Source: Paenirhodobacter populi
GTDB taxonomy: Bacteria; Pseudomonadota; Alphaproteobacteria; Rhodobacterales; Rhodobacteraceae
Direction of reading: 5' to 3'
DNA length: 64,000 nt
Assembly (NCBI RefSeq): GCF_004022215.1
Contig: NZ_SAUZ01000005.1
Coordinates: 1-64,000, forward strand
In this document: in pieces, positions 1-64,000 of the stretch
Position numbering within the stretch: the first letter of the stretch is position 1
Layout of the letters: each line of letters starts with the position of its first letter
Notes under the pieces: model-generated
Database searches by the model: none
Seen by the model: the letters and a program-made list of their open reading frames with translations, nothing else
What the model was told of the DNA's origin: nothing
Position numbers and translations under genes: made by a program

Positions 1-1
1 T

Positions 2-346
2 TTCAAGCCGATCGACTATCCGAAACCGGACGGGGTGATCAGCTTCGACCGGCTGACCAACGTGGCCTTCAGCTTCACCAACCACGAGGAATCGCAGCCC
101 TGCCACCTGAAGCTGAAGGATCCGACGGTGCCGATCCGGGTGAACCTGCCCGACTACGCCGAGCCCGCGCAACGCTACTGCCCCGCCGGCGTCTACGAGG
201 TGGTCGAGGACGAGGCCGGCCCGCGCTTCCAGATCAACTTCCAGAACTGCGTCCACTGCAAGACCTGCGACATCAAGGACCCCAGCCAGAACATCAACTG
301 GACAACACCTCAGGGCGGCGACGGACCGAATTATCCGAATATGTGA
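2..346 (+). CDS. Electron transfer flavoprotein-ubiquinone oxidoreductase, C-terminal part
   Basis: Only the last 114 residues lie in the window; the gene starts upstream. The end contains the ferredoxin-like [4Fe-4S] domain of ETF-QO: a CPAGVYE segment, then [19 protein letters not shown] and the terminal [10 protein letters not shown], which is the family's usual C-terminus. All four cluster cysteines are present in the fragment. In this family the enzyme takes electrons from electron-transfer flavoprotein (fatty-acid, amino-acid and methylamine-type oxidations) and passes them to ubiquinone at the inner membrane. The reading frame is open to the left edge, so nothing can be said about its start or promoter. 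Confidence 0.96.
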
Positions 347-1132
347 CGGGGGCCCATTGCGGGAAAGGCGGCTTGCCGTGGGCGGGTCTTCCTCTGCGAT
401 CGGTCGAATATGGCCGATCCGGATTGCGAGATGAACCTGACGGAGACTGGTGGTTCTTCAGGTCGGCCCAGGCGCGCACCATGGGCGCCATCGCCGCATG
501 CCTGATCCCGCGGCGAATGTGTTGTCCCTCTCGGGCGGGAGGGGCCGAATTCATCGCGGACCAGTTGGCCGGCAGCTATGGCACGTCGGAGCGGCTTTAC
601 ATGTGCGGCCCGTTCCGGAACGGCATGCCCGGGCAGAGCGACCCGCTTCCCCGGGTGATGCGGGACCGCTGCCGCATGGGGCTCGCCCCGCTGTCGCAAT
701 ATTGCCTGACCATTTGTCAGGGGAATTCGCCGATCCCGGCCGGGATATGCAGATCGCCGTTAAAGGGCAGGGAGGCCGCTGAGCCCGATCCCCTCGAAGG
801 TGCTGTTCACCCATATCCTCGACAATACGATGGAGGGGTTCGTCGCCGAACCTATCTCTGGCGGCAACCGGAACATGGCGTTTTGGCGCAAGACCGGCTT
901 TCCGGCGGTGCACCACGATTGCCCCTGTGCGACCCGTTACAACGAAAAGCTGGATCTGGACCCCTTGTCCATTGCCGGTCGCGCGGCCTGATCGAAAGCG
1001 GAGGCCAACCGGCATGGCAGGCACGCCAACACGGCTGCCGCATATAGATGCGGCGGTGTTCGGGCTTGGCTGGGCCGCCGGCGGAGGCAAACGATCCAAC
1101 CTCAATCATCCGTGCCGTGCTGGCTGGTGGTC
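347..1132. other. Gene-poor region without a recognisable intact gene
   Basis: This stretch after the ETF-QO stop carries several overlapping open frames on both strands. None begins with a convincing ribosome-binding site or reads like a known family. One plus-strand frame around 800-991 reads like a short broken piece (a segment FWRKTGF), possibly a decayed gene. It adjoins a cytochrome c remnant, so the whole interval is best read as decayed coding DNA or a rearrangement scar. Nothing firmer can be supported. Confidence 0.5.
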
Positions 1133-1315
1133 GGGCAGGGTGGCGTCCGCCCGCCGACCGGCCCGGAGATGCCGGCCTTCGGCACGATCCTTGACGATGC
1201 GCGGGTGGCGGGGATGGCGGGGATGGCGGATTACATCCGCAGCGGTTGGGGAAATTTCGCGCCCGCAGTCGATCCGGGCGCTGTGAGGAAGGTCTGTGAA
1301 GAGCTGTCGAAATAA
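1133..1315 (+). pseudogene. Remnant of a cytochrome c (alcohol/aldehyde dehydrogenase subunit type), C-terminal end only
   Basis: The translated frame contains EMPAFGTILDDARVAGMAG followed by MADYIRSGWGN and FAPAVDP. This is the pattern around the distal methionine ligand and last helix of class I cytochrome c domains of membrane dehydrogenase subunits (MPAFG...L.D..VA.LA.YIR..WGN). The CXXCH haem-binding motif and everything upstream are missing. The repeated GMAGM segment looks like a small internal duplication. It is therefore a fragment, not a functional gene. It ends about 45 nt before the stop of the converging FAD-dependent oxidoreductase gene. Confidence 0.6.
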
Positions 1316-1360
1316 AAGGATAAAGAGCGTCGGAAAACCGGCGCCCTTTCGGATAGGGGA

Positions 1361-2788
1361 TCAGCCCCGCGATACGCCCACGGGGTCCTGCGCCTCGATC
1401 GCATGCAGATGGCGCGCCAGTTCTGCGCATTGCACCCGGATGTCGGGGATGGCGGTGATTTCCCATGCCGCGCCGCGCGCGCAGGGGCCGATCGCGAACA
1501 GCCGCCGCGAGGGGCGCCCATCGGCCAGCAGCACCTGTGCCCATTCGTTGGTGTCGATGCCCAGCTTCAGCGGGTCGAGCCGGCTTTGCCCGCGCGCCAG
1601 CAGATCCTGAATCACCGGGGCGCTGTCCTTGGCCGGATCGCGGCGGATGCCGCGGCAGTCGACGGCGCGCCCCGCGGGCAGCACCCGCTCCCCGCCGGAG
1701 GTGCGGATGCGGACGGCGATCAGGCCGTCTTCGCCCATCGTGGCCTCCTCGAACCGGCCGCGCAGGATGCGCAACTGGCCGCGGTCGCGCGCCTCCTGCA
1801 GCCAGCGGGCGGAGTCGGGCGGGACGCGGTGGCGGTGCACCTCCCAGAAGCTGGCGGCATGGCGCAGGAAGCGGCGACGCTCGGCCTCGGGCCAGGCGCG
1901 CCAGATCGCCGAGACATGCGCCCGGATGCCGTCGACCGCATCGCGCCAGGTGCCGCCCTGCCGTTCCGCATCGGCGGCGAGCCCGCGCATCCAGTGCAGG
2001 ATGGCGCTGACCGGCGCGCCAAGGGGAACGTGGCCGCGGCTGATCGCCAACGGCTTCGTCTCGGTATGGACCTGCGGCAGCAGCCCCCGGCGCGAGACGC
2101 AGGTGATCGTCCCGCGATGGCCGTTGCGCAGCAGCGTGATCAGGTGGTCGATCATCGACAGGCCGGTGCCGATGATGACGACGGGCTGGCCAGGATCGGC
2201 GGGCGGGGTGAAATCCCAGCCGCTGGTCAGCACCGCATGCGACTGCACCGGCACGGCATGGCCGGTTGCCAGAATGGCGCGGTCGCCCCGGATGCAGGTG
2301 CCGTCGCCCAGATGCGCGATCACCGCCTTCGGCGTTTCCTCGAGCCGCAGGCATTCGTCCTTGACGCAGCGCAGGCGCGAGACCTCGGGCAGGTCGCGTT
2401 CCCGCGCGATCAGGTCGTTGAGGTAGCGGCCGTAGATCTGCCGTCCGACGAAGCTTTCGTCCGTCGCGCCGGGGGCCATGCCCGATTGCCGCAGCCAGTC
2501 GCGGAAATGTTCCGGCCGGTCGGGATAGGCGCTCATGTTGTGGACGCGGGTGTTCAGCAGATGGCCCGGATCGGTGGTCGAATAGGCGATGCCGCAACCC
2601 AGAAGGGCGCTTTTCTCGATCACCGTGACCCGCATGTCGGGCGAGGCGTTCAGCAGGTGCAGGGCCATCAGCGTGCCGCTAGCCCCGCCGCCGATGATCA
2701 GCACGTGACAGGCGAAGCCCCGGTTTTCGTCGAGGGGGGCCTCGGCACGTGCGACGGATGTGAATTCTTGCGGCGGAAGGCTGGTCAT
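1361..2788 (-). CDS. FAD/NAD(P)-binding protein (lysine/ornithine-monooxygenase-like fold)
   Basis: A 475-residue protein with an N-terminal dinucleotide-binding motif (VLIIGGGASGTL, residues 29-40) and a second Rossmann motif (VVIIGTGLSMIDH) near residue 200. It has the conserved GCGIAYST and HLLNTR segments of the NAD_binding_9 / HpyO-like family. These two-nucleotide-domain flavoproteins use FAD and NAD(P)H, but substrates are mostly unknown. The ATG at 2788 is preceded by CAGGAG at a good distance. The gene is transcribed away from the sulfonate-type island. A role in oxidising a sulfur compound or amine is possible but not shown. No signal peptide or membrane segment is evident. Confidence 0.8.
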   Translation of the reverse strand: MTSLPPQEFTSVARAEAPLDENRGFACHVLIIGGGASGTLMALHLLNASPDMRVTVIEKSALLGCGIAYSTTDPGHLLNTRVHNMSAYPDRPEHFRDWLRQSGMAPGATDESFVGRQIYGRYLNDLIARERDLPEVSRLRCVKDECLRLEETPKAVIAHLGDGTCIRGDRAILATGHAVPVQSHAVLTSGWDFTPPADPGQPVVIIGTGLSMIDHLITLLRNGHRGTITCVSRRGLLPQVHTETKPLAISRGHVPLGAPVSAILHWMRGLAADAERQGGTWRDAVDGIRAHVSAIWRAWPEAERRRFLRHAASFWEVHRHRVPPDSARWLQEARDRGQLRILRGRFEEATMGEDGLIAVRIRTSGGERVLPAGRAVDCRGIRRDPAKDSAPVIQDLLARGQSRLDPLKLGIDTNEWAQVLLADGRPSRRLFAIGPCARGAAWEITAIPDIRVQCAELARHLHAIEAQDPVGVSRG

Positions 2789-3417
2789 TCACGTCTCCTG
2801 TTGCATCGACAGGACGGGAACGGGCTGCGCGACCTTCGGCCGTGCGACGGCCGGCGGGTCTTGCGACAGAGGGGAAGGGCGCGGTTCCGTTCCGTCATGT
2901 TCCTTTTCCGGATGATCCTCTGGTGCCCAACGCCGGCAGAGGCGAGATGGTTTCCCGGGGATCCTTATTCTGTGAAAAGTCTACCATGAGCGTCGTGATT
3001 TAAATTCTTTTGCGCGGCGGGGTCGGGGAATAATATTCCTGTTTGGCGGAAAACCGCGGACCGGGCGTTCGGGTTTCACCGGGGAGTGCCGCTGGGGGGG
3101 GCCCCGGGGGCCCGGCACCGGGCGCGCGGGCGGTGGGGGCGAAAGGGGGCCAGCCCCCTCGGCGCAAGCGCCTCACCCCCGGGATATTTAGGGAAGAATG
3201 AAGGGAGAAGAGTCTTTCGGCGGAAACCGCGGTGGAGGTGGCCGCCGGGCCGGTTGGGGGGCGGAAAGAAACATTGCACTGGCGCGCCGGGGGGCGGGAA
3301 CCACCTTCTTCTCCTCCGGGCGGGAACATTGGAATGGGTCCTGGCGCCACTGCGCCTAAAATGTCGGTGCAGGATACGACATTGCCCGCGCTGCGCGGGC
3401 GCCATTCCGGACCGGAC
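2789..3417. other. Divergent intergenic region carrying one copy of the two-hairpin repeat
   Basis: About 630 nt separate the minus-strand flavoprotein from the plus-strand sulfur island. The only structured feature noticed is the repeat copy at 3145-3203. The remainder is GC-rich with no convincing gene. The promoters of both flanking genes must lie here, but no clear -35/-10 pair was identified. Confidence 0.6.
3145..3203 (+). repeat. Two-hairpin intergenic repeat, copy 1
   Basis: First stem GGGGGCCAGCCCCC, second stem GGCGC-AA-GCGCC, then the constant CACCCCCGGGATATTTA and a GGAAGAATGAAG tail. It is one of seven copies in the window. This copy lies between divergently transcribed genes, unlike most others. 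Confidence 0.9.
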
Positions 3418-4572
3418 ATGCTGATCTCTTCGCTGACACCCGTCGCCTCAGAACCCGAACGCGCCCGGGCGCTTGCCGATCTTTTCGCGGCGGATGCCGG
3501 GGCGCTGGATGCCGGGGGGCATTTTCCGCATGATCACATCGCGGCGCTGCGGCGCGCCGGGCTGCTGGCGCTGACGGTGCCGGTGCGGTTCGGCGGCGCG
3601 GGCCGGGGGCTGGCCGTCGCCGCCGAGGTGATCCGCGAGATCGGCCGGGGCGATCCCTCGACCGGGCTGGTGCTGGTGATGCAATACGCGCAGCTTGCAA
3701 CGCTCCACCGCGGGCGCTGGCCCGCCGCGCTGGTCGCCCGTGTCGCCACCGGCGCCGCCGAGCGCGGCGAGTTGGTCAACGCCCTGCGGGTCGAGCCGGA
3801 TCTGGGCACGCCGCTGCGGGGCGGCCTGCCCGCCACCACCGCGCGATGGGTTGAGGGCGGCTGGCGGCTGTCCGGCCGGAAGATCTATTCCACCGGCAGC
3901 GAGGGCCTGAGCTGGGGCATCGTCTGGGCCCGCACCGATGAGGAAACGCCCCGCGTGGGCCAGTTCCTCGTGCCGTTCTCGGCCGAAGGCGTGCGGATCG
4001 AGCGGAGCTGGGACACCCTTGGCCTGCGGTCCTCGTCCAGTCATGACGTGATCTTCGAGGATGTCGCGCTGCCCGCGGAATATGCCGCCGACCTGCGCCG
4101 GCCCGAGGAATGGGCGGGGCAGGGGGGCGACGCCTCGGCCTGGATCGGCCTGCTGATCGCCGCGCTCTATACCGGCGTGGCCGAGGCGGGGCGGGACTGG
4201 ATCGCGGGTTTCCTGACCTCGCGGGTGCCTGCGAACCTCGGCAAGCCGCTGGCCGAACTGCCGCGCATGCAGGAAGCCCTTGGCGCGATCGAGGAACGGA
4301 TCGCCGTGAACCGCCGGCTGATCGGCTCTGCCGCCGCCGAGGTGGATGCCGGGCATCCGCCCGCCGCCAGCGAAACCGGGCTGATCAAGCATGTCGCCAC
4401 CGAAAACGCGATCGCGGCGGTCGAGGGCGCGGTCAGGCTGGCCGGCAACCATGCCATCGCCCGCCGCAATCCGCTGGAGCGGCACCTGCGCGACGTCCTG
4501 TGCGGCCGGATCCACAGCCCGCAGGAAGACACTGCCCTCATCACCGCCGGGCGCGCCGTGCTCGGGCTATAG
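3418..4572 (+). CDS. Acyl-CoA-dehydrogenase-fold flavoprotein, SfnB/DszC-like (sulfur acquisition)
   Basis: About 384 residues from the ATG at 3418. In-frame ATGs at 3334 and 3361 would add 28 or 19 residues, and none of the three has a strong ribosome-binding site. The protein follows the acyl-CoA dehydrogenase plan: helical N-domain (PHDHIAALRRAGLLALTVP), flavin-binding beta domain (GRKIYSTGSEGLSWGIVWA) and C-terminal helical bundle with IKHVATENAIAAVEGAVRLAG. Members of this fold beside LLM monooxygenases and sulfonate transporters are usually FMNH2- or FADH2-using monooxygenase-like proteins of organosulfur use (SfnB, DszC) rather than beta-oxidation enzymes. The LLM gene begins 10 nt downstream, so both are probably one operon. 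The exact substrate is unknown. Confidence 0.75.
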   Translation: MLISSLTPVASEPERARALADLFAADAGALDAGGHFPHDHIAALRRAGLLALTVPVRFGGAGRGLAVAAEVIREIGRGDPSTGLVLVMQYAQLATLHRGRWPAALVARVATGAAERGELVNALRVEPDLGTPLRGGLPATTARWVEGGWRLSGRKIYSTGSEGLSWGIVWARTDEETPRVGQFLVPFSAEGVRIERSWDTLGLRSSSSHDVIFEDVALPAEYAADLRRPEEWAGQGGDASAWIGLLIAALYTGVAEAGRDWIAGFLTSRVPANLGKPLAELPRMQEALGAIEERIAVNRRLIGSAAAEVDAGHPPAASETGLIKHVATENAIAAVEGAVRLAGNHAIARRNPLERHLRDVLCGRIHSPQEDTALITAGRAVLGL

Positions 4573-4582
4573 GAGAAAACGC

Positions 4583-5689
4583 ATGTCCGTGGAATTCATC
4601 GGCTTCATCGGCAATCACAACGCCTCCGAGATCATCCCCCGGCAGGGGCCGGTGATCGACCGCGCCTTCATCCGCGCCTCGGCGGCGATCCATGAACGGG
4701 GCGGCTTCGACCGGGTGCTGCTCGCCTTTCATTCCGCCACGCCCGACAGCCTGTTCGTCGGCCAGTATGTCGCGCAGGTGACGTCGCGGCTGAAACTGAT
4801 GCTGGCGCATCGGCCGGGCTTCACCGCACCGACGCTCGCGGCGCGGCAGCTTGCCACGCTCGACCATCTGACGGACGGGCGCGTCGCCGTGCATATCATC
4901 ACCGGCGGCAACGACCGCGAGCTGGCGCAGGACGGCGACTGGCTGACCAAGGACGAACGCTATGCCCGGACGCAGGAATATCTGGACATCGTGCGGCAGG
5001 AATGGACGCGGCGCGAGCCCTTTGACTACAAGGGCGAATTCTATCGGGTCTCGGGCGCCTTCTCGGATGTGAAGCCGCAGGGGCCGGAAGGCATCCCGGT
5101 CTATTTCGGCGGCTCTTCGCCGGCGGCGATCGCGGTGGCGGGCAAGCATGCCGATGTCTACGCGCTCTGGGGCGAGACGCAGGCGCAGGTGGCCGAAACC
5201 ATCGCCGCGGTGCGCGCCGCCGCCGCGCCGCATGGCCGCGCGCCGCGGTTCTCGCTCTCGCTGCGCCCGATCCTTGGCGCCACCGAGGAGGAGGCCTGGG
5301 CCAAGGCCGACCGCATCCTCGCGCAGGCCAGGGCGCTGCGCGCCGCCGGGGCCGAACAGCGGCTGGTGAATGCGACCGATCCCGACCGGCCGCAGAACGA
5401 GGGCTCGCGCCGCCTGCTGGCCGCCGCGGCGCAGGGCGCGCGGCTCGACAAGCGGCTGTGGACCGAACTCGCCCGGCTGACCGGCGCGAACGGCAATTCG
5501 ACCTCGCTCGTCGGCACGCCCGATCAGGTGGCGGAGGCGATGCTTGATTATTACCGGCTGGGCATCTCGACCTTCCTGATCCGCGGCTTCGATCCGCTGG
5601 CCGACGCGCTGGAATACGGGCGCGACCTGATCCCGCGCGTGCGCGCGCTGGTAGCCGGGGAAACCGCCGGCAGCCGCGCCGCAGAATGA
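4583..5689 (+). CDS. LLM-class flavin-dependent monooxygenase, SsuD-like
   Basis: A 368-residue luciferase-like protein starting at the ATG at 4583, with AGGAG in the preceding 12 nt. Typical segments are LMLAHRPGFTAPTLAARQLATL, HIITGGND near residue 110, YARTQEYLDIVRQEW, and the C-terminal SLVGTPDQVAEAMLDYYRLGI. This is the arrangement of FMNH2-dependent alkanesulfonate monooxygenases, which release sulfite and an aldehyde from alkanesulfonates using reduced flavin from a partner reductase. No reductase gene is adjacent. The gene lies between the SfnB-like gene and a sulfonate-type ABC importer, which supports a desulfonation role. Substrate identity is inferred only. Confidence 0.85.
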   Translation: MSVEFIGFIGNHNASEIIPRQGPVIDRAFIRASAAIHERGGFDRVLLAFHSATPDSLFVGQYVAQVTSRLKLMLAHRPGFTAPTLAARQLATLDHLTDGRVAVHIITGGNDRELAQDGDWLTKDERYARTQEYLDIVRQEWTRREPFDYKGEFYRVSGAFSDVKPQGPEGIPVYFGGSSPAAIAVAGKHADVYALWGETQAQVAETIAAVRAAAAPHGRAPRFSLSLRPILGATEEEAWAKADRILAQARALRAAGAEQRLVNATDPDRPQNEGSRRLLAAAAQGARLDKRLWTELARLTGANGNSTSLVGTPDQVAEAMLDYYRLGISTFLIRGFDPLADALEYGRDLIPRVRALVAGETAGSRAAE

Positions 5690-5735
5690 CCGAACGCAGA
5701 ATAACCGTCTCATGGACCGTGAAAGGATTTCCCGC

Positions 5736-6761
5736 ATGACCCGCATCGCCTCTGGCCGACGACATCTTCTGAAGACCGCCCTTGGCGCGACGCTCGCCGC
5801 GCCGTTCCTTGGGGCGGGGATCGGCTCGCTCGCCCGCGCGCAGGGCGCCGGCGGGCTGAAACATATCAGGTTCGCCTCCAACGCCTCGTCCATCTGCCTC
5901 GCACCGGTCTTCGTCGCCATCGATCAGGGCATCTTCGCCAAGCATGGTCTGGATATCGAGATCGTCAATTTCGGCGCCTCGACCGAAACGCTGCTGGAGG
6001 CGATCGCCACCGGCAAGGCGGACGGCGGCGTCGGCATGGCGCTGCGCTGGCTCAAGGCGCTGGAACAGGGATTCGACGTCAAGGTGACGGCGGGCACGCA
6101 TGGCGGCTGCATGCGGCTTTTGTCGCCGCAGTCGACCGGGATCACCGATCTTGCCGATCTCAAGGGCAAGAGCATCGGCGTCACCGATCTTGCGGCACCG
6201 GCGAAGAACTTCTTCTCGATCCAGCTGCACGATATCGGGCTCGACCCCGAAAAGGATGTGAAATGGCGGGCCTTCTCGGCCGAGGTTCTGGAACTCGCGG
6301 CGGAGCGGGGCGAGGTGGACGCCATCGCCGACGGCGATCCGAAGGCCTATTTCTGGCTGCACGACACGCCCGGCAAATATGTGCAGGTGGCCTCGAACCT
6401 CGACCATGGCTATGAAAACCGCGTCTGCTGCATCGTCGGCATCAGCGGCAATCTGGTGCGCAACGATCCCGAAACGTCGCGGGCGCTGACGCGCGCGCTG
6501 CTCGAGGCGCAGGACTGGACCGTGGCGAAGCCCGAGGACGCGGCGAAGGCCTTCCTGCCGAATGCGCCCAAAGGCCGCTCGATCGAGGATCTGGTGGCGG
6601 TGCTGGCCGATCAGACGCACGACCACCATCCGACCGGCGCCGACCTGCGCACGGAGATCGCGCAATATGCGTCGGAACTGCGCGAGATCAACATCTTCCG
6701 CCGCTCGACCGACCCGCAGGCCTTCGCCGACCGGGTCTATGCCGATGTGCTGAGCGCGTAG
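5736..6761 (+). CDS. ABC transporter substrate-binding protein, sulfonate/nitrate/taurine family
   Basis: A 341-residue exported protein. The start at 5736 has GAAAGGA upstream; an ATG at 5712 lacks this. The N-terminus carries a twin-arginine-like signal (RRHLLKTALGATLAAPFLG) ending near ARAQG, suggesting Tat export. The mature part (FVAIDQGIFAKHGLDIEIVNFG, then LADLKGKSIGVTDL) is the NMT1/SsuA-type periplasmic binding fold. It is followed after 10 nt by its permease gene and then the ATPase gene. The ligand is most likely an organosulfur compound given the two monooxygenases upstream, but this is an inference. Confidence 0.88.
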   Translation: MTRIASGRRHLLKTALGATLAAPFLGAGIGSLARAQGAGGLKHIRFASNASSICLAPVFVAIDQGIFAKHGLDIEIVNFGASTETLLEAIATGKADGGVGMALRWLKALEQGFDVKVTAGTHGGCMRLLSPQSTGITDLADLKGKSIGVTDLAAPAKNFFSIQLHDIGLDPEKDVKWRAFSAEVLELAAERGEVDAIADGDPKAYFWLHDTPGKYVQVASNLDHGYENRVCCIVGISGNLVRNDPETSRALTRALLEAQDWTVAKPEDAAKAFLPNAPKGRSIEDLVAVLADQTHDHHPTGADLRTEIAQYASELREINIFRRSTDPQAFADRVYADVLSA

Positions 6762-6771
6762 GGAGGGACCG

Positions 6772-7758
6772 ATGGCTTCGATCGAATTGCCGCTGGAGGC
6801 GGGCCGCGCGCCGGCCCCGGTGCAGGGCTGGACGCTGCTTGCCGCGCTGCCGTGGTTCGCGGCGGTGGCGGTGCTGCTGCTGGTGCCGGACCTGACCTAT
6901 CAGCCGCTCGGGCGGGAACTCGCGCTGATCTGGGGGGCGGTGGGCGGGGTGCTGACGCTCCTCGGTCTGTTCGGCAACCGGCTTGGCCGCGTCGGACGCT
7001 GGAGCGCGCTGCGCGGCCCGTGGCTCTTCGCCATCGGTGCGGCCTCGGTGCTCTGGACCGTGGTGACGGCAAAGACGGGATGGCTGCCGCAGCCCTTCTT
7101 CCCGACGCCGCAGGCGATGCTGGAGGTCTTTCTGTATGACTACGGCAAGATCCTGCACAGTGCGGCCTTTTCGATCTGGCTGCTGGCGAAGGGCTTTTTC
7201 TTCGGCGCGATCGCGGGGTTCCTGATCGGGGTCGGCATGGGCTGGTCGCGCGCGGTCAGCTACTGGGCGACGCCGCTGCTGCGCTATATCGGGCCGCTGC
7301 CGGCGACCGCGTGGCTGCCGCTGGCGTTCTTCATCTTTCCCAGCTCGGGTTCGGCCAGCGTCTTCCTGATCGCCTTTTCGACCGCCTTTCCGGTCGCGGT
7401 GCTGACCTGGTCGGGCATCGCCGCGGTCAACCGCGACTATTACGAAATCGCCCGCACGCTTGGCGCCTCGCCGCTGTTCCTGATCGTCAAGGTGGCGATC
7501 CCGTCGGCGCTGCCGCATGTCTTCGTCGGGCTGTTCATGGGGCTGTCGACCTCTTTCGCGGTGCTGGTCGTGGCCGAGATGCTGGGCGTCGAGGCCGGTC
7601 TTGGCTGGTATCTGCAATGGGCGCAGGGCTGGGCCGCCTATGCCAACATGTATGCGGCGCTTTTCGTGATGGCGGCGATGTGTTCGGGTCTCATCACGCT
7701 CCTGTTCCGCATCCGCGACCGGGTGCTTGTCTGGCAGAAGGGGGTTGTCCGGTGGTGA
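6772..7758 (+). CDS. ABC transporter permease, sulfonate/nitrate/taurine type
   Basis: A 328-residue inner-membrane protein with GGGAGGGACC before its ATG. It is longer than SsuC-type permeases because of extra N-terminal membrane segments (roughly residues 20-110) before the usual BPD_transp_1 domain. The EAA cytoplasmic loop is visible as EIARTLGASPLFLIVKVAIPSALP in the C-terminal half. The stop overlaps the start of the ATPase gene, consistent with translational coupling. It should form the channel for the binding protein upstream. Confidence 0.88.
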   Translation: MASIELPLEAGRAPAPVQGWTLLAALPWFAAVAVLLLVPDLTYQPLGRELALIWGAVGGVLTLLGLFGNRLGRVGRWSALRGPWLFAIGAASVLWTVVTAKTGWLPQPFFPTPQAMLEVFLYDYGKILHSAAFSIWLLAKGFFFGAIAGFLIGVGMGWSRAVSYWATPLLRYIGPLPATAWLPLAFFIFPSSGSASVFLIAFSTAFPVAVLTWSGIAAVNRDYYEIARTLGASPLFLIVKVAIPSALPHVFVGLFMGLSTSFAVLVVAEMLGVEAGLGWYLQWAQGWAAYANMYAALFVMAAMCSGLITLLFRIRDRVLVWQKGVVRW

Positions 7759-8543
7759 CCGCGGCGTTGAAAGAGGACCTGCCGGGCGCGGGTCGGGAAA
7801 TCTCGATCGAGGCGGTGTCGCACCGCTTCGACCTTGAAGGCGCGCCGCTGCCGGTGCTGGACGACGTGTCCTTCACCATCGAGCCGGGCTCCTTCGTGGC
7901 GCTTCTGGGGCCGTCGGGGTGCGGCAAGTCCACCCTGCTGCGGCTGATCGCGGGGCTTGACCATCCGGCCTCGGGCGCGATCCGCGTGGATGGGGCACAG
8001 GTCGGCGCCCCCGATCCCTCGCGGATTCTGGTGTTTCAGGATCCGACGCTGTTCCCCTGGCGGACGGTGCGGGCGAATGTCGCCCTTGGGCTCGAGGCGC
8101 AGGGCACGCTGAAGACCGAGGGCCACCGCATTGACGCGGCGATCAACCTGGTGGGGTTGCAGGGCTTCGACAAGGCCTATCCGCATCAGCTTTCGGGCGG
8201 GATGGCGCAGCGGGTCGCGCTGGCGCGGGCGCTGGTGAACCAGCCGAATGTGCTGCTGCTCGACGAACCGCTGGGCAAGCTCGACAGCCTGACGCGGCTG
8301 GCGATGCAGACCGAACTGGTGCGGCTGTGGCAGCAAAGCGGGCTGACCGCGGTGCTGGTGACCCATGATGTCGAGGAGGCGCTGTATCTCGCGCAGCGAG
8401 TGATCGTCTTCGGCCCGCGTCCGGCGCAGGTGGTGGCGGACCTGACCGTCGATCTGCCCTATCCCCGCCATCGCGGCCATCCCCGCATCGCCGAGCTGCG
8501 CCATGAGGCGCTGCGGCATCTTGGGCTTGAGGCGAGCTGGTAG
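7752..8543 (+). CDS. ABC transporter ATP-binding protein, sulfonate/nitrate/taurine type
   Basis: A 263-residue ATPase. The start is taken as GTG at 7752 because AAGGGGG lies at the right distance and the permease stop overlaps it; GTG at 7755 is an alternative. Walker A is GPSGCGKST, the Q-loop is in LVFQDPTLFPWRTV, the signature is LSGGMAQR, Walker B is VLLLDEP and the switch histidine is in LVTHDVEEAL. It powers the upstream permease. It is followed 50 nt later by a copy of the two-hairpin repeat in the same orientation, which may mark the transcript end. Confidence 0.9.
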   Translation: MVTAALKEDLPGAGREISIEAVSHRFDLEGAPLPVLDDVSFTIEPGSFVALLGPSGCGKSTLLRLIAGLDHPASGAIRVDGAQVGAPDPSRILVFQDPTLFPWRTVRANVALGLEAQGTLKTEGHRIDAAINLVGLQGFDKAYPHQLSGGMAQRVALARALVNQPNVLLLDEPLGKLDSLTRLAMQTELVRLWQQSGLTAVLVTHDVEEALYLAQRVIVFGPRPAQVVADLTVDLPYPRHRGHPRIAELRHEALRHLGLEASW

Positions 8544-8594
8544 CGCGGTCGGGTCGGGCCTTGCCGGGATCGTGGCGCGCGCGGATGGGGCGCA

Positions 8595-8653
8595 GGGGGC
8601 CAGCCCCCTCGGCCTGCGGCCTCACCCCCGGGATATTTATGGAAGAATGAAGG
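8595..8653 (+). repeat. Two-hairpin intergenic repeat, copy 2
   Basis: GGGGGCCAGCCCCC, then second stem GGCC-TGC-GGCC, then CACCCCCGGGATATTTATGGAAGAATGAAG. It lies 52 nt after the importer ATPase gene, in the direction of transcription. Its tail supplies AGGAGGAAG immediately before an ATG at 8660, a possible alternative start for the next gene. Confidence 0.92.
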
Positions 8654-8707
8654 AGGAAGATGCGCTTGGGCGATTTTGAAGGCCGCTTTCAGACCGAAGG
8701 GAAGAGG

Positions 8708-9148
8708 ATGATCCTGTTCCACCGCCTTGCCCTGCTGGCCGTCGCGGGGCTCGTGCCGCTGCCCGCGGCGGCGCATATCCATCTGCATCCGGACCGGGCG
8801 CAGCCCGGTCAGGTGCTGGACATCGGCCTGATCGTGGGCCACGGCTGCGCGGGCGCGGCGACGACCGGGCTGCGCGTCGCGATCCCCGAGGGGCTGGAGG
8901 CCGCGGTGCCCGTGCCGAAGGACGGATGGCAGGTTTCGGTGGCCGAGGGCGAGGTCGGCTGGCAGGGCGGTTCGCTGCCGGACGGCACGAAGGCCAGTTT
9001 CACCCTGCGCGCCACGGTTGCCGCCGGTGCGCCCGGGGCGATCGCGATCCCGGTGATCCAGATCTGCGGCGACCGCGAAACCCGCTGGATCGGGACGGCG
9101 GATGCTGACAGCCCGGCGCCGGTGCTGACGGTCCAGCCGGCGCGATGA
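8708..9148 (+). CDS. YcnI-like DUF1775 periplasmic protein (copper-related)
   Basis: About 146 residues, with an N-terminal signal peptide (MILFHRLALLAVAGLVPLPAAAH). The mature protein begins with histidines (AHIHLHP) and carries the YcnI pattern GHGCAGAATTGLRVAIPEG and KDGWQVSV. In the family the new N-terminal histidine after signal cleavage binds copper; that histidine is present. An in-frame ATG at 8660 would add 16 residues ahead of the signal and has AGGAGGA very close to it, so the start is uncertain. The gene overlaps the CopC-CopD gene by 4 nt, the usual ycnI-ycnJ partnership. Confidence 0.85.
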   Translation: MILFHRLALLAVAGLVPLPAAAHIHLHPDRAQPGQVLDIGLIVGHGCAGAATTGLRVAIPEGLEAAVPVPKDGWQVSVAEGEVGWQGGSLPDGTKASFTLRATVAAGAPGAIAIPVIQICGDRETRWIGTADADSPAPVLTVQPAR

Positions 9149-10707
9149 CCGCCGCCCTGCGGTGCCGCCGCGTGGCGGGCTGGTTTCTGGTGGGGTTTGC
9201 CGTGGCTCTGCTGTGGCTGGTTCCGGCGGGGCAGGCCGTTGCGCATGCGAGCCTCGTTTCCGCCGCGCCGCCCGACGGCGTGCTGCTTGAGGCCGCGCCG
9301 CGCGACATCACCCTGACCTTCAACGAAAGGGTGCGCCCGTTGGCGGCGCGGCTTTCGGCGCCGGACGGGCGCACGGTCCTGCTGCCCCCGCCGGAGATCG
9401 AGGGCCATTCCCTGCGCTTTGCCCTGCCCGAGGGGCTCGCGCGCGGCAGCCATCTGCTGTCATGGCGCGTGACCTCGGCCGACGGGCATCCGCTGGCGGG
9501 GGCGCAGCTGTTTTCCGTGGAGGTCGAGACGGCGATCGCCGAGGCGTCGGACGACGCGCCCCTTGCCACGCGCGCCGGGGTCTGGGCGCTGCGGGCGGCG
9601 CTGATCGGGGCGCTGCTGTGCGGTGTGGGCGGGGCGGTGTTTCAGGCTTTCGCCGGGCGGCAGGGGACGCGGTTTCCGCAGGCCGCGGCGGGCGCGGGTC
9701 TTGCGCTGCTGCTGCCGGTCGCGGGGTTTCAGGGGCTCGACCTGCTGGGCCTGCCGCCCGCCGCACTGCTGACGGGGGCCCCCTGGCGCGAGGGCGCGGC
9801 GGGGGCGCCGGGGCTGGCGCTGGCGCTTTCGGCGGGCGCGCTGATCGCGGCGCTGACGCGGCCGGGCCGGGTGATCGCGCTGGTCGGGCTCTTGGCGTGC
9901 GGGATGGCCGCGGCGGCGGCCGGGCATGCGGCCACCGCGCCGCCGCAGGCGGTGATGCGCCCGGCCGTCGCCGCCCATGTGATCGCCGCGGCGCTCTGGA
10001 TCGGGGCGCTGGTGCCGCTGTCGGCGCAGCTCGCACGTGGAGGGGCCGGCGCGCTGGCGGGGTTTTCGCGCGCCATTCCATGGGGTGTCGCGGTGCTTGC
10101 CGGGTCCGGCGTGGCGATCGCGGTGGTCCAGCTGGGCGCCGATCCCACCGCCCTGTGGCGGACCGGTTACGGGCGGGTTCTGCTGGCAAAGCTCGCGCTG
10201 GTCGCGGTGCTGCTGGCGGTGGCGCTATTCAACCGGCTGCGCCTGACGCCCCGGGCCGAGCGGGGCGACACCCGCCCGCTGCGCCGCGCCATCGCGGTTG
10301 AAATCGTGCTGGCCGCCGCGATCATCGGGGTGATCGCGCTCTGGCGCTTTACCCCGCCGCCGCGCGCCATCGTGCCGGTGCCGCCGGCGCTGGCGCAGGA
10401 ATTCCGCGCGGGCGGGCTGTCGGCGGTGGTGCATGTCGATCCGCCCCGCATGGGCATGGTGCGGGTCCGGGTGTCGGACCTGCGGCTGGACGGCGCGCCC
10501 TTCGTGCCGCAATCCGTCGCGATCGAATTCTCCAAGCCCTCCTACGGCCTTGGCCCCTTCCGGCATGAAATGCGGGGCGGCGAAGCCGATGCGGGCCGGT
10601 TCCTGCTGCCGCTCGACGGTTATTGGGTGGTGACGGTGACGGTGCTCATCTCCGATTTCCGGGCGGAGGAAATGCGCGACATCATCGAGATCCGGCCCGC
10701 GAACTGA
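9145..10707 (+). CDS. CopC-CopD fusion protein (YcnJ-like copper uptake/resistance)
   Basis: A 520-residue protein overlapping the YcnI-like gene by ATGA. After a signal/anchor segment (about residues 10-33) comes a CopC domain: HASLVSAAPPDG with His34, LTFNERV, and WRVTSADGHPLAG. Several membrane helices of a CopD domain follow. The last roughly 100 residues after the final helix form a soluble domain (from EFRAGGLSAVVHVDPP to the end). CopC-CopD proteins handle periplasmic copper and its entry to the cytoplasm. Together with the YcnI-like protein this is a two-gene copper unit embedded between two sulfonate-type clusters. Confidence 0.88.
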   Translation: MTAALRCRRVAGWFLVGFAVALLWLVPAGQAVAHASLVSAAPPDGVLLEAAPRDITLTFNERVRPLAARLSAPDGRTVLLPPPEIEGHSLRFALPEGLARGSHLLSWRVTSADGHPLAGAQLFSVEVETAIAEASDDAPLATRAGVWALRAALIGALLCGVGGAVFQAFAGRQGTRFPQAAAGAGLALLLPVAGFQGLDLLGLPPAALLTGAPWREGAAGAPGLALALSAGALIAALTRPGRVIALVGLLACGMAAAAAGHAATAPPQAVMRPAVAAHVIAAALWIGALVPLSAQLARGGAGALAGFSRAIPWGVAVLAGSGVAIAVVQLGADPTALWRTGYGRVLLAKLALVAVLLAVALFNRLRLTPRAERGDTRPLRRAIAVEIVLAAAIIGVIALWRFTPPPRAIVPVPPALAQEFRAGGLSAVVHVDPPRMGMVRVRVSDLRLDGAPFVPQSVAIEFSKPSYGLGPFRHEMRGGEADAGRFLLPLDGYWVVTVTVLISDFRAEEMRDIIEIRPAN

Positions 10708-10857
10708 ACGTCGGGGCGGAATAATCCTGCTCCGCGGGGGGTGCCGGCCATGCGGATGTTCTCCGCCGGGGGCGATCTTTGGAATTCATCCGGGCGGCGG
10801 CGGGGGCGTAGATTGCCCGAAGGACCGATGCACGGAACATGGCGCACGGGGGGGAAC

Positions 10858-12186
10858 ATGGCCCAAAGACAGATGAAGCTCGGCTTCATGATGCATGGCA
10901 ACGGCACCGGCTGGGGCGACTGGCGCCATCCCGACGCTCAGCCCGGCGCCTCGACCGATTTCGCCTATTACCGGCGGCAGGCGCAGATCGCCGAGGCGGC
11001 GCGCTTCGATTTCCTGTTCGTCGCGGACAGCGTCCACATCACCCCGAAATCGAGCCCGCATTACCTCAACCGTTTCGAGCCGCTGACGATCCTGTCGGCG
11101 CTGGCCGCGGTGACGGATCATATCGGCCTCGTCGGCACGCTGACGGTCAGCTACGCCGAGCCGTTCAACGTCGCGCGGCAGTTCGCCTCGCTCGACCAGC
11201 TCTCGGGCGGGCGGGCGGGATGGAACGTGGTGACCTCGTGGCTCGAAGGATCGGCGCGCAACTACAGCCGGGAAAAGCATTACGATCACGCGACGCGCTA
11301 CCGGCTGGCGGCGGAACATCTGGATGTCGTGCAGGGGCTGTGGGATTCGTGGGAAGACGACGCCCTTGTGCATGACAAGGCTTCGGGCCGGTTCTTCGAC
11401 CCGGACAAGCTGCACCGGCTCGACCACCGGGGCGATTTCTTTCAGGTCGAGGGGCCGCTGAACATCGCGCGCTCGCCGCAGGGGCAGCCGGTGATCTTTC
11501 AGGCCGGCGCCTCGGAGGACGGGCGCGACTTCGCCGCCGCGCGCTCGGACGCGATCTTCGTGCAGCCGGGAGATCTGGCGGGGGCGCAGGCCTATTACGC
11601 CGATGTCAAACGCCGCGCGGCCGGGTTCGGGCGCGACCCCGATACGCTGTTCGTGCTGCCCGGCCTGCGCCCGGTGATCGGCTCGACCGAGGCGGAGGCC
11701 GAACGCAAGTATCAGGCGTTCATCGGCCTGACCTCGATCGAGGACGCGCTGCTGATCATGGCGCGGTCGTTCAACGAACACGACTTTTCGCAATACGACC
11801 TCGACGCGCCCTTCCCGGATGTGGCGCATGTCGCGGCGAATTCGAACCGCTCCACCTCGGAGCGGATCATCGCTCTGGCGCGGGCGGAAAACCTGACGCT
11901 GCGGCAGACCGCGCAGCGTTTCGCCACGCCGCGCACCGATTTCATCGGCACGCCGGAACAGGTCGCCGACGCCTTCGGACGCTGGTTCACCGGGCGCGGG
12001 GCCGATGGCTTCGTCTTCAACAATTCGCTGCCGGACGAGCTTTCGGTCTTTGCCGATACGGTGGTGCCGATCCTGCAGGCGCGCGGCCTGTTCCGCACCG
12101 AATACGAAGGCACGACCTTCCGCGACTCTCTCGGGCTGGCGAAGCCCGCCAACCGGAACACCACGCGGCGCCTTGCCGCCGAATAG
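10858..12186 (+). CDS. LLM-class flavin-dependent monooxygenase, NtaA/SnaA/DszA family
   Basis: A 442-residue protein; the ATG at 10858 has GGGGGG just upstream, and longer in-frame starts lack this. Family marks are GWGDWRHPDAQPGASTDF near the N-terminus, FLFVADS, NVVTSWLEGSARNYS, VIFQAGASEDGRDFAA and FIGTPEQVADAF near the C-terminus. These are the features of two-component FMNH2-dependent monooxygenases acting on nitrilotriacetate, dibenzothiophene sulfone or dimethyl sulfide. With the second sulfonate-type importer directly downstream (8 nt gap), a C-S bond-cleaving role is likely. No flavin reductase lies nearby. Confidence 0.87.
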   Translation: MAQRQMKLGFMMHGNGTGWGDWRHPDAQPGASTDFAYYRRQAQIAEAARFDFLFVADSVHITPKSSPHYLNRFEPLTILSALAAVTDHIGLVGTLTVSYAEPFNVARQFASLDQLSGGRAGWNVVTSWLEGSARNYSREKHYDHATRYRLAAEHLDVVQGLWDSWEDDALVHDKASGRFFDPDKLHRLDHRGDFFQVEGPLNIARSPQGQPVIFQAGASEDGRDFAAARSDAIFVQPGDLAGAQAYYADVKRRAAGFGRDPDTLFVLPGLRPVIGSTEAEAERKYQAFIGLTSIEDALLIMARSFNEHDFSQYDLDAPFPDVAHVAANSNRSTSERIIALARAENLTLRQTAQRFATPRTDFIGTPEQVADAFGRWFTGRGADGFVFNNSLPDELSVFADTVVPILQARGLFRTEYEGTTFRDSLGLAKPANRNTTRRLAAE

Positions 12187-12194
12187 GGGATCAG

Positions 12195-13160
12195 ATGATG
12201 AACGGAATTTCTCGCCGCACCTTCGGGGGATTGCTGGTGGCCGGGCTGGCGGCGACGCGGGTGAACGCGCAGGATCAGGTCGTGCTGCGCGTCGCGGATC
12301 AGGTGGGCGAACAGCGCGCCCGGCTGGAGGCCGCGGGGCTTCTGGACGATCTGCCCTACCGCATCGAATGGTCGGTCTATCCGGCCGCCGTCAACCTGCA
12401 CGAGGCGCTGAAGGCCGATGCCGCCGATATCGGCATGTCCGCCGACAGCCCCGCCGTCAGCGCCATCGCCGGCGGATCGAAGGTGCGCCTCGCGGCGGTC
12501 TTTTCCAACGGCGGACTTGGCTCCTCGATCCTCGTGCCGAAGGGCAGCGGGATCGAAACGCTCGCCGATCTGCGCGGCAAGACGATCTCGCCAACGACGC
12601 GGGGATCGGTCGCGCATTACCTCGTGCTGGGCGCGCTTAAGAAGGCGGGGGTGGACCCGTCCGAGGTGAAGCTCGCCTTCCTGACGCCGGCCGATGCCTC
12701 GGCCGCGTTCCAGTCGGGGTCGATCGACGCCTGGGGCACCTGGGGCGTCTACAAGGCGCGCAGCGTGGGCGTTCTGGGCGCGCGCGAGCTGTTCGACGGG
12801 GTGGGCGTGAACACCGGCAACATCGTCTATGCGGTGACCGAAAGGACGCTGGCCGATCCCGCCAAGGTCGCCGCGATCGACGATTTCGTCGGCCGGATCG
12901 ACAGGAGCTACGACTGGGCGCGGGCGAACCGCGAGGATTTCCTGACCTTCTACGAAGGCTTCAGCAAGCAGGACCGCGCCACGGTCGAACCGCTGTATCC
13001 CGAACAGTCGGGCTATCGGCGCAAGCCGGTCGATGACGCCTTCGTTGCCACCTTGCAGAATGTCCACGACACCTGGGTCGGGGCCGGGGTCCTGACTGGT
13101 CAGCTGAATCTGGCGGACTACGTTTACCGGGATCTGCCCGTGACGGTGACGAACGGATGA
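12195..13160 (+). CDS. ABC transporter substrate-binding protein, aliphatic sulfonate family (second system)
   Basis: A 321-residue exported protein with a Tat-like signal (ISRRTFGGLLVAGLAATRV) ending near VNAQ. ATGs at 12195 and 12198 are both possible. The mature part (LRVADQVGEQRARLEAAGL, ALKADAADIGMSADSP, LADLRGKTISPTTRGSVAHYLV) matches SsuA-type aliphatic sulfonate binding proteins. The stop overlaps the permease start by 4 nt. It is distinct in sequence from the binding protein at 5736, so the island imports at least two ligands or ligand classes. Confidence 0.88.
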   Translation: MMNGISRRTFGGLLVAGLAATRVNAQDQVVLRVADQVGEQRARLEAAGLLDDLPYRIEWSVYPAAVNLHEALKADAADIGMSADSPAVSAIAGGSKVRLAAVFSNGGLGSSILVPKGSGIETLADLRGKTISPTTRGSVAHYLVLGALKKAGVDPSEVKLAFLTPADASAAFQSGSIDAWGTWGVYKARSVGVLGARELFDGVGVNTGNIVYAVTERTLADPAKVAAIDDFVGRIDRSYDWARANREDFLTFYEGFSKQDRATVEPLYPEQSGYRRKPVDDAFVATLQNVHDTWVGAGVLTGQLNLADYVYRDLPVTVTNG

Positions 13161-14023
13161 GCGTGACCGAAAGCCCCGGCACCTATGTGCCCCCGGCGCC
13201 CGCGCGCCGTGCCGCGCCCGCCGGTCGGGTGCGGCTGGTGCCCGCCCATGCGCGCGGCCGCGGCCTGCCGCGCTGGCTGCGCCGCACGAGCGGGCCGGTC
13301 GCGCTGGTGGCCTTGTGGCACATCGCCTCGGTCACCGGGGTTCTGCCGGCCGAGGTTCTGGCCGGGCCGGCGACGGTCGTGTCCAGCGCGGCGCGGCTGA
13401 TCGCGACCGGCGAGCTGCAACAGGCGATCGTCGTGTCGCTCGGTCGGGCGATGGCGGGGCTGGCGCTTGGCGGGACGGTGGGGGTGCTGCTTGCGCTTGC
13501 CTCCGGGCTGACCCGGCTGGGCGAGGATCTGGTCGATGCGCCGATGCAGATGCTGCGCACCGTGCCGAACGTGGCGCTGATCCCGCTGCTGATCATCTGG
13601 TTCGGCATCGGCGAGGCGCCGAAGATCGCGCTGATCGCGCTGGCCACGGCCTTTCCGCTGTATCTGAACGTCTATGCGGGCATTCGCGGCGTCGACCAGA
13701 CGCTGATCGAGGCGGGCCGGACCCTCGGCCTTGGCCGGGCGGGGCTGGTGCGCCATGTCGTGCTGCCCGGGGCGCTGCCCAATGCGCTGGTGGGGCTGCG
13801 CTATTCGCTGGGGATCGCCTGGCTCGCGCTGGTCTTCGGCGAACAGATCAACGCCACGGCGGGGGTCGGCTATCTGATGGCCAATGCCCGCGAATTCTTT
13901 CAGACCGACGTGATCGTCGTCTGCCTTGTCGTCTATGCGATCCTCGGCCTTGCGGTCGACATGGTCGTGCGCACCCTCGAAAGGATATTCCTCGCATGGC
14001 GACCGAGTTTCACCGGGGCGTGA
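13157..14023 (+). CDS. ABC transporter permease, SsuC-like (second system)
   Basis: A 288-residue membrane protein with a long polar, arginine-rich cytoplasmic N-terminus (about 50 residues), then about six membrane helices of the BPD_transp_1 fold. The EAA loop is EAGRTLGLGRAGLVRHVVLP. The start ATG overlaps the stop of the binding-protein gene, and its own 3' end overlaps the ATPase gene by 28 nt, so the three genes are tightly coupled. It probably forms the homodimeric channel of the second sulfonate-type importer. Confidence 0.88.
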   Translation: MSVTESPGTYVPPAPARRAAPAGRVRLVPAHARGRGLPRWLRRTSGPVALVALWHIASVTGVLPAEVLAGPATVVSSAARLIATGELQQAIVVSLGRAMAGLALGGTVGVLLALASGLTRLGEDLVDAPMQMLRTVPNVALIPLLIIWFGIGEAPKIALIALATAFPLYLNVYAGIRGVDQTLIEAGRTLGLGRAGLVRHVVLPGALPNALVGLRYSLGIAWLALVFGEQINATAGVGYLMANAREFFQTDVIVVCLVVYAILGLAVDMVVRTLERIFLAWRPSFTGA

Positions 14024-14781
14024 CGCCCTCCGCGGATGGCGATCCGGGCCGGGGCCTTGGCGGCCCCGCCGCGGTCGAGGTGCGCGGGCTCAGCCGCAGC
14101 TTCGGCGACCGGCGCGTCATCGACAACCTCGACCTGACGATCCGGCCGGGGGAATTCGTGGCGCTGCTGGGGGCCTCGGGCTGCGGCAAGTCCACGCTGC
14201 TGCGCATCCTCGGCGATCTCGACCCGGATTTCGAGGGCGAGGTGACACTGCCCCGCAAACGCGCCATCGCCTTTCAGGCGCCGCGGCTGATGCCGTGGAA
14301 GCGGGTCTGGCACAATGTCGTGCTGGGGCTGCCGGGCCGGCCGGATCGCGCGCGGGCCGGGCGCGCGCTGGCCGAGGTCGGCATCGGCCACCGCGCCGAC
14401 GTCTGGCCCAAGGTCCTCTCGGGCGGCGAGGCGCAGCGCGCCGCGCTGGCCCGGGCGCTGGTGCGCGAACCCGATCTGCTGCTGCTGGACGAGCCCTTCG
14501 CCGCCCTCGACGCGCTGACGCGGATCAAGGCGCAGGGGCTGGTGGCCGAGCTGTGGGAGCGCCACGGCTGCGCCGTCCTTCTGGTGACGCATGACGTCGA
14601 AGAGGCGATCCTGCTGGCCGACCGGGTGCTGGTGATGAAGGACGGCGTCATCGCGCATGAACATGCGGTCGATCTGCCCCGGCCGCGCGATGTGGCGGAC
14701 CCGAGGGTGGCGCGGGCGCGGGGCGTCCTGCTCGACTGGCTCGGCGTCCGGCACGAAATCCGGCACGGGGCCGAGGCATGA
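13996..14781 (+). CDS. ABC transporter ATP-binding protein, SsuB-like (second system)
   Basis: A 261-residue ATPase starting at the ATG at 13996, preceded by AAAGGAT; it begins inside the permease gene. Walker A is GASGCGKST, the Q-loop is in IAFQAPRLMPWKRV, the signature is LSGGEAQR, Walker B is LLLLDEP and the switch histidine is in LVTHDVEEAI. The N-terminal 25 residues before the nucleotide-binding domain are low in predicted structure. The stop overlaps the flavoprotein gene by 4 nt, tying the importer to the AprAB-like pair. Confidence 0.9.
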   Translation: MATEFHRGVTPSADGDPGRGLGGPAAVEVRGLSRSFGDRRVIDNLDLTIRPGEFVALLGASGCGKSTLLRILGDLDPDFEGEVTLPRKRAIAFQAPRLMPWKRVWHNVVLGLPGRPDRARAGRALAEVGIGHRADVWPKVLSGGEAQRAALARALVREPDLLLLDEPFAALDALTRIKAQGLVAELWERHGCAVLLVTHDVEEAILLADRVLVMKDGVIAHEHAVDLPRPRDVADPRVARARGVLLDWLGVRHEIRHGAEA

Positions 14782-16316
14782 GCGGCGGCTTCCATATCAC
14801 CACCGATGTGCTGGTCATCGGCGGCGGCATGGCCGGGGCCTGGGCGGCGATCGGCGCACGGCGGGCGGGCGCCTCGGTCGTGCTGGTGGAAAAGGGCTGG
14901 CTCGGCACCTCGGGGGTGACGGCGACGGCGGGGCCGGGGCATTGGTGGGTCGCGCCCGCCGACCGTCCGGCCGCGATCGCGCGCCGGCTGGCGCAGTCGG
15001 GCGGGTTGAACGAGGCCGACTGGATGGCGCGCATCCTCGACACCACCTGGAACAGCCTGCCCGGCCTGTCCGATGTCTACGATTTCCCCCGCGACGATGC
15101 CGGCGTGCCGCGCTACCGGGCGCTGCGCGGACCGGAATACATGCGCGCGCTGCGCCGCCGGCTGCAAGGGATCGGCGTCCGCATCATCGACCACGCGGCG
15201 GCGCAGCAGCTGTTGCGGCATGCCGACGGCGCGGTCGCGGGGGCAAGCGGCGTGCGCACCTCGGGCGGGGCCGGCTGGCAGGTGGATGCCGGGGCGGTGG
15301 TGCTGGCGACCGGGGGGACGGCGTTCCGCTCGCGCCTGCTCGGATCGTGGAACAATACGGGCGACGGCTACCTGATGGCGGCGGAGGCGGGCGCCGACCT
15401 GTCGGGGATGGAATTCACCGCCGTCTATTGCGTCGCGCCCGCCCGCACGACGCTGACGCGCTCGATGTCCTTCGCCTTCGCCACCTATTACGACGAAACG
15501 GGGCGGGTGCTGCCGGTCGGCGGGCCGGATATCACCCGGCCGCTGGCGCAGGCGCTGCTGCGCGGGCCGGTCTTTGCCGATCTGTCGCGCACGCCCGCCG
15601 ATATTCGCGACCGCGTGCCCACCATCTCGCCGAATTTCGTGCTGCCGTTCCACCGCTGGGGGATCGACCCCTACCGGCAGCGGTTCGAGGTCACGCTGCA
15701 TGGCGAGGGCACGATCCGCGGCATCGGCGGCATCGCGGTCGAGACCGCGGATTGCGCCACCGCCGTTCCGGGCCTGTTCGCGGCGGGCGACGCGGCGACG
15801 CGCGAACGGGTCGCGGGGGCGATCTCGGGCGGCGGCAACATCAATTCCGCCTGGGCGCTGTCCTCCGGCCTCTGGTCGGGGGAGGGGGCGGCCCGGATCG
15901 CGGCGCGCAGCCCGCGGCGCGGCGGCGGACGGCGCGTCGGACGGGCGGGGCTTGCCGGCGGGCGCGGCATCGACCGGGCGGCGATCCTCGCGCAGGTGCA
16001 GGACGCGATGCTGCGCTACGACAAGGTGCTGTTCCGCGAGGAAAAGGCCCTGCGCGCCAGCCTCGCCACGCTCGACACCGCATGGACGGCGGTCTGCGAG
16101 GCCGCGCCCGATCCCGCCACGCGCGAGCTGGCGGCGATGGTCGCCACGGCGCGCTGGACGCTGACCGCGGCCCTGGCACGGCGGGAAAGCCGCGGCATCC
16201 ACCAGCGCACGGATTTCCCCGGCGCCGATCCGGCGCTGGCGCGGCGGATCCGGGTGCGGGGCCTCGACCGGCCGGAGGCCGCGCCCGAGGCGCTGCCGGC
16301 GGAGCAGACGGCATGA
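14778..16316 (+). CDS. FAD-dependent oxidoreductase, fumarate reductase/AprA-like flavoprotein
   Basis: A 512-residue soluble flavoprotein. The dinucleotide motif is VLVIGGGMAGAWAA at the N-terminus. Later comes WNNTGDGYLMAAEAGADLSG, then PGLFAAGDAATRE and SGGGNINSAWALSSG, the FAD-binding pattern of the succinate dehydrogenase/fumarate reductase/adenylylsulfate reductase alpha superfamily. No signal peptide is present. It overlaps both the upstream ATPase gene and the downstream ferredoxin gene by 4 nt, implying a complex with that ferredoxin, as AprA pairs with AprB. Whether it reduces or oxidises a sulfur intermediate (sulfite/APS-like) or the imported substrate is not known; the active-site residues of true APS reductase could not be checked. 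Confidence 0.8.
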   Translation: MSGGFHITTDVLVIGGGMAGAWAAIGARRAGASVVLVEKGWLGTSGVTATAGPGHWWVAPADRPAAIARRLAQSGGLNEADWMARILDTTWNSLPGLSDVYDFPRDDAGVPRYRALRGPEYMRALRRRLQGIGVRIIDHAAAQQLLRHADGAVAGASGVRTSGGAGWQVDAGAVVLATGGTAFRSRLLGSWNNTGDGYLMAAEAGADLSGMEFTAVYCVAPARTTLTRSMSFAFATYYDETGRVLPVGGPDITRPLAQALLRGPVFADLSRTPADIRDRVPTISPNFVLPFHRWGIDPYRQRFEVTLHGEGTIRGIGGIAVETADCATAVPGLFAAGDAATRERVAGAISGGGNINSAWALSSGLWSGEGAARIAARSPRRGGGRRVGRAGLAGGRGIDRAAILAQVQDAMLRYDKVLFREEKALRASLATLDTAWTAVCEAAPDPATRELAAMVATARWTLTAALARRESRGIHQRTDFPGADPALARRIRVRGLDRPEAAPEALPAEQTA

Positions 16317-16708
16317 TCGAATTCATCGCCGGGGATCTCTGCACCGCCTGCGGCACCTGCGTCGAGGTCTGCCCGACCGGGGTCTTTGCCGGCGCGCCCG
16401 GCACGGTGCCCCGGATCGCGCATCCCGAGGCGTGCCAGACCTGCTTCATGTGCGAACTCTATTGCCGGGCGGATGCGATCTTCGTCGGCCCGGATGCCGG
16501 CGGGGTCGAGGGCTTCGATCCGGCAACCACCCGCGCGGCCGGCCTGCTGGGCGAGATGCGCCGCCTGCACGGGTGGGACGAATGGGCGGCGGACCCGCGC
16601 TATCCGAACGATCACTGGCGGATGGAAACCGTGTTCGAGCGCGCCCGCAGCGTGATGAACCGCGGCCCCGCGCCGCAGACAGGGAAGGAAGACAGATATG
16701 CCTCATGA
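16313..16708 (+). CDS. Ferredoxin family protein, two [4Fe-4S] motifs, AprB-like partner
   Basis: A 131-residue protein whose first half has two cysteine motifs: CTACGTCVEVC followed by P, and CQTCFMCELYC, each fit to ligate a [4Fe-4S] cluster. The C-terminal half (from about residue 65) is a charged tail with RRLHGWDEWAADPRYPNDHW that probably contacts the flavoprotein. Translation is coupled to the flavoprotein through ATGA. The pair resembles AprA-AprB in layout. The protein would carry electrons to or from the FAD subunit in the cytoplasm. Confidence 0.83.
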   Translation: MIEFIAGDLCTACGTCVEVCPTGVFAGAPGTVPRIAHPEACQTCFMCELYCRADAIFVGPDAGGVEGFDPATTRAAGLLGEMRRLHGWDEWAADPRYPNDHWRMETVFERARSVMNRGPAPQTGKEDRYAS

Positions 16709-17204
16709 CCACGGCCCCGGGGGCCACAGTCACGAAGATGCGCCGCGCTGGAAACATGACGGCATCCGGGTGATCCGGGGCGATCAGCTCGATGCCAATA
16801 CGGCGCAGACGCCGGGGATGTTCCGGCAGGCGGCGATCAACCACGCGCGCGTCGGCGCGCAGCGGATCTGGGCCGGGACCGTGGCGATCGAACCCGACGC
16901 CAAGACCGGCGTGCATCACCACGGCCCGCTGGAAAGCGTGATCTATGTCGTGCGCGGCCGCGCCCGCCTGCGGTGGGGCGACCGGCTGGAATATGTGGCC
17001 GAGGCCGGGCCGGGCGATTTCATCTACGTCCCGCCCTATGTTCCCCACCAGGAAATCAACGCCGACCCGGGACAGGTGCTGGAATGCGTCCTCGTCCGCT
17101 CGGACAACGAGGCCGTGGTCGTCAACATCACCGATGTCGACCCGGTCGAGAAACCCGAGAATGTCTACTGGGTCGATCCGATCCATGCCGCTCCCGGCAA
17201 CTGA
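16698..17204 (+). CDS. Cupin-domain protein, metal-binding
   Basis: A 168-residue single-domain cupin. Motif 1 is GVHHHGPLESVIYVVRG and motif 2 is GDFIYVPPYVPHQEIN, so the usual His/His/Glu/His metal ligands are present. The N-terminus is histidine-rich (MPHDHGPGGHSHED), suggesting additional metal binding. The gene overlaps the ferredoxin gene by 11 nt and has AGGGAAGGAAG upstream, so it belongs to the same operon. It could act as a dioxygenase on a sulfur intermediate or as a sensor; the sequence does not tell. Confidence 0.8.
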   Translation: MPHDHGPGGHSHEDAPRWKHDGIRVIRGDQLDANTAQTPGMFRQAAINHARVGAQRIWAGTVAIEPDAKTGVHHHGPLESVIYVVRGRARLRWGDRLEYVAEAGPGDFIYVPPYVPHQEINADPGQVLECVLVRSDNEAVVVNITDVDPVEKPENVYWVDPIHAAPGN

Positions 17205-17216
17205 AAGGAAGAGAAG

Positions 17217-17534
17217 ATGTCCGTTACCCGTATCACCGCCGCCGACCTGCCCGCCGGTCTGGCCGGGGTCGACCTGCTGATCGACGTGCGCTCGCCCAAG
17301 GGCCGGGCCGAAAGCGGCGAGATCGCCTCGGCGATCATCGTGCCGAAGACGCAGGTGGAACCGGCCTTCACCGGCCCCCTCGCCGCCGTGCCGAAGGACG
17401 CGCGGATCGTGGTGTTCTGCGGCTCGGTCAAGGGCTCGGGGCCGGTGGTGGAAACACTGACCGGCCTTGGCTTCACCAATGTGGCCGATGTCGAGGGCGG
17501 ATATGCCGCGCTGAAGGAACAGGGCATTTCCTGA
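17217..17534 (+). CDS. Rhodanese-like sulfurtransferase domain protein
   Basis: A 105-residue single rhodanese domain with LIDVRSPKG near the N-terminus and the catalytic cysteine at Cys68 in VVFCGSVKGSG, followed by LGFTNVADVEGGYAAL. The active-site loop begins CGSVKGS, the six-residue length of sulfur-handling rhodaneses. The start has AAGGAAGAGA upstream, 12 nt after the cupin stop. As the last gene of the sulfur operon it may pass sulfane sulfur or protect against thiosulfate, sulfite or persulfide intermediates. Confidence 0.82.
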   Translation: MSVTRITAADLPAGLAGVDLLIDVRSPKGRAESGEIASAIIVPKTQVEPAFTGPLAAVPKDARIVVFCGSVKGSGPVVETLTGLGFTNVADVEGGYAALKEQGIS

Positions 17535-17611
17535 TCCCCGAAGGAATCCGCCCCGACCGCATCTCAAGGTGGCGGGGCGGCCTTGCCGGATCGGGCACCG
17601 CTTCCCGACCC

Positions 17612-17990
17612 CGTCCGCCCACGTCCACGCGCGCGCGGACCGCACGACGGTGATGGTTCCGCGACGGCAGATGTCTGCCCACGCGCGCGGACTGTGCTGT
17701 CGGACTTCTGACGATCAGTCCTCCGAATAGTGTCTGCCCACGCGCGCGCGGACTGCGCCGGCCACCGTGCCGCCGGAAATCGCCCGTCTGGTGTCTGCCC
17801 ACGCGCGCGGACTGCGCTGTCGGACTTCCGGCGATCAGTCCTCCGGATAGTGTCCGCCCACACGCACGTGGACTGCGCTGCCGCAAGCCCAGATGCAGAT
17901 CGCTTATTTGCTGTCTGCCCACACGCGCGGCGCGAGACGCACAGGCGGCACCCGGTCTGTCGGGTCTGCCCGCGCGCGCGGCTCGCGCGC
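17612..17990. repeat. CRISPR-like interspersed tandem repeat without cas genes
   Basis: A conserved block TGTCTGCCCACGCGCGCGG, usually followed by ACTGCGCTG, recurs at 17672, 17731, 17792, 17851, 17912 and, degraded, 17963, with a poor copy near 17612. Start-to-start spacing is 59-61 nt in the core, as expected for about 29-nt repeats and 30-32-nt spacers. Read on the minus strand the block can fold as a hairpin with G-U pairs, like type I-E repeats. Against a working CRISPR: the segments after repeats 1 and 3 (17701-17730, 17821-17850) match at 27 of 30 positions, repeats drift, and no cas gene is in the window. A 120-bp duplicated tandem repeat or a decayed array both fit. Confidence 0.6.
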
Positions 17991-18040
17991 CCTCCCGTCC
18001 CCTGAAAACGCAAAAACAGAAACACTTTATCCCTTTCGTG

Positions 18041-18093
18041 TTTCCATAAATATCCCGGGGGTGAGCCCGGAACGGGCGAGGGGGCTGGCCCCC
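18041..18093 (-). repeat. Two-hairpin intergenic repeat, copy 7 in reverse orientation
   Basis: Read on the minus strand: GGGGGCCAGCCCCC, second stem GCCCG-TTC-CGGGC, then CACCCCCGGGATATTTATGGAA. It lies between the CRISPR-like repeat and the DMT transporter gene, and is not downstream of any minus-strand gene. Confidence 0.9.
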
Positions 18094-18247
18094 TGCACCC
18101 CCTCCGCCCGCACCCCCCTCTCCGGAGTACGATCCCCCCGGTGAGGAAAAACCGGCTTCCGGCGATTGCCACCGGCGCCTTTCGCACCAGATAGTGTCCC
18201 CGCGAATGACGAAGCAGCGACCGGCCCTCCGGTCATCGAAGGTGCAT

Positions 18248-19096
18248 ATGTCCGGCTCAAGACTTGCGGCGATGGCGACCGCGATTCTCTGGGGGTTCAC
18301 TTATCTTCTGACGACAGACATGCTGCCGCACCACCCGGCGCTGGTGGCGGCGGTGCGGGCGCTTGGCGGGGCGGTGTTCCTGCTGGCGATCGGGTGGGAG
18401 CTGCCGCCGCGTGACTGGCTCGGGCGGCTGTTCATCCTCGGCACGCTGAATACCGGGGTGTTCTTCGGGCTGTTCTTCATCGGCGTCATGCGCCTGCCCG
18501 GCGGCGTCGCCGCGATCTTTCAGGCGCTCGGCCCGATCGCGGTGCTGCTGCTGGCCTGGGGGATCCTGCGCAAGACCCCTTCGGCGATGCAGTTCCTCAG
18601 CGTGGCGATGGGCGTGGTGGGGGTGACGCTGGTCGTCCTGCGGGCCGGGGTGCGGATCGACGGGATCGGCGTCGCCGCGGCGCTGGCCAGCACGGTGTCG
18701 CTGTCGCTCGGCGGGGTGCTGATGAACCGCTGGGGCAAGGCGCCCATCGGCTTCGCCGCCTTCACCGGCTGGCAGTTGCTGGTCGGCGGGGTGGAGCTTG
18801 CGCTGGTGACGCTGCTGATCGGGGATTTCGGCGGCGGGATCACGGTGACGAATGTGGTGGCCTTCGCCATCCTCGCGGTGCTGCTGACGGGCATACCGTT
18901 CCTTTTGTGGTTCAAGGCCATCTCGCGGATCGGCGCGGTGAACGTGATGCCCTTCATCCTGCTGACGCCGGTGACGGCGCTGGTGCTCGACGCGGTGTTC
19001 AAGGGACTCATCCCGACCGCGATCCAGCTTCTTGGCGTGGCGATCGTGATGGCGGCGCTGGTGGTGAACTATCTGGCCAGCCGCGCGGTCGGGTAA
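18248..19096 (+). CDS. DMT-family (EamA) membrane transporter
   Basis: A 282-residue protein of about ten membrane helices in two EamA repeats; the first begins RLAAMATAILWGFTYLLTTDML and the second DGIGVAAALASTVSLSLGGVLMNRWG. The start is placed at ATG 18248 because GAAGG precedes it; GTG 18194 and ATG 18206 are in frame and would add a polar extension. Drug/metabolite exporters of this type usually expel amino acids or small metabolites, but the substrate cannot be told. It stands alone, ending 15 nt before the LexA box of the mutasome operon. Confidence 0.88.
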   Translation: MSGSRLAAMATAILWGFTYLLTTDMLPHHPALVAAVRALGGAVFLLAIGWELPPRDWLGRLFILGTLNTGVFFGLFFIGVMRLPGGVAAIFQALGPIAVLLLAWGILRKTPSAMQFLSVAMGVVGVTLVVLRAGVRIDGIGVAAALASTVSLSLGGVLMNRWGKAPIGFAAFTGWQLLVGGVELALVTLLIGDFGGGITVTNVVAFAILAVLLTGIPFLLWFKAISRIGAVNVMPFILLTPVTALVLDAVFKGLIPTAIQLLGVAIVMAALVVNYLASRAVG

Positions 19097-19111
19097 GCGG
19101 TCAGATGTGAT

Positions 19112-19126
19112 GTTCCTTGTTCGTTC
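19112..19126. promoter_or_regulatory. LexA (SOS) box upstream of imuA
   Basis: The sequence GTTC-CTTGTTC-GTTC is an exact GTTC-N7-GTTC direct repeat, the operator recognised by LexA in the Rhodobacter group and other alphaproteobacteria. It ends 41 nt before the imuA start, where a repressor would block the promoter. It supports DNA-damage induction of imuA-imuB-dnaE2. Confidence 0.85.
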
Positions 19127-19167
19127 TGCGTCTTCCCCGCCCGGTTCCGGCGCGGTATCCTGCGCGC

Positions 19168-19764
19168 ATGACCAGCCCGATGCCCTTTCCCCTGCGCCCC
19201 GCCCGCGTCCATGAGGTCTGCGGCCCCTCCGCCACGGGTTTCGCCGCGATCTGCTGCGCCGGCACGGCGGGGCCGCTCCTGTGGGTGCGCGAAGGCTGGC
19301 AGGGCGACCGGCCCGACCCGTGGGGGCTGGCGGGGATCTTCGATCCCTCCCGCCTGCTGATCGCGCAAAGCCGGGACCAGACCGATACGCTCGCCATCGC
19401 GGAAGAGGCGCTGAAGGATGGCGTCCTCGCGCTGGTGGTGATCGGCGTCACCCATCCGCTGAACCTGCGCGAGGGGCGGCGCCTGCAGCTGGCCGCGAAG
19501 GAGGGGCGGACCACCGGCTTGTGCCTGATCCCCGAAGGCATGGGCAGCAACGCGGCCGAGACGCGCTGGCATTGCGGGCCCGTGTTCGACCCGCGGCCCT
19601 TTGATCCCGAGGGGCCGGACTCGACTCTCATGCGGTGGGAAATTATAAAGAACAAATCAGGAACAACGGGGGCGTGGCATGTTCGATGGAACACCAAGGC
19701 GCATCGTCTCGATATGGTTTCCCCGGCTGGCCTCGGACCGGGCGCTGCGGCTGTGCCCGGTTGA
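19168..19764 (+). CDS. imuA: ImuA-like SOS mutagenesis protein
   Basis: A 198-residue RecA-like protein. Recognisable segments are RPARVHEVCGPSATGFAA, WVREGW, the acidic/hydrophobic strand LALVVIGVTHPLNL, and the C-terminal RWEIIKNKSGTTGAWHVRW, typical of alphaproteobacterial ImuA. The start is ATG 19168, 41 nt after the LexA box. Its last 86 nt overlap imuB in another frame. In the known mutasome ImuA with ImuB brings the DnaE2 polymerase to damaged DNA. Confidence 0.88.
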   Translation: MTSPMPFPLRPARVHEVCGPSATGFAAICCAGTAGPLLWVREGWQGDRPDPWGLAGIFDPSRLLIAQSRDQTDTLAIAEEALKDGVLALVVIGVTHPLNLREGRRLQLAAKEGRTTGLCLIPEGMGSNAAETRWHCGPVFDPRPFDPEGPDSTLMRWEIIKNKSGTTGAWHVRWNTKAHRLDMVSPAGLGPGAAAVPG

Positions 19765-21175
19765 GGGGCCCTTCGCGCTGACCGGGCGGGCCGAGAATAC
19801 CGAACGGATTTTTTGCCTGAACGCGCAGGCCGAGGCGCAGGGGCTGCACCGCGGCATGCCCTTTGCCGAGGCGCGCGCCTTCTGCCCCGACCTGCGCGCC
19901 CGGCCCGCCGATCCGGCCGGCGACGCCCGCCAGTTGGAGGGGCTGCGGCGGTGGTCGCTGCGCTATTGTCCCTGGGCGGGGCGCGAGGGGCCGGACGGGC
20001 TGGTGCTCGACATCACCGGCGCGGCGCATCTGGCGGGGGGCGAGGCGGCGCTGATCGCCGACATGCGCGCGCGGCTGACACGGGCGGGGTTCGGGGTGCG
20101 GCTCGGTCTGGGCGACACGCGCGGCGCCGCCTGGGCGCTGGCGCATCACGGGACGGGACTGGCGATCGCGCCGCCGGGGCAGGGGGCGGCGGTGCTGGCG
20201 CCGCTGCCGGTCGCGGCGCTGCGGCTGGACGACGATACCGTCACCGCGCTGCAACGGCTCGGCCTGCGCAGCATCGGCGCGGTGGCGCAGGCGGCGCGCG
20301 GGCCGCTTGCTCGCCGCTTCGGCCCGGATCTGCTGGCGCGGCTGGATCAGGCGCTTGGCCGCGCGCCCGAGGCGATCACGCCGCTCGCCGACCCGCCGCA
20401 TTACGGGGTGCGCCTGACCCTGCCGGAACCGATCGGGCTGACCTCGGATGTGATGGCGGGGCTGGCGCGGCTGCTCGACCGGCTCTGCGTCCGGCTGCGC
20501 GCGCAGGAGGCGGGGGCCCGCACCCTGTGCCTGACGCTGCGCCGGGTGGACCGCGAAAGCCGGGAGGTCACGCTGCGGCTGGCCTCGGCGATGCGCGATC
20601 CGGCGCGGATCCTGCCGCTCTTCGCGCGTGGGGTGGAGGAGGTGGACGCGGGCTTCGGCATCGACCAGCTGCGGCTTGAGGCTGTGGGGGTGGAGCCGAT
20701 GCCGGTCGCGCAGATCGGCCCGGCGGCGGAGGCGCCCGACCGGCTGGACAATCTGGTCACCCGCATCGGCACGCGGATCGGGCTGGACAATATCCTGCGC
20801 TTTCAGCCCGCCGACAGCCATATTCCGGAGCGGAGCTTCACCCTGATACCCGCCGCCGGGCTGGCCCCGGGCGACCCATGGCCGCACGCCCCCCGGCCGC
20901 GCCCAGTGCAGCTTTTCCCGCCCGAGCCGGTTTCCGTGCAGGGACCGACACAGGGACCGGCGCCCCCCGCCACCTTCCGCTGGCGCGGGATGCGGCTGAG
21001 CACCGCGCGGGCGACGGGGCCGGAACGCATCGCCCCGGAATGGTGGGTGCCGGATCCGGGCTGGCGGTCGGGCCTGCGCGACTACTGGCGGGTCGAGACC
21101 CGGCAGGGGCGCAGGCTGTGGCTGTTCCACACGCCGCAGATGGGGGGATGGTTCGTGCAGGGGGAATTCCTGTGA
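19679..21175 (+). CDS. imuB: ImuB, inactive Y-family polymerase-like SOS protein
   Basis: A 498-residue protein that starts RRIVSIWFPRLASDRA and continues with FCLNAQAEAQGLHRGMPFAEARAFCPDL. It has the Y-family fold, but the catalytic acidic residue expected early in active polymerases (DxD) is replaced by the SIWFPRL segment, as in ImuB proteins. The C-terminal part contains FRWRGMRLSTARATGPERIAPEWW and RDYWRVETRQGRRLWLF. It starts inside imuA and its stop overlaps the dnaE2 GTG start by 4 nt. ImuB acts as the adaptor between the beta clamp and DnaE2. Confidence 0.92.
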   Translation: MFDGTPRRIVSIWFPRLASDRALRLCPVEGPFALTGRAENTERIFCLNAQAEAQGLHRGMPFAEARAFCPDLRARPADPAGDARQLEGLRRWSLRYCPWAGREGPDGLVLDITGAAHLAGGEAALIADMRARLTRAGFGVRLGLGDTRGAAWALAHHGTGLAIAPPGQGAAVLAPLPVAALRLDDDTVTALQRLGLRSIGAVAQAARGPLARRFGPDLLARLDQALGRAPEAITPLADPPHYGVRLTLPEPIGLTSDVMAGLARLLDRLCVRLRAQEAGARTLCLTLRRVDRESREVTLRLASAMRDPARILPLFARGVEEVDAGFGIDQLRLEAVGVEPMPVAQIGPAAEAPDRLDNLVTRIGTRIGLDNILRFQPADSHIPERSFTLIPAAGLAPGDPWPHAPRPRPVQLFPPEPVSVQGPTQGPAPPATFRWRGMRLSTARATGPERIAPEWWVPDPGWRSGLRDYWRVETRQGRRLWLFHTPQMGGWFVQGEFL

Positions 21176-24100
21176 CCGACTCCATCGCCCCGGATTATGC
21201 CGAACTCTGCGTGACCTCGAATTTCACCTTCCTCACCGGCGCCTCGCATCCCGAGGAACTGGTCCTGCGCGCCGCCGAACTGGGACTGGGCGCCATCGCC
21301 ATCACCGACCGCAATTCGGTGGCCGGCGTGGTGCGGGCATGGTCGGCGCTGAGAACCCTGCGGCGCGAGGCCGAGGAGGATCTGCGCGTCCGCTCGACCA
21401 TCCGCGTCGATACCTCGTCCCGGCAGGAGATGGGCGCCCCGCGCGACCTGCCCCATGCGCCGCAGCTCATTTTGCCGAAGCTGATCGTGGGCGCGCGGCT
21501 GGTGCTGCGCGACAGCCCGGTGGAATGGCTGGCGCTGCCCACGGACCGCGCCGCATGGCATCGGCTGTCGCGGCTGTTGACCTTGGGCAAGCGGCGGGCG
21601 GAAAAGGGCGACTGCATCCTGACGCAGGCGGATCTTCTGGACGGCTGCCGGGGAATGATCCTGATCGCGCTGCCGCCCGCGGATCTGGCGCTCGACCCCA
21701 TCCGCAATCTGTCGCGGCGCTTTCCGGGCCATGTCTTCACCGGCGCCGCGCCGCGCTACGACGGATCGGATCAGGCGTGGTTCGACGCCTGCGCGCGGCT
21801 GGCGCTTGCGGCCTCGGCGCCGATGGTGGCGGTGGGGGATGTGCTGATGCACCGCGCCGCGCGCCGGCCGCTGGCCGATGTGCTGACCTGCATGCGCGAG
21901 GGGATCACCATCGACCGGATCGGCACCAGGGCGCTGCTGAACGGCGAAAAGCGGCTGAAGGGCGCGGGGGACATGGCGCGGCTGTTCCGCCGCCATCCGG
22001 CCGCCATCCGCCGCACGCTGGAAATCGCGGCGCGGTGCAGCTTCGACCTTGGCGAGCTCAGCTACGACTACCCCGACGAGGTTTCGGACGGCGAGCCGCC
22101 GCAGGCGCGGCTTGAACGGCTGGCGCGGGCGGGGCTGGAACGGCGCTGCCCCGAAGGCATTTCCGCGCGCAACCACGCCCTTTTGGAGAAAGAGATCGCC
22201 GTGGTGGGCGAGCTTGGCTATGCCGCCTATTTCCTGACCGTGCACGACATCGTGGCCTATGCGAAATCGCAGGGCATCCTGTGTCAGGGGCGCGGCTCGG
22301 CGGCGAATTCGATCATCTGCTGGGCGCTTGGCATCACCGATGTCTCCCCCGACATGATCGGCATGGTGTTCGAGCGTTTCATCTCGCGCCATCGGGGCGA
22401 GCCGCCCGACATCGACGTGGATTTCGAGCACGAGCGGCGCGAAGAGGTGATCCAGTGGATCTACGACCGCTACAGCCGCGACCGGGCCGGGCTCTGTGCG
22501 ACGGTGATCCATTTCCGTTCCCGCGCCGCGATCCGCGAGGTGGGCAAGGTCATGGGGCTGAGCGCGGATGTCATCACCAGCCTGTCGGGGCAGATCTGGG
22601 GGCAGTCGAACGACGGCGCCGATCCCGAACAGGTCCGCGCCCTTGGCCTGAACCCCGAGGATGGGCGCCTCGCGCAGACCATCCGTCTGATCGGCGAGAT
22701 CATCGGCTTTCCACGCCACCTGTCGCAGCATGTCGGCGGCTTCGTCATCACGCGCGGGCGGCTGGACGAGCTTTGCCCGATCGGCAATGCGGCGATGGAG
22801 GACCGCACCTCCATCGAATGGGACAAGGACGACATCGACGCGCTTGGCATCCTCAAGGTCGATGTGCTGAGCCTCGGCATGCTGACCTGCATCCGCAAGG
22901 CGTTCGATCTGCTGAAGGCGCATGAGGGGCAGGCGCTGACGCTCGCCACCGTCCCGCAGGACGATAAGCCGACCTATGACATGCTCTGTCGGGCGGATGC
23001 CATCGGGGTGTTTCAGGTCGAAAGCCGGGCGCAGATGAACTTCCTGCCCCGGATGAAGCCGCGCATCTTCTACGATCTGGTGATCGAGGTCGCCATCGTC
23101 CGCCCCGGCCCGATTCAGGGCGGCATGGTCAAGCCCTATATCCGCCGCCGTCAGGGGCTTGAGGAAAACGAGCCCTTTGGCCCCGCGCTGGAAGAGGTGA
23201 CGCGGAAAACCCTTGGCGTGCCGCTGTTTCAGGAGCAGGCCCTGCAGATCGCGCAGATCGGCGCGGGATACAGTGCCGAGGATGCCGATCAGCTGCGCCG
23301 CTCGCTGGCCTCGTTCCGGCGCATGGGCACGATCGGGCTGCACCGGGACCGCTTCATCGCGGGGATGGTGGGCAACGGCTACAGCCCCGAGGTCGCCGCC
23401 CGCTGCTTCAGCCAGATCGAGGGCTTCGCCGATTACGGCTTTCCCGAAAGCCATGCGGCGGCCTTTGCCATGCTGACCTATGTGTCCTCCTGGCTGAAAT
23501 GCCATCATCCGGCGGTCTTTGCCTGCGCGCTCTTGAACAGCCAGCCGATGGGGTTCTACGCTCCGGCGCAGATCGTGCGCGATGCCCGCGAACACGGGGT
23601 CGAGGTGCGGCCCGTCTGCGTCAACCAGTCCACCTGGAACAACCGGCTGGAACGGCGTGCCGACGGGCGGCTGGCGCTGCGTCTGGGGTTCCGGCAGATC
23701 CGCGGCTTTCGCGAGGCCGAGGCGGACCGGATCGCGGCGGCGCGCGGCAACGGCTATCCCGACCCCGAAAGCCTGTGGCTGCGCGCGGGGATCGCGCCCG
23801 CCGTGCTGGAACGTCTGGCCGAGGCGGATGCCTTCGCCGGGATGGGGCTGACGCGGCGCGACGCGCTGTGGGCGGTGCGGGCGATCCGCGCCCCCGCGCC
23901 GCTGCCGCTGTTTTCCGATCCGCTGGACGGGGAGGGGCTGCGCGAGCCCGCCGTCACCCTGCCCGCCATGCATCTGGGCGAGGAGGTGGTCGAGGATTAC
24001 GTCGCCCTGCGCCTGACGCTGCGCGCCCATCCGATGGAGCTGCTGCGCCCCTCGATCCCCGGCCTGACGCCCCATGCGGAGCTGTGCCGCACGCCCGCGC

Positions 24101-24489
24101 GGCGCCTGACGGTCTGCGGTCTGGTCATCACCCGGCAACGTCCGGGAACGGCCTCCGGGGTGATTTTCCTGACGCTCGAGGATGAAACCGGCGTGTCGAA
24201 CATCGTCGTCTGGCCGAAGGTCTACCAGCGTTTCCGCCGGATCGTCATGGGCGGGCGGCTGTTGCGCGTGACGGGGCGGCTGGAGCGCGAGGGCATCGTC
24301 ACCCATCTGATCGCCGAGCGGATCGAGGATCTGTCCCACCGCCTCGCCGATCTGGGCCATCCGCTCGAAGGCATGGTCGGCCTGACCCGGCCCGAGGCCG
24401 ACGACGCCCCCCGCCCCCGCCCCGCCCCCCGCGCCCGCCACCCGAGGGAACAGGCCAAGCGGCTGTTTCCGAGCCGGGATTTCCACTGA
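21172..24489 (+). CDS. dnaE2: DnaE2 (ImuC) error-prone DNA polymerase III alpha subunit
   Basis: A 1105-residue C-family polymerase, matching the usual DnaE2 length (about 1050-1150). It starts with GTG overlapping the imuB stop. The N-terminal PHP domain begins YAELCVTSNFTFLTGASHPEEL. The polymerase core contains GRGSAANSIICWALGITDV and the catalytic aspartates in PPDIDVDFEHERREEV, then GVFQVESRAQM. A C-terminal OB fold reads VCGLVITRQRPGTASG and FLTLEDETG. It does translesion synthesis in the SOS response and drives induced mutagenesis. The cassette order imuA-imuB-dnaE2 with a LexA box is intact. Confidence 0.96.
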   Translation: MTDSIAPDYAELCVTSNFTFLTGASHPEELVLRAAELGLGAIAITDRNSVAGVVRAWSALRTLRREAEEDLRVRSTIRVDTSSRQEMGAPRDLPHAPQLILPKLIVGARLVLRDSPVEWLALPTDRAAWHRLSRLLTLGKRRAEKGDCILTQADLLDGCRGMILIALPPADLALDPIRNLSRRFPGHVFTGAAPRYDGSDQAWFDACARLALAASAPMVAVGDVLMHRAARRPLADVLTCMREGITIDRIGTRALLNGEKRLKGAGDMARLFRRHPAAIRRTLEIAARCSFDLGELSYDYPDEVSDGEPPQARLERLARAGLERRCPEGISARNHALLEKEIAVVGELGYAAYFLTVHDIVAYAKSQGILCQGRGSAANSIICWALGITDVSPDMIGMVFERFISRHRGEPPDIDVDFEHERREEVIQWIYDRYSRDRAGLCATVIHFRSRAAIREVGKVMGLSADVITSLSGQIWGQSNDGADPEQVRALGLNPEDGRLAQTIRLIGEIIGFPRHLSQHVGGFVITRGRLDELCPIGNAAMEDRTSIEWDKDDIDALGILKVDVLSLGMLTCIRKAFDLLKAHEGQALTLATVPQDDKPTYDMLCRADAIGVFQVESRAQMNFLPRMKPRIFYDLVIEVAIVRPGPIQGGMVKPYIRRRQGLEENEPFGPALEEVTRKTLGVPLFQEQALQIAQIGAGYSAEDADQLRRSLASFRRMGTIGLHRDRFIAGMVGNGYSPEVAARCFSQIEGFADYGFPESHAAAFAMLTYVSSWLKCHHPAVFACALLNSQPMGFYAPAQIVRDAREHGVEVRPVCVNQSTWNNRLERRADGRLALRLGFRQIRGFREAEADRIAAARGNGYPDPESLWLRAGIAPAVLERLAEADAFAGMGLTRRDALWAVRAIRAPAPLPLFSDPLDGEGLREPAVTLPAMHLGEEVVEDYVALRLTLRAHPMELLRPSIPGLTPHAELCRTPARRLTVCGLVITRQRPGTASGVIFLTLEDETGVSNIVVWPKVYQRFRRIVMGGRLLRVTGRLEREGIVTHLIAERIEDLSHRLADLGHPLEGMVGLTRPEADDAPRPRPAPRARHPREQAKRLFPSRDFH

Positions 24490-24651
24490 TCCTTCCGCGC
24501 GGTTCCCCGGCGGCAGACCGCCACCGGAGTGATCCGTGATTGTCGCGCATGGGTGCAATTGCTATCCAAGACCGATTGGCCCCGGCGGGCCGTTGCACGG
24601 ATCGTTTTCAGAAAGACTGCCTTCAGAAATATCACCTTCAGGGAGAAGCCG

Positions 24652-26103
24652 ATGAACTGGTCGCGTTTTGATAAGGGATACTGGCTTCTGCTTCCCCTGT
24701 TCGTTTTCGTGGTGCTGACCATCGCCACGATCATCGAGAACCGCCCGATCGATTTCGTCCTCGACGACGCCTACATCACCATCGCCAACGCCGAGCTGTT
24801 GCTGCGCGGCGGGATGGACAGCTACGGAAACGCCGGACCGACCGGGGCGACGAGCCCGGTGCATCTGTTCCTCGTGGCGCTGCTGTCGTTTTTCCTCGAT
24901 GTCCCGGTGGCGAGCTTCGTGTGGCTTTTCGTGCTGGCCGCGGTCTATGCGGCGGGGCTGTGGCGGCTCTTGATGGCGGTCGGGCGCAGTCCTTTCCTGG
25001 CCGCCTGCGGCACGCTCACCGGGCTGATCGCGGGGCTGGCCTGGGTGAACCTGATGAACGGGCTGGAAACCGGGATGGCGATGGCGGTGATCGCCTGGGC
25101 GGCCTGCTTCTCGCAGCAGCGGCGGGACATGCCTTTGGCGGTTCTGGCCGGGGTGATGCCTTTCGTGCGGCCCGAACTGGCGGTGCTGGCGCTGTTTCTG
25201 GCGCTGTCCACGGCATGGCGCCTGCGGGGCGAGCCGGCGCGCCTGATCCGTCTGGCGGTGGTGGCGGCGCTGGTCGCGGCGGTGCTGGCGGGGCTTGCAT
25301 GGCATTTCACCGGCCATGTCTTTTCCCCCACCGCCGAGGCCAAGTCGGCCTATTTCGACGAGGCCCCCGCCAATTTCAAGAACCGGCTGGCGATGGCGTT
25401 TCATGCCCTCACGCTCAGCGGGATCGTCTGGCCTCTGGTCGGGCTCGCGCTGCTGCCGGCGCTGCGCGACGGCTGGGTCTATCTGGGCTATGTGCTGGCG
25501 TTCTTCGTCGCTTCGGCGATTTCCCTGCCGGTCGCGGTCTATCACAACGATTACCGCTATCTTTACCCGTTCCTGCCGCTGGGGATTGCCGGCTGGGTGG
25601 CTGTCGCGGCGCAGATCCGGCAGATCACACCGGTTCTGGCTCTGGGGACGCTGTGCTATGTCATCGCCTTTCCCACGGTCGACTGGCGCTACTATCGCAG
25701 CGCGGTCAAGTGGAACGCCGCGCAGGAACCGATCGCGCTTTGGGCCGAGCAGAACCTGCCCGATGGCGCGCGCATCCTGATCCATGATGCGGGCTATTTC
25801 GCCTGGCATTCGCGGTTCGTCGCCGATCCGCCGCGGGATTTCGTGCTGATCGACGCGGTGGGGCTCAAGACCCCGTCCGCAAGCCGGTTTCACGCGGAAT
25901 TCACCGCGCCGTCGCGCGGGCGGGACCGCTGGAAGGCCGTCGACCAGATCGCGCGGGAGGGCAGGGCCGAATATGCGATCATCGCCAATGTCGGCTTCTG
26001 GGGCGATATCGAGACCTATCTGCGCGACGCCGGGTGGAGCGTCGAGCCGGTCTATCCCAATCCGGGCCGCTATCAGGTCTTTGCCCTGCAACCGCCGCAA
26101 TGA
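24652..26103 (+). CDS. Multi-spanning GT-C-type membrane glycosyltransferase or related protein
   Basis: A 483-residue inner-membrane protein; the ATG at 24652 has AGGGAGAAG upstream. An early luminal loop reads DFVLDDAYITIANAELLLRGG and then YGNAGPTGATSPVHLFLVAL, the DD-containing first loop typical of GT-C glycosyltransferases that use lipid-linked sugars. About ten hydrophobic helices follow and the C-terminal 130 residues form a soluble domain (WAEQNLPDGARILIHDAGYFAW, VDQIAREGRAEYAIIANVGF). The two acidic residues fit a catalytic role. The sugar and acceptor are unknown, and no polysaccharide cluster surrounds it. Confidence 0.65.
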   Translation: MNWSRFDKGYWLLLPLFVFVVLTIATIIENRPIDFVLDDAYITIANAELLLRGGMDSYGNAGPTGATSPVHLFLVALLSFFLDVPVASFVWLFVLAAVYAAGLWRLLMAVGRSPFLAACGTLTGLIAGLAWVNLMNGLETGMAMAVIAWAACFSQQRRDMPLAVLAGVMPFVRPELAVLALFLALSTAWRLRGEPARLIRLAVVAALVAAVLAGLAWHFTGHVFSPTAEAKSAYFDEAPANFKNRLAMAFHALTLSGIVWPLVGLALLPALRDGWVYLGYVLAFFVASAISLPVAVYHNDYRYLYPFLPLGIAGWVAVAAQIRQITPVLALGTLCYVIAFPTVDWRYYRSAVKWNAAQEPIALWAEQNLPDGARILIHDAGYFAWHSRFVADPPRDFVLIDAVGLKTPSASRFHAEFTAPSRGRDRWKAVDQIAREGRAEYAIIANVGFWGDIETYLRDAGWSVEPVYPNPGRYQVFALQPPQ

Positions 26104-26125
26104 GGGTGTTTGTCGGGCGAAGAAA

Positions 26126-26190
26126 GGGGGCCAGCCCCCTCTTTGCGCTGACGCGCAAATTCACCCCCGGGATATTTATGGAAGAATGAT
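26126..26190 (+). repeat. Two-hairpin intergenic repeat, copy 3
   Basis: GGGGGCCAGCCCCC, second stem TTTGCGC-TGAC-GCGCAAA, then the constant CACCCCCGGGATATTTATGG and GAAGAATGAT. It starts 22 nt after the stop of the GT-C-type gene, in the same direction. Confidence 0.92.
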
Positions 26191-26262
26191 GGGCAACAAG
26201 GCTCCGCCGGAGCGGCGATGGGGGGCCGGGTCTGGAGGAGGGTGATCCGGAGTCCGGACATG

Positions 26263-26294
26263 AAAAAACGCCCCACCGAAGGGCGGGGCGTTTT
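26263..26294 (-). terminator. Intrinsic terminator of rpmB
   Basis: On the minus strand the sequence reads AAAACGCCCCGCCC-TTCG-GTGGGGCGTTTTTT: a GC stem closed by a TTCG loop and followed by a run of T, 22 nt after the rpmB stop codon. The A-run on the opposite side makes it able to act in both directions, so it may also stop the converging plus-strand transcript. Confidence 0.9.
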
Positions 26295-26316
26295 CGATGA
26301 TCGGGAACCTTCAGGC

Positions 26317-26604
26317 TCAGGCGGCGGCCTGGGCCTTGACGATCGCCTTCTTGATCTTCAGCGCGGTGGAGGAGAGTTCCTCGTCCGAAGCCTTCAGCAG
26401 ATAGGCGTCAAGACCGCCGCGGTGGTCGACCGAACGCAGACCGGCGGCCGAGATGCGCAGCTTGAACGACTGGCCGAGCACGTCGGAGATCAGGGTCACT
26501 TCATTCAGGTTCGGCAGGAAGCGGCGACGCGTCTTGTTGTTCGCGTGGCTGATGTTGTTGCCCGACATCGGGCCCTTGCCGGTCAGTTCGCAGACGCGCG
26601 ACAT
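26317..26604 (-). CDS. rpmB: 50S ribosomal protein L28
   Basis: A 95-residue basic protein starting [20 protein letters not shown] followed by [13 protein letters not shown], the L28 signature, with a helical end ([15 protein letters not shown]). The start is ATG 26604; longer in-frame starts upstream are not conserved in the family. It binds the large ribosomal subunit. It stands alone with its own intrinsic terminator. Confidence 0.97.
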
Positions 26605-26747
26605 GGCGTTTATCCTTCGTTTCCTCGGGGCGCGTGTCCGCCCTATTCCAACACAACAGGCGCCGCATCCGGCGGCGCCCCGAAATCTGTTTGCGGGGCA
26701 TAAGGGCAAAGCCACCCGGCGTCAAGCGATTCATGTGCCCTTGCGCG

Positions 26748-27437
26748 TCAGGGGCAGATCGACGCGACCCATTCGGGAACGATCCGCGTCGCCGGGCCAT
26801 GCACCGCCCGGTCGAAGAAGCGCGAACCGACCGAGGGCTCGAGGTTCAGCTCCAGCGTCTCGATCCCGGCATGGCGGGCATCGGCGACGAAGCCCGCCGC
26901 CGGATAGACATTCCCCGAGGTGCCGATCGAGACGAACAGATCCGCGCGCCGCAGCGCCGCTTCGATCCGCTCCATGTGATGGGGCATCTCGCCGAACCAG
27001 ACGATATCGGGCCGGCACGAGGCATGGCCGCAGTCGGGGCAGAGGTCGGTCGTGCGCATCACCATCGGCGCGGGCCAGCGATGGCGGCAGCGCGCGCAGA
27101 GCGCGCCGAACAGGCTGCCGTGCATGTGGATGACCTCCGGCGCCCCGGCGCGTTCGTGCAGGTCGTCGACGTTCTGGGTGACGAGCGTGACCTGATGGCG
27201 CCGGTCCGTCGCCAGCCGCGCCAGCGCCTTGTGGGCGGCATTGGGTTCGGCCGCCGCCGCCGCGGCCCGGCGTTCGTTGTAGAACTGCAGGACCAGCCCG
27301 GGATTGCGGTCATAGCCTTCGGGCGTCGCGACATCCTCGATCCGGTGATCCTCCCACAGCCCGTCGGCGGCGCGAAAGGTGCGCAGCCCGCTTTCGGCGG
27401 AAATCCCCGCTCCGGTCAGAATCACGATCCTCGTCAT
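26748..27437 (-). CDS. cobB: NAD-dependent protein deacylase, sirtuin (CobB class)
   Basis: A 229-residue Sir2 enzyme. NAD binding: GAGISAESGLRTFR (residues 9-22) and TQNVDD (87-92). The catalytic histidine is His106 in HMHGS. Zinc is bound by Cys114, Cys117, Cys133 and Cys136. Tyr53 and Arg56 in FYNERR match the Tyr-X-X-Arg pair that lets class III sirtuins accept succinyl/malonyl-lysine, so desuccinylase as well as deacetylase activity is expected. It removes acyl groups from lysines using NAD. It is divergent from the LMW phosphatase gene with only 27 nt between the two start codons. Confidence 0.93.
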   Translation of the reverse strand: MTRIVILTGAGISAESGLRTFRAADGLWEDHRIEDVATPEGYDRNPGLVLQFYNERRAAAAAAEPNAAHKALARLATDRRHQVTLVTQNVDDLHERAGAPEVIHMHGSLFGALCARCRHRWPAPMVMRTTDLCPDCGHASCRPDIVWFGEMPHHMERIEAALRRADLFVSIGTSGNVYPAAGFVADARHAGIETLELNLEPSVGSRFFDRAVHGPATRIVPEWVASICP

Positions 27438-27464
27438 CGGCGCCCTCCGCTATAGAATGGTTTC

Positions 27465-27914
27465 ATGCGTATCCTGTTTCTATGCCTTGGCAATATCTGC
27501 CGCTCGCCCGCCGCCGAAGGCGTTTTCCGTTCCCTTGCCGCCCGCGCGGATTTCCCGGCCGAAGCCGACAGTGCCGGCACCGGCAACTGGCATGTGGGGG
27601 CGCCGCCCTATGGACCGATGCAGGTCGCGGCGCGGGCGCGGGGATACGATCTGTCGGGGCTGCGCGCGCGGCAGATCACGCGGGATGACTTTCACCGCTT
27701 TGACCTGATTCTGGCAATGGACGGGCAGAACCTGCGCGATGCGGCGAACCTTACGCCCGAAGGCGCGCGGGCGCGGGTGGAAAAGTTCCTGACCGGGCAG
27801 GGCGGGGCCTCGGACGTGCCGGACCCCTATTACACCCGGGATTTCGACACCAGCCTCGACATCATCGAGACCGGCGTGCGCGATCTGCTGGCGCGGCTTC
27901 AGCGCGCGCAATAG
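27465..27914 (+). CDS. Low-molecular-weight protein-tyrosine phosphatase
   Basis: A 149-residue cytoplasmic enzyme with the CX5R phosphate loop CLGNICRS (Cys7, Arg13) at the N-terminus and the general-acid loop DPYY (in VPDPYYTRDF) near residue 120. These are the complete catalytic features of the family, at the usual length. It dephosphorylates phosphotyrosine and some small aryl phosphates. It lies divergently beside cobB and converges on a small exported protein gene, whose stop overlaps its 3' end by 16 nt. Confidence 0.92.
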   Translation: MRILFLCLGNICRSPAAEGVFRSLAARADFPAEADSAGTGNWHVGAPPYGPMQVAARARGYDLSGLRARQITRDDFHRFDLILAMDGQNLRDAANLTPEGARARVEKFLTGQGGASDVPDPYYTRDFDTSLDIIETGVRDLLARLQRAQ

Positions 27915-28204
27915 GCCTCGGCGGTGGCGGCGAAATTCTTGTAGCGCGCCCAGAAATCGTTGTCCGCCTGCCGGTCCGACATGCGGATCTGCTGGGCCTT
28001 GTCCGGGTCCTTGAACAGCCCGGCGGCGCGGCGCTGGTCCGCACGGCTGAGCGTGCGGTCCGCGATCTGGTCGATGCAGCCGCAGACTGTCGTGCCCGCG
28101 TTGCGCCCCTTCATGCAGGCGCTGCCGATCGGGCCGGCCTGAACCGAACCGGCGAAAACCATGCCCGCACATGCGCAGGCGACCATCATCAGGGATGCTT
28201 TCAT
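27899..28204 (-). CDS. Small exported protein, conserved in Rhodobacterales, function unknown
   Basis: A 101-residue protein with a clear signal peptide (MKASLMMVACACAGMVFAGS, cleavage near VQAG). The mature part has four cysteines (SACMKGR, VCGC and a C-terminal AYC), which could form disulfides. It carries the segment LSRADQRRAAGLFKDPDKA and SDRQADNDFWARYKNF. Homologues are, from memory, often labelled arginine transporter without evidence; nothing in the sequence supports transport. It probably works in the periplasm. Its 3' end overlaps the LMW phosphatase gene by 16 nt in a tail-to-tail arrangement. Confidence 0.75.
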   Translation of the reverse strand: MKASLMMVACACAGMVFAGSVQAGPIGSACMKGRNAGTTVCGCIDQIADRTLSRADQRRAAGLFKDPDKAQQIRMSDRQADNDFWARYKNFAATAEAYCAR

Positions 28205-28388
28205 TCTGCTGCCTCTCGATGCGGGCGAAGTTCATGCCCCGCCCTGTCAATTCGAGGCATTTTTTACACGATCCCGTGCGTTTTCACAACGAAATGCGGC
28301 GGAAAGAGGGCATCTTCGGGACCACAACACATCGCGTCCGGCGGATGGCGCACCACCAGCCGTTGGCGCGGCCCGGAAGGGGGCGTTG

Positions 28389-28577
28389 TCAGGCGATGAC
28401 CTCGGCCGTGAATCCCGCCGCCTTCAACGCCGCGAGGACGGTTGATTCGGGCAGGCCGTTGACCTCGATCTCGCGGTCTTCGAGGCTGACGATGGCGCGG
28501 CCGCCGACCTCGGTGATCGCGGCTTCGACGCTGGCCCTGCTTTGTTCGCAGGTCATGTCCGGAACGGAAAGGATCAT
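28389..28577 (-). CDS. Small heavy-metal-associated (HMA) domain protein with one metal cysteine missing
   Basis: A 62-residue single ferredoxin-like HMA domain. The start ATG at 28577 has AGGAGG at an ideal distance. The metal loop reads MTCEQS (Cys10, Ser13) instead of MXCXXC, so the usual second cysteine is a serine. The rest (VEAAITEVGGRAIVSL, ALKAAGFTAEVIA) follows CopZ/MerP-like chaperones. With one thiol it may bind Cu(I) weakly, as a dimer, or not at all. It is divergent from bioM and no copper gene is adjacent. Confidence 0.8.
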   Translation of the reverse strand: MILSVPDMTCEQSRASVEAAITEVGGRAIVSLEDREIEVNGLPESTVLAALKAAGFTAEVIA

Positions 28578-28730
28578 GGGTTCCTCCTGATCATGCCGGA
28601 TTCCCGTGTGCAGAATCCGCCACTCGCGGGGCAAGGTCAATGGTCCCTTTGGGGCGACCGGGGCGGGTTTCGTTTGACCTCGCCCGCGCGAAGCGGCAAG
28701 GCTCCGGCGGAAACATCCGGACGGGACGGC

Positions 28731-29429
28731 ATGATCGAGATCGAGGACATCGTCTTCCGGCGCGACGGCGCCCCCGTTTTCGACGGGCTGCGGTTGCGGC
28801 TGGACGCGCCGCGGGTGGCGATCGTCGGACGCAACGGATCGGGCAAGTCGACGCTCTTGCGGCTGATCGCGGGGTTGGCCGAGCCGCAGGCGGGGCAGGT
28901 CCGGGTCGGCGGAGTCAAGGTGGCGAAGGACCGGGCCGGGGCGCTGGCGACGGTGGGCATCCTGTTCCAGAACCCCGATCATCAGATCATCTTCCCGACG
29001 GTGATCGAGGAAATCGCCTTCGGGCTGGAACAGCAGGGCCATCCGCGGGATGAGGCCCGCCGTCTGGCCGGGGCGGCGCTGGCGCGTGCGGGCCATCCCG
29101 ACTGGGCGGAGCGGCTGTGCCATACGCTTTCGCAAGGCCAGCGGCAGATGGTCTGCCTGACGGCGATTCTGGCGATGGAGCCGCGCTGGATCCTGTTCGA
29201 CGAGCCGTTCAACAGCCTCGACATCCCGTCGATCCTGCGGACCGAGGCGCGGATCGCCGCGCTGGCACAGAAGGTCGTGACGGTGACGCATGATCCGGCG
29301 CGGGTGCGCGACTACGACCGGGTGATCTGGCTGGAACAGGGCGCCGTCGCGGCGGATGGCGCGCCGGGCGAGGTCCTGCCCGCCTATGTCGCGGCGATGG
29401 AACGCCTTGCGCGCGAGGCCCCATGCTGA
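28731..29429 (+). CDS. bioM: Biotin ECF transporter ATPase BioM
   Basis: A 232-residue ECF-type ABC ATPase. Walker A is GRNGSGKST, the Q-loop region is GILFQNPDHQIIFPTV (typical of ECF ATPases), the signature is LSQGQRQ, Walker B is WILFDEP and the switch histidine is in VTVTHDPAR. The start is ATG 28731; upstream frame extension lacks a start signal. It overlaps bioN by 7 nt, and bioY follows, giving the bioMNY order described for alphaproteobacterial biotin uptake. It energises the T and S components. Confidence 0.92.
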   Translation: MIEIEDIVFRRDGAPVFDGLRLRLDAPRVAIVGRNGSGKSTLLRLIAGLAEPQAGQVRVGGVKVAKDRAGALATVGILFQNPDHQIIFPTVIEEIAFGLEQQGHPRDEARRLAGAALARAGHPDWAERLCHTLSQGQRQMVCLTAILAMEPRWILFDEPFNSLDIPSILRTEARIAALAQKVVTVTHDPARVRDYDRVIWLEQGAVAADGAPGEVLPAYVAAMERLAREAPC

Positions 29430-30040
29430 GCCTTGCGCTGCCGGGGACGAGCTGGGCGCACCGCCTGCCGGCCGGGGTGAAGTTCGGCGCGCTGGCGCTG
29501 GCGATGGCGGTGCTGGTCGCCTTCGACGACCCTTGGCCGCTGGCGGCGGCGGCGCTGATCGCGGTCGGGCTGCATGCGACGCTTGGCCCGCGCGGGCTGC
29601 GGGCGGGCGCGGTGGCGATGCGGCCCATCGCGTGGATCATCGGGCTGATCGTGGTCTGGCAACTGGTCACCGGCACCCCGCGCGAGGCGCTGGTGCTGGC
29701 GCTGCGGATCTTTTCCATGGTGGGGCTGGCGACCTTCGTGACGCTGACGACGCCCCTGCCGGACCTGATCGCGCTGGTGGAACGGCTGGCCGCGCCGCTT
29801 GCGCGTTTCGGCCTGTCGCCGCGGCTGCCGGCGCTGGCGGTGGCGATGGTGCTGCGCTTTATCCCCGTGCTGCGCGGAAGGATGGAGATGCTGGCCCTTG
29901 CATGGCGCGCCCGGTCGCGTAAACGTCCGGGGCCAAGACTGATCGTGCCGATGGTGCTGTCGCTGCTGGATGATTCGGACCATCTGGCCGAGGCGTTGCG
30001 GGCACGCGGCGGGCTGACGCCCCCTGTTCGGAGGAATTGA
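29423..30040 (+). CDS. bioN: Biotin ECF transporter transmembrane protein BioN
   Basis: A 205-residue membrane protein (CbiQ/EcfT family) starting MLSLALPGTSWAHRLPAGVK. It has four or five helices and the coupling motif region with ALRARGG near the C-terminus (HLAEALRARGGLTPP) plus an ALAWRARSRKRPG segment, where EcfT proteins contact the ATPases. It overlaps bioM and is immediately followed by bioY with no spacer. It links the ATPase BioM to the biotin-binding BioY. Confidence 0.9.
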   Translation: MLSLALPGTSWAHRLPAGVKFGALALAMAVLVAFDDPWPLAAAALIAVGLHATLGPRGLRAGAVAMRPIAWIIGLIVVWQLVTGTPREALVLALRIFSMVGLATFVTLTTPLPDLIALVERLAAPLARFGLSPRLPALAVAMVLRFIPVLRGRMEMLALAWRARSRKRPGPRLIVPMVLSLLDDSDHLAEALRARGGLTPPVRRN

Positions 30041-30589
30041 ATGGAACGCAACTTTACGCTCGTCATCCTGTTCGCGGCGCTGATCTGCGCGCTCGGCTTC
30101 GTGCCGCCGGTGACGCTGGTGTCCGGCGTGCCGATTTCGGCGCAGTCGCTTGGCGTGATGCTGGCGGGGGCGGTGCTGGGCGCGTCGCGCGGGGCGCTGG
30201 CCGTGGTGGTGGTGATCGGGCTGGTGGCGCTTGGCCTGCCGGTGCTGGCGGGCGGACGCGGCGGGCTTGGCGTGTTCGCCGGGCCGACGGTGGGCTTCCT
30301 GCTCGGCTGGATCCCGGCCGCATGGGTGACGGGCGCGGTCGTGTCGCGGCTGAACACCCGCTATGTGGGGATCGCGGCGGGGATTGCCTCGGTCATCGGG
30401 GGGATCGGCGTGCTGTATCTGTGCGGCACGATCGGCATGATGATCGTGCTGAAGAAGACCTTTGCCGAGGCGCTGCTGCTGTCGCTTCCGTTCATTCCGG
30501 GCGATCTGATCAAGGCGGTTGTCGCCGGCTGGATCACCACGATGATCGCGCGCTACCGGCCCGGCGCGCTCCTGTCCCGCGCGGGCTGA
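30041..30589 (+). CDS. bioY: Biotin-binding S-component BioY
   Basis: A 182-residue integral membrane protein of about six helices, with [27 protein letters not shown] near the N-terminus, [17 protein letters not shown] in the middle and [14 protein letters not shown] near the end. These are the conserved substrate-pocket segments of BioY. The ATG directly follows the bioN stop codon, and AGGAG lies in the bioN 3' end. It binds biotin with high affinity. No biotin-responsive operator was identified upstream of bioM. Confidence 0.94.
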
Positions 30590-30668
30590 ACCGCGGCCTT
30601 CGACGCTGCCGGGCAGGGGCTCGCGAAAGCCCTTCCCGGCCCTTGTTTTTACGGATATACGCGCCGCC

Positions 30669-32468
30669 ATGACCGACCTTGATCACATCCGCAATTTCTC
30701 CATCGTGGCGCATATCGACCACGGCAAATCCACGCTGGCCGATCGCCTGATCCAGCTGACGGGCACGGTGGCCGCGCGCGACATGAAGGCGCAGATGCTC
30801 GACAGCATGGATATCGAGCGCGAGCGCGGCATCACCATCAAGGCGAACACCGTGCGGATCGAATATCCGGCGAAGGACGGCCAGACCTATATCCTGAACC
30901 TGATCGACACGCCCGGCCATGTCGACTTCGCCTATGAGGTCAGCCGGTCGATGCGCGCGGTCGAAGGCTCGCTTCTGGTCGTCGACGCCTCGCAGGGTGT
31001 CGAGGCGCAGACGCTCGCCAACGTCTATCAGGCGATCGACGCGGGCCATGAAATCGTGCCGGTGCTGAACAAGATCGACCTGCCCGCCGCCGACCCGGAC
31101 GCGGTGAAGGCGAATATCGAGGATGTGATCGGCATCGACGCCTCGGACGCGATCCCGATCTCGGCCAAGACCGGCCTTGGCATTCCCGAGGTGCTGGAGG
31201 CCATCGTCCACCGCCTGCCGCCGCCCAAGGGCGACCGCAACGCACCGCTCAAGGCGATGCTGGTGGATTCGTGGTATGACCCCTATCTGGGCGTCGTCGT
31301 GATGATCCGCGTCATGGACGGCATCGTCCGCAAGGGCGACCGGATCAAGATGATGCAGACCGGCGCCGTCTACGGGATCGACAAGCTCGCCGTGCTGAAA
31401 CCGCAGATGGTGGATATCCCCGAACTCGGCCCGGGCGAGATCGGCGTCTTCACCGCCTCGATCAAGCAGGTGCGCGATACCCGCGTGGGCGACACGATCA
31501 CGCATGAGAAGAAGCCCTGCGCCGCCCCCCTGCCGGGGTTCAAGCCGGCGCAGCCGGTGGTGTTCTGCGGCCTCTTCCCCGTCGATGCGGCGGATTTCGA
31601 GGCCCTGCGCGACGCGATCGAGAAGCTGGCGCTGAACGACGCCTCGTTCAGCTATGAAATGGAAACCTCGGCCGCGCTCGGCTTCGGCTTCCGCTGCGGC
31701 TTCCTCGGGCTTTTGCACCTCGAGGTCGTGCGCGACCGGCTGGAACGGGAATACGACCTCGACCTGATCACCACGGCGCCCTCGGTCGTGTTCAAGATCT
31801 ACATGCGGGATGGCGAGGTGCGCGAGCTGCACAACCCCGCCGACATGCCCGACCTGACCTATGTCGATCACATCGAGGAACCGCGCATCAAGGCGACGAT
31901 CATGGTGCCGGACGACTATCTGGGCGATGTGCTGAAGCTGTGTCAGGACCGGCGCGGCATCCAGCTTGACCTGACCTATGCCGGCAGCCGGGCGATGGTG
32001 GTCTACGACCTGCCGCTGGCCGAAGTCGTCTTCGACTTCTACGACCGGCTGAAATCGGTGACCAAGGGCTATGCCTCGTTCGACTACCAGCTGAGCGAAT
32101 ACCGCGAGGACCGGCTGGTCAAGATGTCGATTCTGGTGAACGACGAACCCGTGGATGCGCTGTCGATCATGGTCCATGCCGACCGGGCGGAAACGCGCGG
32201 CCGCGCCATGGTGGAAAAGCTCAAGGAGCTGATCCCGCGTCACATGTTCAAGATCCCGATCCAGGCGGCGATCGGCGGCCGCGTCATCGCGCGCGAAACG
32301 CTGTCGGCGATGCGCAAGGACGTGACGGCGAAATGCTACGGCGGCGACGCCACGCGGAAGAAAAAGCTGCTGGAAAAGCAGAAGGCCGGCAAGAAGAAGA
32401 TGCGCCAGTTCGGCAAGGTGGAGATCCCGCAATCCGCCTTCATCTCGGCGCTGAAAATGGACGAATGA
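30669..32468 (+). CDS. lepA: Elongation factor 4 (LepA), translational GTPase
   Basis: A 599-residue protein of the standard length. G1 is [10 protein letters not shown]3 is DTPGH and G4 is NKID. The EF-G-like domains follow, then the LepA-specific C-terminal domain ([22 protein letters not shown]). It binds ribosomes and helps back-translocation or ribosome biogenesis. The start has no strong ribosome-binding site, but the N-terminus [19 protein letters not shown] is the family's normal one. It stands alone, with an intrinsic hairpin 8 nt after the stop. Confidence 0.98.
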
Positions 32469-32476
32469 CGACAGGC

Positions 32477-32496
32477 GGGGCGGATCTTTCCGCCCC
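32477..32496 (+). terminator. Terminator-like hairpin after lepA
   Basis: GGGGCGGA-TCTT-TCCGCCCC forms an 8-bp perfect stem with a 4-nt loop, followed by GTTT, 8 nt after the lepA stop. The T-run is short, so termination may be partial and the next gene could be read through. Confidence 0.75.
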
Positions 32497-32530
32497 GTTT
32501 CATGTTATAAGGCGACAGGAGGATCATCCG

Positions 32531-33034
32531 ATGAATGAAACCGATGAAACACTGAATCGCACGCTCTGGGGCCTCGTGACATCCGAACGCACGGTGATGT
32601 TGTCGCTGAATGCGGCGGATGCGCTGCCGCGGCCGATGACCGCGCTGATCGAGCCGGGGACCGACGAAAAGGTGAACCCCGTGGCCTGGTTCTATGCCGG
32701 GCAGAACGATCCGCTGGTGACCGAACTGCGCCAGAGCGGCGCGGCGAACGCGCCCGCCTTCTTCACCTTCACCTCGCGCGACCATCACCTGTTCGCCACC
32801 GTGCGCGGGGCGATTGCCGTTTCCGACGATGCGGCGATCCGCAAACGCTTCAGCACGCCCGAGGCGATGTCATGGTTCCCGGATCCGCAGGAGCCGCCGG
32901 TGCTGCTGCGTTTCGATCCGGCGGACGCGGAAATCTGGAACGCGGATTTTTCCTTTGTCGACGGGGTGAAGCTGTTGCTGGGCGCCAAGGCCGAGGATAC
33001 GCTGGCCGCGAAAGTGGCGAAGATCGCCTATTGA
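32531..33034 (+). CDS. Pyridoxamine 5'-phosphate oxidase-family protein (general stress protein 26-like)
   Basis: A 167-residue flavin-reductase-like split-barrel protein; ATG 32531 has ACAGGAGG upstream. Segments NRTLWGLVTSERTVMLSL, PMTALIEPG, FYAGQNDPLVTELRQS, FTFTSRDHHLFATVRGAIAV and EIWNADFSF are typical of the GSP26/PNPOx-like group, which bind FMN or F420 and often lack true PNPOx activity. Function is unknown; a role in oxidative stress is common in the group. It is separated from lepA by the hairpin at 32477. Confidence 0.85.
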   Translation: MNETDETLNRTLWGLVTSERTVMLSLNAADALPRPMTALIEPGTDEKVNPVAWFYAGQNDPLVTELRQSGAANAPAFFTFTSRDHHLFATVRGAIAVSDDAAIRKRFSTPEAMSWFPDPQEPPVLLRFDPADAEIWNADFSFVDGVKLLLGAKAEDTLAAKVAKIAY

Positions 33035-33062
33035 TCAGGGATTTCCGGGCGGAGAGGGAGCA

Positions 33063-33124
33063 GGGGGCCAGCCCCCTCTTTGCGCATTCGCGCAAATTCA
33101 CCCCCGGGATATTTATGGAAAAAC
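33063..33124 (+). repeat. Two-hairpin intergenic repeat, copy 4
   Basis: GGGGGCCAGCCCCC, second stem TTTGCGC-ATTC-GCGCAAA, then CACCCCCGGGATATTTATGGAA. The loop differs from copy 3 (ATTC against TGAC) while the stem is kept. It begins 28 nt after the stop of the GSP26-like gene, in the direction of transcription. Confidence 0.92.
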
Positions 33125-33167
33125 GACGGGCAGTCTCGCGTTCCGGCGTGGGAATGACCGGTCCTTG

Positions 33168-33327
33168 ACAGGCTGCTGAAAAGGATCTTGAGCAGGTATC
33201 ATTGTGAAAATCGTTTCGTATCTGGCGAAGATCGGGCTGAAATCCAGACATTTCCGGCCAGTTCAAGACAGATTTCCCGGTTTTCGGCCAAACCTGTCCT
33301 GTCATACGGGCTTTTTCAGCAGACTGT
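33168..33327. mobile_element. MITE-like element or insertion-sequence remnant with terminal inverted repeats
   Basis: The left end ACAGGCTGCTGAAAAGGATC and the reverse complement of the right end ACAGTCTGCTGAAAAAGCCC match at 16 of 20 positions, enclosing about 160 bp. The inside has a lower GC content than its surroundings and no reading frame of note. CTGCTGAAAAAG ends resemble those of IS5-like elements. The flanks (TTG on the left, TTA on the right) do not give a clear target duplication. It sits between a two-hairpin repeat and the terminator of the entericidin-like gene. Confidence 0.65.
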
Positions 33328-33337
33328 TAAACAATAA

Positions 33338-33361
33338 GACCGCGCGGCGATCCGCGCGGTC
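33338..33361 (-). terminator. Terminator of the entericidin-like gene
   Basis: GACCGCGCGG-ATCG-CCGCGCGGTC on the minus strand, a 10-bp perfect stem with a 4-nt loop followed by TTATTGTTT, 22 nt after the small lipoprotein stop codon. Confidence 0.8.
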
Positions 33362-33383
33362 CGAAGTTCCGTGAGTTGACGGA

Positions 33384-33521
33384 TTACATCTGCGCCTGCG
33401 TATGCGCCGCTTCGCGCGAGACGACGGCGCCGCCGGCCTGAATATCCTGCCCCGCACCCTTGACGGTTTCACAGGCGCCAAGCGCCAACAGCAGCAGTGC
33501 CGGGATCAGAACCTTATGCAT
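33384..33521 (-). CDS. Entericidin-like small lipoprotein
   Basis: A 45-residue protein: signal segment MHKVLIPALLLLALGAC with lipobox LGAC (Cys17), then ETVKGAGQDIQAGGAVVSRE and a short polar end. The C-E/N-T-V-x-G-A-G-x-D-I pattern is that of EcnA/EcnB entericidin-family lipoproteins, which are tiny toxins/antidotes or envelope stress proteins; here only one member is seen. AGGAG lies 8-9 nt before the ATG at 33521. A terminator follows. It is easily missed because of its length. The membrane location after lipid attachment is predicted, not shown. Confidence 0.85.
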   Translation of the reverse strand: MHKVLIPALLLLALGACETVKGAGQDIQAGGAVVSREAAHTQAQM

Positions 33522-33590
33522 TTGGGTCTCCTTCACAGTTTGAAACAATGCTTTCCAGCCCTCAATGCGCAGGCAGGGCCTTCGGTTCCG

Positions 33591-34457
33591 TCAGTCGATC
33601 ACGATTTTGAGACTGAATTTCACGCTGTCACCGGGGGCGAGCGTCAGGCTGTAGGGGCGGTCCGCGATCTGCGGCCCGGCGCCGGCGATCGCGGCCATCC
33701 CGTGCCATGGCTCGATACAGATGAACGGCGCGCCGGGTTTTTGCCAGATCGCCAGATTCGGCAGGTTCTCGAAGGAAAACCGCAGTTTCGGCCCGTCCTC
33801 GGGGCCATAGCTCAGCCCCGCGCCCGCACCTTCGGGAAAGACCATCGCATCCTTCAGGAACTGGCTCTGATCCAGCACCAGTCTGCCCTTGACGAAGGGG
33901 GAGGGGCGCCGTTCCTCCGTCAGCTGTCCACCAGACAGCCGGGCCAGCAGCGGTTCGGCGCCATTGTCGAGTTGGATCACATGCGGCGCATCTTCATGGC
34001 CGGGCAGGGGCCAGAGAAACGCCGGATGGAAGCCGAGGCCGAAGGGCATGGGCGCGGTATCGAGGTTCTCGACCCCGGCTGTGATGGTCAGCGTCTTGCC
34101 GTCCAGCGCGTGGGTCAGGGTCAGGCGGAAGTCGAAGGGGTAGATGGCGCGCGTCGCCTCGGTCGCCGTCAGTTCGTGGCGGACCCGCGTGGGTTCCGCC
34201 GCGACGCGCCGGAACAGGCTGCGGCGGGCGAAGCCGTGGGACTTCATCTCGGCGGTGAAATCGCCGACGGCGATCAGGTCGCCCTCGGCCCGGCCGACGA
34301 TGGGGAACAGGATCGGGGACCGCCCGGTCCACCACGCGCCGTCGCCGTGCCACAGCAGCGGGCTGCCGTTCGTGGTCAGGGATTGCAGTTCCGCCCCCAG
34401 ATCGCTGACCACGGCGGTCAGGTGGTCATTGGCAAGGGTGACGATCGGATCTGTCAT
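33591..34457 (-). CDS. Aldose 1-epimerase family protein (mutarotase-like)
   Basis: A 288-residue beta-sandwich galactose-mutarotase-like protein. Segments LLWHGDGAWWTGRSPILFP, KSHGFARR, LGFHPAF and FICIEPWHGMA hold the conserved histidines (in SHGFAR and GFHPAF) and the C-terminal acidic residue (IEPW). The ATG at 34457 has GGAGGC upstream; the frame is open further upstream, but that extension overlaps the space towards ilvD and is not conserved. It interconverts sugar anomers or an unknown sugar phosphate. It may share the minus-strand transcript with ilvD, which ends 100 nt before it. Confidence 0.87.
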   Translation of the reverse strand: MTDPIVTLANDHLTAVVSDLGAELQSLTTNGSPLLWHGDGAWWTGRSPILFPIVGRAEGDLIAVGDFTAEMKSHGFARRSLFRRVAAEPTRVRHELTATEATRAIYPFDFRLTLTHALDGKTLTITAGVENLDTAPMPFGLGFHPAFLWPLPGHEDAPHVIQLDNGAEPLLARLSGGQLTEERRPSPFVKGRLVLDQSQFLKDAMVFPEGAGAGLSYGPEDGPKLRFSFENLPNLAIWQKPGAPFICIEPWHGMAAIAGAGPQIADRPYSLTLAPGDSVKFSLKIVID

Positions 34458-34557
34458 GGCGCCTCCGGCATGGGTTTGGCCGCATGGAAGCGCAGAATGA
34501 CGGCGGGGTAAAGCGAAGGCCGCCTCCGGGCGCGGGAAAACGCCGGGAGGCGCCGCA

Positions 34558-36393
34558 TCACTCGGGAATGATCCGCACCCCGCCCTTCGCCGCGGAGGAC
34601 GCCAGCATCGCATAGGCCCGCAGCGCGGTGGACACCTGACGCGGGCGCGGCGCGGCGGGTTTCCACGGCAGCGGCCCCTTGGCCTTGCGCCGCGCGGCCA
34701 GCGTGGCTTCGTCCACGGCAAGGTTGATGGTGCGGTTCGGAATGTCGATCTCGATCCGGTCGCCGGTTTCCACCAGCCCGATCAGCCCGCCTTCCTCGGC
34801 CTCCGGCGACACATGCCCGATCGACAGCCCCGAGGTCCCGCCCGAGAACCGCCCGTCCGTCAGCAGCGCGCATTTCTTGCCCAGCCCCTTCGATTTCAGG
34901 TAGCTGGTGGGGTAGAGCATTTCCTGCATGCCGGGGCCGCCGCGCGGCCCTTCGAAGCGGATCACCACCACCTCGCCTTCCTGCACCTTGCCGGTGAGGA
35001 TGCCGGACACCGCATCGTCCTGCGATTCATAGACCTTGGCGAGGCCCGCGAATTTCAGGATCGAATCGTCCACCCCCGCCGTCTTCACGATGCAGCCGTT
35101 CAGCGCGATATTCCCGAACAGCACCGCCAGCCCGCCGTCCTTGGAAAACGCATGGTCGGCCGAGCGGATCACGCCCTTGGCGCGGTCGCGGTCGATCTCG
35201 CGGTAGCGGTTCTCGGTCGAGAACGCCTGCGTCGTGCGCACGCCCCCCGGCGCGGCGCGGTAGAAGCGGTCCACATCCGGGTCGTTCGCGGTCATCACGT
35301 CCCATTTGGCGATCGCCTCGCCAAGCGTGGCGGCATGGACCGTGGACACATCGGTATGGAGCAGCCCGGCGCGGCTCATCTCGCCCAGAATGCCCATGAT
35401 GCCGCCGGCGCGGTGGACGTCCTCCATATGCACATTGGCGATGGCGGGCGCGACCTTGCACAGCACCGGCACCTTGCGCGACAGCTTGTCGATGTCGTCC
35501 ATGGTGAAATCGACCTTGCCCTCATAGGCGATGGCGAGCAGGTGCAGCACCGTGTTGGTGGACCCGCCCATCGCGATATCAAGGCTCATGGCATTCTCGA
35601 ACGCCTCGAAGGTGGCGATGTCGCGCGGCAGCAGGCCCGCTTCCTCGCCCTCGTAATGGCGCTTGGTGATGTCGACGATCCTGCGCCCGGCTTCGAGGAA
35701 CAGCTCCCGCCGGTCGGCATGCGTGGCCAGCATCGAGCCATTGCCCGGCAGCGCCAGCCCCAGGGCTTCGGCCAGACAGTTCATCGAATTCGCCGTGAAC
35801 ATGCCGGAACAGGATCCGCAGGTCGGGCAGGCGTTCTTTTCGAACTCATCCACCTGCGCGTCGGTGTAATGGTCGTCGGCGGCCACCACCATCGCGTCGA
35901 CCAGATCGACCGCATGTTCCAGATCGTTCACCGTGACCTTGCCGGCCTCCATAGGGCCGCCGGAGACGAAGATCACCGGGATGTTCAGCCGCATCGCCGC
36001 CATCATCATGCCGGGGGTGATCTTGTCGCAGTTGGAAATGCACACCATCGCATCGGCGCAATGCGCATTGACCATGTATTCGACCGAATCCGCGATCACC
36101 TCGCGCGAGGGCAGGGAATACAGCATCCCGTCATGCCCCATCGCGATGCCGTCATCGACCGCGATGGTGTTGAACTCCTTCGCGACGCCGCCCGCCTTCT
36201 CGATCTCCCGCGCGACCATCTGGCCGAGATCCTTGAGATGGACATGCCCCGGCACGAACTGCGTGAAGGAATTGACGACGGCTATGATCGGCTTGCCGAA
36301 ATCGCCATCCTTCATGCCGGTCGCACGCCAAAGGCCGCGCGCGCCGGCCATGTTGCGGCCATGCGTGGATTTGCGGGAACGGTAATAGGGCAT
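34558..36393 (-). CDS. ilvD: Dihydroxy-acid dehydratase
   Basis: A 611-residue enzyme of the full standard length. Its Fe-S cluster cysteines are in [12 protein letters not shown] and [18 protein letters not shown], and the C-terminal part has [21 protein letters not shown]. It dehydrates 2,3-dihydroxy-isovalerate and 2,3-dihydroxy-3-methylvalerate in valine, isoleucine and pantothenate synthesis. No other ilv gene is near. No leader peptide of the branched-chain attenuator type was seen in the about 140 nt upstream. Confidence 0.98.
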
Positions 36394-36530
36394 CGTGGCT
36401 CCTCCGGGACTCCGCCCGAGTGGCGGTTTCCGGCCCTCTTACGCGGCAGGCCGGAAAATGCCAAGTTTCATTGGGTCAACAGCCTTGTCCTAAGGACCGC
36501 GCCGAAACCGCCCGCCCCCCTTCTTCCCAT

Positions 36531-36594
36531 TCATCTTTCCATAAATATCCCGGGGGTGAATTTGCGCGTCAGCGCAAAGAGGGGGCTGGCCCCC
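36531..36594 (-). repeat. Two-hairpin intergenic repeat, copy 5 in reverse orientation
   Basis: On the minus strand GGGGGCCAGCCCCC, second stem TTTGCGC-TGAC-GCGCAAA, then CACCCCCGGGATATTTATGGAA. It begins 25 nt after the stop of nikO in the direction of the nik operon, and precedes ilvD. Confidence 0.92.
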
Positions 36595-36619
36595 TGCCTC
36601 GCCCACCGTTCCGCGCGCC

Positions 36620-37324
36620 CTAACCTTTCGGATGCAGATGCGGATGGCTGTGCAGATGCGGATGGTCGTGGATTTCCGCCTCGACCAGCGCGCCGTCGCG
36701 CATCAGCATCGCGCGGGTGGCAAGCCCGGCGACGAAGCCCGCGTCATGCGACACAAGGATCATCGCCCCGTCGAACGCCTCCAGCGCAGCGCGCAGCCGC
36801 GCCATGTTTTCCGCGTCGATGCCGTTCGTCGGTTCATCGAGCAGCAGTACCTCGGGCCGCATCGCCAGCAGCCCGGCCAGACAGACGAGCCGCTTTTCCC
36901 CGCCCGAAAGCCGGTGCGTGACCCGTTCCGCCAGATGCGCGATGCCAAGCGCCTCCAGCGCCTCCAGCGCGCGGGCGCGCGCCCCGGCCGCCGTCGCGCC
37001 GGTGTTGAGCGGGCCGAAGGCCACATCCTCGGCCACGGTCGGGCAGAACAACTGATCGTCGCTGTCCTGAAACAGAAAGCCGATCCGCGGGCGGAAGGGG
37101 CGGAAGTCCCTTTCGCCACCGCAGGCGTTGCCGAACAGCGCGATCCGCCCCGCGACGGGTCGTTCCAGCCCGACGACGCACCGCAAAAGCGTGGTCTTCC
37201 CCGCCCCGTTCGGCCCGACGATCGCCAGCCGCTCGCGCGTCCCCAGCCGCAGCGACAGCCCGCGCAGCACCGCCGCACCGCCGCGCGTCACCGTCAGGTC
37301 CGACAGGGCGACGACCGGGATCAT
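36620..37324 (-). CDS. nikO: Nickel ECF transporter ATPase NikO
   Basis: A 234-residue ECF-type ATPase. Walker A is GPNGAGKTT, the Q-loop is GFLFQDSDDQLFCPTV, the signature is LSGGEKRL, Walker B is VLLLDEP and the switch histidine is in LVSHDAGFV. The end is a histidine-rich tail, HDHPHLHSHPHLHPKG, suited to binding Ni(II). The start at 37324 overlaps the nikQ stop (ATGA). With nikK, nikM, nikL and nikQ it forms the nikKMLQO order known for nickel uptake in alphaproteobacteria. Confidence 0.9.
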   Translation of the reverse strand: MIPVVALSDLTVTRGGAAVLRGLSLRLGTRERLAIVGPNGAGKTTLLRCVVGLERPVAGRIALFGNACGGERDFRPFRPRIGFLFQDSDDQLFCPTVAEDVAFGPLNTGATAAGARARALEALEALGIAHLAERVTHRLSGGEKRLVCLAGLLAMRPEVLLLDEPTNGIDAENMARLRAALEAFDGAMILVSHDAGFVAGLATRAMLMRDGALVEAEIHDHPHLHSHPHLHPKG

Positions 37325-38031
37325 CCGCGATCCGCCAGCACAAGCACGACGCCCAGCCCCGCCGTCAGCACCACCCCGCGCCAGTCCCGCAGGCCCGGCC
37401 GGGGCAGGGCGGCATGGGGAAAGCGGCCGGTGAACCCCCGGCAGCGCATCGCCTCGTCCACCCGGCGGGCGCGGTCCAGCGCGCGCAGGATCACCATCCC
37501 GATCAGGTTGCCGTAGCTGCGCCAGCTGTGCCGGTTCGTGCCGGGGCGAAAGCCGCGCGCCCGCATCGCCTCGCGCAGGCGGCGGATCTCGTCGCGGATC
37601 AGCGCCAGATAGCGCGGCGTCAGGGCAAAGATCCGCACCAGCGGCTCGGGCAGGCGCAGGGCATGCAGCGCGGCGCCCAGCCGGGCGGGCTCCACCGCGC
37701 CCAGAAACGCCAGCAGCACCAGCGCCGAGGCCAGCACCTTGCACGCCAGCAGCGCCGCCCGCGCCAGCCCCTCGCGGCTCATCTCCAGCGGGCCGAGGGT
37801 CAGCAGCGGCGTTCCCGGCAGGGTGAAGGGCAGCATGACGAACAGCAGCAGAACGAACCCCTCGACATGGCGCAACCGGCGCAGGGGAACGCGCCCAAGG
37901 CTCGCCACCGCCAGCACCGCCAGCGCGGCACCGGCCACCGGCAGGTGGCTCAGTTGCGACAGACACGCCACCAGCACGAAGGCCGCGATCAGCCGCAGCC
38001 GCAGATCCCCGGGCACCAGCCGCGCGATCAC
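37321..38031 (-). CDS. nikQ: Nickel ECF transporter transmembrane protein NikQ (CbiQ family)
   Basis: A 236-residue membrane protein of the EcfT/CbiQ family. The start is GTG at 38031, overlapping the nikL stop by 4 nt; no ATG fits. Several helices are followed by two cytoplasmic coupling motifs, REAMRARGF and DEAMRCRGF, which bind the ATPases. It couples NikO to the NikM-NikL-NikK substrate unit. Confidence 0.88.
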   Translation of the reverse strand: MIARLVPGDLRLRLIAAFVLVACLSQLSHLPVAGAALAVLAVASLGRVPLRRLRHVEGFVLLLFVMLPFTLPGTPLLTLGPLEMSREGLARAALLACKVLASALVLLAFLGAVEPARLGAALHALRLPEPLVRIFALTPRYLALIRDEIRRLREAMRARGFRPGTNRHSWRSYGNLIGMVILRALDRARRVDEAMRCRGFTGRFPHAALPRPGLRDWRGVVLTAGLGVVLVLADRG

Positions 38032-38582
38032 CGCCGCCCCCGCAGGTAAAGCCCCATCCCCGCCAGCCCGACGATCAGAAACAGGCCCGACAGGACATCG
38101 GTGATCCGCATCCGCGAATCCATCGCCTCGATCCGTTCGAGAAGGGGCGCGATCTGGCGTTGCACAGCACGCTCCACGGCTTCGGTGTCGGGTGCGGGCG
38201 CGGCGCTCCTCCCGCCGTCGGCCAGCGAGGCCGGGGCAGGCGCCACCGGCGCCACCGGGGGGGCGCCGAACCTCTCGGCTTTCACCACCGCCTCGGCCAT
38301 ATGGCCATCGTGGGTGTCGATCCGCACGGCGATGTCGTCGGTGACTGGATCGGGCGCAGTAAAGCGATAGCGTCCCTCGCCATCCGTCCGGCCCTGCGTG
38401 ATACGGGCACCACCCGCATCCTGCGCCCACCAGTCCGCTCCCTGCGCTCGCCCGCCGCCGACGAAGAAGGCGTAGCCCGTCACGTCCCCTCCCTCCACCG
38501 TCGCGAACAGCCGCAGCTTGTGCGCCTCGGCGGGCAGGGCGAGCGACAGGAACAGGATCAGCGGCAGGATCAGGCGGGTCAT
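38028..38582 (-). CDS. nikL: Nickel transporter auxiliary membrane protein NikL
   Basis: A 184-residue protein with an N-terminal signal (MTRLILPLILFLSLALPAEA), a periplasmic domain beginning HKLRLFATVEGG, an alanine/proline linker (about residues 107-130), a short coiled region (ERAVQRQIAPLLERIEAMD) and one C-terminal helix (DVLSGLFLIVGLAGMGLYL). This bitopic layout and the position between nikM and nikQ fit NikL, the accessory subunit that replaces NikN in nikKMLQO systems. The first mature residue is a histidine, possibly a metal ligand. Confidence 0.8.
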   Translation of the reverse strand: MTRLILPLILFLSLALPAEAHKLRLFATVEGGDVTGYAFFVGGGRAQGADWWAQDAGGARITQGRTDGEGRYRFTAPDPVTDDIAVRIDTHDGHMAEAVVKAERFGAPPVAPVAPAPASLADGGRSAAPAPDTEAVERAVQRQIAPLLERIEAMDSRMRITDVLSGLFLIVGLAGMGLYLRGRR

Positions 38583-39193
38583 CGCACCTCCGGCGCAAGC
38601 GCCTCGGGTTCCACCCGCGCAAGGAAGCCGATCACCGTCGCGGTGATCGCCGCTTCGGCCAGCGCCAGCGGCAGGTAAGTCGCCAGCATCACCCGCGCGA
38701 TGGGCATGTAATCCGAGGACGACAGCCACAGGCACAGCGCCACCATGCCGCCCGTCGCCAGCACCGATCCGCCGCCCGCCAGCGCGGCCAGCGCCGCCCG
38801 CTGCCCGGGCCGCACCGCGCGGCGGATCGGCGGACCCAGCACCATTCCCGCGATCACCCCCGGCAGCGCGATGTTCACCGTATTCACCCCCAGCGTCGTC
38901 AGCCCGCCGAACCCGAACAGCACCACCTGCAGCACCAGCCCGACCAGCACCGCGACAAAGGCACCGCTGCCCAGCATGATCCCCATCAGCCCGGACAGCA
39001 GCAGATGCACGCTCGACGGCCCCATCGGCACCGAAATCAGCGACCCGGCGAAGAAGGCCGCCGACAAGAGCGCCGTGCGCAGGATCGCCCGGTCGTCCAG
39101 CCGCCGCAGCGCCAGTCCGATCCCCGCCGCCGCGATCGCCGCCCCGCCGATCAGCACCGGCGCCGCCAGGATGCCGTCCGGGATATGCGCCAT
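38579..39193 (-). CDS. nikM: Nickel ECF transporter substrate-binding membrane protein NikM
   Basis: A 204-residue integral membrane protein of the CbiM/NikM family starting MAHIPDGILAAPVLIGG; the N-terminal Met-Ala-His motif contributes nickel ligands in NikM. Here an Ala sits between Met and His, giving His at position 3. Further segments are MGPSSVHLLLSGLMGIMLG (with a second conserved histidine) and FGGLTTLGVNTVNIALPG. It overlaps nikL by 4 nt and follows nikK without a gap. It binds and moves Ni(II), or Co(II) in relatives. Confidence 0.9.
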   Translation of the reverse strand: MAHIPDGILAAPVLIGGAAIAAAGIGLALRRLDDRAILRTALLSAAFFAGSLISVPMGPSSVHLLLSGLMGIMLGSGAFVAVLVGLVLQVVLFGFGGLTTLGVNTVNIALPGVIAGMVLGPPIRRAVRPGQRAALAALAGGGSVLATGGMVALCLWLSSSDYMPIARVMLATYLPLALAEAAITATVIGFLARVEPEALAPEVR

Positions 39194-39961
39194 CTACTCG
39201 GCCCTCATGTCGGTGGCCTTCACCCAGATCAGCCCGCCCTCCTCGACGGGCACCTCGCGCCCGTCGGGGGCGGTCATGGTCCGCTCCGCCTCGGTCAGCG
39301 CGGCAAAGCCCCACCATCCGGCGCGCGGCATCGCATAGCTGAAGGTGCCGTTCGCGTCGGCCTTGATGACCTGCGTGATGAAATCGTCGTTCGGCGGGAT
39401 GACGGAGCCGTCGTTGATGAACTCCACCTCGATCTCGGCAAAGGGCACGGGCGCGCCGTCCCTGCGCACGATGCCGGTGAACAGGTTCCCGGTCCACAGC
39501 CCGTTCGGCCGGCTCAGCGGCTCGATCTCCACCGGCAGGCCGACGAGCGCATCCCACCCCTCGCCCGAGGCGAAGCCATCCACCACCACCTTGGCGTAAT
39601 GCACGATCATCTTGCCCTCGGCCGGTTCCCAATAGGGCTGCGGGGCGACGAAGAAGATCGCGGCGCCGGGCTCGGTCAGGTCGGTGGTCGCGGTCCAGGC
39701 CTGCACCCCGTCGATCGGCGCGGGGGTCAGCGCGGGCAGCAGGTCACGCACCGCGCCCTGCGCCAGCATCCCGAACCGCGCGGGGCGCGCCATCTCCATC
39801 ACCGGGCCGCGCTCGACCGGATGGGTGAAGGTCAGGTCGATCGTCACCGGCCCGCCATCGGCCAGCACATCCGCCAGCGGGATGATCTGCTGGAAATGCG
39901 CCTGCGCGGGCAGGGCGGCAAGACAGGCGATCGCCAGTCCGGCGGGCGGCAGAAGGCGCAT
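39194..39961 (-). CDS. nikK: Periplasmic nickel-transport component NikK (DUF4198)
   Basis: A 255-residue exported protein. The signal peptide MRLLPPAGLAIACLAALPAQA ends just before HFQQIIPLADVL. The body reads as a DUF4198-type beta-rich periplasmic protein (VTIDLTFTHPVERGPVMEM, PEGKMIVHYAKVVVDGF, WGFAALTEAERTM). It is the first gene of nikKMLQO; GGAG precedes the ATG. The NikR operator lies 9 nt ahead of the start codon. In the genetic context it probably collects nickel for NikM. Confidence 0.85.
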   Translation of the reverse strand: MRLLPPAGLAIACLAALPAQAHFQQIIPLADVLADGGPVTIDLTFTHPVERGPVMEMARPARFGMLAQGAVRDLLPALTPAPIDGVQAWTATTDLTEPGAAIFFVAPQPYWEPAEGKMIVHYAKVVVDGFASGEGWDALVGLPVEIEPLSRPNGLWTGNLFTGIVRRDGAPVPFAEIEVEFINDGSVIPPNDDFITQVIKADANGTFSYAMPRAGWWGFAALTEAERTMTAPDGREVPVEEGGLIWVKATDMRAE

Positions 39962-39970
39962 GGGGACTCC

Positions 39971-39998
39971 GTATGAATAATTCTCGGATTATTCATAC
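39971..39998. promoter_or_regulatory. NikR operator between nikK and nikR
   Basis: GTATGAATAA-TTCTCGGA-TTATTCATAC is a perfect 10-bp inverted repeat with an 8-nt centre. It contains GTATGA-N16-TCATAC, exactly the half-site arrangement of the E. coli nik operator. It lies 9 nt before nikK (minus) and 65 nt before nikR (plus), so one dimeric or tetrameric NikR could control both genes. Its AT content is far above the surroundings. Confidence 0.9.
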
Positions 39999-40063
39999 AT
40001 CGGGGGCGCCCCCGCGCAACCCTTTCGCTTCTCAAGCCCGCGAGCGGCTGCTAGGCTCGCGCC

Positions 40064-40549
40064 ATGCAACGCACGACGATCACGCTCGATGACGATCTCG
40101 CCGCCGAACTGGAGGCCTATCTCGCGCGCAACGGCGGGCAGAGCCGGTCCGAGGCGATCCGCGACCTGATCCGCCGCGGTCTTGGCCAAAGCGCCCCGCC
40201 GCCCGGGGGCGCGGGCTGCTATGGCATCGTCAGCTATGTGGTCGATCAGTCGGTGCGCAATCTGGCGGCGCGGCTGCCGCAGGGGCGGCTCGACCGGCAC
40301 GACCAGACGGTGGCGGCGCTGTCGGTGCCGCTCGATCACAGCCATGCGGTCGAGATCTCGGTGATGCGCGGCGCGGCGCGGGACGTTTCGGCCTATGCCG
40401 AGGCGCTGTTTCTGGAACGCGGCGTGATGCACGGCGCGCTCGGCCTGATCCCGGTGGCCGAGGATACGGTCTGGCATGTCCACAACGACGGGTCGAGCCA
40501 TGCCCACAGCCATCCGCGGGTTCTGGCAGGCTTCAGGGGCACCGAATGA
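40064..40549 (+). CDS. nikR: NikR-family ribbon-helix-helix regulator lacking canonical nickel ligands
   Basis: A 161-residue NikR-type protein: N-terminal ribbon-helix-helix MQRTTITLDDDLAAELEAYL, with SRSEAIRDLIRRGL, then an ACT-like C-domain (GIVSYVVDQSVRNLAARL onward). It aligns without gaps with E. coli NikR over residues 57-97, but the four Ni ligands His76, His87, His89 and Cys95 correspond here to Leu76, Ser87, Pro89 and Ala95. His79, His92 and His94 remain, and the C-terminus is histidine-rich (HVHNDGSSHAHSHPR). The partner operon and the operator are those of NikR. Metal sensing must therefore use other residues, or another signal. Confidence 0.88.
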   Translation: MQRTTITLDDDLAAELEAYLARNGGQSRSEAIRDLIRRGLGQSAPPPGGAGCYGIVSYVVDQSVRNLAARLPQGRLDRHDQTVAALSVPLDHSHAVEISVMRGAARDVSAYAEALFLERGVMHGALGLIPVAEDTVWHVHNDGSSHAHSHPRVLAGFRGTE

Positions 40550-41291
40550 CACAGACGATCGAAACACAGACCATCGAAACAAGGACCATCGACCTGCCGG
40601 GCGTCGCGAACCTGCGCGATCTGGGCGACCTGCCGTCCCCGGGCGGCATGACCCGGCGCGGCAGGCTTTTGCGCTCGGACAGCCTGCACCGGCTCGATGC
40701 GGCGGGACAGGGGCGGCTGCGCGACCTCGGCCTGACCACGGTGATCGACCTGCGCGCGGCGAGCGGGCCGCCCGCGCCCCCAACCCCTTCGCCACGATGC
40801 CGGGGATCGCCTATCACAACATCTCGCTCTTCGAGGGGATCCTGCCGCGCGCGGAGGCCCCGGATGTCCTGCAGGACATGTATCTGCGGGCGCTGGAGGC
40901 GCGCGGCGCGGCCTTCGCGCAGGTCATGACCCTGATCGCCGAAGCACCCGAGGGCGCGGTCCTGTTCCATTGCGCGGCGGGCAAGGATCGGACGGGGATG
41001 ACGGCGGCGCTGGCCCTGACGATGGCGGGCGTGGCCGAAGAGGCGGTGGTCGCCGATTACGCGCTGACGGCGGACCGGCTGGCGCCGATCCGCGAAACCC
41101 TGATCGCCCATGCCGTGGCCGAGGGCTACAGCGCCGAAAGCTTCCGCCCGCTGCTCGCCTGCGCGCCCGAAACCATGGCGGCCACCCTCGCCGCCCTGCG
41201 CGCGCGCTTCGGCTCGGTCCCCGACTATCTCGCGGGCATCGGCCTCGGTCGGGCGGCGCTTGCCCGGCTCGAACGGCGCCTGACGGCCTGA
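40546..41291 (+). pseudogene. Tyrosine/serine phosphatase (DUF1339/Y_phosphatase3-like) gene with a -1 frameshift
   Basis: The first frame (from ATG 40546, overlapping nikR) gives LPGVANLRDLGDLPSPGGM and LTTVIDLRAAS, and the frame at the 3' part gives NPFATMPGIAYHNISLFEG, HCAAGKDRTGMTAALAL and ALRARFGSVPDYL. Together these make one family member with the catalytic HCXXGXXR loop. The two parts lie in different frames, with the break at about 40755-40785 in a GC-rich run (one base missing relative to an intact gene). A true mutation or an assembly error are both possible. If intact the protein would have about 247 residues. The sequence supports an inactive gene as given. Confidence 0.75.
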
Positions 41292-41370
41292 TCCCGCGAA
41301 TATCCCGCAAGACAGGCCATCCGGCCTTCCGGGAAAGGGCGCGCCCCGCCGATCACGCGACCCCTTCTCC

Positions 41371-41429
41371 TTCATTCTTCCCTAAATATCCCGGGGGTGA
41401 GCCCGGAACGGGCGAGGGGGCTGGCCCCC
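41371..41429 (-). repeat. Two-hairpin intergenic repeat, copy 6 in reverse orientation
   Basis: On the minus strand GGGGGCCAGCCCCC, second stem GCCCG-TTC-CGGGC, then CACCCCCGGGATATTTAGGGAAGAATGAA. It begins 16 nt after the P-type ATPase stop, in the direction of that gene. Confidence 0.92.
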
Positions 41430-41445
41430 TGCGACCTCACCGCCA

Positions 41446-43623
41446 CTACTCCCGCTCCGGATCTACGCGCAACAGCCGCAGCGCGTTCAGCGTGACCAGA
41501 ACCGTCGCCCCGGTATCCGCGAGGATCGCCAGCCACAGCCCCGTCACCCCAAGGATCGAGGTCAGCAGGAACACCCCCTTCAGTCCAAGCGCCAGCGCGA
41601 TGTTCTGCCGGATATTCGCCATCGTCCGGCGCGCGAGCAGGATCTGCGCCGCGACATCCGTCACACGGTCGCGCAGGATCGCGGCATCGGCGGTCTCCAG
41701 CGCCACGTCGGTGCCCGATCCCATCGCCACGCCCACATCCGCCTGCTTCAGCGCCGGGGCGTCGTTGATGCCGTCGCCGACCATCATCACCCCGCCGGTT
41801 GCAGACAATTCGCGGATCGCGGCCAGCTTGTCCTCGGGCAGCATTCCGGCGCGGTAATCCATGCCCAGCCCGCCCGCGATCGCCGCCGCCGTGCGGGGAT
41901 TGTCGCCGGTCAGGATCGTCGCCCCCAGACCCATCGCCTTCAGCTGCCGCATCGCCTCGGGCGCGTCGTCGCGGGGTTCGTCGCGCAGCGCGATCAGGCC
42001 AAGCGCCCGGTCCCCGCGCCAGACCACCACCGTGGTCTTGCCCTGATGTTCGAGCTGCGTGGCTGCCTCGAACCCGGCATCCGACAGCAGACCCGCCTCG
42101 CGCGCATGTCGCGGCGAGCAGACGCCGGCGGGGATGCCGTCGACCTCGGCCTCGACCCCCCGGCCGGGGATGGCGCGGGCCGCGCGCGCGGGCAGGGCAG
42201 GCGCACCCTGCGCCGCAGCATGAGCCGCAACCGCCACGGCCAGCGGATGGCTGGATCCCGCCTCGACCGCGGCGGCGGCGGCCAGCATCCCGGCTACCGT
42301 CGCACCGTCCAGCGCCACCACATCGGTCACCGCCGGGCGGCCGTGGGTCAGCGTGCCGGTCTTGTCGAAGGCGACATGGCGCACCTTTGCCGCCGCCTCG
42401 ATCACCGCGCCGCCCTTCATCAGCAACCCGCGCCGCGCCCCCGCCGACAGGGCCGAGGCGATCGACGCGGGGACCGAGATCACCAGCGCGCAGGGGCAGC
42501 CGATCAGCAGAAGCGCCAGCCCGCGATAGAGCCATGTCCCCCAGTCGGCGCCGAAGGCCAGCGGCGGCACCAGCACCACCAGCGCCGCGAGGCCGGTGAT
42601 CGCGGGCATGTACCAGCGGCTGAAACGGTCGATGAAACGCTCGGTGGGGGCGCGGGCTTCCTCAGCCTCCTCGACCAGCCGGACGATGCGGGAAATGGTG
42701 TTGTCGGCGGCGGCCCTGTCGACGGTGACACGCAGCGCGGCCTCGGTGTTCACCGAACCGGCAAAAACCTTTTCGCCCGGGCCCCGCGTGCGGGGGATGC
42801 TCTCGCCGGTGACCGGGCTTTCATCGACGCCCGAGATCCCGTCGAGCACCGTTCCGTCCGCCGGGATCCGCGCGCCCGGGCGCACCAGCACGACCTGCCC
42901 GGGCCGCAGGCTGTCGGCCGCGACTTCGTGCACACCGTCGCCGGTTTCCAGCAGCGCGCTGCGCGGCACGAGGCCCGCCAGCGCCCGGATGCCCGCGCGT
43001 GCCTTGCCCGCCGCGACGCCTTCCAGCACCTCGCCCACCGCGAAGAGGAAGACGACCAGCGCCGCCTCCGCCGCCGCGCCGATGAACAGCGCGCCGATGG
43101 CGGCGATCGTCATCAGGCTTTCGATGGTGAAGGGCTGGCCCATGCGCAGCGCGGCAAAGGCCCGCCGCGCGATGGGGGTGAGCCCGATCAGACAGGCGCC
43201 GGCAAAGGCCCATTCGCCCGCCGCCCCGCCGAAAACCCAGCGGACCGCCCAGGCGATCAGCAAGAGCCCCCCGGTGAGCAGCACCAGACGCCCCCCCGCC
43301 GTGCGATACCACGACAGGTCGCGGTCGGCCGGATCGCCGTGGGAATGGTGATCGTGGGCAACGTGGCCGGGCGGCGCATCCTTTGCCGCGATCCTGTAGC
43401 CAAGCGCCCGCACCGTCGCCTCGACCGCCCGACGCGGGGTCGCGGTTTCGTCGAGCGTCAGCCGCAGCCGTTCCGACATCAGCGCGAGATCCACCCCGGA
43501 CACGCCGGGCAGCCTGCCGACGGCGTTGCGGACCTTGGCCGCGCAGCCCGCGCAATCCATGCCCGTCACGGTCCATTCGCAGGTTTCCGGGGCGCTTTGC
43601 GGCTGTGCGGTGTCTTTCGCCAT
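41446..43623 (-). CDS. zntA: Heavy-metal P1B-type ATPase (Zn/Cd/Pb exporter, ZntA-like)
   Basis: A 725-residue P-type ATPase. The N-terminal metal domain has GMDCAGC (Cys24, Cys27). A short histidine stretch HVAHDHHSHG follows. Core motifs are CPC in a membrane helix (IGCPCALVIS), DKTGT with phosphorylated Asp, HP locus in SSHPLAV and GDGINDAPALK. It exports divalent or soft metals from the cytoplasm; CPC with a ZntR/CadR-type regulator next to it argues for Zn, Cd or Pb rather than Cu. It is divergent from a MerR gene with a MerR-type promoter between them. Confidence 0.92.
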   Translation of the reverse strand: MAKDTAQPQSAPETCEWTVTGMDCAGCAAKVRNAVGRLPGVSGVDLALMSERLRLTLDETATPRRAVEATVRALGYRIAAKDAPPGHVAHDHHSHGDPADRDLSWYRTAGGRLVLLTGGLLLIAWAVRWVFGGAAGEWAFAGACLIGLTPIARRAFAALRMGQPFTIESLMTIAAIGALFIGAAAEAALVVFLFAVGEVLEGVAAGKARAGIRALAGLVPRSALLETGDGVHEVAADSLRPGQVVLVRPGARIPADGTVLDGISGVDESPVTGESIPRTRGPGEKVFAGSVNTEAALRVTVDRAAADNTISRIVRLVEEAEEARAPTERFIDRFSRWYMPAITGLAALVVLVPPLAFGADWGTWLYRGLALLLIGCPCALVISVPASIASALSAGARRGLLMKGGAVIEAAAKVRHVAFDKTGTLTHGRPAVTDVVALDGATVAGMLAAAAAVEAGSSHPLAVAVAAHAAAQGAPALPARAARAIPGRGVEAEVDGIPAGVCSPRHAREAGLLSDAGFEAATQLEHQGKTTVVVWRGDRALGLIALRDEPRDDAPEAMRQLKAMGLGATILTGDNPRTAAAIAGGLGMDYRAGMLPEDKLAAIRELSATGGVMMVGDGINDAPALKQADVGVAMGSGTDVALETADAAILRDRVTDVAAQILLARRTMANIRQNIALALGLKGVFLLTSILGVTGLWLAILADTGATVLVTLNALRLLRVDPERE

Positions 43624-43659
43624 GATCCTCTCCGTCCGGGCTTGTCTCCGTCGAAGGGG

Positions 43660-43690
43660 AACCTAATCTCTCTAGTAACTATAGCTTCAA
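43660..43690 (-). promoter_or_regulatory. MerR-type promoter and operator for the P-type ATPase gene
   Basis: On the minus strand -35 TTGAAG and -10 TAGGTT are 19 nt apart, the long spacer used by MerR-activated promoters. Inside the spacer lies the dyad CTATAG-TTA-CTAGAG, close to known ZntR/CadR/PbrR-type operators. The start codon of the ATPase gene is 37 nt downstream of the -10 box. Confidence 0.85.
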
Positions 43691-43699
43691 GAGGCCGCG

Positions 43700-44128
43700 A
43701 TGCTGACGATCGGAAAACTTGCGCAGGACACGGGCGTGAAGGTGCCCACGATCCGCTATTACGAACAGATCGGGCTGCTGCCCGAACCGGGGCGCAGCGC
43801 GGGGAACCAGCGGCTTTACGGACAGGGGCAGCTGGAACGGCTGCGCTTCATCCGCCATGCCCGCGATCTGGGCTTTCCGCTGGAGGCGATCCGGGACCTG
43901 CTGTCGCTGTCCGACCGGCCGGACCAGCCCTGTGCGGCGGCGGACGGGATCGCGCGGGCGCAGCTTGACGCCGTGCGGGCGCGGATCCGGCGGCTGAAGG
44001 CGCTGGAGGGGGAGCTGGAACGCATGGTCGCGCAATGCGCGCACGGCACGATCCGCGATTGCCGGGTGATCGAGGTGCTGGGCGATCACGCGCTTTGCGC
44101 GCAGGACCATCCCGCCGCCGCCGGGTGA
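43700..44128 (+). CDS. MerR-family regulator of heavy-metal export (ZntR/CadR/PbrR-like)
   Basis: A 142-residue MerR protein. The helix-turn-helix is LAQDTGVKVPTIRYYEQIGLLP, followed by a long dimerisation helix. Metal ligands are Cys78, Cys113 and Cys121 (CAHGTIRDC) with a histidine nearby, the pattern of Zn/Cd/Pb sensors rather than CueR. The start at 43700 is 10 nt beyond the -35 box of the ATPase promoter, so binding there could also control its own expression. It activates the divergent exporter gene when metal is bound. Confidence 0.9.
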   Translation: MLTIGKLAQDTGVKVPTIRYYEQIGLLPEPGRSAGNQRLYGQGQLERLRFIRHARDLGFPLEAIRDLLSLSDRPDQPCAAADGIARAQLDAVRARIRRLKALEGELERMVAQCAHGTIRDCRVIEVLGDHALCAQDHPAAAG

Positions 44129-44132
44129 CGGG

Positions 44133-44486
44133 TCACTCGGGCTTGTCGGACTGGTTGCCGCCGGGCAGGTCGGGCGTTCCCTCGGCCTGATCGCGCTGCA
44201 CCGCCGCGCGGGACAGCAGCAGCATCGTCACCGGCGTGGTGATCATGATGAAGATGCCGATGATGATGTCATGCAGCACCGGCTTGCCCGACAGGCCGCT
44301 GTAGAACAGCATCGAGGCCAGCACGACCGACCCCGTGCCCCAGCTGGTGATCATCGAGGGCGCGTGCATCCGCTGATAGAAGCTGCCGAGCCGCACCACG
44401 CCGCTGGCCCCGATCAGCGACAGCGTCCCGCCGATCACCAGAAGCACCGCCGCCGGAATGGCCAGCCAGAGGGGAATGTCGTTCAT
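44133..44486 (-). CDS. phaG: Cation/proton antiporter subunit G (PhaG/MrpG)
   Basis: A 117-residue membrane protein with three helices and the family segments [22 protein letters not shown] and [26 protein letters not shown]. The charged tail [20 protein letters not shown] is poorly conserved. It is the last gene of the Pha/Mrp operon and overlaps phaF by 4 nt. It is needed for assembly of the antiporter complex. Confidence 0.9.
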
Positions 44487-44764
44487 TCGATCACCTCGCC
44501 GCGGAACAGGAATTTCGCCAGCGCCACCGAGGTCACGAACCCCAGCACCGCCATGATGACCGCCGCCTCGAAAAAGAAGCTGGTGCCCATCCGCATGCCC
44601 GAAACCATCACCAGCAGCATGGTCGAGGCGTAAAGCGTATCGAGCGCCATCACCCGGTCCTGCGCGCGCGGACCGCGTATCAGGCGCCAGCAGCACAGGC
44701 AGGCGGCGATGGCGATGGCCGTCTGCGCATAGGCAAGGGCATAGGACAGGATCGTGGCGCTCAT
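44483..44764 (-). CDS. phaF: Cation/proton antiporter subunit F (PhaF/MrpF)
   Basis: A 93-residue membrane protein of three helices with [20 protein letters not shown] and [18 protein letters not shown], the MrpF signature. Its start overlaps phaE by 4 nt and its stop overlaps phaG. Subunit of the multisubunit monovalent cation/proton antiporter. Confidence 0.92.
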
Positions 44765-45246
44765 GCGAAGATCTCCATCAGGGCGGCCTCGTAACGGTCG
44801 CGGATGAGGGCGTGCCAGTCGATCCCGCCGCGTTCGAGCACATGCAGCAGCAGCTCGCCCGTATCGGGATCGTAGTTGATCCAGACGCTGCCCGGTGTCG
44901 CGGTGACGATCAGCGACAGGATGGCCAGCGGCGCCGGATCGCGCATCCGCAACGGCACGGTGAGGAAGCCGGGGCCTTCGGGTCCCGTCAGCGGCTTGCG
45001 CAGGATCACCTTGGCCACGTCGACGTTGCTTTTCGCGATGTCGTAGCCGACGATGAAGAACAGCCGGACCACCTTCCACGGCTTTTTCAGCTTCGGTCCC
45101 TCGGGCTCGATCGCGCCAAAGGCCCAGCCGGCGAAAAGCGCGACGATCGTGCCGAGCAGCAGCTGCCCGACCGAAAAGCTGGTCAGCAGCAGCCACATCA
45201 GGATCAGCGACAGGGTAATCAGCGGGTGGGGGAGCAGCCGTTTCAT
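44761..45246 (-). CDS. phaE: Cation/proton antiporter subunit E (PhaE/MrpE)
   Basis: A 161-residue protein with two N-terminal helices and a cytoplasmic domain: [52 protein letters not shown] and [18 protein letters not shown], typical of MrpE. It overlaps phaD and phaF by 4 nt. Part of the Pha complex. Confidence 0.92.
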
Positions 45247-46892
45247 TCGGCGGGAACCTCCTCTTGCTGGGCGGCCTCTTCCTCGACCGAGGGGGCGGTC
45301 AGCACGCCGTTCGCGTAGATCGTCGGATTGAGCAGCGACTGGGCCGTATCCTCCATGTAGCGCAGGGTGTCCTGCCCCTTGATCGTCATCAGGCAGATCA
45401 TCCCGATCAGGATCAGCACCGGCGCGAATTCCAGCGCCAGCACCTTGGGGGGCGGGCCCTCGGTCGCCCAGAAGGTCTGGATCCCGATCCGCACGAGGCC
45501 GATCAGCGTGGCGAAACCGGAAAACAGCAGCAGCGCCAGGAATCCCCAGCCAAGCGATGGCGTCAGCGCGGTGCTGTCCAGCAGCCCCGACAGGATCGCC
45601 ACTTTGCCGATGAAGCCGGTCAGCGGCGGCAGGCCCGCGAGCACCAGCACGCAGGCGGCGAAGCTGAGGCCAAGCACGGTCAGCGTCGCGGGGATCGCAA
45701 GACCCATTTCCGGCGCGCTGTCATCCTCGGGCTGGTCGAGGCCATAGGCGTCGGCGGTCAGCGCGAGGATCGCGGCGATGCCGCCTTCGCCCCGGCTCAG
45801 CGGTTCGACCAGCAGGAACAGCGCCCCCGTCGCAAGGGTGGAACTGACGAGGTAGAACAGCGCCCCGCCCAGCATCTTTTCGCCCCCGCCCATCAGCGCG
45901 AAGCCGATCACCGTCAGCAGCGTGCCGGAGGAGACGAGCACCTGATAGGCCGTCATCCGGCCAAGCCCCTGCGACGCCATCGTGCCGAGCACGCCGAAGA
46001 TCACCGTGGCGAAACCGGCGGCGACCAGCACCTCGGCCCCGAAGCCGGCGGATGGCCCGGCCGCGACCCCGAAGGTCAGCATCGACAGCCGCAGGATCAC
46101 GTAGATCCCCACCTTGGTCATGAGCGAGAACAGCGCCCCCACCGGCGCCGAGGCCGCCGAATAGGTGCCCGGCAACCAGAAGGACAGCGGCCAGATCCCC
46201 GCCTTGACCAGAAACGCCAGCCCCAGCAGCGCCGCCCCGGTGCGGAACAGCGGCAGCTCGCTTTCCGGCAGCATCGGCACCAGTTTCGACAGATGCGCCA
46301 TGCTCAGCGTGCCGGTGATCCCGTAGATCATGCTGACGCCGATCAGGAACAAGAGCGAGGCGGCAAGGTTGATCGCGATGTAATGCAGCCCGTTGCGCAC
46401 CCGCACCTGACCAGAGCCATGCAGCACGAGGCCATAGGAGGCGGCCAGCAGCACCTCGAAAAACACGAAGAGGTTGAACAGGTCGCCGGTCAGGAAGGCG
46501 CCGTTCAGCCCCATCAGCATGAACTGGAACAGCGCGTGGAAATGCTGCCCCTGCTTGTGCCAGCCGGCGGCGGAATAGATCAGCGCCGGAATGGCCAGCA
46601 GCGCCGTCAGCATCAGCATCATCGCCGCCAGCCGGTCCAGCACCAGCGTGATCCCGAAAGGCGCGGTCCAGTCGCCCAGCAGGTAGAAGGCGATCTCGCC
46701 CCCCTGTCCGGTCAGACCGGAGCCCTTGGTGCGGCTCATCAGGTCGATCGAGATGATGAGCAGCAGCACCGTCGACACGAGGCTGAGGCCAAGCTTCGCC
46801 CGCCGCTGCCGTTCGTCATACAGCAGCGTCAGCGCCCCGGTGATGAACGGGATGACGACCGGCGCAATGATTAGGTGTTGGGCCGCGATCAT
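45243..46892 (-). CDS. phaD: Cation/proton antiporter subunit D (PhaD/MrpD)
   Basis: A 549-residue protein of about fourteen helices, homologous to the NuoN/NuoM proton-pumping subunits. [28 protein letters not shown] in the middle holds the conserved lysine and histidine-like region used in proton transfer, and [18 protein letters not shown] the conserved glutamate. It overlaps phaC and phaE. With subunit A it forms the antiport path. Confidence 0.94.
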
Positions 46893-47233
46893 CAGTCCTT
46901 GTCCTTCCCGTCGACGTGGTCGGTGCCGGTCATCCCGCGCGAGGCCATCATGACCACGAGGAACAGCGCCGTTGTGGCAAAGCTGATGACGATCGCCGTC
47001 AGCACCAGCGCCTGCGGCAGCGGGTCCGCATAGCGCGTCGGATCAACGAAGCCGCCCTTGGGCATGATCGGCGGCTGGCCCACGGTCAGCCGCCCCATCG
47101 AGAAGATGAACAGGTTGACCGCATAGGACAGTAGCGCCAGCCCGATGATCACCTGGAAGGTGCGCGGCCGCAGCAGAAGCCAGATCCCCGAGGCGGACAG
47201 GATGCCGATCGCGGCCGACAGGATCAGTTCCAT
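46892..47233 (-). CDS. phaC: Cation/proton antiporter subunit C (PhaC/MrpC)
   Basis: A 113-residue protein of three helices, homologous to NuoK. The start ATG 47233 overlaps the phaAB stop by one base. Segments GIWLLLRPRTFQVIIGLALLSYAVNLFIFSM and DPLPQALVLTAIVISFATTALFL are the conserved MrpC core. Confidence 0.92.
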   Translation of the reverse strand: MELILSAAIGILSASGIWLLLRPRTFQVIIGLALLSYAVNLFIFSMGRLTVGQPPIMPKGGFVDPTRYADPLPQALVLTAIVISFATTALFLVVMMASRGMTGTDHVDGKDKD

Positions 47234-50121
47234 CAGGCGGTCTCCTTCTTTTTCTCGGCCTCTTCCTCGGCCTCGCGCATACGGGCGGCGCGGAGCGACT
47301 GGTGCGCGATGGCGATGAGCATCAGCACCGTGGCGCCGACGACCAGCGAGAACACACCTAGGTCGAAGATCAGCGCCGTGGCGGCGGGCGTCTTGCCGAT
47401 TAGCGGCAGGTCGATATAGCGCGCATGCGCCGTCAGGAACGGATAGCCAAAGGCCCATGCGCCGATGCCGGTGGCCCCGGCGATCAGCAGGCCGAAGCCC
47501 ATCCAGCGGATCGGCAGCACGGTGATCCGCGCCTCGATCCAGCGCACGTTCGTCGCCAGATATTGCAGCAGCAGCGCCGTCGCGATCGTCACCCCGGCCG
47601 AGAAGCCGCCCCCCGGCAGGTCATGGCCGCGGAAGAACAGGTCCGCCGCCACCACGATCAGCACCGGGAACATGTATTTCATGATCATCGAGGCGATGAG
47701 CAGGTAGTTGCCCAGCATCTTCGGTGTCGATCCCCGCTGTTGCGCGGGGGCGGCGATGCTTTCCGGGGCAGGGCGGAAGCGGCGCAGCAGCGCGAAGACG
47801 GTCAGCCCGACGATCGCCAGAACGGTGATCTCGCCAAACGTATCGAAGGCGCGGAAGTCGACGAGGATGACATTGACCGTATTGGTGCCGCCGCCTTCAT
47901 AATAGGCATTGCGCAGGAACCAGTCGCCGATATTGGGTACCAGCGGCCGGGTCATCACCGCATAGGCCATCGCGGCCAGACCCGCCCCGGCGACCGAGGC
48001 GATCACCAGATCCCATATGCGCCGGATCCGCGCGGGCAGCAGCCTGTCGGCGGCGATTTCCGACCGGCGCCGCGGCAGCCAGCGCAGACCGAGCAGCAGC
48101 AACACCGTCGTCACCAGCTCGACCAGCAACTGCGTCACTGCAAGGTCGGGCGCAGAGAACCAGGCGAAGGTCAGGCAGGTGATCGTGCCCGCGCCCCCCA
48201 GCAGCACCAGCGCCGCGAAGCGGTGGTATTTCGCCTGCCAGGCCGCCGCGATGGCGCAGGACGCGCCGACCACCCACATCAGCCCGAAGGCCAGATTGGG
48301 CGTGTTCCATTTGGCTATCGGCCCGATGAAGCCCGAATTCCACAGCGCCGCGAATCCCACCGCCAGCGCCAGCAGCACCATGATCCGCAACTGCAGCTGC
48401 AGCTTTTCGGTGCCGACGAAGCCGTGGATCATCCGCGGCCATTTCCAGCTCAGCCGCAGCATCAGCCATTCGTAGATCTTCTGGCCGCGGATCATGTGGA
48501 AGAAGGGCGGGCCCTCGGGCCCGCGCGCCACCCAGCGTCCGGTCAGCGCATACAGAAGCCCCCCCGCGGCAAGGGCAAGAAGGCTCATCATCAACGGCTC
48601 GTTGAACCCGTGCCAGAGCGCGATGTCGTAATGTTCCGTCCCGCGCCCCATCACCGAGGCCAGCGCCGCGTTCAGCACCGCGCCAAGCGTCTGGCCCGGC
48701 AGGATGCCGACGATCAGGCAGATCAGCACCAAAAGCTCGACCGGGCGGCGCATCCAGTGCGGCGGCTCATGCGGTTTCTTGGGCAGGTCGGTGGCCAGCG
48801 GCCCGAAGAAGACCGAGCCGATGAACCGCGCCGAATAGGCCACGGCGAAGATGCTGGCGACGGTGGCAAGCCAGGGCAGCGCATTGTCGAGCCATGTGCC
48901 GTTGTGCCAGCCGACCGCCTCGGCCAGGAACATCTCCTTGGAGATGAAGCCGTTGAGCAGCGGCACCCCGGCCATGGCCCCCGCCGCGACGATGGCCAGC
49001 GCCCCGGTGATCGGCATCACCCGGATCAGCCCCGACAGGCGGCGCATGTCGCGCGTGCCGGTTTCGTGGTCGATGATCCCCGCCGCCATGAACAGCGAGG
49101 CCTTGAACACCGCATGGTTCACGATGTGGAAGATCGCGGCAAGGATGGCGGCCGAGCCGCCGATCCCCGCCAGCGCGGTGATCAGGCCAAGGTGGGAAAT
49201 GGTCGAATAGGCCAGCAGCCCCTTGAGGTCATGGCGGAACAGCGCGATCACCGCCCCCATGATCAGCGTGATCATGCCGGTGCCGGTGACGACGTAGAAC
49301 CACGTATCCGTGCCGCCAAGCGCCGGCGAAAAGCGGATCAGCAGGAACACCCCCGCCTTCACCATCGTCGCCGAATGCAGGAAGGCCGAAACCGGCGTCG
49401 GCGCGGCCATCGCGCCCGGCAACCAGAAGTGGAACGGGAACTGCGCCGATTTGGTGAAGGCGCCGATCAGGAACAGCACCATCACCGGCAGATACAGCGG
49501 ATGCGCGCGGATGATGTCGCCCGAATTCAGGATCCGGTCGAGCTGATAGCTGCCGACGATCTGACCCAGCAGCAGCATCGCGGCCAGCAGGCACACTCCG
49601 CCGCCCGCGGTGATGACCAGCGCCGTGCGCGCCCCGTCGCGGGCATTCGGATTGCCGTGCCAGTAGCCGATCAGCAGGAAGGAAAAGATCGAGGTCAGTT
49701 CCCAGAACACCACCAGCATCAGGGCGTTGCCGGACAGCAGGATGCCCAGCATCGCGCCGGTGAAGGCCATCAGGAAGGAATAGAACCGTGGCACCGGATC
49801 GGTCTTGGACAGGTAGTAGCGCGCGTAGAGCACGACCAGAATCCCGATCGACAGCACCAGCGTCACGAAGAGCCATGCGAAGCCGTCCAGCCGGAAGCTG
49901 AGGTTCAGCCCGATCGCCGGCACCCATTGCACCGTGCCCCGGATCACCAGCCCCTGCGAGACCGGATCGTAGAACCCGGCAAGGATCGCCAGACCGCCCG
50001 CCATCGTCAGACCCGACAGCCATGCCGCCGCACTATGCGCGTTTACCGGAAGGGTCGCCGCCGCGACGGCCCCGACGAAAGGCAGCAGCACGAGGATCAG
50101 CAGAAGATTTTGTTCGATCAT
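47233..50121 (-). CDS. phaAB: Fused cation/proton antiporter subunits A and B (PhaAB/MrpAB)
   Basis: A 962-residue protein. The first roughly 770 residues are the NuoL-like subunit A with VKAGVFLLIRFSPALGGTD and HDLKGLLAYSTISHLGLI. The last part, from YLLIASMIMKYMFPVLIVVAADLF, is subunit B with HDLPGGGFSAGVTIATALLLQYLA. The A-B fusion is a mark of the pha-type (group 2) Mrp systems such as S. meliloti pha. The complex exchanges Na+ or K+ for protons and supports pH and salt tolerance. The start at 50121 has AAGGAG 14 nt upstream, a little far. Confidence 0.93.
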   Translation of the reverse strand: MIEQNLLLILVLLPFVGAVAAATLPVNAHSAAAWLSGLTMAGGLAILAGFYDPVSQGLVIRGTVQWVPAIGLNLSFRLDGFAWLFVTLVLSIGILVVLYARYYLSKTDPVPRFYSFLMAFTGAMLGILLSGNALMLVVFWELTSIFSFLLIGYWHGNPNARDGARTALVITAGGGVCLLAAMLLLGQIVGSYQLDRILNSGDIIRAHPLYLPVMVLFLIGAFTKSAQFPFHFWLPGAMAAPTPVSAFLHSATMVKAGVFLLIRFSPALGGTDTWFYVVTGTGMITLIMGAVIALFRHDLKGLLAYSTISHLGLITALAGIGGSAAILAAIFHIVNHAVFKASLFMAAGIIDHETGTRDMRRLSGLIRVMPITGALAIVAAGAMAGVPLLNGFISKEMFLAEAVGWHNGTWLDNALPWLATVASIFAVAYSARFIGSVFFGPLATDLPKKPHEPPHWMRRPVELLVLICLIVGILPGQTLGAVLNAALASVMGRGTEHYDIALWHGFNEPLMMSLLALAAGGLLYALTGRWVARGPEGPPFFHMIRGQKIYEWLMLRLSWKWPRMIHGFVGTEKLQLQLRIMVLLALAVGFAALWNSGFIGPIAKWNTPNLAFGLMWVVGASCAIAAAWQAKYHRFAALVLLGGAGTITCLTFAWFSAPDLAVTQLLVELVTTVLLLLGLRWLPRRRSEIAADRLLPARIRRIWDLVIASVAGAGLAAMAYAVMTRPLVPNIGDWFLRNAYYEGGGTNTVNVILVDFRAFDTFGEITVLAIVGLTVFALLRRFRPAPESIAAPAQQRGSTPKMLGNYLLIASMIMKYMFPVLIVVAADLFFRGHDLPGGGFSAGVTIATALLLQYLATNVRWIEARITVLPIRWMGFGLLIAGATGIGAWAFGYPFLTAHARYIDLPLIGKTPAATALIFDLGVFSLVVGATVLMLIAIAHQSLRAARMREAEEEAEKKKETA

Positions 50122-50354
50122 CGTGCGGCGGACCTTCTCCTTCGTGGTGGTGCGGCGCTTATGGCACGACGAATCAGGAGGCGCAAAGGCATGGATTCCA
50201 CGCCGCCTGGATGAATCGGACTGCCGTGCAGGAGAGCCACGCTGAAAATGCCCCAATTGCGGGGGCAAGATCAACCGCCCGCAGCCGGAATTTTATGGTT
50301 CTTTCGGCATTTATCCGAAGATTTCGGAAACGTGATCACAGTGGGCGCGCGGGA

Positions 50355-50376
50355 CCCGGGCCGCGTGCGGCCCGGG
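50355..50376 (-). terminator. GC hairpin after the RND permease gene
   Basis: CCCGGGCCGC-GT-GCGGCCCGGG is a 10-bp perfect inverted repeat starting 6 nt after the RND stop codon. No T-run follows, so it may stabilise the mRNA end or act with Rho rather than as a strong intrinsic terminator. Confidence 0.45.
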
Positions 50377-50382
50377 CGCGGA

Positions 50383-53300
50383 TCATTCCGCCGGAACCGC
50401 CTGCGACCGGCGCCGGCGCGGGAACCGGCCCACGACGGTCATGACCGCGACATAGAGCACCGGCACCATCACGATGCCGAACAGCGCCGAGAAGGTGATC
50501 CCCCCCAGCATGCCGATGCCGATCGAATGCTGTGCCGCCGCGCCCGCGCCGGTGGCGATGGCCAGCGGCAGCACGCCGAGCGCGAAGGCGAAGGTGGTCA
50601 TCAGGATCGGCCGCAGCCGCAGCCGCCCCGCCATCACCGTCGCCTTGGCGAGGCTGTGGCCCTCTTTCCGCAGGGCTTCGGCAAACTCGACGATCAGGAT
50701 GGCGTTGCGCGCCGCAAGGCCGATGGTCGTCAGCATGCCCACCTTGAAATAGACATCGTTCGACTGGCCGAAGATCTTGGCCGCGATCATCGCCCCAAGG
50801 ATCCCCACCGGCACCGACAGCATGACGGAAAACGGCACCGACCAGCTTTCGTAAAGCGCGGCGAGGCACAGGAACACGACCAGCGCCGAAAGGGCATACA
50901 GGATCGGCTCCTGCGCGCCGGCGATCCGTTCCTGCAAGGACAGGCCGACCCAGGCGACGCCGTAGTTGCCGGGCAGCTCGCGCACCAGTTCCTCCATCTT
51001 CGCCATCGCCTCGCCGGACGAAACGCCCTCGGCGGAATCGCCGGTGATCTCGATCGCGTTGGTGCCGCCGTAGCGCACCAGCCCCGAGGGCATCGGCTGC
51101 CAGCTTTGCGTCATCACCGCGGCGAAGGGCACCATCTCGCCCTGCGAATTGCGGGCATACCAGTTGAACACATCCTCTGGCTGCATCCGCCAGGGCGCGT
51201 CGCCCTGCACGATGACCTGGCGCAGCTTCTGGTTCAGGGTGAAATCGTTGACGTAATTGCCCGCGAAGATGGTCGAGAGCATCGAGTTCAGCGTCGACAG
51301 CGACAGCCCGAAGGCCTGCGCCTTCTGCAGGTCGATGTCGAGCTGCAGCGAGGGCGTGTTGGCCGCGCTGTTGCCGCGCAGCCCGGTGATGATGCCCGAG
51401 GCCTCGCCATTCGCGACCAGCGCGTCGGCGGCATCGTGCAGCGCATCGTTGCCGTTCCCCGCCGTGTCGATCAGATACATGGTGAAGCCCGAGGAACTGC
51501 CCATCCCCTGAATCGCCGGGGGCTGCATGAAGACCACCTGCCCGAGCCGGTTGTTGCGGTAATGCGCGCCGGCGATCTCGGCCAACTGGCCCGCCGACAT
51601 ATGCGGCCGTTCGGCGTAATCCTTCAGCCGGATGAAGATCTGCGCCCGGTTCTGCCCGGTGCCGCCGAAGCTGAACCCCACCGCCGCGAAGACCGAGGCG
51701 ACGTAATCCTTCTGTTCCGTCAGCAGGTAGTTCTCGATGTCGCGCACGGCGGCTTCGGTCTGGTCGCGGGTGGCGTTGTCGGGGGTGGTGACCTGCGCCA
51801 TCAGCGTGCCGCGATCCTCGGGCGGCACGAAGGAACTGGGCAGGTCGCGATAGACATACCAGATGCCGACCCCGACGGCGACGAGGACGAGCACCATCCG
51901 GAACGGCCGCCGGATCAGCCGCCCGACAAGGCCCGCATAGCCGTCGGTCAGCTTTGCGACGCCGCGGTTGAAGGCGCGGGCGGGGGGGAATTTCACCTCG
52001 CCGTGGTTCGGCTTCAGCAGGCTTGCGCACATCGCGGGCGTCAGGATCAGCGCGACGAACAGCGACAGCACCATGGCCGAGATGATGGTGACCGAGAATT
52101 GCCGGTAGATCACCCCGGTCGAGCCGCTCATGAAGGCCATCGGCAGGAACACCGCCGACAGCACCAGCACGATGCCCACAAGGGCCGAAGAAATCTCCCC
52201 CATCGACTTTTCCGTGGCGGCCACGGCGTCGAGCTTTTCCTCCTCCATCACGCGCTCGACGTTCTCGACCACGACGATGGCGTCATCGACCAAGAGCCCG
52301 ATCGCCAGCACCAGCGCGAACATCGACAATGTGTTGATCGACATGCCGAAGACCGACAGCACCCCGAACGTGCCCAGCAGCACGATCGGCACCGCGATCG
52401 TCGGGATGATCGTCGCGCGCCAGCTTTGCAGGAAGACGAGGATGACGAGGAAGACCAGAACGACCGCCTCGGCCAGCGTGTGATAGACGCGGTTGATCGA
52501 CTGTTCGACGAAGGGCGAGGTGTCGAACGGATAGACCACCGTCACCCCATCGGGCAGCGAGGGCTGGATCTGCGCGATGGTGGCGCGCACGTTTTCGGCC
52601 GTGCGCACGGCGTTCGCGCCCACCGCGAGGTTCACCCCGAACCCGGCCGAGGGCTGGCCGTTGAACCGCGAGGCGGAGCTGAGATCCTGCGAGTCGATCT
52701 CGATCCGCGCGACATCGCCCAGATAGATGGTCGAACCGTCCGCCGCCGTGCTCAACGCGATGCGCTGGAATTCCTCGATCGTCGAAAGCTGGGCGCGGGC
52801 GTTCATCGGCACGGTGATCTGCTGACCCCCGACCACCGGAAGCGAGCCGAGGTTGCCCACCGTCACGTTGCGGTTCTGGTCAGAGACCGCGCTGGTCACG
52901 TCATCGGGCGTCAGCGCGTATTTGTATAGCTTGGTCGGGTCGAGCCAGATCCGCATCGCATAGGGCGAGGAGAACTGGTTGATCGAACCCACGCCATCGG
53001 TGCGCTGGATCGGGTCCTTGATCGTGCGGTCCAGAAGGTCGCCCAGCTGTTGCTGGGTCATCATGCCGTTCTGGTCGATCAGCGCGCCGATCATCAGGAT
53101 CGACGAGGTTGACCGGGTGACCGAAACCCCGCGCGCGGTCACCGCGCTTGGCAGGTTGCCCTGCACCAGTTGCAGCTTGTTCTGCACCGAGACCTGCGCC
53201 ATGTCCGGATCGACGGTATTGTCGAAGACCAGCGTGATGCTCGACCGTCCCTGCGTGGAATTCGAGGTCATGTAGGTCAGGCCGTCGAGCCCGGTCAGCC

Positions 53301-53502
53301 CGTCCTCGATCACCGTGGTGACGGAATTCTGCACGGTCAGGGGGTTCGCCCCGGTATAGGTGGCGGAAATCCGCACCGTGGTGGGGGCGATCTGCGGATA
53401 TTGCGAAATCGGCAGCGTGGTCAGCCCGAAGAAGCCCGCAAGCATGACGATGAACGCCAGGACCCACGCGAAGACCGGGCGATGGATGAAGAATTTCGCC
53501 AT
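50383..53502 (-). CDS. RND-family multidrug efflux permease (AcrB/HAE1 type)
   Basis: A 1039-residue inner-membrane pump of full AcrB length, starting MAKFFIHRPVFAWVLAFIVM and LPISQYPQIAPTTV. The conserved proton-relay aspartates are in LAIGLLVDDAIVVVENVERVM. The C-terminal membrane domain (LTTIGLAARNAILIVEFAEAL) holds the matching lysine-free relay region of HAE1 pumps. It ends 2 nt downstream of the adaptor gene on the same strand. It exports drugs, detergents or other amphiphiles in exchange for protons. No outer-membrane channel gene or regulator lies nearby. Confidence 0.95.
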   Translation of the reverse strand: MAKFFIHRPVFAWVLAFIVMLAGFFGLTTLPISQYPQIAPTTVRISATYTGANPLTVQNSVTTVIEDGLTGLDGLTYMTSNSTQGRSSITLVFDNTVDPDMAQVSVQNKLQLVQGNLPSAVTARGVSVTRSTSSILMIGALIDQNGMMTQQQLGDLLDRTIKDPIQRTDGVGSINQFSSPYAMRIWLDPTKLYKYALTPDDVTSAVSDQNRNVTVGNLGSLPVVGGQQITVPMNARAQLSTIEEFQRIALSTAADGSTIYLGDVARIEIDSQDLSSASRFNGQPSAGFGVNLAVGANAVRTAENVRATIAQIQPSLPDGVTVVYPFDTSPFVEQSINRVYHTLAEAVVLVFLVILVFLQSWRATIIPTIAVPIVLLGTFGVLSVFGMSINTLSMFALVLAIGLLVDDAIVVVENVERVMEEEKLDAVAATEKSMGEISSALVGIVLVLSAVFLPMAFMSGSTGVIYRQFSVTIISAMVLSLFVALILTPAMCASLLKPNHGEVKFPPARAFNRGVAKLTDGYAGLVGRLIRRPFRMVLVLVAVGVGIWYVYRDLPSSFVPPEDRGTLMAQVTTPDNATRDQTEAAVRDIENYLLTEQKDYVASVFAAVGFSFGGTGQNRAQIFIRLKDYAERPHMSAGQLAEIAGAHYRNNRLGQVVFMQPPAIQGMGSSSGFTMYLIDTAGNGNDALHDAADALVANGEASGIITGLRGNSAANTPSLQLDIDLQKAQAFGLSLSTLNSMLSTIFAGNYVNDFTLNQKLRQVIVQGDAPWRMQPEDVFNWYARNSQGEMVPFAAVMTQSWQPMPSGLVRYGGTNAIEITGDSAEGVSSGEAMAKMEELVRELPGNYGVAWVGLSLQERIAGAQEPILYALSALVVFLCLAALYESWSVPFSVMLSVPVGILGAMIAAKIFGQSNDVYFKVGMLTTIGLAARNAILIVEFAEALRKEGHSLAKATVMAGRLRLRPILMTTFAFALGVLPLAIATGAGAAAQHSIGIGMLGGITFSALFGIVMVPVLYVAVMTVVGRFPRRRRSQAVPAE

Positions 53503-53504
53503 GC

Positions 53505-54704
53505 TCAGTTGACCCCGGTGGCGGGGGCGCTGTCATCGGGGGCGGGCGCGCCGTTCTGCACGAGGCCGAATTCATCGACATGCGCCTCGACGGGGATGAC
53601 CGCGCGGCCGGCGGTCACGCTTTTGAGCGCGTCGAGAATGACCCGGTCGCCTTCCTGCAGGCCGGCGGTGACGATCCAGTTGTTGCGGTAGGTCCCGGTC
53701 GAGGTCAGCGTCACCTGCCGGGCCTTGTCCTCGTTGTCGACGATGAAGGCGGTCAGCTCGCCGGTCGAGGACCGCGCCGTCGCGCGCTGCGGCACGAGGA
53801 AGCCCTGCATCGTGCCAAGCGTGACGAAGCCGCGCAGGAACATGCCGGGCATGATCCGGTGATCGGGGTTTTCAAAGGCGAAGCGGACGGTGATCGTGCC
53901 GGTCGAGGTCGAGACCACCGCCGAGGGCGTCACCAGCTGGCCCGAACCCGTGTAGACCTCGCCGTTTTCCAGATAGAGCGTCGCCTCGGCCCGCTGGTTC
54001 GGGGTCAGGATGCCGTCGTCGATCCGGCGGCGGATGTCGAGGAACCGCATCGAGGGTTCCAGCATGTCGACATAGATCGGGTCGAGCCGCGTCACCGTGG
54101 TCATCGCCGTGGCCTGACCCGCGGTGACCAGATCGCCGACGGAGACGGACTGCACCTCGGGGATGCCCTCGATCGGGCTGGTGATCGTGGTCCAGGAAAG
54201 CTGCGTCTTCGCATAGTCGAGCGCGGCCCGCGCGGCATCGAGTTCGGCCTTGGCGGCGGCGAGTTCGTATTGCGCGGTTTCGACGTCCACCCGCGTGGCG
54301 CCCTGATTGACCAGCCGCGTGGCGCGGTCGAAGGCCGCCTGTTTCACCGGCACGTTGGCCTCGGCGGTGGCAAGCGTCGCCGCATCCGAGGCGACGGCCG
54401 CGACATAGGCCGCATCGTCAAGCTGGAACAGCGGCGTGCCCGCCGATACCGGCGTGCCGGGGGTATACAGGATCTTCGTCACGACACCGCCGACGCGGGG
54501 CCGCACGGCGACCTGTTCATAGGCGACGGCGCGGCCGGGCAGGTCGAAGCCCTGCGGCACGGGCTGGCGCTTCATCGCCATCACGCCGACCGAGACGGGC
54601 GCCTGCTTCCCCGCGGTCTGCGCCCCGGCGACGGGGGCGGAAAGCATCAGTCCCAGACAAAGGCTCGCGCCGATCCCGATCAGTTTTCGCGCCGCGTATG
54701 TCAT
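53505..54704 (-). CDS. RND efflux periplasmic adaptor (membrane-fusion protein)
   Basis: A 399-residue exported protein. The signal is in MTYAARKLIGIGASLCLGLMLSAPVAGAQ; no lipobox cysteine follows, so it is likely soluble or anchored through the complex. The barrel-sandwich (VAVRPRVGGVVTKILYTPGTPV), hairpin coiled coil (ATAEANVPVKQAAFDRATRLV) and beta-barrel domains (GMFLRGFVTLGTMQGFLVPQR) appear in the AcrA/MexA order. It joins the RND permease to an outer-membrane tunnel encoded elsewhere. Confidence 0.92.
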   Translation of the reverse strand: MTYAARKLIGIGASLCLGLMLSAPVAGAQTAGKQAPVSVGVMAMKRQPVPQGFDLPGRAVAYEQVAVRPRVGGVVTKILYTPGTPVSAGTPLFQLDDAAYVAAVASDAATLATAEANVPVKQAAFDRATRLVNQGATRVDVETAQYELAAAKAELDAARAALDYAKTQLSWTTITSPIEGIPEVQSVSVGDLVTAGQATAMTTVTRLDPIYVDMLEPSMRFLDIRRRIDDGILTPNQRAEATLYLENGEVYTGSGQLVTPSAVVSTSTGTITVRFAFENPDHRIMPGMFLRGFVTLGTMQGFLVPQRATARSSTGELTAFIVDNEDKARQVTLTSTGTYRNNWIVTAGLQEGDRVILDALKSVTAGRAVIPVEAHVDEFGLVQNGAPAPDDSAPATGVN

Positions 54705-54911
54705 GCCCGGATCCGCCTTGGGTGTTCTGCCACTGGTTGCGGGGAGTGTAACGGCGAACAGGTGCCGGACGTAAGCTGCCGATCGGCGAAATCACGCGAA
54801 TTTTTCGTGTCCCGCCCTTCAAGCATCCGTGAACGGGATGAAGGATTGCGCGGTTGCCCGGCGGACGGGCAGGACGTGGCACGGGCCGGGCCGGCGCCAC
54901 GTCTTGGCGGG

Positions 54912-56423
54912 TCATTCGCCCCGCGGGTAGCGCTGGTTTTCCTCCAGCACGTTCAGGTCCATGTGGTTGCGCATGTAACGCTCGGACGCCTTCTGCAACG
55001 GCTGGTAATCCCACGGGAAATAGGCGCCGTTGCGCAGCGCCTCATAGACCACCCGCCGGCGCGCCTGGCTTTCGCGCACGGCCAGATCGAAGGCTTCGAG
55101 GTTCCATCGCGCCTCGGCCTGCCGGCGCAGACCGGCGAAGATCCCGGCATGGTCGGGCGAGGCGGCAAGGTTGGTGCGTTCCTGCGGATCGGCCTCGAGA
55201 TCGAACAGCATCGGCGGATCGGCCGCGCACAGGGTGAGCTTCCAGCGCCCGTCGCGCAGACCGACAAGCGGCGCGACCGAGCCTTCGGCCGCATATTCCA
55301 TCGGCACCGGCCCGCGTGCGCCGCCCCGCGCCACCGGGGTCAGGTCCGTGCCGTCGGTCCAGCGCGCCAGCGTGCGGATGTCGAGCCCGGCCAGCGCCGC
55401 GAGCGTCGGCGTCACGTCGAGCGTCGAGACCGGCGTGTCCACCTTCGCGGGCACCCAGCCGGGGGCCGAGACCATCAGCGGCACCCGCGCCGAGCCCTCG
55501 TAGAAGCACATCTTGAACCACAGGCCCCGCTCGCCCAGCATGTCGCCGTGGTCCGAGACGAACAGGATGATCGTATCCTCATCCATCCGGCCGCGGTGCA
55601 GGACGTCGAGGATCTCGCCCACCTTTTCGTCGATGTAGGAGATGTTGGCGAAATAGCCCCGCCGCGCGCGACGGATATTCTCGGGCGTGATGTCGAAGGC
55701 GCGGAAGTCGCAGGCCTCCAGCAGGCGCTGCGCATGGGGATCCTGCTCCGCGAAGGGCAGGGCGGGGACGTCGGGATCCAGCGCCGGGCAGTCCTCATAC
55801 AGATCCCAGAACCGGCGCCGCGCCACATAGGGGTCATGCGGATGGGTGAAGCTGACCGTCAGGCACCACGGCCGGTCATCGAGCCTGCGCGACAGGTCAT
55901 ACAGCTTGGCGGTGGCGTGATAGGCGACCTCGTCGTCATATTCCATCTGGTTGGTGATCTCGGCCACGCCCGCGCCGGTGACGGAGCCGAGGTTGTGATA
56001 CCACCAGTCGATCCGCTCGCCGGGCTTGGTGTAATCGGGCGTCCAGCCGAAATCGGCGGGGTAGATGTCGGTCGTCAGCCGTTCCTCGAACCCGTGCAGC
56101 TGGTCCGGGCCGACGAAATGCATCTTGCCCGACAGCATGGTGCGATAGCCCGCCCGGCGCAGGTGATGCGCATAGGTCGGAATGTCCGAGGCGAATTCGG
56201 CCGCATTGTCATAGACCCGCGTCCGGCCGGGCAATTGCCCGGACATGAACGAGGCCCGCGCCGGGGCGCAGAGGGGACTTGCCGTATAGGTATTGGCGAA
56301 GCGCACGGAGCGCCTCGCCAGAGCCTTGAGATTCGGGGCATGGAGAAAATCGGCAGGGCCATCGGGGAACAGCGTCCCGTTGGCCTGATCCACCATCAGG
56401 ATCAGGATATTCGGTCGTTTCAT
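54912..56423 (-). CDS. betC: Choline-sulfatase
   Basis: A 503-residue sulfatase. The formylglycine site is Cys52 in SPLCAPARASFMSG, i.e. the C-X-P-X-R form with Ala at the fourth place. Metal residues include Asp12 (MVDQ) and the DH of SDHGDMLGERG. The YDNAAEFASD segment and C-terminal LRNGAYFPWDYQPLQ are typical of BetC. It hydrolyses choline-O-sulfate to choline and sulfate. It lies 13 nt after the choline-binding protein gene. The sulfate product connects it to the sulfate importer downstream in this region. Confidence 0.93.
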   Translation of the reverse strand: MKRPNILILMVDQANGTLFPDGPADFLHAPNLKALARRSVRFANTYTASPLCAPARASFMSGQLPGRTRVYDNAAEFASDIPTYAHHLRRAGYRTMLSGKMHFVGPDQLHGFEERLTTDIYPADFGWTPDYTKPGERIDWWYHNLGSVTGAGVAEITNQMEYDDEVAYHATAKLYDLSRRLDDRPWCLTVSFTHPHDPYVARRRFWDLYEDCPALDPDVPALPFAEQDPHAQRLLEACDFRAFDITPENIRRARRGYFANISYIDEKVGEILDVLHRGRMDEDTIILFVSDHGDMLGERGLWFKMCFYEGSARVPLMVSAPGWVPAKVDTPVSTLDVTPTLAALAGLDIRTLARWTDGTDLTPVARGGARGPVPMEYAAEGSVAPLVGLRDGRWKLTLCAADPPMLFDLEADPQERTNLAASPDHAGIFAGLRRQAEARWNLEAFDLAVRESQARRRVVYEALRNGAYFPWDYQPLQKASERYMRNHMDLNVLEENQRYPRGE

Positions 56424-56436
56424 TTCGTGTGGTCGA

Positions 56437-57372
56437 TCAAAGCCCGAGTGCCGCCTTCACCGCCGGTTCCGCCGGGGCGCCGTCAAACGTGGTCACGCCG
56501 GCAAGCCACGGGGTCAGCGCCTCGGGGTTGGCCTTGAGCCAGGCGGTGGCTGCGTCCTGCGCATCGGTGCCGGACAGGATTTCCCCCATCAGGGTGTTTT
56601 CCATGCCGATCTCGAAGGTCATCTGACGCAGCAGCGTCGCCGCATTCGGGCAGGCCTCGGGCCAGCCCTTGCGGGCGAGGGTGTAGACCTCGGCCCCGCC
56701 GTAATCCGGGCCGAAATAATCGTCGCCGCCCGCCAGATATTCGATCTGGAACTGCTCGTTCATCGGATGCGGCGCCCATGCAAGGAAGACGATCCCCTGT
56801 TTGGCCTTTTCGGCGCGGTCGACCTGCGCGAGCATCGCCTGTTCGCCGGATTCCACCAGCTCCCACCCCGTCAGGCCGAAATCGGGCGACTCGATGATCT
56901 TCTGGATGTTCTGGTTGGCGGGCGCGCCGGGCTCGATCCCATAGATCTTGCGGCCGAAATCATCGCCATGGGCGGCAAGGTCGGCAAAGCTGTGGACGCC
57001 CTTCTCGGCCATGTAGGCGGGCACGGCGAGGGTGAATTTCGCCCCCGTCAGGTTCTTGTTCAGCACCTCGATCGCATCGGCCTTGGTCAGATCGTCGATG
57101 AAGGCCGATTGCGCGGGCATCCAGTTGCCGAGGAAGGCGTCGATCTCGCCGCTTTTCATCGCCTCGTAGCCGATCGGGACGGAGAGGGTCCGCACATCCG
57201 CCGTATAGCCAAGCGCATCCAGCACCACCGAGGCGACGCCATTCGTTGCCGTGATGTCGGTCCAGCCGGGATCGGACAGGCGCACGGTCTTGCAGGCGGC
57301 ATCCTCGGCATGGGCGGCGGTGCCAAGCACGACAAGGGCAAGCGTGCCGCCCAGCATGGTTGCGAATTTCAT
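56437..57372 (-). CDS. choX: Choline ABC transporter substrate-binding protein ChoX
   Basis: A 311-residue exported protein; signal MKFATMLGGTLALVVLGTAAHA. The mature part carries the choline-box aromatic residues in SDPGWTDITATNG, FLGNWMPAQ and VFLAWAPHPMNEQF, as in ChoX/ProX-type quaternary amine binders. CAGGGAG precedes the ATG at 57372. The permease and ATPase partners (ChoW, ChoV) are not in the window, so it must use a distant transporter. It is encoded directly before betC and divergent from its probable regulator. Confidence 0.9.
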   Translation of the reverse strand: MKFATMLGGTLALVVLGTAAHAEDAACKTVRLSDPGWTDITATNGVASVVLDALGYTADVRTLSVPIGYEAMKSGEIDAFLGNWMPAQSAFIDDLTKADAIEVLNKNLTGAKFTLAVPAYMAEKGVHSFADLAAHGDDFGRKIYGIEPGAPANQNIQKIIESPDFGLTGWELVESGEQAMLAQVDRAEKAKQGIVFLAWAPHPMNEQFQIEYLAGGDDYFGPDYGGAEVYTLARKGWPEACPNAATLLRQMTFEIGMENTLMGEILSGTDAQDAATAWLKANPEALTPWLAGVTTFDGAPAEPAVKAALGL

Positions 57373-57473
57373 CGAAAGCTCCCTGTGCCATATTCGATTC
57401 TTATGAGAAGATGGCAGATGATCGCTGTAAAGCGCCATTCTCTTCATGCCAACCCAAAAGGATATTTATACCA

Positions 57474-58367
57474 TTGCGCAAGGTCGACCTGGGCTGGACA
57501 CGCATCTTCGTCGAGGCCGCGCGCTGTGGCAGCCTGTCCGAGGCGGCGGCGCGGCTGAACATCACGCAACCCGCCGTCAGCTATCAGATCCGCCGGGCCG
57601 AGGCGGAATTCGGCACGCCGCTTCTGCGCCGGCTGCACCGGGGGGTGGAGCTGACGGATGCGGGGCGGCGGGTGTTCGACATTCTCGCGCGCGAGGTGGA
57701 TCAGATCGACCGGCTGGCCGAAGACCTGCGCCGCGGTCCGGCCAAGACCATGCTGCGGCTGTTCACCGATTACGCCTTTTCCGCGCTCTGGCTGATCCCG
57801 CGGATCGAACGGTTCCGCGCCGCATGGCCGGAGTTCGACCTGCAGGTGATCGCGACGCAACGCACCGATCCGGCGCAGTTGCAGGCGGGCGATCTTGCGG
57901 TGATCTTCGGGCGCGGGGCGGATCTGGGGCGGGGGGCCGTGCCGCTCCTGCCCGAGGTGGTGGTGCCGGTCCGCGCCGCGGGCTTTGCCGCCGGGCTGGC
58001 GCAGGCGCCGCTGATCCATCTGGACAGCCAGCAGCATCCCCCGCCGTGGTTCACATGGGCGGATTACTTCGCCGCCTTCGGGATGGAGCGGGAGCCGCGC
58101 ACCGACCGGGGCGACCTGCGCTTCAACACCTATTCGCTGGTGATCGAGGCGGCGCTGGCAGGCCAAGGGGTGGCGCTTGGCTGGCGCGGGCTGATCGAAC
58201 CCTTCGTGGAGCGCGGCCTGCTGATCCCGGCCGGGCCGGAGCTGGCGGCGCGGGATGCAGGGGCGGGGGACCGCGGCTATCACATGCTGCCCGGCGGCGG
58301 CGATACCGAGGGCCTGCAACGCTGGCTGCTGGCCGAATGCGCCGCGCATGTCATGGCCCGGCGATGA
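57474..58367 (+). CDS. LysR-family regulator of choline-sulfate use
   Basis: A 297-residue LysR protein; the best start is TTG 57474, with AAAAGGAT about 10 nt upstream, because no ATG precedes the helix-turn-helix closely. The HTH reads SLSEAAARLNITQPAVSYQIRRAE. The effector domain follows. It is divergent from choX-betC with about 100 nt between the start codons, the setting of the choline-sulfate regulator family. It probably responds to choline or choline sulfate. Its stop lies only 10 nt from the stop of the converging cysA. Confidence 0.82.
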   Translation: MRKVDLGWTRIFVEAARCGSLSEAAARLNITQPAVSYQIRRAEAEFGTPLLRRLHRGVELTDAGRRVFDILAREVDQIDRLAEDLRRGPAKTMLRLFTDYAFSALWLIPRIERFRAAWPEFDLQVIATQRTDPAQLQAGDLAVIFGRGADLGRGAVPLLPEVVVPVRAAGFAAGLAQAPLIHLDSQQHPPPWFTWADYFAAFGMEREPRTDRGDLRFNTYSLVIEAALAGQGVALGWRGLIEPFVERGLLIPAGPELAARDAGAGDRGYHMLPGGGDTEGLQRWLLAECAAHVMARR

Positions 58368-58377
58368 GGCGGCGCCG

Positions 58378-59097
58378 TCAGGCGGTGATGAACTCCCGCA
58401 CGAAGGGCGTCGCGGGCCGGGCGCGGATGTCCTGCGGGCGGCCGATCTGCTCGATCCGGCCCATCGACATGACGACGACCAGATCGGCAAGCTCCATCGC
58501 CTCTTCCTGATCGTGGGTGACGAAGACGGTGGTGAGGCCGGTGGTGTCGTGGATCTCGCGCAGGCCGTGGCGCAATTCGCGCCGCACCTTGGCGTCGAGC
58601 GCGCCGAAGGGTTCGTCGAGCAGCAGCATCCGCGGCTCGATCGCCAGCGCCCGGGCCAGCGCCACCCGCTGCCGCTGCCCGCCCGAAAGCTGGCTCGGAT
58701 AGCGCGCGGCGATGTCGGGCAACTGGATCAGGTCCAGCAGCTTGGCCACCCGGCGGGCGATTTCCTCTTTCGTCGGGCGCAGCTTGCGCGGGCGGGCGCG
58801 CAGGCCGTAGGCGATGTTTTCAAACACCGTCATATGGCGGAAGAGCGCATAGCTCTGGAACATGAAGCCCGCGCGGCGTTGCTGCACGCTCATGCCGGTG
58901 GCGTCCTGCCCGTCGAACAGCACCCGGCCCGAGGTCGGATATTCCAGACCGCCGAGGATGCGCAGCAATGTCGTCTTGCCCGAGCCGGACGGCCCCAGCA
59001 GCGCCACCAGCGCCCCCGAGGGGATCGCCAGCGAAACCGGATGCAGCGCCGCCGTGGTGCCGAAGCTCTTGGCGATTTCGTCGATGTCGATATGCAT
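58378..59097 (-). CDS. cysA: Sulfate/thiosulfate ABC transporter ATPase CysA, short form
   Basis: A 239-residue ATPase. Walker A is GPSGSGKTT, the Q-loop is [14 protein letters not shown], the signature is LSGGQRQR, Walker B is MLLLDEP and the switch His is in [10 protein letters not shown]. It ends right after the nucleotide-binding domain (PFVREFITA) and lacks the roughly 100-residue C-terminal regulatory domain of usual CysA proteins (about 340-360 residues). The start is ATG 59097 (GAGG upstream); a TTG at 59109 would add four residues. It overlaps or abuts cysW and gives the energy for sulfate import. Confidence 0.9.
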
Positions 59098-59105
59098 GGG
59101 AAACC

Positions 59106-59975
59106 TCAATGACGGCGGGTTGCGGCAAGCTGGTCGGCGAAGCGCAGTTCCAGCAGGGTCTTGAGCAGCAGCGTCAGCAGCGCCAGCGCCGTCAGCACGG
59201 CGGCCAGCGAGAAGGCCGCGACCGACAGATATTCGTTATACATCATCTCGATGGTGATCGGCATGGTGGCGGTCTGGCCGCGGATCTTGCCCGACACCAC
59301 CGCGACGGCGCCGAATTCGCCCATCGCGCGGGCGTTGCACAGCAGCACCCCGTAGAGCAGCGCCCAACGGATGTTGGGCAGCGTCACGGTGAAGAACACC
59401 CGCCAGCCCGAAGCCCCCAGCGTCAGCGCCGCCTCTTCCTCGGCCCGGCCCTGTTCGACCATCACCGGAATCAGCTCGCGCGCGACGAAGGGGAAGGTGA
59501 CGAACATCGTCGCCATCACGATGCCGGGCAGGGCGAAGACGATGGGAAAGCCATGCGCGACGAGCCAGCCGCCCACCGCGGTATTCGCCCCGAAGGCCAG
59601 CACGAAGCACAGCCCCGCCACGACCGGCGAGATGGAGAACGGCAGGTCGATCAGCGTGATCAGGAAGGCCTTGCCGCGGAAGTCGAACTTGGTGATGAAC
59701 CAGGCGGCCGCGATGCCGAACACCGCCGTCAGCGGCACCGAGATCGCCGCGATCAGCAGTGTCAGCCGGATCGCCGATTGCGCGTCGCGGGTGCCAAGGG
59801 CGTTCAGCGCCGCCTGCCAGCCGCGGGCCAGCGCCTCGGCGAAGACCACGATGAGCGGCGCGAAGACGAGGATCACGATCCCGAAGACCGCGATCGCGAT
59901 CAGCACGACCTTGACCCAGAGCCGTTCATCGGTGGCGGAGCGGAAGCGGATCCGCGACAGGGTTGTGTCAGACAT
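59106..59975 (-). CDS. cysW: Sulfate ABC transporter permease CysW
   Basis: A 289-residue membrane protein of six helices with the EAA loop ([26 protein letters not shown]) preceded by [18 protein letters not shown], the CysW pattern, and [19 protein letters not shown]. It overlaps cysT by 8 nt. It forms a heterodimeric channel with CysT. Confidence 0.93.
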
Positions 59976-60837
59976 TTCCGATCCTCCGCCGGCTCCAGAT
60001 ATGGATCAGGTTGATCGCCAGCAGCGCCACGAAGGAAATCACCAGCATGGCGATGCCGATGGCGGCGGCGCCGTCGTAGTTGAATTCCTCAAGCTGGATC
60101 ACGATCAGCAGGGGGGCGATCTCGGTCCGCATCGGGATGTTGCCGGCGATGAAGATGACCGAGCCGTATTCCCCCACGGCCCGTGCGAGCGCGAGCGCGA
60201 AGCCCGTCAGCGCGGCGGGGGCGAGCGTCGGCCAGATCACCCGGCGCAGGGTGTAAAGCCGCGAGGCGCCGAGCGTGGCCGAGGCTTCCTCGACCTCGCG
60301 CTCGACCTCCTCGATCACCGGCTGCACGGTGCGGGTTACGAAGGGCAGGCCGACGAAAACCAGCGCGATGAAAATCCCCCATTGGGTATAGGCGATCTTC
60401 CAGCCGGTGCCGGTCAGCGCGAGGCCGATGTCGCGCGCATATTGGCCGAAGAGCCCGTTCGGGGCATAGAGCGCGGTCAGCGCGATGCCCGCGACGGCTG
60501 TGGGCAGCGCGAAGGGCAGGTCCACCGCCGCGTCAAGCAGCCGCCGCCCCGGAAAGCGGTAACGCGCCAGAACCCAGGCCAGCAGCACCCCGAAGACGAG
60601 GTTGAACACCGCCGCCAGGAACGACAGCCGGAACGACAGGTAAAGCGCGGCCCAGACCCGGTCGCGGTTGATGACGCCCCACATGTTCTCCGGGCCGAAC
60701 AGGGCGCCCCGCGTCAGCAGGGCGCCGATCGGGATCAGCACGACGATGGAGAGCATGGCGATGGTGATGCCCATGCTCAGCCCGAGGCCGGGCATGGGGG
60801 ATCGCTGGATCAGGGGCTTGCGCGGCGTGCTGGCCAT
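59968..60837 (-). CDS. cysT: Sulfate ABC transporter permease CysT (CysU)
   Basis: A 289-residue membrane protein of six helices. PFALPTAVAGIALTALYAPNGLFG and LYTLRRVIWPTLAPAALTGFALALARAVGEYGSVIFI are the CysT core, with the EAA loop between. It lies 15 nt after the sulfate-binding protein gene. Channel partner of CysW. Confidence 0.93.
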   Translation of the reverse strand: MASTPRKPLIQRSPMPGLGLSMGITIAMLSIVVLIPIGALLTRGALFGPENMWGVINRDRVWAALYLSFRLSFLAAVFNLVFGVLLAWVLARYRFPGRRLLDAAVDLPFALPTAVAGIALTALYAPNGLFGQYARDIGLALTGTGWKIAYTQWGIFIALVFVGLPFVTRTVQPVIEEVEREVEEASATLGASRLYTLRRVIWPTLAPAALTGFALALARAVGEYGSVIFIAGNIPMRTEIAPLLIVIQLEEFNYDGAAAIGIAMLVISFVALLAINLIHIWSRRRIGNV

Positions 60838-60852
60838 GACCGTGCCTTTCGG

Positions 60853-61860
60853 TTACTTCGGCGCGTAGATCTGGTCGAAGAAGCCGCCGTCACCGAAATG
60901 CTCGGACTGCACTTTGCCCCAGCCGCCGAAATCCGCAATCGTCACGAGGTCGATTTCCGGAAAGCGGGCCACATCCTCCGGATCGGCCTGCGAGGTATCC
61001 CAGGCGCGGTAGAAGTATTTGAACGCCAGCGCCTGCGCCTCGGGCGAATAGAGGTAGTTCAGGTATTCGTCGGCCAGCTTCTGCTGTTCGGGCGAGCCGA
61101 TGTTGCCCGGCACCAGCGCCACCGGCGGCTCCGCCAGAACCGAGACCGAGGGCACCACGATGTCGAACTGATCCTCGCCCAGCTCTTCGAGCGCCAGATA
61201 GGCCTCGTTCTCCCAGGCGAGCAGCACGTCGCCGATGCCGCGCTGCGCGAAAGTAGTGGTCGAGCCGCGCGCCCCGGTATCCAGAACCGGCACATGCTGG
61301 AACAGCTCGGTCAGGAATTCCTTCGGATCGCGGTCGTTCTTTTCGGCCCAGGCCCAGGCGGCCAGATAGTTCCAGCGCGCCCCGCCCGAGGTTTTCGGGT
61401 TCGGCGTGATGACCTCGACCCCGTCCTGGGTCAGATCGCCCCAGTCCTTGATCCCCTTCGGGTTCCCCTCGCGCACGAGGAAGACGATCGTCGAGGTATA
61501 GGGCGAGGAATTGTGCGGCAGCCTCGACTGCCAGTCGGTCGGCAGCTTGCCGGTTTCCGCGATGCGGTCGATGTCGGCGGCAAGCGCCAGCGTCACCACC
61601 TGCGCCGAAAGCCCGTCGACCACGGCCCGCGCCTGCGCGCCGGAACCGCCGTGCGAGGTTTCGATCTGGACGCGGGAATTGCCCTCGGCCAGCCAGTGCT
61701 TCTCGAACAGCTCGTTATAGGCGCGGTAGAGTTCGCGGGTCGGGTCGTAGCTGACATTCAGCAGCGATTGCGCATGGGCGACCGGGGCAAAGCCCAGAAG
61801 GGCCACGGTCAGCGCCGAAAGGGTGCCTCGCAGGCGCGGGCGAAGAAACGGTGTGGACAT
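60853..61860 (-). CDS. sbp: Sulfate-binding protein (Sbp/CysP type)
   Basis: A 335-residue periplasmic protein; signal peptide ends at APVAHAQS. The mature part starts LLNVSYDPTRELYRAYNELF and contains HGGSGAQARAVVDGLSAQVVTLAL, NPKTSGGARWNYLAAWAWA and GARGSTTTFAQRGIGDVLL, the sulfate-binding family motifs. CAGGAG is upstream of ATG 61860. It delivers sulfate (or thiosulfate) to CysT-CysW-CysA. Confidence 0.94.
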   Translation of the reverse strand: MSTPFLRPRLRGTLSALTVALLGFAPVAHAQSLLNVSYDPTRELYRAYNELFEKHWLAEGNSRVQIETSHGGSGAQARAVVDGLSAQVVTLALAADIDRIAETGKLPTDWQSRLPHNSSPYTSTIVFLVREGNPKGIKDWGDLTQDGVEVITPNPKTSGGARWNYLAAWAWAEKNDRDPKEFLTELFQHVPVLDTGARGSTTTFAQRGIGDVLLAWENEAYLALEELGEDQFDIVVPSVSVLAEPPVALVPGNIGSPEQQKLADEYLNYLYSPEAQALAFKYFYRAWDTSQADPEDVARFPEIDLVTIADFGGWGKVQSEHFGDGGFFDQIYAPK

Positions 61861-61910
61861 GGAAATCTCCTGTTGGAAACTGCCGGCCGCGGCGGGCGCG
61901 GCCGGGCAGG

Positions 61911-62120
61911 TCAATGCGGTTGCGCGGCGGACGAACGCGCGGCGGGCCGGGTCGCAAGGGCGTCGATGCGGATGTCCCACAGCGACTTGTCCCGGTCCCG
62001 CAGGAATTCGGCGGCGACGGCCTGCGGGTCGCGGGTCAGCACGGACTGCGCCATGCCATTGACCCGGTGCAGGCTGCCGGTGCGACGGTCGATCAGGCTG
62101 ACGGCGTAGGTTTGCGACAT
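61911..62120 (-). CDS. Small conserved-looking protein of the sulfate operon, function unknown
   Basis: A 69-residue protein starting MSQTYAVSLIDRRTGSLHRV; GGAGACTG precedes the ATG at 62120. It has a likely alpha/beta fold (TRDPQAVAAEFLRDRDKSLWDIRI) and an alanine/arginine-rich end. No membrane segment or signal is seen. It sits 50 nt upstream of the sulfate-binding protein gene on the same strand, so it is probably cotranscribed. Its family was not recognised. Confidence 0.7.
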   Translation of the reverse strand: MSQTYAVSLIDRRTGSLHRVNGMAQSVLTRDPQAVAAEFLRDRDKSLWDIRIDALATRPAARSSAAQPH

Positions 62121-62122
62121 GG

Positions 62123-62206
62123 TCAGTCTCCGATCCGGGCAAAGCGGGCCATCATGCAGGCGTGCCCTGGGCAGGTCTGGCGCGTGACGGGGTTGTCTGA
62201 CGTCAT
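62123..62206 (-). CDS. Possible leader peptide upstream of the sulfate operon
   Basis: A 27-residue open frame with a strong ribosome-binding site (AAGGAGA, 8 nt before the ATG). The middle reads TCPGHACMMARF: two Cys and two Met codons within seven residues. It ends 2 nt before the start codon of the 69-residue gene. Position, codon content and ribosome site fit a sulfur-responsive leader peptide that could couple or attenuate the operon according to Cys/Met supply. Its translation is not proven, and it could equally be a small functional protein. Confidence 0.5.
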   Translation of the reverse strand: MTSDNPVTRQTCPGHACMMARFARIGD

Positions 62207-62248
62207 TGCAACATCTCCTTCCATGGCGGTGCAACATCTGATGCGAGT

Positions 62249-62278
62249 AATATCGACCGGGTTTGTCGTCTTTGGCAA
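62249..62278 (-). promoter_or_regulatory. Candidate promoter of the sulfate operon
   Basis: On the minus strand TTGCCA, an 18-nt spacer and GATATT lie about 43 nt before the leader peptide start. The region between the Rrf2 gene and the operon is AT-richer than the surroundings, as expected for a promoter and Rrf2 operator. The boxes are only moderate matches. Confidence 0.35.
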
Positions 62279-62392
62279 TGAAAAATCCGCACCGTATTTC
62301 GCCGCCTGCAAGAACGACATTCTCCTTTCGGAGGATAAAACACCATTTGCGGAGAAGAAAATACTCTCTGCCGATACCATCCGGACAGGAAA

Positions 62393-62845
62393 TCAGGCGC
62401 CGATGACGCTTTCGCGGGTGGAGCCCGAGCGCAGCATGTCGTCCAGCGTGAGCGAGTCGATCAGCACCAGATAGGACCAGAACACCTCGGCAAAGACCTT
62501 GCGGATGCGGCAGGTCGCCTCGTCGGTGCAATCCTCGCAGCGCTGATAGGCGGAGCGCGACAGGCAGGGCAGGGGTGCGATCGGCCCGTCGATCCGGCGC
62601 AGCAGCTCCGAGATGGAAATCTCGGACGGCTTCTTGAGCAGGTTGTAGCCGCCCGAGCGCCCGCGGCTTGATGTGATCACGCCAAGCTTGCGGATATCCA
62701 GCAGGATATGTTCGAGGAACCTTTTCGGCGTGCCGGAACGACGGGCGATCTCTTCGATCGTCAGCGCCTGCGGTTCCTCTCGCGCGGCCTCGTCGGCCAG
62801 CACCAGAAGGGCCTTGAGCGCGTATTTCATCTTCTGCGTGATCAT
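62393..62845 (-). CDS. Rrf2-family transcriptional regulator with a cysteine cluster
   Basis: A 150-residue Rrf2 protein. The winged helix contains KYALKALLVLADEA and EEIARRSGTPKRFLEHILLDIR; RGRSGGY is the wing. Cysteines at 94, 103, 106 and 112 (CLSRSAYQRCEDCTDEATC) could hold an Fe-S cluster, unlike CymR-type members without cysteines. It is the first gene ahead of the sulfate operon on the same strand, with about 190 nt between, and is the likely sulfur- or redox-responsive controller. Direct targets are inferred from position. Confidence 0.88.
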   Translation of the reverse strand: MITQKMKYALKALLVLADEAAREEPQALTIEEIARRSGTPKRFLEHILLDIRKLGVITSSRGRSGGYNLLKKPSEISISELLRRIDGPIAPLPCLSRSAYQRCEDCTDEATCRIRKVFAEVFWSYLVLIDSLTLDDMLRSGSTRESVIGA

Positions 62846-63058
62846 GGGTCAGACTTACGGGGGGAAAATGATGGAATCAATGGGGCGGCGGCGGTCTGTC
62901 CCGCATCCGGTCTCGGGCGCGGGCGGGCGTCTTCGGCAAAAAGTTACGTGTCGTCAGGGCAATGCGCGGATTTCGACCTTAACACGACAAAGACGGTAGA
63001 CAAAAAGATTTTTTGCGGCAGTCTTAGGGCGCCGACCGGCATCAAGGAGGATCCAGAG

Positions 63059-63532
63059 GTGGCGGAACTAGATTTGATCGATCGCAAGATCGTGTCCGAA
63101 CTGATGCGCGACGCCACGCAACCCGTCGCGCAGATCGCGGATCGCGTGGGATTGTCGCAGACACCCTGCTGGAAACGCATCCAGAAACTGGAGGCTGCGG
63201 GGGTGCTGATCCGACGGGTGGCGATCGCCGATCCGGGCAAGCTCGGCTTCGACCTGACCGTCTTCGTCGAGATCGAGGCGCCCGACCATTCCGCGGAATG
63301 GCGCGATTCCTTCGCCAAGGCCGTCGCCAGCATCCCCGAGGTGATGGAGGTCTACCGCATGGCCGGCGAGATGGACTACCTGCTGCGCGTCTCGGTGCCC
63401 GACATGCCGGCCTATGACCTGCTCTACCGCAAGCTGACCGACGCGGTGGCGATCAAGAACGTCACCTCGCATTTCTCGATGGAGCGGATGAAGTTCACCA
63501 CCGCCTATCCGGTAGATACGCGCAACTGGTGA
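63059..63532 (+). CDS. Lrp/AsnC-family transcriptional regulator
   Basis: A 157-residue protein; start is GTG 63059 with AAGGAGG 8 nt upstream. The N-terminal helix-turn-helix reads VAQIADRVGLSQTPCWKRIQKLEAAG, then a RAM domain (GFDLTVFVEIEAPDHSAEWRD, MAGEMDYLLRVSVPDMPAYD). This is the usual Lrp/AsnC size and order. It likely senses an amino acid or related ligand. It is divergent from the Rrf2 gene with about 210 nt between start codons, and the next gene downstream on the same strand is an alpha/beta hydrolase. Confidence 0.92.
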   Translation: MAELDLIDRKIVSELMRDATQPVAQIADRVGLSQTPCWKRIQKLEAAGVLIRRVAIADPGKLGFDLTVFVEIEAPDHSAEWRDSFAKAVASIPEVMEVYRMAGEMDYLLRVSVPDMPAYDLLYRKLTDAVAIKNVTSHFSMERMKFTTAYPVDTRNW

Positions 63533-63649
63533 GGGGCGGAAAAGAGAAGGGATTTTTCCTCCGGCCCCCGGTCTTTGGAAACATAATCACGATGAATGCG
63601 GTAGATTTTGTTTCATCGGATTTCACCTCTCGAACGGAAGGAACATGAC

Positions 63650-64000
63650 ATGGCCCGCACCCTGCTTGTTGCCGGACTGGATGGCTCGCCCGCGCCGCAC
63701 TGGCAGCACTGGTGGGCGATGACGGATCCCACCGCCCTGCCGGTCGAGTTGAGCACGCCGCATCGTCCGGTCCGGGCGTTGTGGGAAACCGAACTGGCCG
63801 GGATGATCCTGCAGCATCCGGATTCGGTGCTGGTGGGGCACAGCCTCGGCGCGATCCTGATCGCGCGGGTGCTGACCAACTGGCCGCAGCTGCGGGTCCG
63901 GGCGGCGCTGCTGGTGGCGCCGGCCGAGACGCGCGGCAACGACCGGATCGGGCATTTCGGCCCGGTGCCGGAAACCCCGCTGCCGGTCCCCGCGACGGTG
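63650..64000 (+). CDS. Alpha/beta hydrolase, RBBP9/YdeN family, 5' part
   Basis: 117 residues to the right edge; the gene continues beyond. ATG 63650 has GGAAGGAAC upstream. The protein begins ARTLLVAGLDGSPAPHWQHW and has the nucleophile elbow GHSLG at about residue 64, then ILIARVL and ALLVAPAE. This is the small RBBP9/YdeN serine hydrolase family. The Asp and His of the triad are not in the window. It may be regulated by the Lrp/AsnC protein upstream. Confidence 0.88.
   Translation, partial: MARTLLVAGLDGSPAPHWQHWWAMTDPTALPVELSTPHRPVRALWETELAGMILQHPDSVLVGHSLGAILIARVLTNWPQLRVRAALLVAPAETRGNDRIGHFGPVPETPLPVPATV

Follow-up and report, generated by a model that had tools for sequence, protein, structure and literature searches.

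How a protein with the fold, the operator and the neighbouring transporter genes of the nickel-responsive repressor NikR might work without any of the four canonical nickel ligands is the question raised by a locus in the window, i.e., the whole stretch of 64,000 nucleotides of Paenirhodobacter populi DNA that was analysed. NikR normally shuts down nickel import once it has bound nickel. A pattern scan and a palindrome search placed a NikR operator, GTATGA-N16-TCATAC, at 39971..39998, 9 bp from the start codon of nikK and 65 bp from that of nikR. It has no mismatch in the scan, which at up to three mismatches returns five matches where 5.8 are expected by chance, so that only the perfect operator stands out, and none of 100 shuffles produced a match to its full palindrome. 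The perfect consensus reported in the earlier note is thus upheld, but the perfect arms of the inverted repeat are 11 bp long (GTATGAATAAT) and not 10 bp. The known enterobacterial NikR signal is GTATGAT-N13/14-ATCATAC, according to part of the text of PMC545781. A scan of 39900-40120 for sigma-70 promoters and terminators found nothing.

Divergently from nikR, on the reverse strand, runs the nikKMLQO operon that the earlier note had placed next to it. Pfam bears out nikK (39194..39961; DUF4198, PF10670, 1.6e-53), which is the first gene, nikM (38579..39193; the CbiM-type substrate-specific component, PF01891, 1e-51), nikQ (37321..38031; CbiQ, PF02361, 1.2e-32) and nikO (36620..37324; the ABC ATPase, ABC_tran, PF00005, 1.6e-30), whereas nikL (38028..38582) has no Pfam match and is named from its position and from its occurrence at the same place in relatives. 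Such NikKMLQO sets are described as nickel systems (PMC2667541, in part), and nikK and nikL have been proposed as extra parts of nickel transporters (PMC545781, in part). The C-terminal end of NikO is rich in histidine (HDHPHLHSHPHLHPKG, window 36620-36670), as is that of NikR (see below), so that the ATPase and the regulator of one system both carry a histidine tail. The nik region is also adjoined by a gene for a ZntA-like P-type ATPase on the reverse strand and a divergent gene for a MerR-family regulator on the forward strand (41446-44128).

The nikR-like gene itself (40064..40549, forward strand) is an open reading frame with an ATG start that encodes 161 amino acids, and its assignment rests on Pfam, NCBIfam and an AlphaFold2 model. 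The protein consists of an RHH_1 domain (residues 3-41; PF01402, 2.4e-10) and a NikR_C domain (residues 54-128; PF08753, 58.5 bits with a cut-off of 22), and scores 124 bits against NF002815 (cut-off 83) and 123.8 bits against TIGR02793 (cut-off 175). In canonical NikR nickel is bound by His87, His89 and Cys95 together with His76 of the neighbouring subunit (review PMC7055735, in part). With phmmer, residues 1-131 align without a gap to residues 1-131 of E. coli NikR (1q5v; E 1.8e-26), as the earlier note had claimed, and its reading of the four ligand positions also stands: residues 76, 87, 89 and 95 are Leu, Ser, Pro and Ala, so that the His3Cys square-planar ligands are all absent. The codons concerned lie on the forward strand at 40286..40291 (Arg75, which is invariant in the group described below, and Leu76), 40322..40330 (Ser87-Val88-Pro89) and 40346..40348 (Ala95). 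His79, His92 and His123 are retained. The AlphaFold2 model (pLDDT 90.4), a metal-free monomer, was superposed by Foldseek on the nickel-bound C-domain of E. coli NikR (1q5y_B) over 80 columns with an rmsd of 0.9 Å and a TM score of 0.92 by target, which indicates that the ligand register is unshifted; a shifted register was considered and is ruled out by the gapless alignment and the fold match. Neither a second NikR_C protein nor an RcnR-type regulator (PF02583) was found in the genome of P. populi. The nikR stop codon is overlapped by a Y_phosphatase3-type gene (40546-41291), which is seemingly split over two frames near 40770, in what appears to be a frameshift or a sequencing error.

Proteins of this kind are not confined to P. 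populi. A search of 394 genomes of the same family for NikR_C proteins gave 20 positives with one protein each, of which 16 are of the window type and four are canonical; none of the 16 genomes with the window type yielded a second match, three of these genomes being less than 90% complete. A set of 162 non-identical NikRs, including that of E. coli, was assembled from the same-family genomes, from samples of the class, order and phylum, and from a scan of named genomes that contributed the best 80 of at least 571 confirmed loci. All four ligands are present in 114 of these, 35 have Ser87-x-Pro89 (henceforth SxP) and 13 are changed in other ways, counts that are not family-wide frequencies since the set is centred on the window. 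In a tree of 102 rows, built by a quick method with SH-aLRT values and no bootstrap, from which 22 of the loci collected by then, most of them of a deltaproteobacterial type, were omitted and in which columns 75, 76, 87, 89 and 95 were masked, all 34 SxP rows fall on one side of a branch with an SH-aLRT of 99. The SxP NikRs are, therefore, an alphaproteobacterial clade of single origin and not a one-off mutant, and a residue found in 35 out of 35 of them does not represent 35 independent events. Named members, again from the best 80 of at least 571 loci, belong to the Rhodobacteraceae, Ancylobacter, Kaistia, Methylorubrum, Martelella, Pannonibacter and Cohaesibacter, and one member of the clade is annotated as nickel-responsive NikR. 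Roseomonas marmotae, additional to the 35, holds both types (ligands judged by eye) on plasmids p1318-3 and p1318-4 (L204 and L205): its SxP nikR lies beside urease accessory genes and an operon resembling nikKMLQO, its canonical nikR beside nikA, nikB, nikC and two ABC ATPase genes, and this strain thus offers a natural comparison. A phage collection yielded four records of 36-44% identity, two of them long Salmonella records and two of ca. 1.6 kb named Escherichia phage.

At a median pairwise identity of 54% (n = 35), the clade shares 24 invariant columns. Arg75, Ser87 and Pro89 occur in all 35 proteins, while Arg75 occurs in none of the 114 canonical ones. Residue 76 is Leu in 20, His in nine, Gln in five and Met in one, and residue 95 is Ala in 17, Ser in 12, Thr in five and Met in one; although the window protein has none of the four ligands, His76 thus persists in nine of its 35 relatives. 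Ser87 is encoded by TCN in 30 cases and by AGY in five, and Arg75 by four different codons, indicating that the residues and not the DNA have been kept. Seven of the invariant columns are histidine or cysteine, i.e., C52, H79, H92, H123, H138, H140 and H148, and His150 (34/35) and His146 (30/35) come close. Canonical NikRs often share His79 (78/81), His92 (61/81) and His123 (72/81). The earlier note had put forward His79, His92 and His94 as candidate core ligands, of which the first two are conserved; His94 varies among the relatives and is rejected as a metal ligand. Position 25, which is Tyr in 105 of the 114 canonical proteins, is Ala, Val or Gly in every SxP protein (Ala in 30), and positions 38 (Arg in 32/34) and 116 (Phe in 33/34) are also distinctive. 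Arg3 and Thr5, which are base contacts in E. coli NikR, are invariant (35/35), as is Glu30, and residue 34 is always Asp or Glu. The last two positions provide the retained side chains of the interdomain K+ site, Glu30 and Asp34, to which residue 116 also belongs (PMC7055735, in part). We read this pattern of conservation as pointing to selection for a new state rather than to decay.

The operators tell a similar story of retention. Scanning 21 SxP-bearing genomes at up to one mismatch gave 28 sites and six matches to a reversed control pattern. Exactly one perfect operator is present in 12 of these genomes, in all 12 at nikR and/or nikK; in four it lies directly upstream of a nikK that is 243 kb (G051) or 3.5 kb (G273) away from nikR or on another contig (G341, G365). 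The other nine genomes have no perfect operator. Among these, G348 has a one-mismatch site upstream of an operon that includes a CbiM-like gene, G309 has one at the start of a gene for a family-5 solute-binding protein, and in G177 and G233 such sites lie ca. 80 bp and ca. 250 bp upstream of nikR, respectively. For G832 and G911 the best sites are away from nik genes, the control pattern matching equally often in G911. No operator at up to one mismatch was found in G046, G083 and G182, of which G046 has a two-mismatch site (GTATGC...GCATAC) between nikR and nikK, and G182 one upstream of nikR; the site of the SxP type in Roseomonas marmotae likewise has two mismatches. In 16 named SxP loci (L021-L036, from the best 80 of at least 571 loci), nikK, M, L and Q are adjacent in seven, L036 having its nikK ca. 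4 kb off, and 11 have a site of no more than one mismatch in the 250 bp preceding nikR. A family-5 binding protein gene adjoins nikR in L026, L031 and L033 and a CbiM/CbiQ pair in L029, in L032 a perfect site precedes nikA (TIGR02294, 685.6 bits with a cut-off of 393) by 11 bp, and at L023 and L035 neither an operator nor a match to the nik proteins of the window was found. A need for nickel is indicated by strong urease matches in 19 of the 21 genomes, that of P. populi included (G177 has none and G348 a weak one only). Matches to the NiFe-hydrogenase family occur in eight of the 21, those in G177 and G182 being partial or weak, and none was found in the genome of P. populi. The SxP clade has thus kept the operator and the nickel-importer targets while losing the His3Cys site.

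For the C-terminal end of the protein, the model predicts a beta-hairpin (40424..40522, forward strand) with strands at residues 121-138 and 146-153 that bears His138, His140, His146, His148 and His150, its delineation resting on the model and on conservation; the mean pLDDT of successive ten-residue blocks from residue 121 onward is 94, 90, 90 and 85. Judging from the ends of the strands, we infer that His138 may lie opposite His146 and that the even-numbered histidines may share one face of the hairpin. The HxH...HxH tail occurs in all 35 SxP proteins, in 38 of the 67 canonical proteins of at least 145 amino acids and in 38 of the 114 canonical proteins overall. Its terminal motif with Phe157 is also universal in the clade (35/35) and is otherwise confined to L004, L005, L045 and L133, four canonical proteins that group together (support 100) near the SxP clade. 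The wider group that joins them with the SxP proteins (support 86) is internally a polytomy and includes a canonical protein without the Phe end (L102). Because the tail of these nearby canonical proteins has the same end, and the model of L045 has the same predicted hairpin, the tail is suggested to be older than the loss of the ligands and probably arose before it. By the same token, i.e., a hairpin predicted in L045 and a tail in 38 of 114 canonical proteins, the tail need not be a sensor. Cys52 had seemed a partner for the tail from raw counts (34/44 long versus 6/37 short canonical NikRs), but the tree leaves only three independent pairs for Cys52 and the tail, and only two for loss of the site and the tail, too few to bear out either link. 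The suggestion that the tail is the relocated sensing site is supported in part: its histidines at 138, 140 and 148 are invariant and an ordered hairpin is predicted, but the tail is not new.

The reasoning of the earlier note, that ligands lost while targets are kept mean moved sensing, metal independence or another signal, holds and is strengthened by the conserved clade, and although the choice among the three lies beyond what sequence can settle, it leans towards the first. The three invariant tail histidines, the nearly invariant His150 and the ordered predicted hairpin make the evidence lean towards nickel sensing that has shifted elsewhere within the protein. With somewhat less than even confidence, we favour the reading that the SxP NikR is a nickel-responsive repressor of nikKMLQO that senses through the predicted hairpin together with other invariant histidines or cysteine. 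The NikR fold, operator and targets have been retained and the His3Cys site replaced by Arg75 and Ser87-x-Pro89; nickel would now be bound by His138, His140, His146, His148 and His150, perhaps with Cys52, His79, His92 or His123. Arg75 would pack in or near the vacated interface and brace the tetramer without metal, and metal on the hairpin would set the orientation of the DNA-binding domains, with the coupling running through the altered interdomain contacts at 25, 38 and 116. Distances between histidines, the placement of Arg75 and the geometry between hairpin and hinge are inferred, given the monomeric and metal-free nature of the model. As to its history, it is possible, if far from assured, that a long-tailed ancestor with two metal sites lost the His3Cys site, that Arg75 was fixed as its metal-free substitute, and that the hairpin came to sense nickel with DNA recognition and targets unchanged.

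Arg75, Ser87 and Pro89, the diagnostic changes of the clade, would also suit a metal-independent repressor in which Arg75, with Ser87, replaces nickel structurally and locks the tetramer in its DNA-binding form, leaving nikKMLQO to be set by the amount of protein or some other signal. Positions 25, 38 and 116 change alongside, as if the coupling of the domains had been rebuilt, with 116 in the K+ site (PMC7055735, in part). We consider this rather unlikely, as it explains neither why the tail histidines were retained nor why a nickel importer in urease-bearing genomes would lose its nickel feedback. That nickel is still bound at or near the old site, by non-canonical donors together with His79 and His92, while the tail does no more than store or feed metal, would fit the presence of both histidines in all 35 proteins and the extra nickel sites beyond the square-planar one in structures of H. 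pylori NikR (PMC9860126, in part); with a strand ligand replaced by Pro89, no His or Cys gained at 75, 87, 89 or 95, and His76 in only nine of 35, it seems distinctly improbable. A change of ligands could also alter selectivity, and some members stand beside CbiM/CbiQ-type or peptide/nickel-type ABC genes, but sensing of cobalt, zinc or another signal is a slim prospect when the perfect sites located are those at nikR and/or nikK and the one at a TIGR02294 nikA, and one SxP locus lies beside urease genes. Finally, the ligand losses themselves and the low PF08753 scores might suggest a decaying, non-functional protein or an assembly artefact; this is barely credible when 35 members have open frames and invariant residues, when their codons show synonymous turnover, and when operators are retained, some of them away from nikR.

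A conserved clade that lacks the His3Cys site and yet remains linked to the usual operators and importers contrasts with the description of these sites as conserved among NikR homologues (PMC9860126, in part), and implies either that NikR has been uncoupled from nickel or that it has a second sensing site. The latter, if true, may also exist in long-tailed canonical NikRs. Both outcomes are open to direct testing, given that operator and target are known, as is a closely related canonical NikR that carries this tail. Among the literature matches listed, with subscription journals mostly outside their scope, no title or opening of an abstract describes a natural NikR without nickel ligands, and the available portions of PMC2667541, PMC7055735, PMC9860126, PMC4101488, PMC545781 and PMC11578231 contain no description of the SxP clade. 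Paracoccus yeei loses its urease activity when nikR is mutated (PMC11578231, in part); the NikR of another strain of that species, TT13, has the canonical ligands (judged by eye).

Among known systems, the window protein resembles E. coli NikR (1q5v, 2hza), the repressor of nikABCDE, in its RHH and NikR_C fold, gapless alignment over residues 1-131, operator consensus and nickel-transporter target, and differs from it in having Leu, Ser, Pro and Ala for His76, His87, His89 and Cys95, in Arg75, and in a histidine-rich hairpin where E. coli NikR has no tail. With the canonical long-tailed NikRs of Rhodobacteraceae (L004, L005, L045, L133) it shares the tail with the Phe end, and with L045 the predicted hairpin, but those proteins possess all four nickel ligands. 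Some or all of these are also absent from other NikR_C proteins (L116, L117, L188, L191, L196, L198, L199 and L200; L115; L201; L058), which differ from the SxP type in their residues (e.g., xHFS, xHHT) and among which only L058 has the HxH...HxH tail; L058, L115, L116 and L117 fall outside the SxP clade in the 102-row tree. The first eight of these, from other alphaproteobacterial genomes, are without His76, Cys95 and the tail. Isolated NikRs with partly or wholly changed ligands (HQHC, HQQR, RQPY and NLCR) were seen in Marinobacter (L047 and L051, whose nikR loci adjoin nikKMLQO), Roseicella (L058), L115 and L201. That the site of NikR can be rebuilt is illustrated by NikRm, a uranyl-binding variant of E. 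coli NikR engineered through the changes V72S, H76D and C95D (PMC4101488, in part); NikRm is artificial and has two ligands changed, whereas the window protein is natural and has all four changed.
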